Shown piece after piece: positions 1-5,383 of a stretch of 5,383 nt of DNA. The notes under the pieces were generated by a model. That model worked only from the letters and a program-made list of their open reading frames with translations. It was not told the origin of the DNA and searched no databases. The position numbers and the translations under genes were made by a program. The stretch is from Gammaproteobacteria bacterium. GTDB lineage: Bacteria > Pseudomonadota > Gammaproteobacteria > Chromatiales > Chromatiaceae. Every line of letters starts with the position of its first letter. The stretch's first letter is position 1. Location: NCBI GenBank assembly GCA_019136395.1, contig JAGVUH010000141.1:1-5383 (forward strand), in the 5' to 3' direction.

Positions 1-183
1 CGGCAGCAGGGTCGAGACGCCGTCCAGTCGCCCGAGCGCCAGCAGCGCCTGGTCGAATTTGCCGCGCAGATCCGGTGTCCAGTCGATGGGCGGACGCGGG
101 GGCAGCGGCGCGGGTACGAACGCTTGGACCCGCTCACCCACCGTCGCGATGGTCACGTATCTACCCTGGAGTTCGCGCTTCAT
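1..183 (-). CDS. Fic-family protein, N-terminal fragment (3' end outside window)
   Basis: The reverse strand from the ATG at 183 reads 61 codons without a stop to the window edge, starting MKRELQGRYVTIATVGERVQ and continuing through a proline-rich stretch (residues about 24-32) to IDWTPDLRGKFDQALLALGRLDGV. This matches the Fic_N region found in front of the catalytic domain in many bacterial Fic proteins of about 370 residues. Family knowledge: Fic enzymes transfer AMP from ATP to hydroxyl groups of target proteins, using an HPFxxGNG-type loop, and this class normally carries an inhibitory SSxIEG-like helix a few residues after the point where the window ends. Neither the catalytic loop nor the inhibitory motif is visible, so activity cannot be judged. 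The start is supported by a GAGG box (192-195) 8 nt upstream and by a sharp AT-rich region behind it. The target and pathway are unknown. Confidence 0.85.
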   Translation of the reverse strand, partial: MKRELQGRYVTIATVGERVQAFVPAPLPPRPPIDWTPDLRGKFDQALLALGRLDGVSTLLP

Positions 184-191
184 CCTACCTG

Positions 192-195
192 CCTC
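192..195 (-). promoter_or_regulatory. Ribosome binding site of the fic gene
   Basis: On the minus strand the sequence GAGGCAGGTAGG immediately precedes the ATG at 183. The GAGG core ends 8 nt before the start codon, a normal Shine-Dalgarno distance, and supports this start. A second purine run abuts the ATG and is too close to be the main site. Confidence 0.6.
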
Positions 196-253
196 AAACC
201 TAAAACAAGATCCGCTTTTATTTTACTCTAAAGTAATATCCTAAAATAATATG
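196..253 (-). promoter_or_regulatory. AT-rich probable promoter/operator region upstream of fic
   Basis: This stretch is mostly A and T, in sharp contrast with the GC-rich DNA around it, and lies directly upstream of the fic start, where a promoter is expected. Minus-strand hexamers resembling a -10 box are TAAAAT (219-224) and TATTAT (247-252). No clear -35 partner at 16-18 bp could be picked, so no precise promoter is claimed. The region also holds the tandem repeat at 228-253 and a small inverted repeat, TTACT (223-227) and AGTAA (232-236), which could form a regulator binding site. Confidence 0.4.
228..253. repeat. Imperfect 13-bp tandem direct repeat
   Basis: Two adjacent units, CTAAAGTAATATC (228-240) and CTAAAATAATATG (241-253), agree at 11 of 13 positions. 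They sit in the upstream region of fic, and the 13-bp period is not a multiple of three. Two side-by-side sites like this could bind a repressor or activator, but low-complexity AT sequence can also give such repeats by chance. Confidence 0.55.
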
Positions 254-575
254 CCGGAAAGGATCGCCCCCGCCAGGGTCCTCCGTGAGCATAGCTGCAT
301 AGCGTCTCATGCCCGTGGTTAGCTCGGCATGGCCCGCGAGGACTTCGGTGCGCTGCGCGGCGTGATCGACAATCCTCTTCTGCAAATCCAGGCGGCTTCC
401 TCCGGGTGTCTGATCTTCGCTATTCGGTCGCTATGGGGAAATTGGAATCCGGCACGCCCGCTGTTAGGACCTTCAACCCCAGGCGGCTGTACCACAAACG
501 CCGTTGCTCGACCGCGCCCCAGGGAGTAGGGTTTCATTATCCTGCCCTGCTCGGGACCAATACGCGGAATCGAAG
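254..575. other. Intergenic region without a convincing gene
   Basis: About 320 bases lie between the AT-rich patch and the transporter start. Short open frames exist on both strands, for example 329-529 plus and 319-603 minus, but their translations look like random GC-rich reading, with no recognised family and no good ribosome binding site. A 7-bp direct repeat GCATAGC occurs at 289-295 and 297-303. No tRNA cloverleaf, hairpin terminator with a T-run or clear sigma-70 promoter was recognised. The transporter promoter and any leader must lie here, but I could not place them. It may include decayed coding DNA. Confidence 0.4.
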
Positions 576-2819
576 ATGGGACGCACGGCACCGACCCCGA
601 CATCCAAGACCGGCGCTGACCAGGTCCAGCACCGGCCCCATCGCCGCGGGCTGGCCGAACGGGTCCTGATCGGCCTCCTCCTTGGGATCGCCGCCGGTGT
701 CTTCTTCGGCGAGATGGCGCACGCCCTGAAGATCGTCGGCGACGCCTTCATCATGCTGCTGCAGGTGGCGGTGATTCCCTATATCGTCGCCTCGCTGATG
801 ACGGCGCTGGGCCGGCTCACGATTCAGGATGCAAAGCAGTTGGGCCTCAAGGCCGGTGGCGTCCTGCTCGCGCTCTGGGGTATCGGTATTGTGGTCCTGC
901 TGCTCACGCCGCTTGCCTTTCCCGACTGGGCGTCGGCGTCGTTCTTCAGCACCAGTCAGGTGGAGGAAGCCAAGCCGGTCGACTTTCTGAAACTCTACAT
1001 TCCCGCGAACCCCTTCGCGTCGCTGGCAAACGCGGTGATGCCCGCCATCGTGGTCTTCAGCGCGCTGATCGGCGTTGCGCTGATCGGGGTAAGGAACAAG
1101 CAGTCCCTGCTGGAGCCCTTGGCCGCGCTGGCGGAGGCGCTGATGGCGGTGACCGGCTTCATCGCCAGGCTCGCCCCCTACGGGGTCTTCGCCCTGGCCG
1201 CCAGCGCGGCCGGCACCCTGAACCTGGAGGAACTCGAACGTCTCCAGGTCTACGCCGTCGTCTACATGACGATGGCCATCATCCTGAGCTTCTGGGTGTT
1301 GCCGGGGCTGATCACGCTCGTCACGCCGCTGCGCTACGCGGACCTGATGCGCGCCCTGCGCGGGCCGCTGATCACCGCCTTTGCGGCGGGTAGCGTGCTG
1401 ATCGTGCTACCGTTGCTGGCCGCGGCGTGCAAGACGCTGTTGGATGCGGTGCGGGAAGATGGCGACGGCCCAGCGGACCACGCGACGGTGGATGTCCTGA
1501 TACCGGTCGCGTACAACATCCCCGGACTCGGCAGCATCCTGTCCCTGACCTTCGTGCTGTTCGCGGGCTGGTACATCGGGTCCCCGGTCCCCTGGTCCGA
1601 GTATCCGCTGTTCGTCGGTGCCGGACTCGCGAGCCTATTTGGCGGCACGATCCTCACGATCCAGTTCCTGCTGGACCTGCTCAAGCTGCCGCGTGACCTG
1701 TTTCAGTTCTTCGTCACCATCGACGTCCTGGGCGCCCGCTTCAGCACGCTGGTCGCGGTGATGACAATCGGCGCGACCGCGCTGGTGGGCGTTCAAGCGC
1801 TGCGGGGCCGGGTGCGCCCGCGCCTGCGGCCCCTGCTGCGCTTCTCGGCGATCACGGCGGTACTGGTGGTCGGGGCGCTGCTCGGCATCCGCGCCTTCTA
1901 TACCTACGTCATCGTCGCCCCTTACACCAAGGATCAGGCCCTGCGGGAACTGCACCTCCTGGCGGACCCGCAGCCGGCCACGGTCCATCGGGAGATGCCG
2001 GCGACGCTCAGTGCCACGGCGACCGGGCCGGCGGATATGGCAGGGATCCGCGCGCGGGGGGTGCTGCGCGTCTGCTACGTCAACTACGATTTTCCGTCGT
2101 CATTCTTCAACGCCGACGGCCAGTTGGTCGGATTCGACATCGAACTGGTGCACCGCATGGCCCGCAGCCTGGAACTGCCGCTGGAGTTCCTGCCGGTGCA
2201 AGGCGAGGGCAAGGAGGACGCGGCGCGCCTGCTCCAAGCCGGAATGTGCGATCTCTATGCGTCGACCATGGGCATTTCGGCGCGGCGCATGGAGGCGTTT
2301 ACCATGACCGTGCCGGTATACACCTCGTCGGTCGGGTTCATCGTCCCCGATCACCTGCGCCATGCCTTCCACAGCTGGGATGCCATCCACGAACGCGGCG
2401 CGGCGCTCCGCATCGGCGTTCCCGGCAACCCGGAGTCGTTGGCCTTCGCGAGGTCCATGCTGCCGCAAGCGGTCCTGGTGCCGCTGGGTGGTCTCGGCGC
2501 CCAGCGGCAAGTGTTCGAGTCGGGGTTCCCGGAAGTCGACGCGATCGGTGACCTGTCAGAGGAGGGTGCCGCGTGGACGCTGCTCTATCCCCGTTTCACC
2601 CTGGTCGTGCCCAAGCCGACTGTCTTCACCCCGCAGGGCTTTGGCGTCGCGCGGGGCAACCAGTCGCTCGCGCAGACGCTCGACGCCTGGATCATCGAGG
2701 AGAAGGCGAAGGGAACGGTGGACGCCCTCTACCGTTACTGGATGCTGGGGGATGCGGCGCGGAGCGCCAAGCCGCCCCGCTGGTCGGTGATCCGCGACCT
2801 GCTGCACTGGGTCCCGTGA
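576..2819 (+). CDS. DAACS/SDF-type symporter fused to a family-3 periplasmic solute-binding domain
   Basis: This 747-residue inner-membrane protein has two parts. Residues about 24-410 follow the GltPh/DctA fold: TM1 26-46, TM2 52-77, TM3 92-114, TM4 148-172, TM5 180-212, TM6 224-250, re-entrant hairpin HP1 about 258-290 beginning with TAF, TM7 305-335, HP2 342-372 and TM8 375-408. A basic patch (RGRVRPRLR, 410-418) and an added helix (423-448) follow, which should place the C-terminus in the periplasm. Residues about 487-726 form a complete SBP_bac_3 domain, with the family signature GFDIELVHRMARSL (519-532), Arg571 in the TpeR-like position and Asp659 in DAIGD, the usual contacts for the carboxylate and amino groups of amino-acid ligands. 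Classical symporter residues are missing: the HP1 serines read SVL (273-275), NMDG in TM7 reads NIPGLG, and the TM8 Asp/Arg/Asn/Asp set is lost. Role inferred: capture and import, or sensing, of an amino-acid-like or organic-acid solute. The ATG at 576 is preferred to a TTG at 504; its ribosome binding site is weak. Confidence 0.88.
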   Translation: MGRTAPTPTSKTGADQVQHRPHRRGLAERVLIGLLLGIAAGVFFGEMAHALKIVGDAFIMLLQVAVIPYIVASLMTALGRLTIQDAKQLGLKAGGVLLALWGIGIVVLLLTPLAFPDWASASFFSTSQVEEAKPVDFLKLYIPANPFASLANAVMPAIVVFSALIGVALIGVRNKQSLLEPLAALAEALMAVTGFIARLAPYGVFALAASAAGTLNLEELERLQVYAVVYMTMAIILSFWVLPGLITLVTPLRYADLMRALRGPLITAFAAGSVLIVLPLLAAACKTLLDAVREDGDGPADHATVDVLIPVAYNIPGLGSILSLTFVLFAGWYIGSPVPWSEYPLFVGAGLASLFGGTILTIQFLLDLLKLPRDLFQFFVTIDVLGARFSTLVAVMTIGATALVGVQALRGRVRPRLRPLLRFSAITAVLVVGALLGIRAFYTYVIVAPYTKDQALRELHLLADPQPATVHREMPATLSATATGPADMAGIRARGVLRVCYVNYDFPSSFFNADGQLVGFDIELVHRMARSLELPLEFLPVQGEGKEDAARLLQAGMCDLYASTMGISARRMEAFTMTVPVYTSSVGFIVPDHLRHAFHSWDAIHERGAALRIGVPGNPESLAFARSMLPQAVLVPLGGLGAQRQVFESGFPEVDAIGDLSEEGAAWTLLYPRFTLVVPKPTVFTPQGFGVARGNQSLAQTLDAWIIEEKAKGTVDALYRYWMLGDAARSAKPPRWSVIRDLLHWVP

Positions 2820-2836
2820 CCCGGCACCCTCCCATC

Positions 2837-2874
2837 TGCCATCGATTGGCGTGATAGGATCAGGTGCCATCGAT
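2837..2874. repeat. Direct repeat TGCCATCGAT, two copies
   Basis: An identical 10-bp sequence occurs at 2837-2846 and 2865-2874, with starts 28 bp apart, in the 85-bp gap between the transporter fusion and the AAA gene. The second copy continues as CGATT, so a nested ATCGATCGAT lies there. The repeats lie upstream of the AAA start and could be a regulator site or a trace of a duplication. Confidence 0.6.
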
Positions 2875-2888
2875 CGATTCCGACCTGC

Positions 2889-2895
2889 AAGAGGG
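2889..2895 (+). promoter_or_regulatory. Ribosome binding site of the AAA-ATPase gene
   Basis: AAGAGGG lies 9 nt before the ATG at 2905 and decides the start. The longer in-frame reading from GTG at 2851 would add 18 residues unlike the family and would place this site inside the coding region. Confidence 0.65.
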
Positions 2896-2904
2896 TGCCC
2901 TGCC

Positions 2905-4506
2905 ATGACCCGCCGCTCCCTGCCCATCGGCATCCAGACCTTGCGCAAGATCCGCGAGGGCGATTGTTACTATGTCGACAAGACCGGTTTCGCCCTGCGG
3001 CTGATCGCGGAGGGCACGCATTACTTTCTCTCCCGCCCGCGGCGCTTCGGCAAGTCGCTGTTCCTCGATACCCTGGCGGAGCTGTTCGCGGGTAATGAGG
3101 CCCTGTTCCTGGGGCTGGAGGCGGAGCACCGCTGGGACTGGTCGCGGCGCTTTCCGGTGATCCGGCTGAGCTTCGGCGGTGGGGTGGTGCGGCAGCCGGC
3201 CGAGCTCGAGGTCAAGATCCGCGAGCAGTTGGCCATCAGTCAGGAGGCACTGGGAATTTCGTGCGAGCAACCGTCGCTGGCGGGCTGCTTCGCGGAGTTG
3301 ATCCGCAAGGCCCACGCCGCCACCGGCGAGCGCGTGGTGGTGCTGGTGGACGAATACGACAAGCCCATCCTGGACAACATCACCGCGCCGGCTACCGCCC
3401 GGGAGATGCGCGATGGCCTGCGTAACCTCTACTCGGTGATCAAGGACTCTGACGCCCACATCCGCTTCGCCTTCCTCACCGGGGTCTCCAAGTTCAGTAA
3501 GGTCAGCCTCTTCTCCGGGTTGAACAATCTCAAGGACATCACCGTGGATGCGCGTTACTCGGCCATCTGCGGCTACACCGAGACCGATCTGGACCGGGTC
3601 TTCGCCCCGGAGCTGGCGGGGCTGGATCGGGATCAGATCCGCGCCTGGTACAACGGCTATAACTGGACCGGCGAGGCAGTCTACAACCCCTTCGACGTAC
3701 TGCTGCTGTTAGACGCCCGTCAGTTTCGCCCCTGGTGGTTCGAGACCGCGACCCCGACCTTCCTGATCGAGGTGCTTACGCAACGCGGCTATTTCACCCC
3801 GGACCTGGCCCACCGCCAGACCAGCCTAGCGCTGCTGTCGAGCTTCGATGTCGAGCATATCGACAGCGATGCCCTGTTGTTTCAGACCGGCTATCTGACC
3901 ATCCATCAGGTGGAGGAGCCCTGGCTCGGCCAGTGGGTCTATACCCTGGGCTATCCCAACCGGGAGGTGGAGAGCAGCCTCAACGCGGCCTTGCTGCCGG
4001 CCCTGGGGGTGGATGCCCAGCGCGCCTTCAGCCAGCGCATCGCCCTGGTGCAACGTCTGCAAGCGGTGGATTTCGCCGGCATCCAGGCGCTGATCGGCGC
4101 CCTGTTCGACGGCATCCCCGCGGATTGGTACCGCAACAATCCCATCGCCCGTTACGAGGGCTACTACGCCAGCGTCTTTTACAGCCACCTCGCCGCCCTG
4201 GGGCTGGACCTGGTGCCGGAGGATGCCAGCCACCAGGGCCGCCTGGACCTGCGCCTGCGCTTCAACGACCGGATCTGGTTGTTCGAGTTCAAGGTGGTGG
4301 AGCTGGCCCCGGAGGGGGCGGCGCTACGGCAGATCAAGGACAAGGGTTACGCCGACAAATACCGCGCCGAGGGGCTGCCGATCCATCTCATTGGCATCGA
4401 GTTCAGCCGCGAGCGGTGCTCTCTGGTGGGGTTTGAGGTGGAGACCCTGGACCGCGAACCCACTGCCGCCCGATCTTCTCCGCCAAGGCGTAAGCCTCCT
4501 GCTTGA
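2905..4506 (+). CDS. AAA-ATPase-like protein with C-terminal PD-(D/E)XK nuclease-like domain
   Basis: The 533-residue product has the layout of the AAA-ATPase_like (PF09820) plus DUF1703/PDDEXK_9 (PF08011) family. The N-terminus carries the family hallmark LPIGIQTLRKIREG, then YYVDKTGFAL (22-31) and the P-loop variant RPRRFGKS (44-51). Walker B is VVVLVDEYDKPI (144-155, acidic pair Asp149-Glu150), and LTGVSKFSKVSLFSGLNNLK (191-210) fits the sensor region. The C-terminal domain has Asp448 in GRLDLRL and Glu461-Phe-Lys463 in FEFK, giving a D...ExK nuclease-type core, followed by the usual QIKDKGYADKY helix (476-486). All core residues are present, so the gene looks intact. The family is often present in many copies per genome; its role is not settled, with mobile or defence functions proposed. 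It lies 85 bp after the transporter gene on the same strand and converges with the Anbu unit. The last 15 or so residues (basic, Pro-rich) look like read-through into foreign flanking DNA. Confidence 0.9.
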   Translation: MTRRSLPIGIQTLRKIREGDCYYVDKTGFALRLIAEGTHYFLSRPRRFGKSLFLDTLAELFAGNEALFLGLEAEHRWDWSRRFPVIRLSFGGGVVRQPAELEVKIREQLAISQEALGISCEQPSLAGCFAELIRKAHAATGERVVVLVDEYDKPILDNITAPATAREMRDGLRNLYSVIKDSDAHIRFAFLTGVSKFSKVSLFSGLNNLKDITVDARYSAICGYTETDLDRVFAPELAGLDRDQIRAWYNGYNWTGEAVYNPFDVLLLLDARQFRPWWFETATPTFLIEVLTQRGYFTPDLAHRQTSLALLSSFDVEHIDSDALLFQTGYLTIHQVEEPWLGQWVYTLGYPNREVESSLNAALLPALGVDAQRAFSQRIALVQRLQAVDFAGIQALIGALFDGIPADWYRNNPIARYEGYYASVFYSHLAALGLDLVPEDASHQGRLDLRLRFNDRIWLFEFKVVELAPEGAALRQIKDKGYADKYRAEGLPIHLIGIEFSRERCSLVGFEVETLDREPTAARSSPPRRKPPA

Positions 4507-4689
4507 GCCCCTGAACCCCGAGGTTCTCGCTGAGACCAGGATGACGGCCAACATGAGGGGCATCTCGCCAAGCTCCGCCATGCGCTCGCCGAAGCGCGGC
4601 ACCAAAAACTCCCCGCGCAGTACCCCCATCATGAAACCGGCACCGAACACCAGCGCAAAGTAGGCAAGTCCCGCCTTGATAGGCCGCAT
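4324..4689 (-). pseudogene. Small membrane protein gene, 3' part lost (truncated)
   Basis: The reading frame from the ATG at 4689 gives 121 residues. The first ~54 look like a genuine protein: MRPIKAGLAYFALVFGAGFM opens a membrane helix (about 6-24), then VPRFGERMAELGEMPLMLAVILVSAR starts a second one. I recall this as the N-terminus of an uncharacterised 3-4 helix membrane protein family of roughly 130-140 residues, but could not check it. After residue 54 (about position 4528) the sequence turns into an Arg/Ser-rich string, and the last ~60 residues are antisense to the AAA gene, so the remaining helices are missing. Translation probably still starts: AGAGG (4697-4701) lies 7 nt before the ATG and overlaps the Anbu stop codon. 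A base error near 4530 would not restore the family, because the alternative frame does not resemble the missing helices. Function unknown. Confidence 0.6.
4460..4534 (-). other. Possible remnant of an unidentified minus-strand coding sequence
   Basis: In the frame next to that of the truncated membrane gene, the minus strand reads LSENLGVQGLKQEAYALAEK, continuing IGRQW. The codons nearly all end in G or C and predict an amphipathic helix, so this looks more protein-like than the frame actually continued from the upstream gene. It has no start of its own that I can defend, and it runs into the antisense of the AAA gene. I do not recognise the family. It may be the tail of a lost gene caught between two breakpoints, or a chance frame in GC-rich DNA. 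Confidence 0.25.
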
Positions 4690-4696
4690 GGTTATG

Positions 4697-4701
4697 CCTC
4701 T
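4697..4701 (-). promoter_or_regulatory. Ribosome binding site of the small membrane protein, overlapping the Anbu stop
   Basis: On the minus strand TAGAGGCATAACCATG joins the Anbu stop (TAG, 4702-4700) to the next start (4689). AGAGG with 7 nt spacing is a good Shine-Dalgarno site, and its overlap with the stop suggests translational coupling within one mRNA. Confidence 0.6.
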
Positions 4702-5383
4702 AAGGCTTCTCCGGTGGTCTGGCCAGGATGTCCAGGCGGAAGGGCGGAAGGGCGGCGATGGCGAGGCGGATATTCTCCGCCCAGGAATTACGCAGGGCGC
4801 GCAGGTAGGGATCATCCTCGTCGAGGCGGCGGTAACGGTCCAGCACCAGGGAGTCCCGCTGGTACAGCAGCAGCTCCACCGGCGGGCCGACGGTGACGTT
4901 GCTCTTCATGGTGGAATCCATGGAGACCAGGGCGCAGCGGGCGGCGTCCTCAAGCGAGGTCTGGCGTTCGACGATGCGGTCGAGGATCGGCTTGCCGTAT
5001 TTGGCCTCGCCGATCTGCAGGAAGGGGGTCGCCGCGGAGGTGGTGATGTGGTTGCCCTCCGGGTAGATCATGTGCAGCCCCGGCGGCTCGCCGGCGATCT
5101 GGCCGCCGAGGATGAAGGTGGCGGCGGGGTTGAAGCCGGCGTTGGGGCCGTCCTTGTCCACGTAGCGTTTCTGGCGCTGGCGACTGACCTCGCCGAGGTA
5201 ATCGGCCACCTCATTGAGATAGCGCGCATGGGCCAGGGGGCAGTCGGGATCGTCCTGGAATTCATGGCGCAACTGGGCCACCACCGCCTGGGAGGTGGCC
5301 AGGTTGCCCGCCGTCAGGATCACGAACTGCCGCTCCCCGGCAATGCCCAGGGTGTGCATCTTGCCGTAGCTGCTGACCTGGTC
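4700..5383 (-). CDS. Anbu-type proteasome-like peptidase, N-terminus outside window
   Basis: The minus strand is open from the window edge to the TAG at 4702-4700, giving 227 residues beginning DQVSSYGKMHTLG. The sequence follows the Anbu (COG3484, predicted proteasome-type protease) family: the FNPAATFILGGQIAGEPPGL strand pair, the MIYPEGNHI turn, TPFLQIGEAKYGKPILDRI and the ALVSMDSTMKSNVTVGPPVE stretch are typical. The family is about 240-260 residues, so only about 20-30 are missing, including the N-terminal Thr/Ser nucleophile that follows the initiator Met; catalytic competence cannot be seen here. Family knowledge: Anbu is a cytoplasmic relative of HslV and proteasome beta subunits, forms ring or helical assemblies, and often sits in an operon with ATP-grasp, alpha-E and transglutaminase-like genes, which would be expected beyond the right edge. 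The small membrane gene follows after 10 bp, probably in the same operon. Confidence 0.9.
   Translation of the reverse strand, partial: DQVSSYGKMHTLGIAGERQFVILTAGNLATSQAVVAQLRHEFQDDPDCPLAHARYLNEVADYLGEVSRQRQKRYVDKDGPNAGFNPAATFILGGQIAGEPPGLHMIYPEGNHITTSAATPFLQIGEAKYGKPILDRIVERQTSLEDAARCALVSMDSTMKSNVTVGPPVELLLYQRDSLVLDRYRRLDEDDPYLRALRNSWAENIRLAIAALPPFRLDILARPPEKP

Follow-up and report, generated by a model that had tools for sequence, protein, structure and literature searches.

Introduction

Amino-acid-binding proteins of the SBP_bac_3 family normally serve ABC importers, either as soluble proteins or as lipoproteins, and in TRAP and TTT systems the solute-binding protein (SBP) is usually a separate protein. 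Until TAXI-GltS was described in 2025, TRAP and TTT were the only known families of secondary transporters that use an SBP (PMC12344293). According to the same paper, TRAP is an elevator and GltS a Na+/glutamate symporter; its authors consider that the elevator mechanism is possibly what permits SBP use, a proposal for which further classes are wanted as a test, and they state that functional coupling in TAXI-GltS still awaits experiment.

The locus analysed here lies in a 5,383-nucleotide stretch of DNA, referred to in its entirety as the window. We find that its main gene is a member of a large and widespread family of SDF-SBP fusions, apparently unstudied so far, which may constitute a new kind of receptor-dependent transporter; a literature search of open-licence PMC papers found no paper on such a fusion.

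Results

An SDF module and an SBP_bac_3 receptor in one reading frame

The open reading frame at 576-2819 on the plus strand extends for 747 codons, from ATG to TGA, without an internal stop. Upstream of the ATG at 576 the frame remains open to a TTG at 504, and the start codon is therefore provisional. Pfam matches cover residues 28-404 (PF00375, SDF; 175.3 bits against a cut-off of 27.9) and residues 497-723 (PF00497, SBP_bac_3; 68.6 bits against 26.4), and no other Pfam domain was found in the fused protein at E<=0.001, while the matches from an NCBIfam scan of the window were all far below their cut-offs. Besides the profile scores, the N-terminal module has the SLC1 elevator fold of the SDF family (HP1, broken TM7, HP2 and TM8), and the C-terminal domain has the two-lobe fold of an SBP. 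A preliminary description of this DNA had reported an uninterrupted 747-codon frame with both domains, with which the Pfam scores and the reading frame agree, and had located the SBP signature, GFDIELVHRMARSL, which indeed starts at Gly519. The features of the gene are as follows.

576-2819, plus strand: fused protein of 747 aa, with an SDF-like membrane module, TM9 and an SBP_bac_3 receptor (reading frame, Pfam, homologs)
657-1787, plus strand: SDF (PF00375) module with scaffold, HP1, TM7, HP2 and TM8, residues 28-404 (Pfam, structure comparison)
1359-1439, plus strand: HP1 hairpin, about residues 262-288, the canonical (S/A)SS tip changed to AAGS (alignment)
1503-1532, plus strand: TM7 break, residues 310-319, PVAYNIPGLG replacing the canonical N-M/L-D-G (alignment)
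1602-1691, plus strand: HP2 region, about residues 343-372, with a tip shortened by about 6 residues relative to canonical SDFs (alignment)
1737-1739, plus strand: Arg388 in TM8, a family-specific basic residue (aligned columns)
1824-1916, plus strand: TM9, residues 417-447, after a basic loop, which would put the C-terminal half of the protein in the periplasm (alignment)
2037-2744, plus strand: SBP_bac_3 receptor domain, residues 488-723 (Pfam, alignment, structure comparison)
2772-2813, plus strand: conserved C-terminal tail PPRWSVIRDLLHWV, residues 733-746 (lowest entropy among the regions measured)

The fusion is real, widespread and inconsistently named

Of 7999 candidates scored in a search of 5.8 billion proteins with the window protein, 1433 were relatives at E<=0.001, a figure that possibly includes canonical SDFs. 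Both domains occur in one chain in 118 of the 120 best-listed relatives from this search, at identities down to 51%, and in all 120 best-listed relatives from a second search with a Botrimarina protein as query, whose aligned members are 36-40% identical to the window protein. The fusion was thus seen again in at least 238 further sequences. Two entries depart from this pattern, P0056 with an SBP but no SDF (443 aa) and P0082 with an SDF but no SBP (579 aa), and each was seen on a single contig. Since only proteins of 0.55-1.75 times the query length were taken, separate SBP genes are kept out of these lists. The preliminary description had itself raised the prospects of an error joining two genes near codons 450-487 and of homologs in which the parts are always separate proteins. 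Sequencing error or chance joining is ruled out by the fused state of the listed homologs, and this same recurrence disposes of the second prospect. The survey of domain architecture that it had proposed bears out a widespread fusion, and a hydrophobic TM9 comes before the linker region in 161 of 161 aligned sequences.

Among the 51 matches of a pattern search in species genomes, 12 loci encode relatives, including Candidatus Thiosymbion, Thiotrichales, Desulfosarcina, Alphaproteobacteria, Pseudomonadales, a delta proteobacterium (isolate name Myxococcota) and Botrimarina; named strains with relatives are found in Botrimarina, Posidoniimonas, Bremerella and Methylomarinovum. The family profile (E<=1e-60) matched 17 of 146 genomes in the family of Thiosymbion (G001), 10 of 369 in the class of the Thiotrichales genome (G002), 15 of 294 in the phylum of Botrimarina (G004) and 18 of 282 in the phylum of the delta proteobacterium (G003), and a wider phylum draw around G001 gave near full-length matches above 450 bits in 6 of 398 genomes. 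These are rough figures from partly overlapping draws that include their own centre genome, with 2 to 7 candidates scored per genome and some matches cut at contig ends. On these figures, the distribution is patchy but widespread. One gammaproteobacterial genome (G005; L011, L012) has several SDF-SBP genes, one of which is seemingly split into two frames (440 and 90 aa) and another of which contains a masked run.

The architecture is already present in databases, under JGI and NCBI names and with both Pfam domains pre-assigned, and the functions assigned to it are guesses that disagree with one another: 'Na+/H+-dicarboxylate symporter/ABC-type amino acid transport substrate-binding protein', 'proton glutamate symport protein', 'cation:dicarboxylate symporter family transporter' and 'cyclohexadienyl dehydratase precursor'. 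The last of these names, given by NCBI to two fused proteins from Posidoniimonas (P0123 and P0124), is probably misleading.

The fused gene has no recurrent neighbour

When the neighbours of 48 loci were clustered, setting aside the fused gene and overlapping ORFs, no family recurred in more than seven of them; a fixed partner does not seem to be required. The same ceiling applies to ABC importer ATPases and permeases, as clustered families, and no clue to the substrate emerged from these neighbourhoods. Tannase/feruloyl-esterase and MarC genes lie near the fused gene in three loci (L002, L003 and L006), two of which (L002 and L003) also have DUF3124. These neighbours occur in too few loci to build on, but could point to aromatic acids as ligands in this subgroup. 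Ion exchangers, SulP, MscS and MgtE are each encoded close by in one to three loci.

In the window, the gene directly downstream (2905-4503, plus strand) encodes a protein with AAA-ATPase_like and PDDEXK_9 domains, and a frame with a similar start occupies the same place in L007, a 97% identical relative. A partial frame of 219 aa on the minus strand (4700-5359), without Pfam or NCBIfam match, presumably resembles proteasome-type proteases, and we take the 61-aa protein start at 1-183, also on the minus strand, to resemble a Fic-family N-terminus.

Most canonical Na+ and cargo residues are replaced

The SDF modules of 48 fused loci and four split loci (see below) were aligned with 38 canonical SDFs, the latter being matches from the same searches and not a random draw. 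In 37 of the canonical rows no SBP gene was detected by profile in short flanks, covered in part by ORFs of at least 200 aa; another canonical row, L118, lies 4.3 kb from a fused gene. We counted six columns, N310, D312, D394, R397, N401 and D405, in what we take to be GltPh numbering, allowing S at N310, S or N at D312 and N at D405. Residues were counted in aligned columns rather than by a loose text pattern, N/S-M/L-D/N/S-G, which is present somewhere in five of the 48 fused rows.

The two groups differ sharply. All six residues are kept in 37 of 38 canonical rows and five in the remaining one, whereas 44 of 48 fused rows keep none, three keep one (L002, L133 and L137) and one, L138, keeps two, this being the single fused row with D394 and R397. 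At N310 the fused rows have P46 S1 A1 against N36 S2 in the canonical ones, and at D312 no fused row has Asp (two have Ser) against D33 S3 N2. Along TM8, the counts for fused (n=48) and canonical (n=38) rows are 1 and 38 for D394, 1 and 37 for R397, 0 and 38 for N401, and 0 and 38 for D405 (D or N). The window protein can be read directly in the same way, with PVAYNIPGLG and not N-(M/L)-D-G in TM7, and without the TM8 residues at D394, R397, N401 and D405.

Other positions changed as well. A TM3 site with Thr or Ser in 33 of 38 canonical rows is Trp in 42 of the 48 fused ones. The Arg388 column, which lies two positions ahead of the canonical TM8 Arg, reads R43 K2 W3 in the fused rows against Met in all 38 canonical ones. 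HP2 is about six residues shorter in the fused family, as measured in an earlier and smaller alignment of 18 fused loci and the window protein with 28 canonical SDFs. Ser277 in HP1 and Thr398 in TM8 are retained in 23 and 26 of the 48 fused rows, respectively, and the scaffold segments NPF and PYGVFAL (P-Y-G-V-F-A-L) are common to the fused family and solved SLC1 proteins. PF00375 scores in five genomes comprise four canonical proteins at 393-416 bits, nine diverged ones at 144-204 bits and one partial match at 39.6 bits.

The SDF fold and scaffold thus persist, with an ion and cargo site that, as read from the aligned residues, is rebuilt or lost. Because most of the aligned Na+ and cargo residues are replaced, Na+-driven symport is not to be assumed, and because those that define the Na+ group are missing, the fused family is homologous to SDF but stands outside its Na+-coupled group. 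The DAACS reading of the preliminary description accordingly holds for homology and fold, but not for an ordinary DAACS symporter.

A split version of the same pair

The Thiotrichales genome (G002) carries, some 7 kb away from its fused gene, a diverged SDF gene that shares 4 bp with a separate SBP_bac_3 gene (L018/L148; minus strand, 590-2709 of L018), and this SBP has, by eye, a signal-peptide-like start. The L018 SDF found matches in 12 of 274 genomes. The four best-scoring ones (G002, G612, G712 and G606; L018 itself, L149, L150 and L151) have an adjacent SBP gene on the same strand, with the SDF first in one pair and the SBP first in three, and the eight weaker ones have no SBP gene within short flanks; follow-up searches for split pairs in 1, 95 and 94 genomes gave no new locus. 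The split SDFs, four in number, do not have the N-M/L-D-G motif and retain between one and three of the six residues (with L151 truncated at a contig end), being by this count less degenerate than the fused SDFs.

In a quick tree of 68 of the 90 rows, the 22 left out being mostly close copies, the split SDFs form a branch of their own (SH-aLRT 99), separate from the fused clade (SH-aLRT 100), and the canonical rows fall on one side at SH-aLRT 79. A topology that groups the split rows with two canonical rows has an even higher likelihood and passes the AU test (p-AU 0.727). For the fused and split groups, one origin and two origins are both compatible with these trees. Against the fused-SBP profile the split SBPs score 23-60 bits; SBPs elsewhere score up to about 79 bits with the whole-protein profile, which is a different yardstick, and these scores do not support a special kinship between split and fused SBPs. 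That one group has the two parts fused and a separate group has them as neighbouring genes is good evidence that SDF and SBP work together, and agrees with the association first proposed from the window alone.

TM9 and the receptor domain

After the TM8 Asp405 column, at most 49 residues (median 29) remain in 42 canonical and split rows. In the fused family a ninth helix, TM9, lies here ahead of the linker region. It is hydrophobic throughout the 161 sequences of the alignment, 98.8% of which carry more positive charge in the loop that precedes it than in the segment that follows. As the termini of SDF proteins are cytoplasmic, the additional helix would place the SBP in the periplasm. The fusion of a receptor to a carrier, as originally described, is therefore topologically sensible, since TM9 would carry the receptor across.

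Variation was estimated from 161 sequences (68.7 effective), namely the window protein, the 48 loci, 72 proteins from the window query and every third protein from the Botrimarina query. Mean entropy is 1.39 bits in the SDF core (56 positions), 1.06 in the C-terminal tail, 2.20 in the SBP and 2.64 in the linker and TM9. In 19 predicted pocket positions it amounts to 2.71 bits, a value reached by random SBP positions in 0.5% of 5000 draws; both position lists are our own choice, the pocket being drawn from ligand contacts of related SBPs, as we mapped them, and an alignment with AncCDT proteins. The conserved core and the variable predicted pocket support a reading as one conserved machine with many ligands, in which the SBP would set specificity, and would also be compatible with an SDF module that never handles the ligand. 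The position of residue 571 is presumably that of the carboxylate-binding Arg of amino-acid SBPs; Arg571 is present in the window protein, and R in 0.57 of the weighted family. The closest solved folds and sequences to the SBP domain are AncCDT proteins, AncCDT-1 being the best match. In a further fold-comparison list (VIA-align) one domain fills most rows, and the absence of other folds there is uninformative.

Discussion

One chain with an SDF fold, a ninth transmembrane helix and an SBP domain is what sequences and models provide, and a single-gene, binding-protein-dependent elevator carrier is, with moderate confidence, the best explanation for it. The SBP would catch a small ligand in the periplasm and close on it; conserved surfaces and the C-terminal tail would let it dock on the SDF module of the same chain, and the tail would help to hand over the ligand. 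The SDF module would then move as an elevator, and the SBP would be the main determinant of specificity. Coupling would not proceed through the three known Na+ sites. It could involve a proton or another ion acting through new residues, Arg388 being a candidate anion contact, or uptake could be uncoupled and pulled by metabolism, as reported for some DAACS proteins (PMC12668577). Some observations sit uneasily with such a carrier: the SDF core is conserved yet the SBP pocket varies, when a carrier handling diverse ligands would itself be expected to vary; the same pattern fits a receptor or a channel as well; and the lost coupling residues could mean that transport was lost. It is tempting to speculate, as a tentative and rather doubtful proposition, that an SDF clade gave up its own ion and cargo site and became the membrane half of a receptor-gated device, in which a pathway of SLC1 fold, no longer using the Na+ sites, is opened or driven by an SBP akin to the ligand-binding part of ionotropic glutamate receptors. 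Such a device would be either a carrier whose specificity is wholly outsourced to the SBP or a ligand-gated channel. To our knowledge, neither is known on the SLC1 fold.

The disappearance of most aligned Na+ and cargo residues, together with a conserved core and variable pocket, would also suit a receptor on a dead transporter scaffold, where the SDF module only anchors or senses, and where ligand binding by the SBP alters the SDF module, which in turn signals to a partner. We consider this rather unlikely, since there is no cytoplasmic output domain (some 25 aa precede the first helix, and no other domain was matched), no partner gene recurs, and HP1, the TM7 break, HP2 and TM8 are kept and conserved, which would be needless for a mere anchor. 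The SBP domain and the ligand-binding domain of ionotropic glutamate receptors belong to the same superfamily, and a channel whose SBP gates the passage of anions or solutes through the SDF module would again agree with the conserved core and variable pocket. A chloride-conducting intermediate of an SLC1-fold protein (according to the title of PDB 6wyk), a weak Lig_chan-Glu_bd match of a split SBP that stays under the cut-off (25.7 bits against 30) and the pre-assignment of PF10613 to four of the 120 best-listed relatives of the Botrimarina query point the same way, but exchangers and channels near the gene are inconsistent, at one to three loci each, and we judge this reading improbable.

Two readings that follow database names fare worse. 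Pfam and the annotation names imply a conventional DAACS symporter, coupled to Na+ or H+ and assisted by a helper domain, in which the residue losses reflect misalignment or nearby compensation; Ser277 and Thr398 are each retained by roughly half of the 48 fused rows. The replaced motifs are, however, readable in the rows, the alignment is anchored in HP1, TM7 and TM8, and the PF00375 scores in five genomes form two groups (393-416 against 144-204 bits), so that this seems very unlikely. We give almost no credence to a membrane-anchored enzyme whose SBP-like domain is a cyclohexadienyl dehydratase, after the NCBI name in Posidoniimonas. The closeness of AncCDT folds and sequences accompanies that name, but the best match, AncCDT-1, showed no enzymatic activity (PMC7683729), and residue 663, onto which we map the Glu of the active AncCDT-3 that we take to be the general acid Glu173 (PMC7683729), has Glu in the window protein, whereas across the weighted family the Glu fraction is 0.34. 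What persists of the initial proposal, a binding-protein-dependent DAACS-like carrier or an anchored receptor, is the possible dependence suggested by fusion and gene pairing, and not the ordinary DAACS symporter. Its picture of three receptors around each trimer may hold, on the strength of the conserved fold.

Comparison with known systems

The elevator carrier that we favour is close to DAACS/SLC1 proteins (GltPh, GltTk, EAAT3 and ASCT2; PF00375), with which it shares homologous sequence and fold, including HP1, broken TM7, HP2 and TM8, and from which it differs by mostly replaced Na+ and cargo residues, a shorter HP2 tip, the extra TM9 and the C-terminal SBP. It is like uncoupled DAACS proteins and the ancestral Asp transporter (PMC12668577; PDB 9bgy) in its SDF fold and possibly in Na+-independent transport; that ancestral protein binds L-aspartate and has a TM7 with an NMD motif, and the portion of PMC12668577 available to us mentions no SBP. 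Compared with SBP_bac_3 proteins (AncCDT-1, AncQR and 9e2b), the receptor is here tethered to an SDF module and has its own conserved tail. With TRAP and TTT it would share SBP-dependent secondary transport (PMC5812351; PMC9352664), although these systems use other membrane families; neither DctM/DctQ, TctA/TctB and DctP/TAXI/TctC nor a GltS membrane protein was matched in the fused protein (Pfam, E<=0.001).

The list of SBP-dependent systems in the preliminary description was incomplete, as it lacked TAXI-GltS, for which such dependence is also proposed (PMC12344293). There, too, an SBP is tied to a usually solitary carrier, through adjacent genes and fusions, with a proposed elevator, but the SBP belongs to the TAXI family and is N-terminal, the carrier is a GltS, and fusions number 14 among about 10,000 GltS entries (PMC12344293), against nearly all listed homologs in the SDF clade. 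The fused SDF-SBP family is therefore a candidate further class of SBP-dependent secondary transporter, built on the SLC1 fold, which is among the best-understood elevators, and represented by at least 238 listed fused relatives. It also offers a natural experiment in what the SLC1 fold does after losing most of its Na+ and cargo residues.
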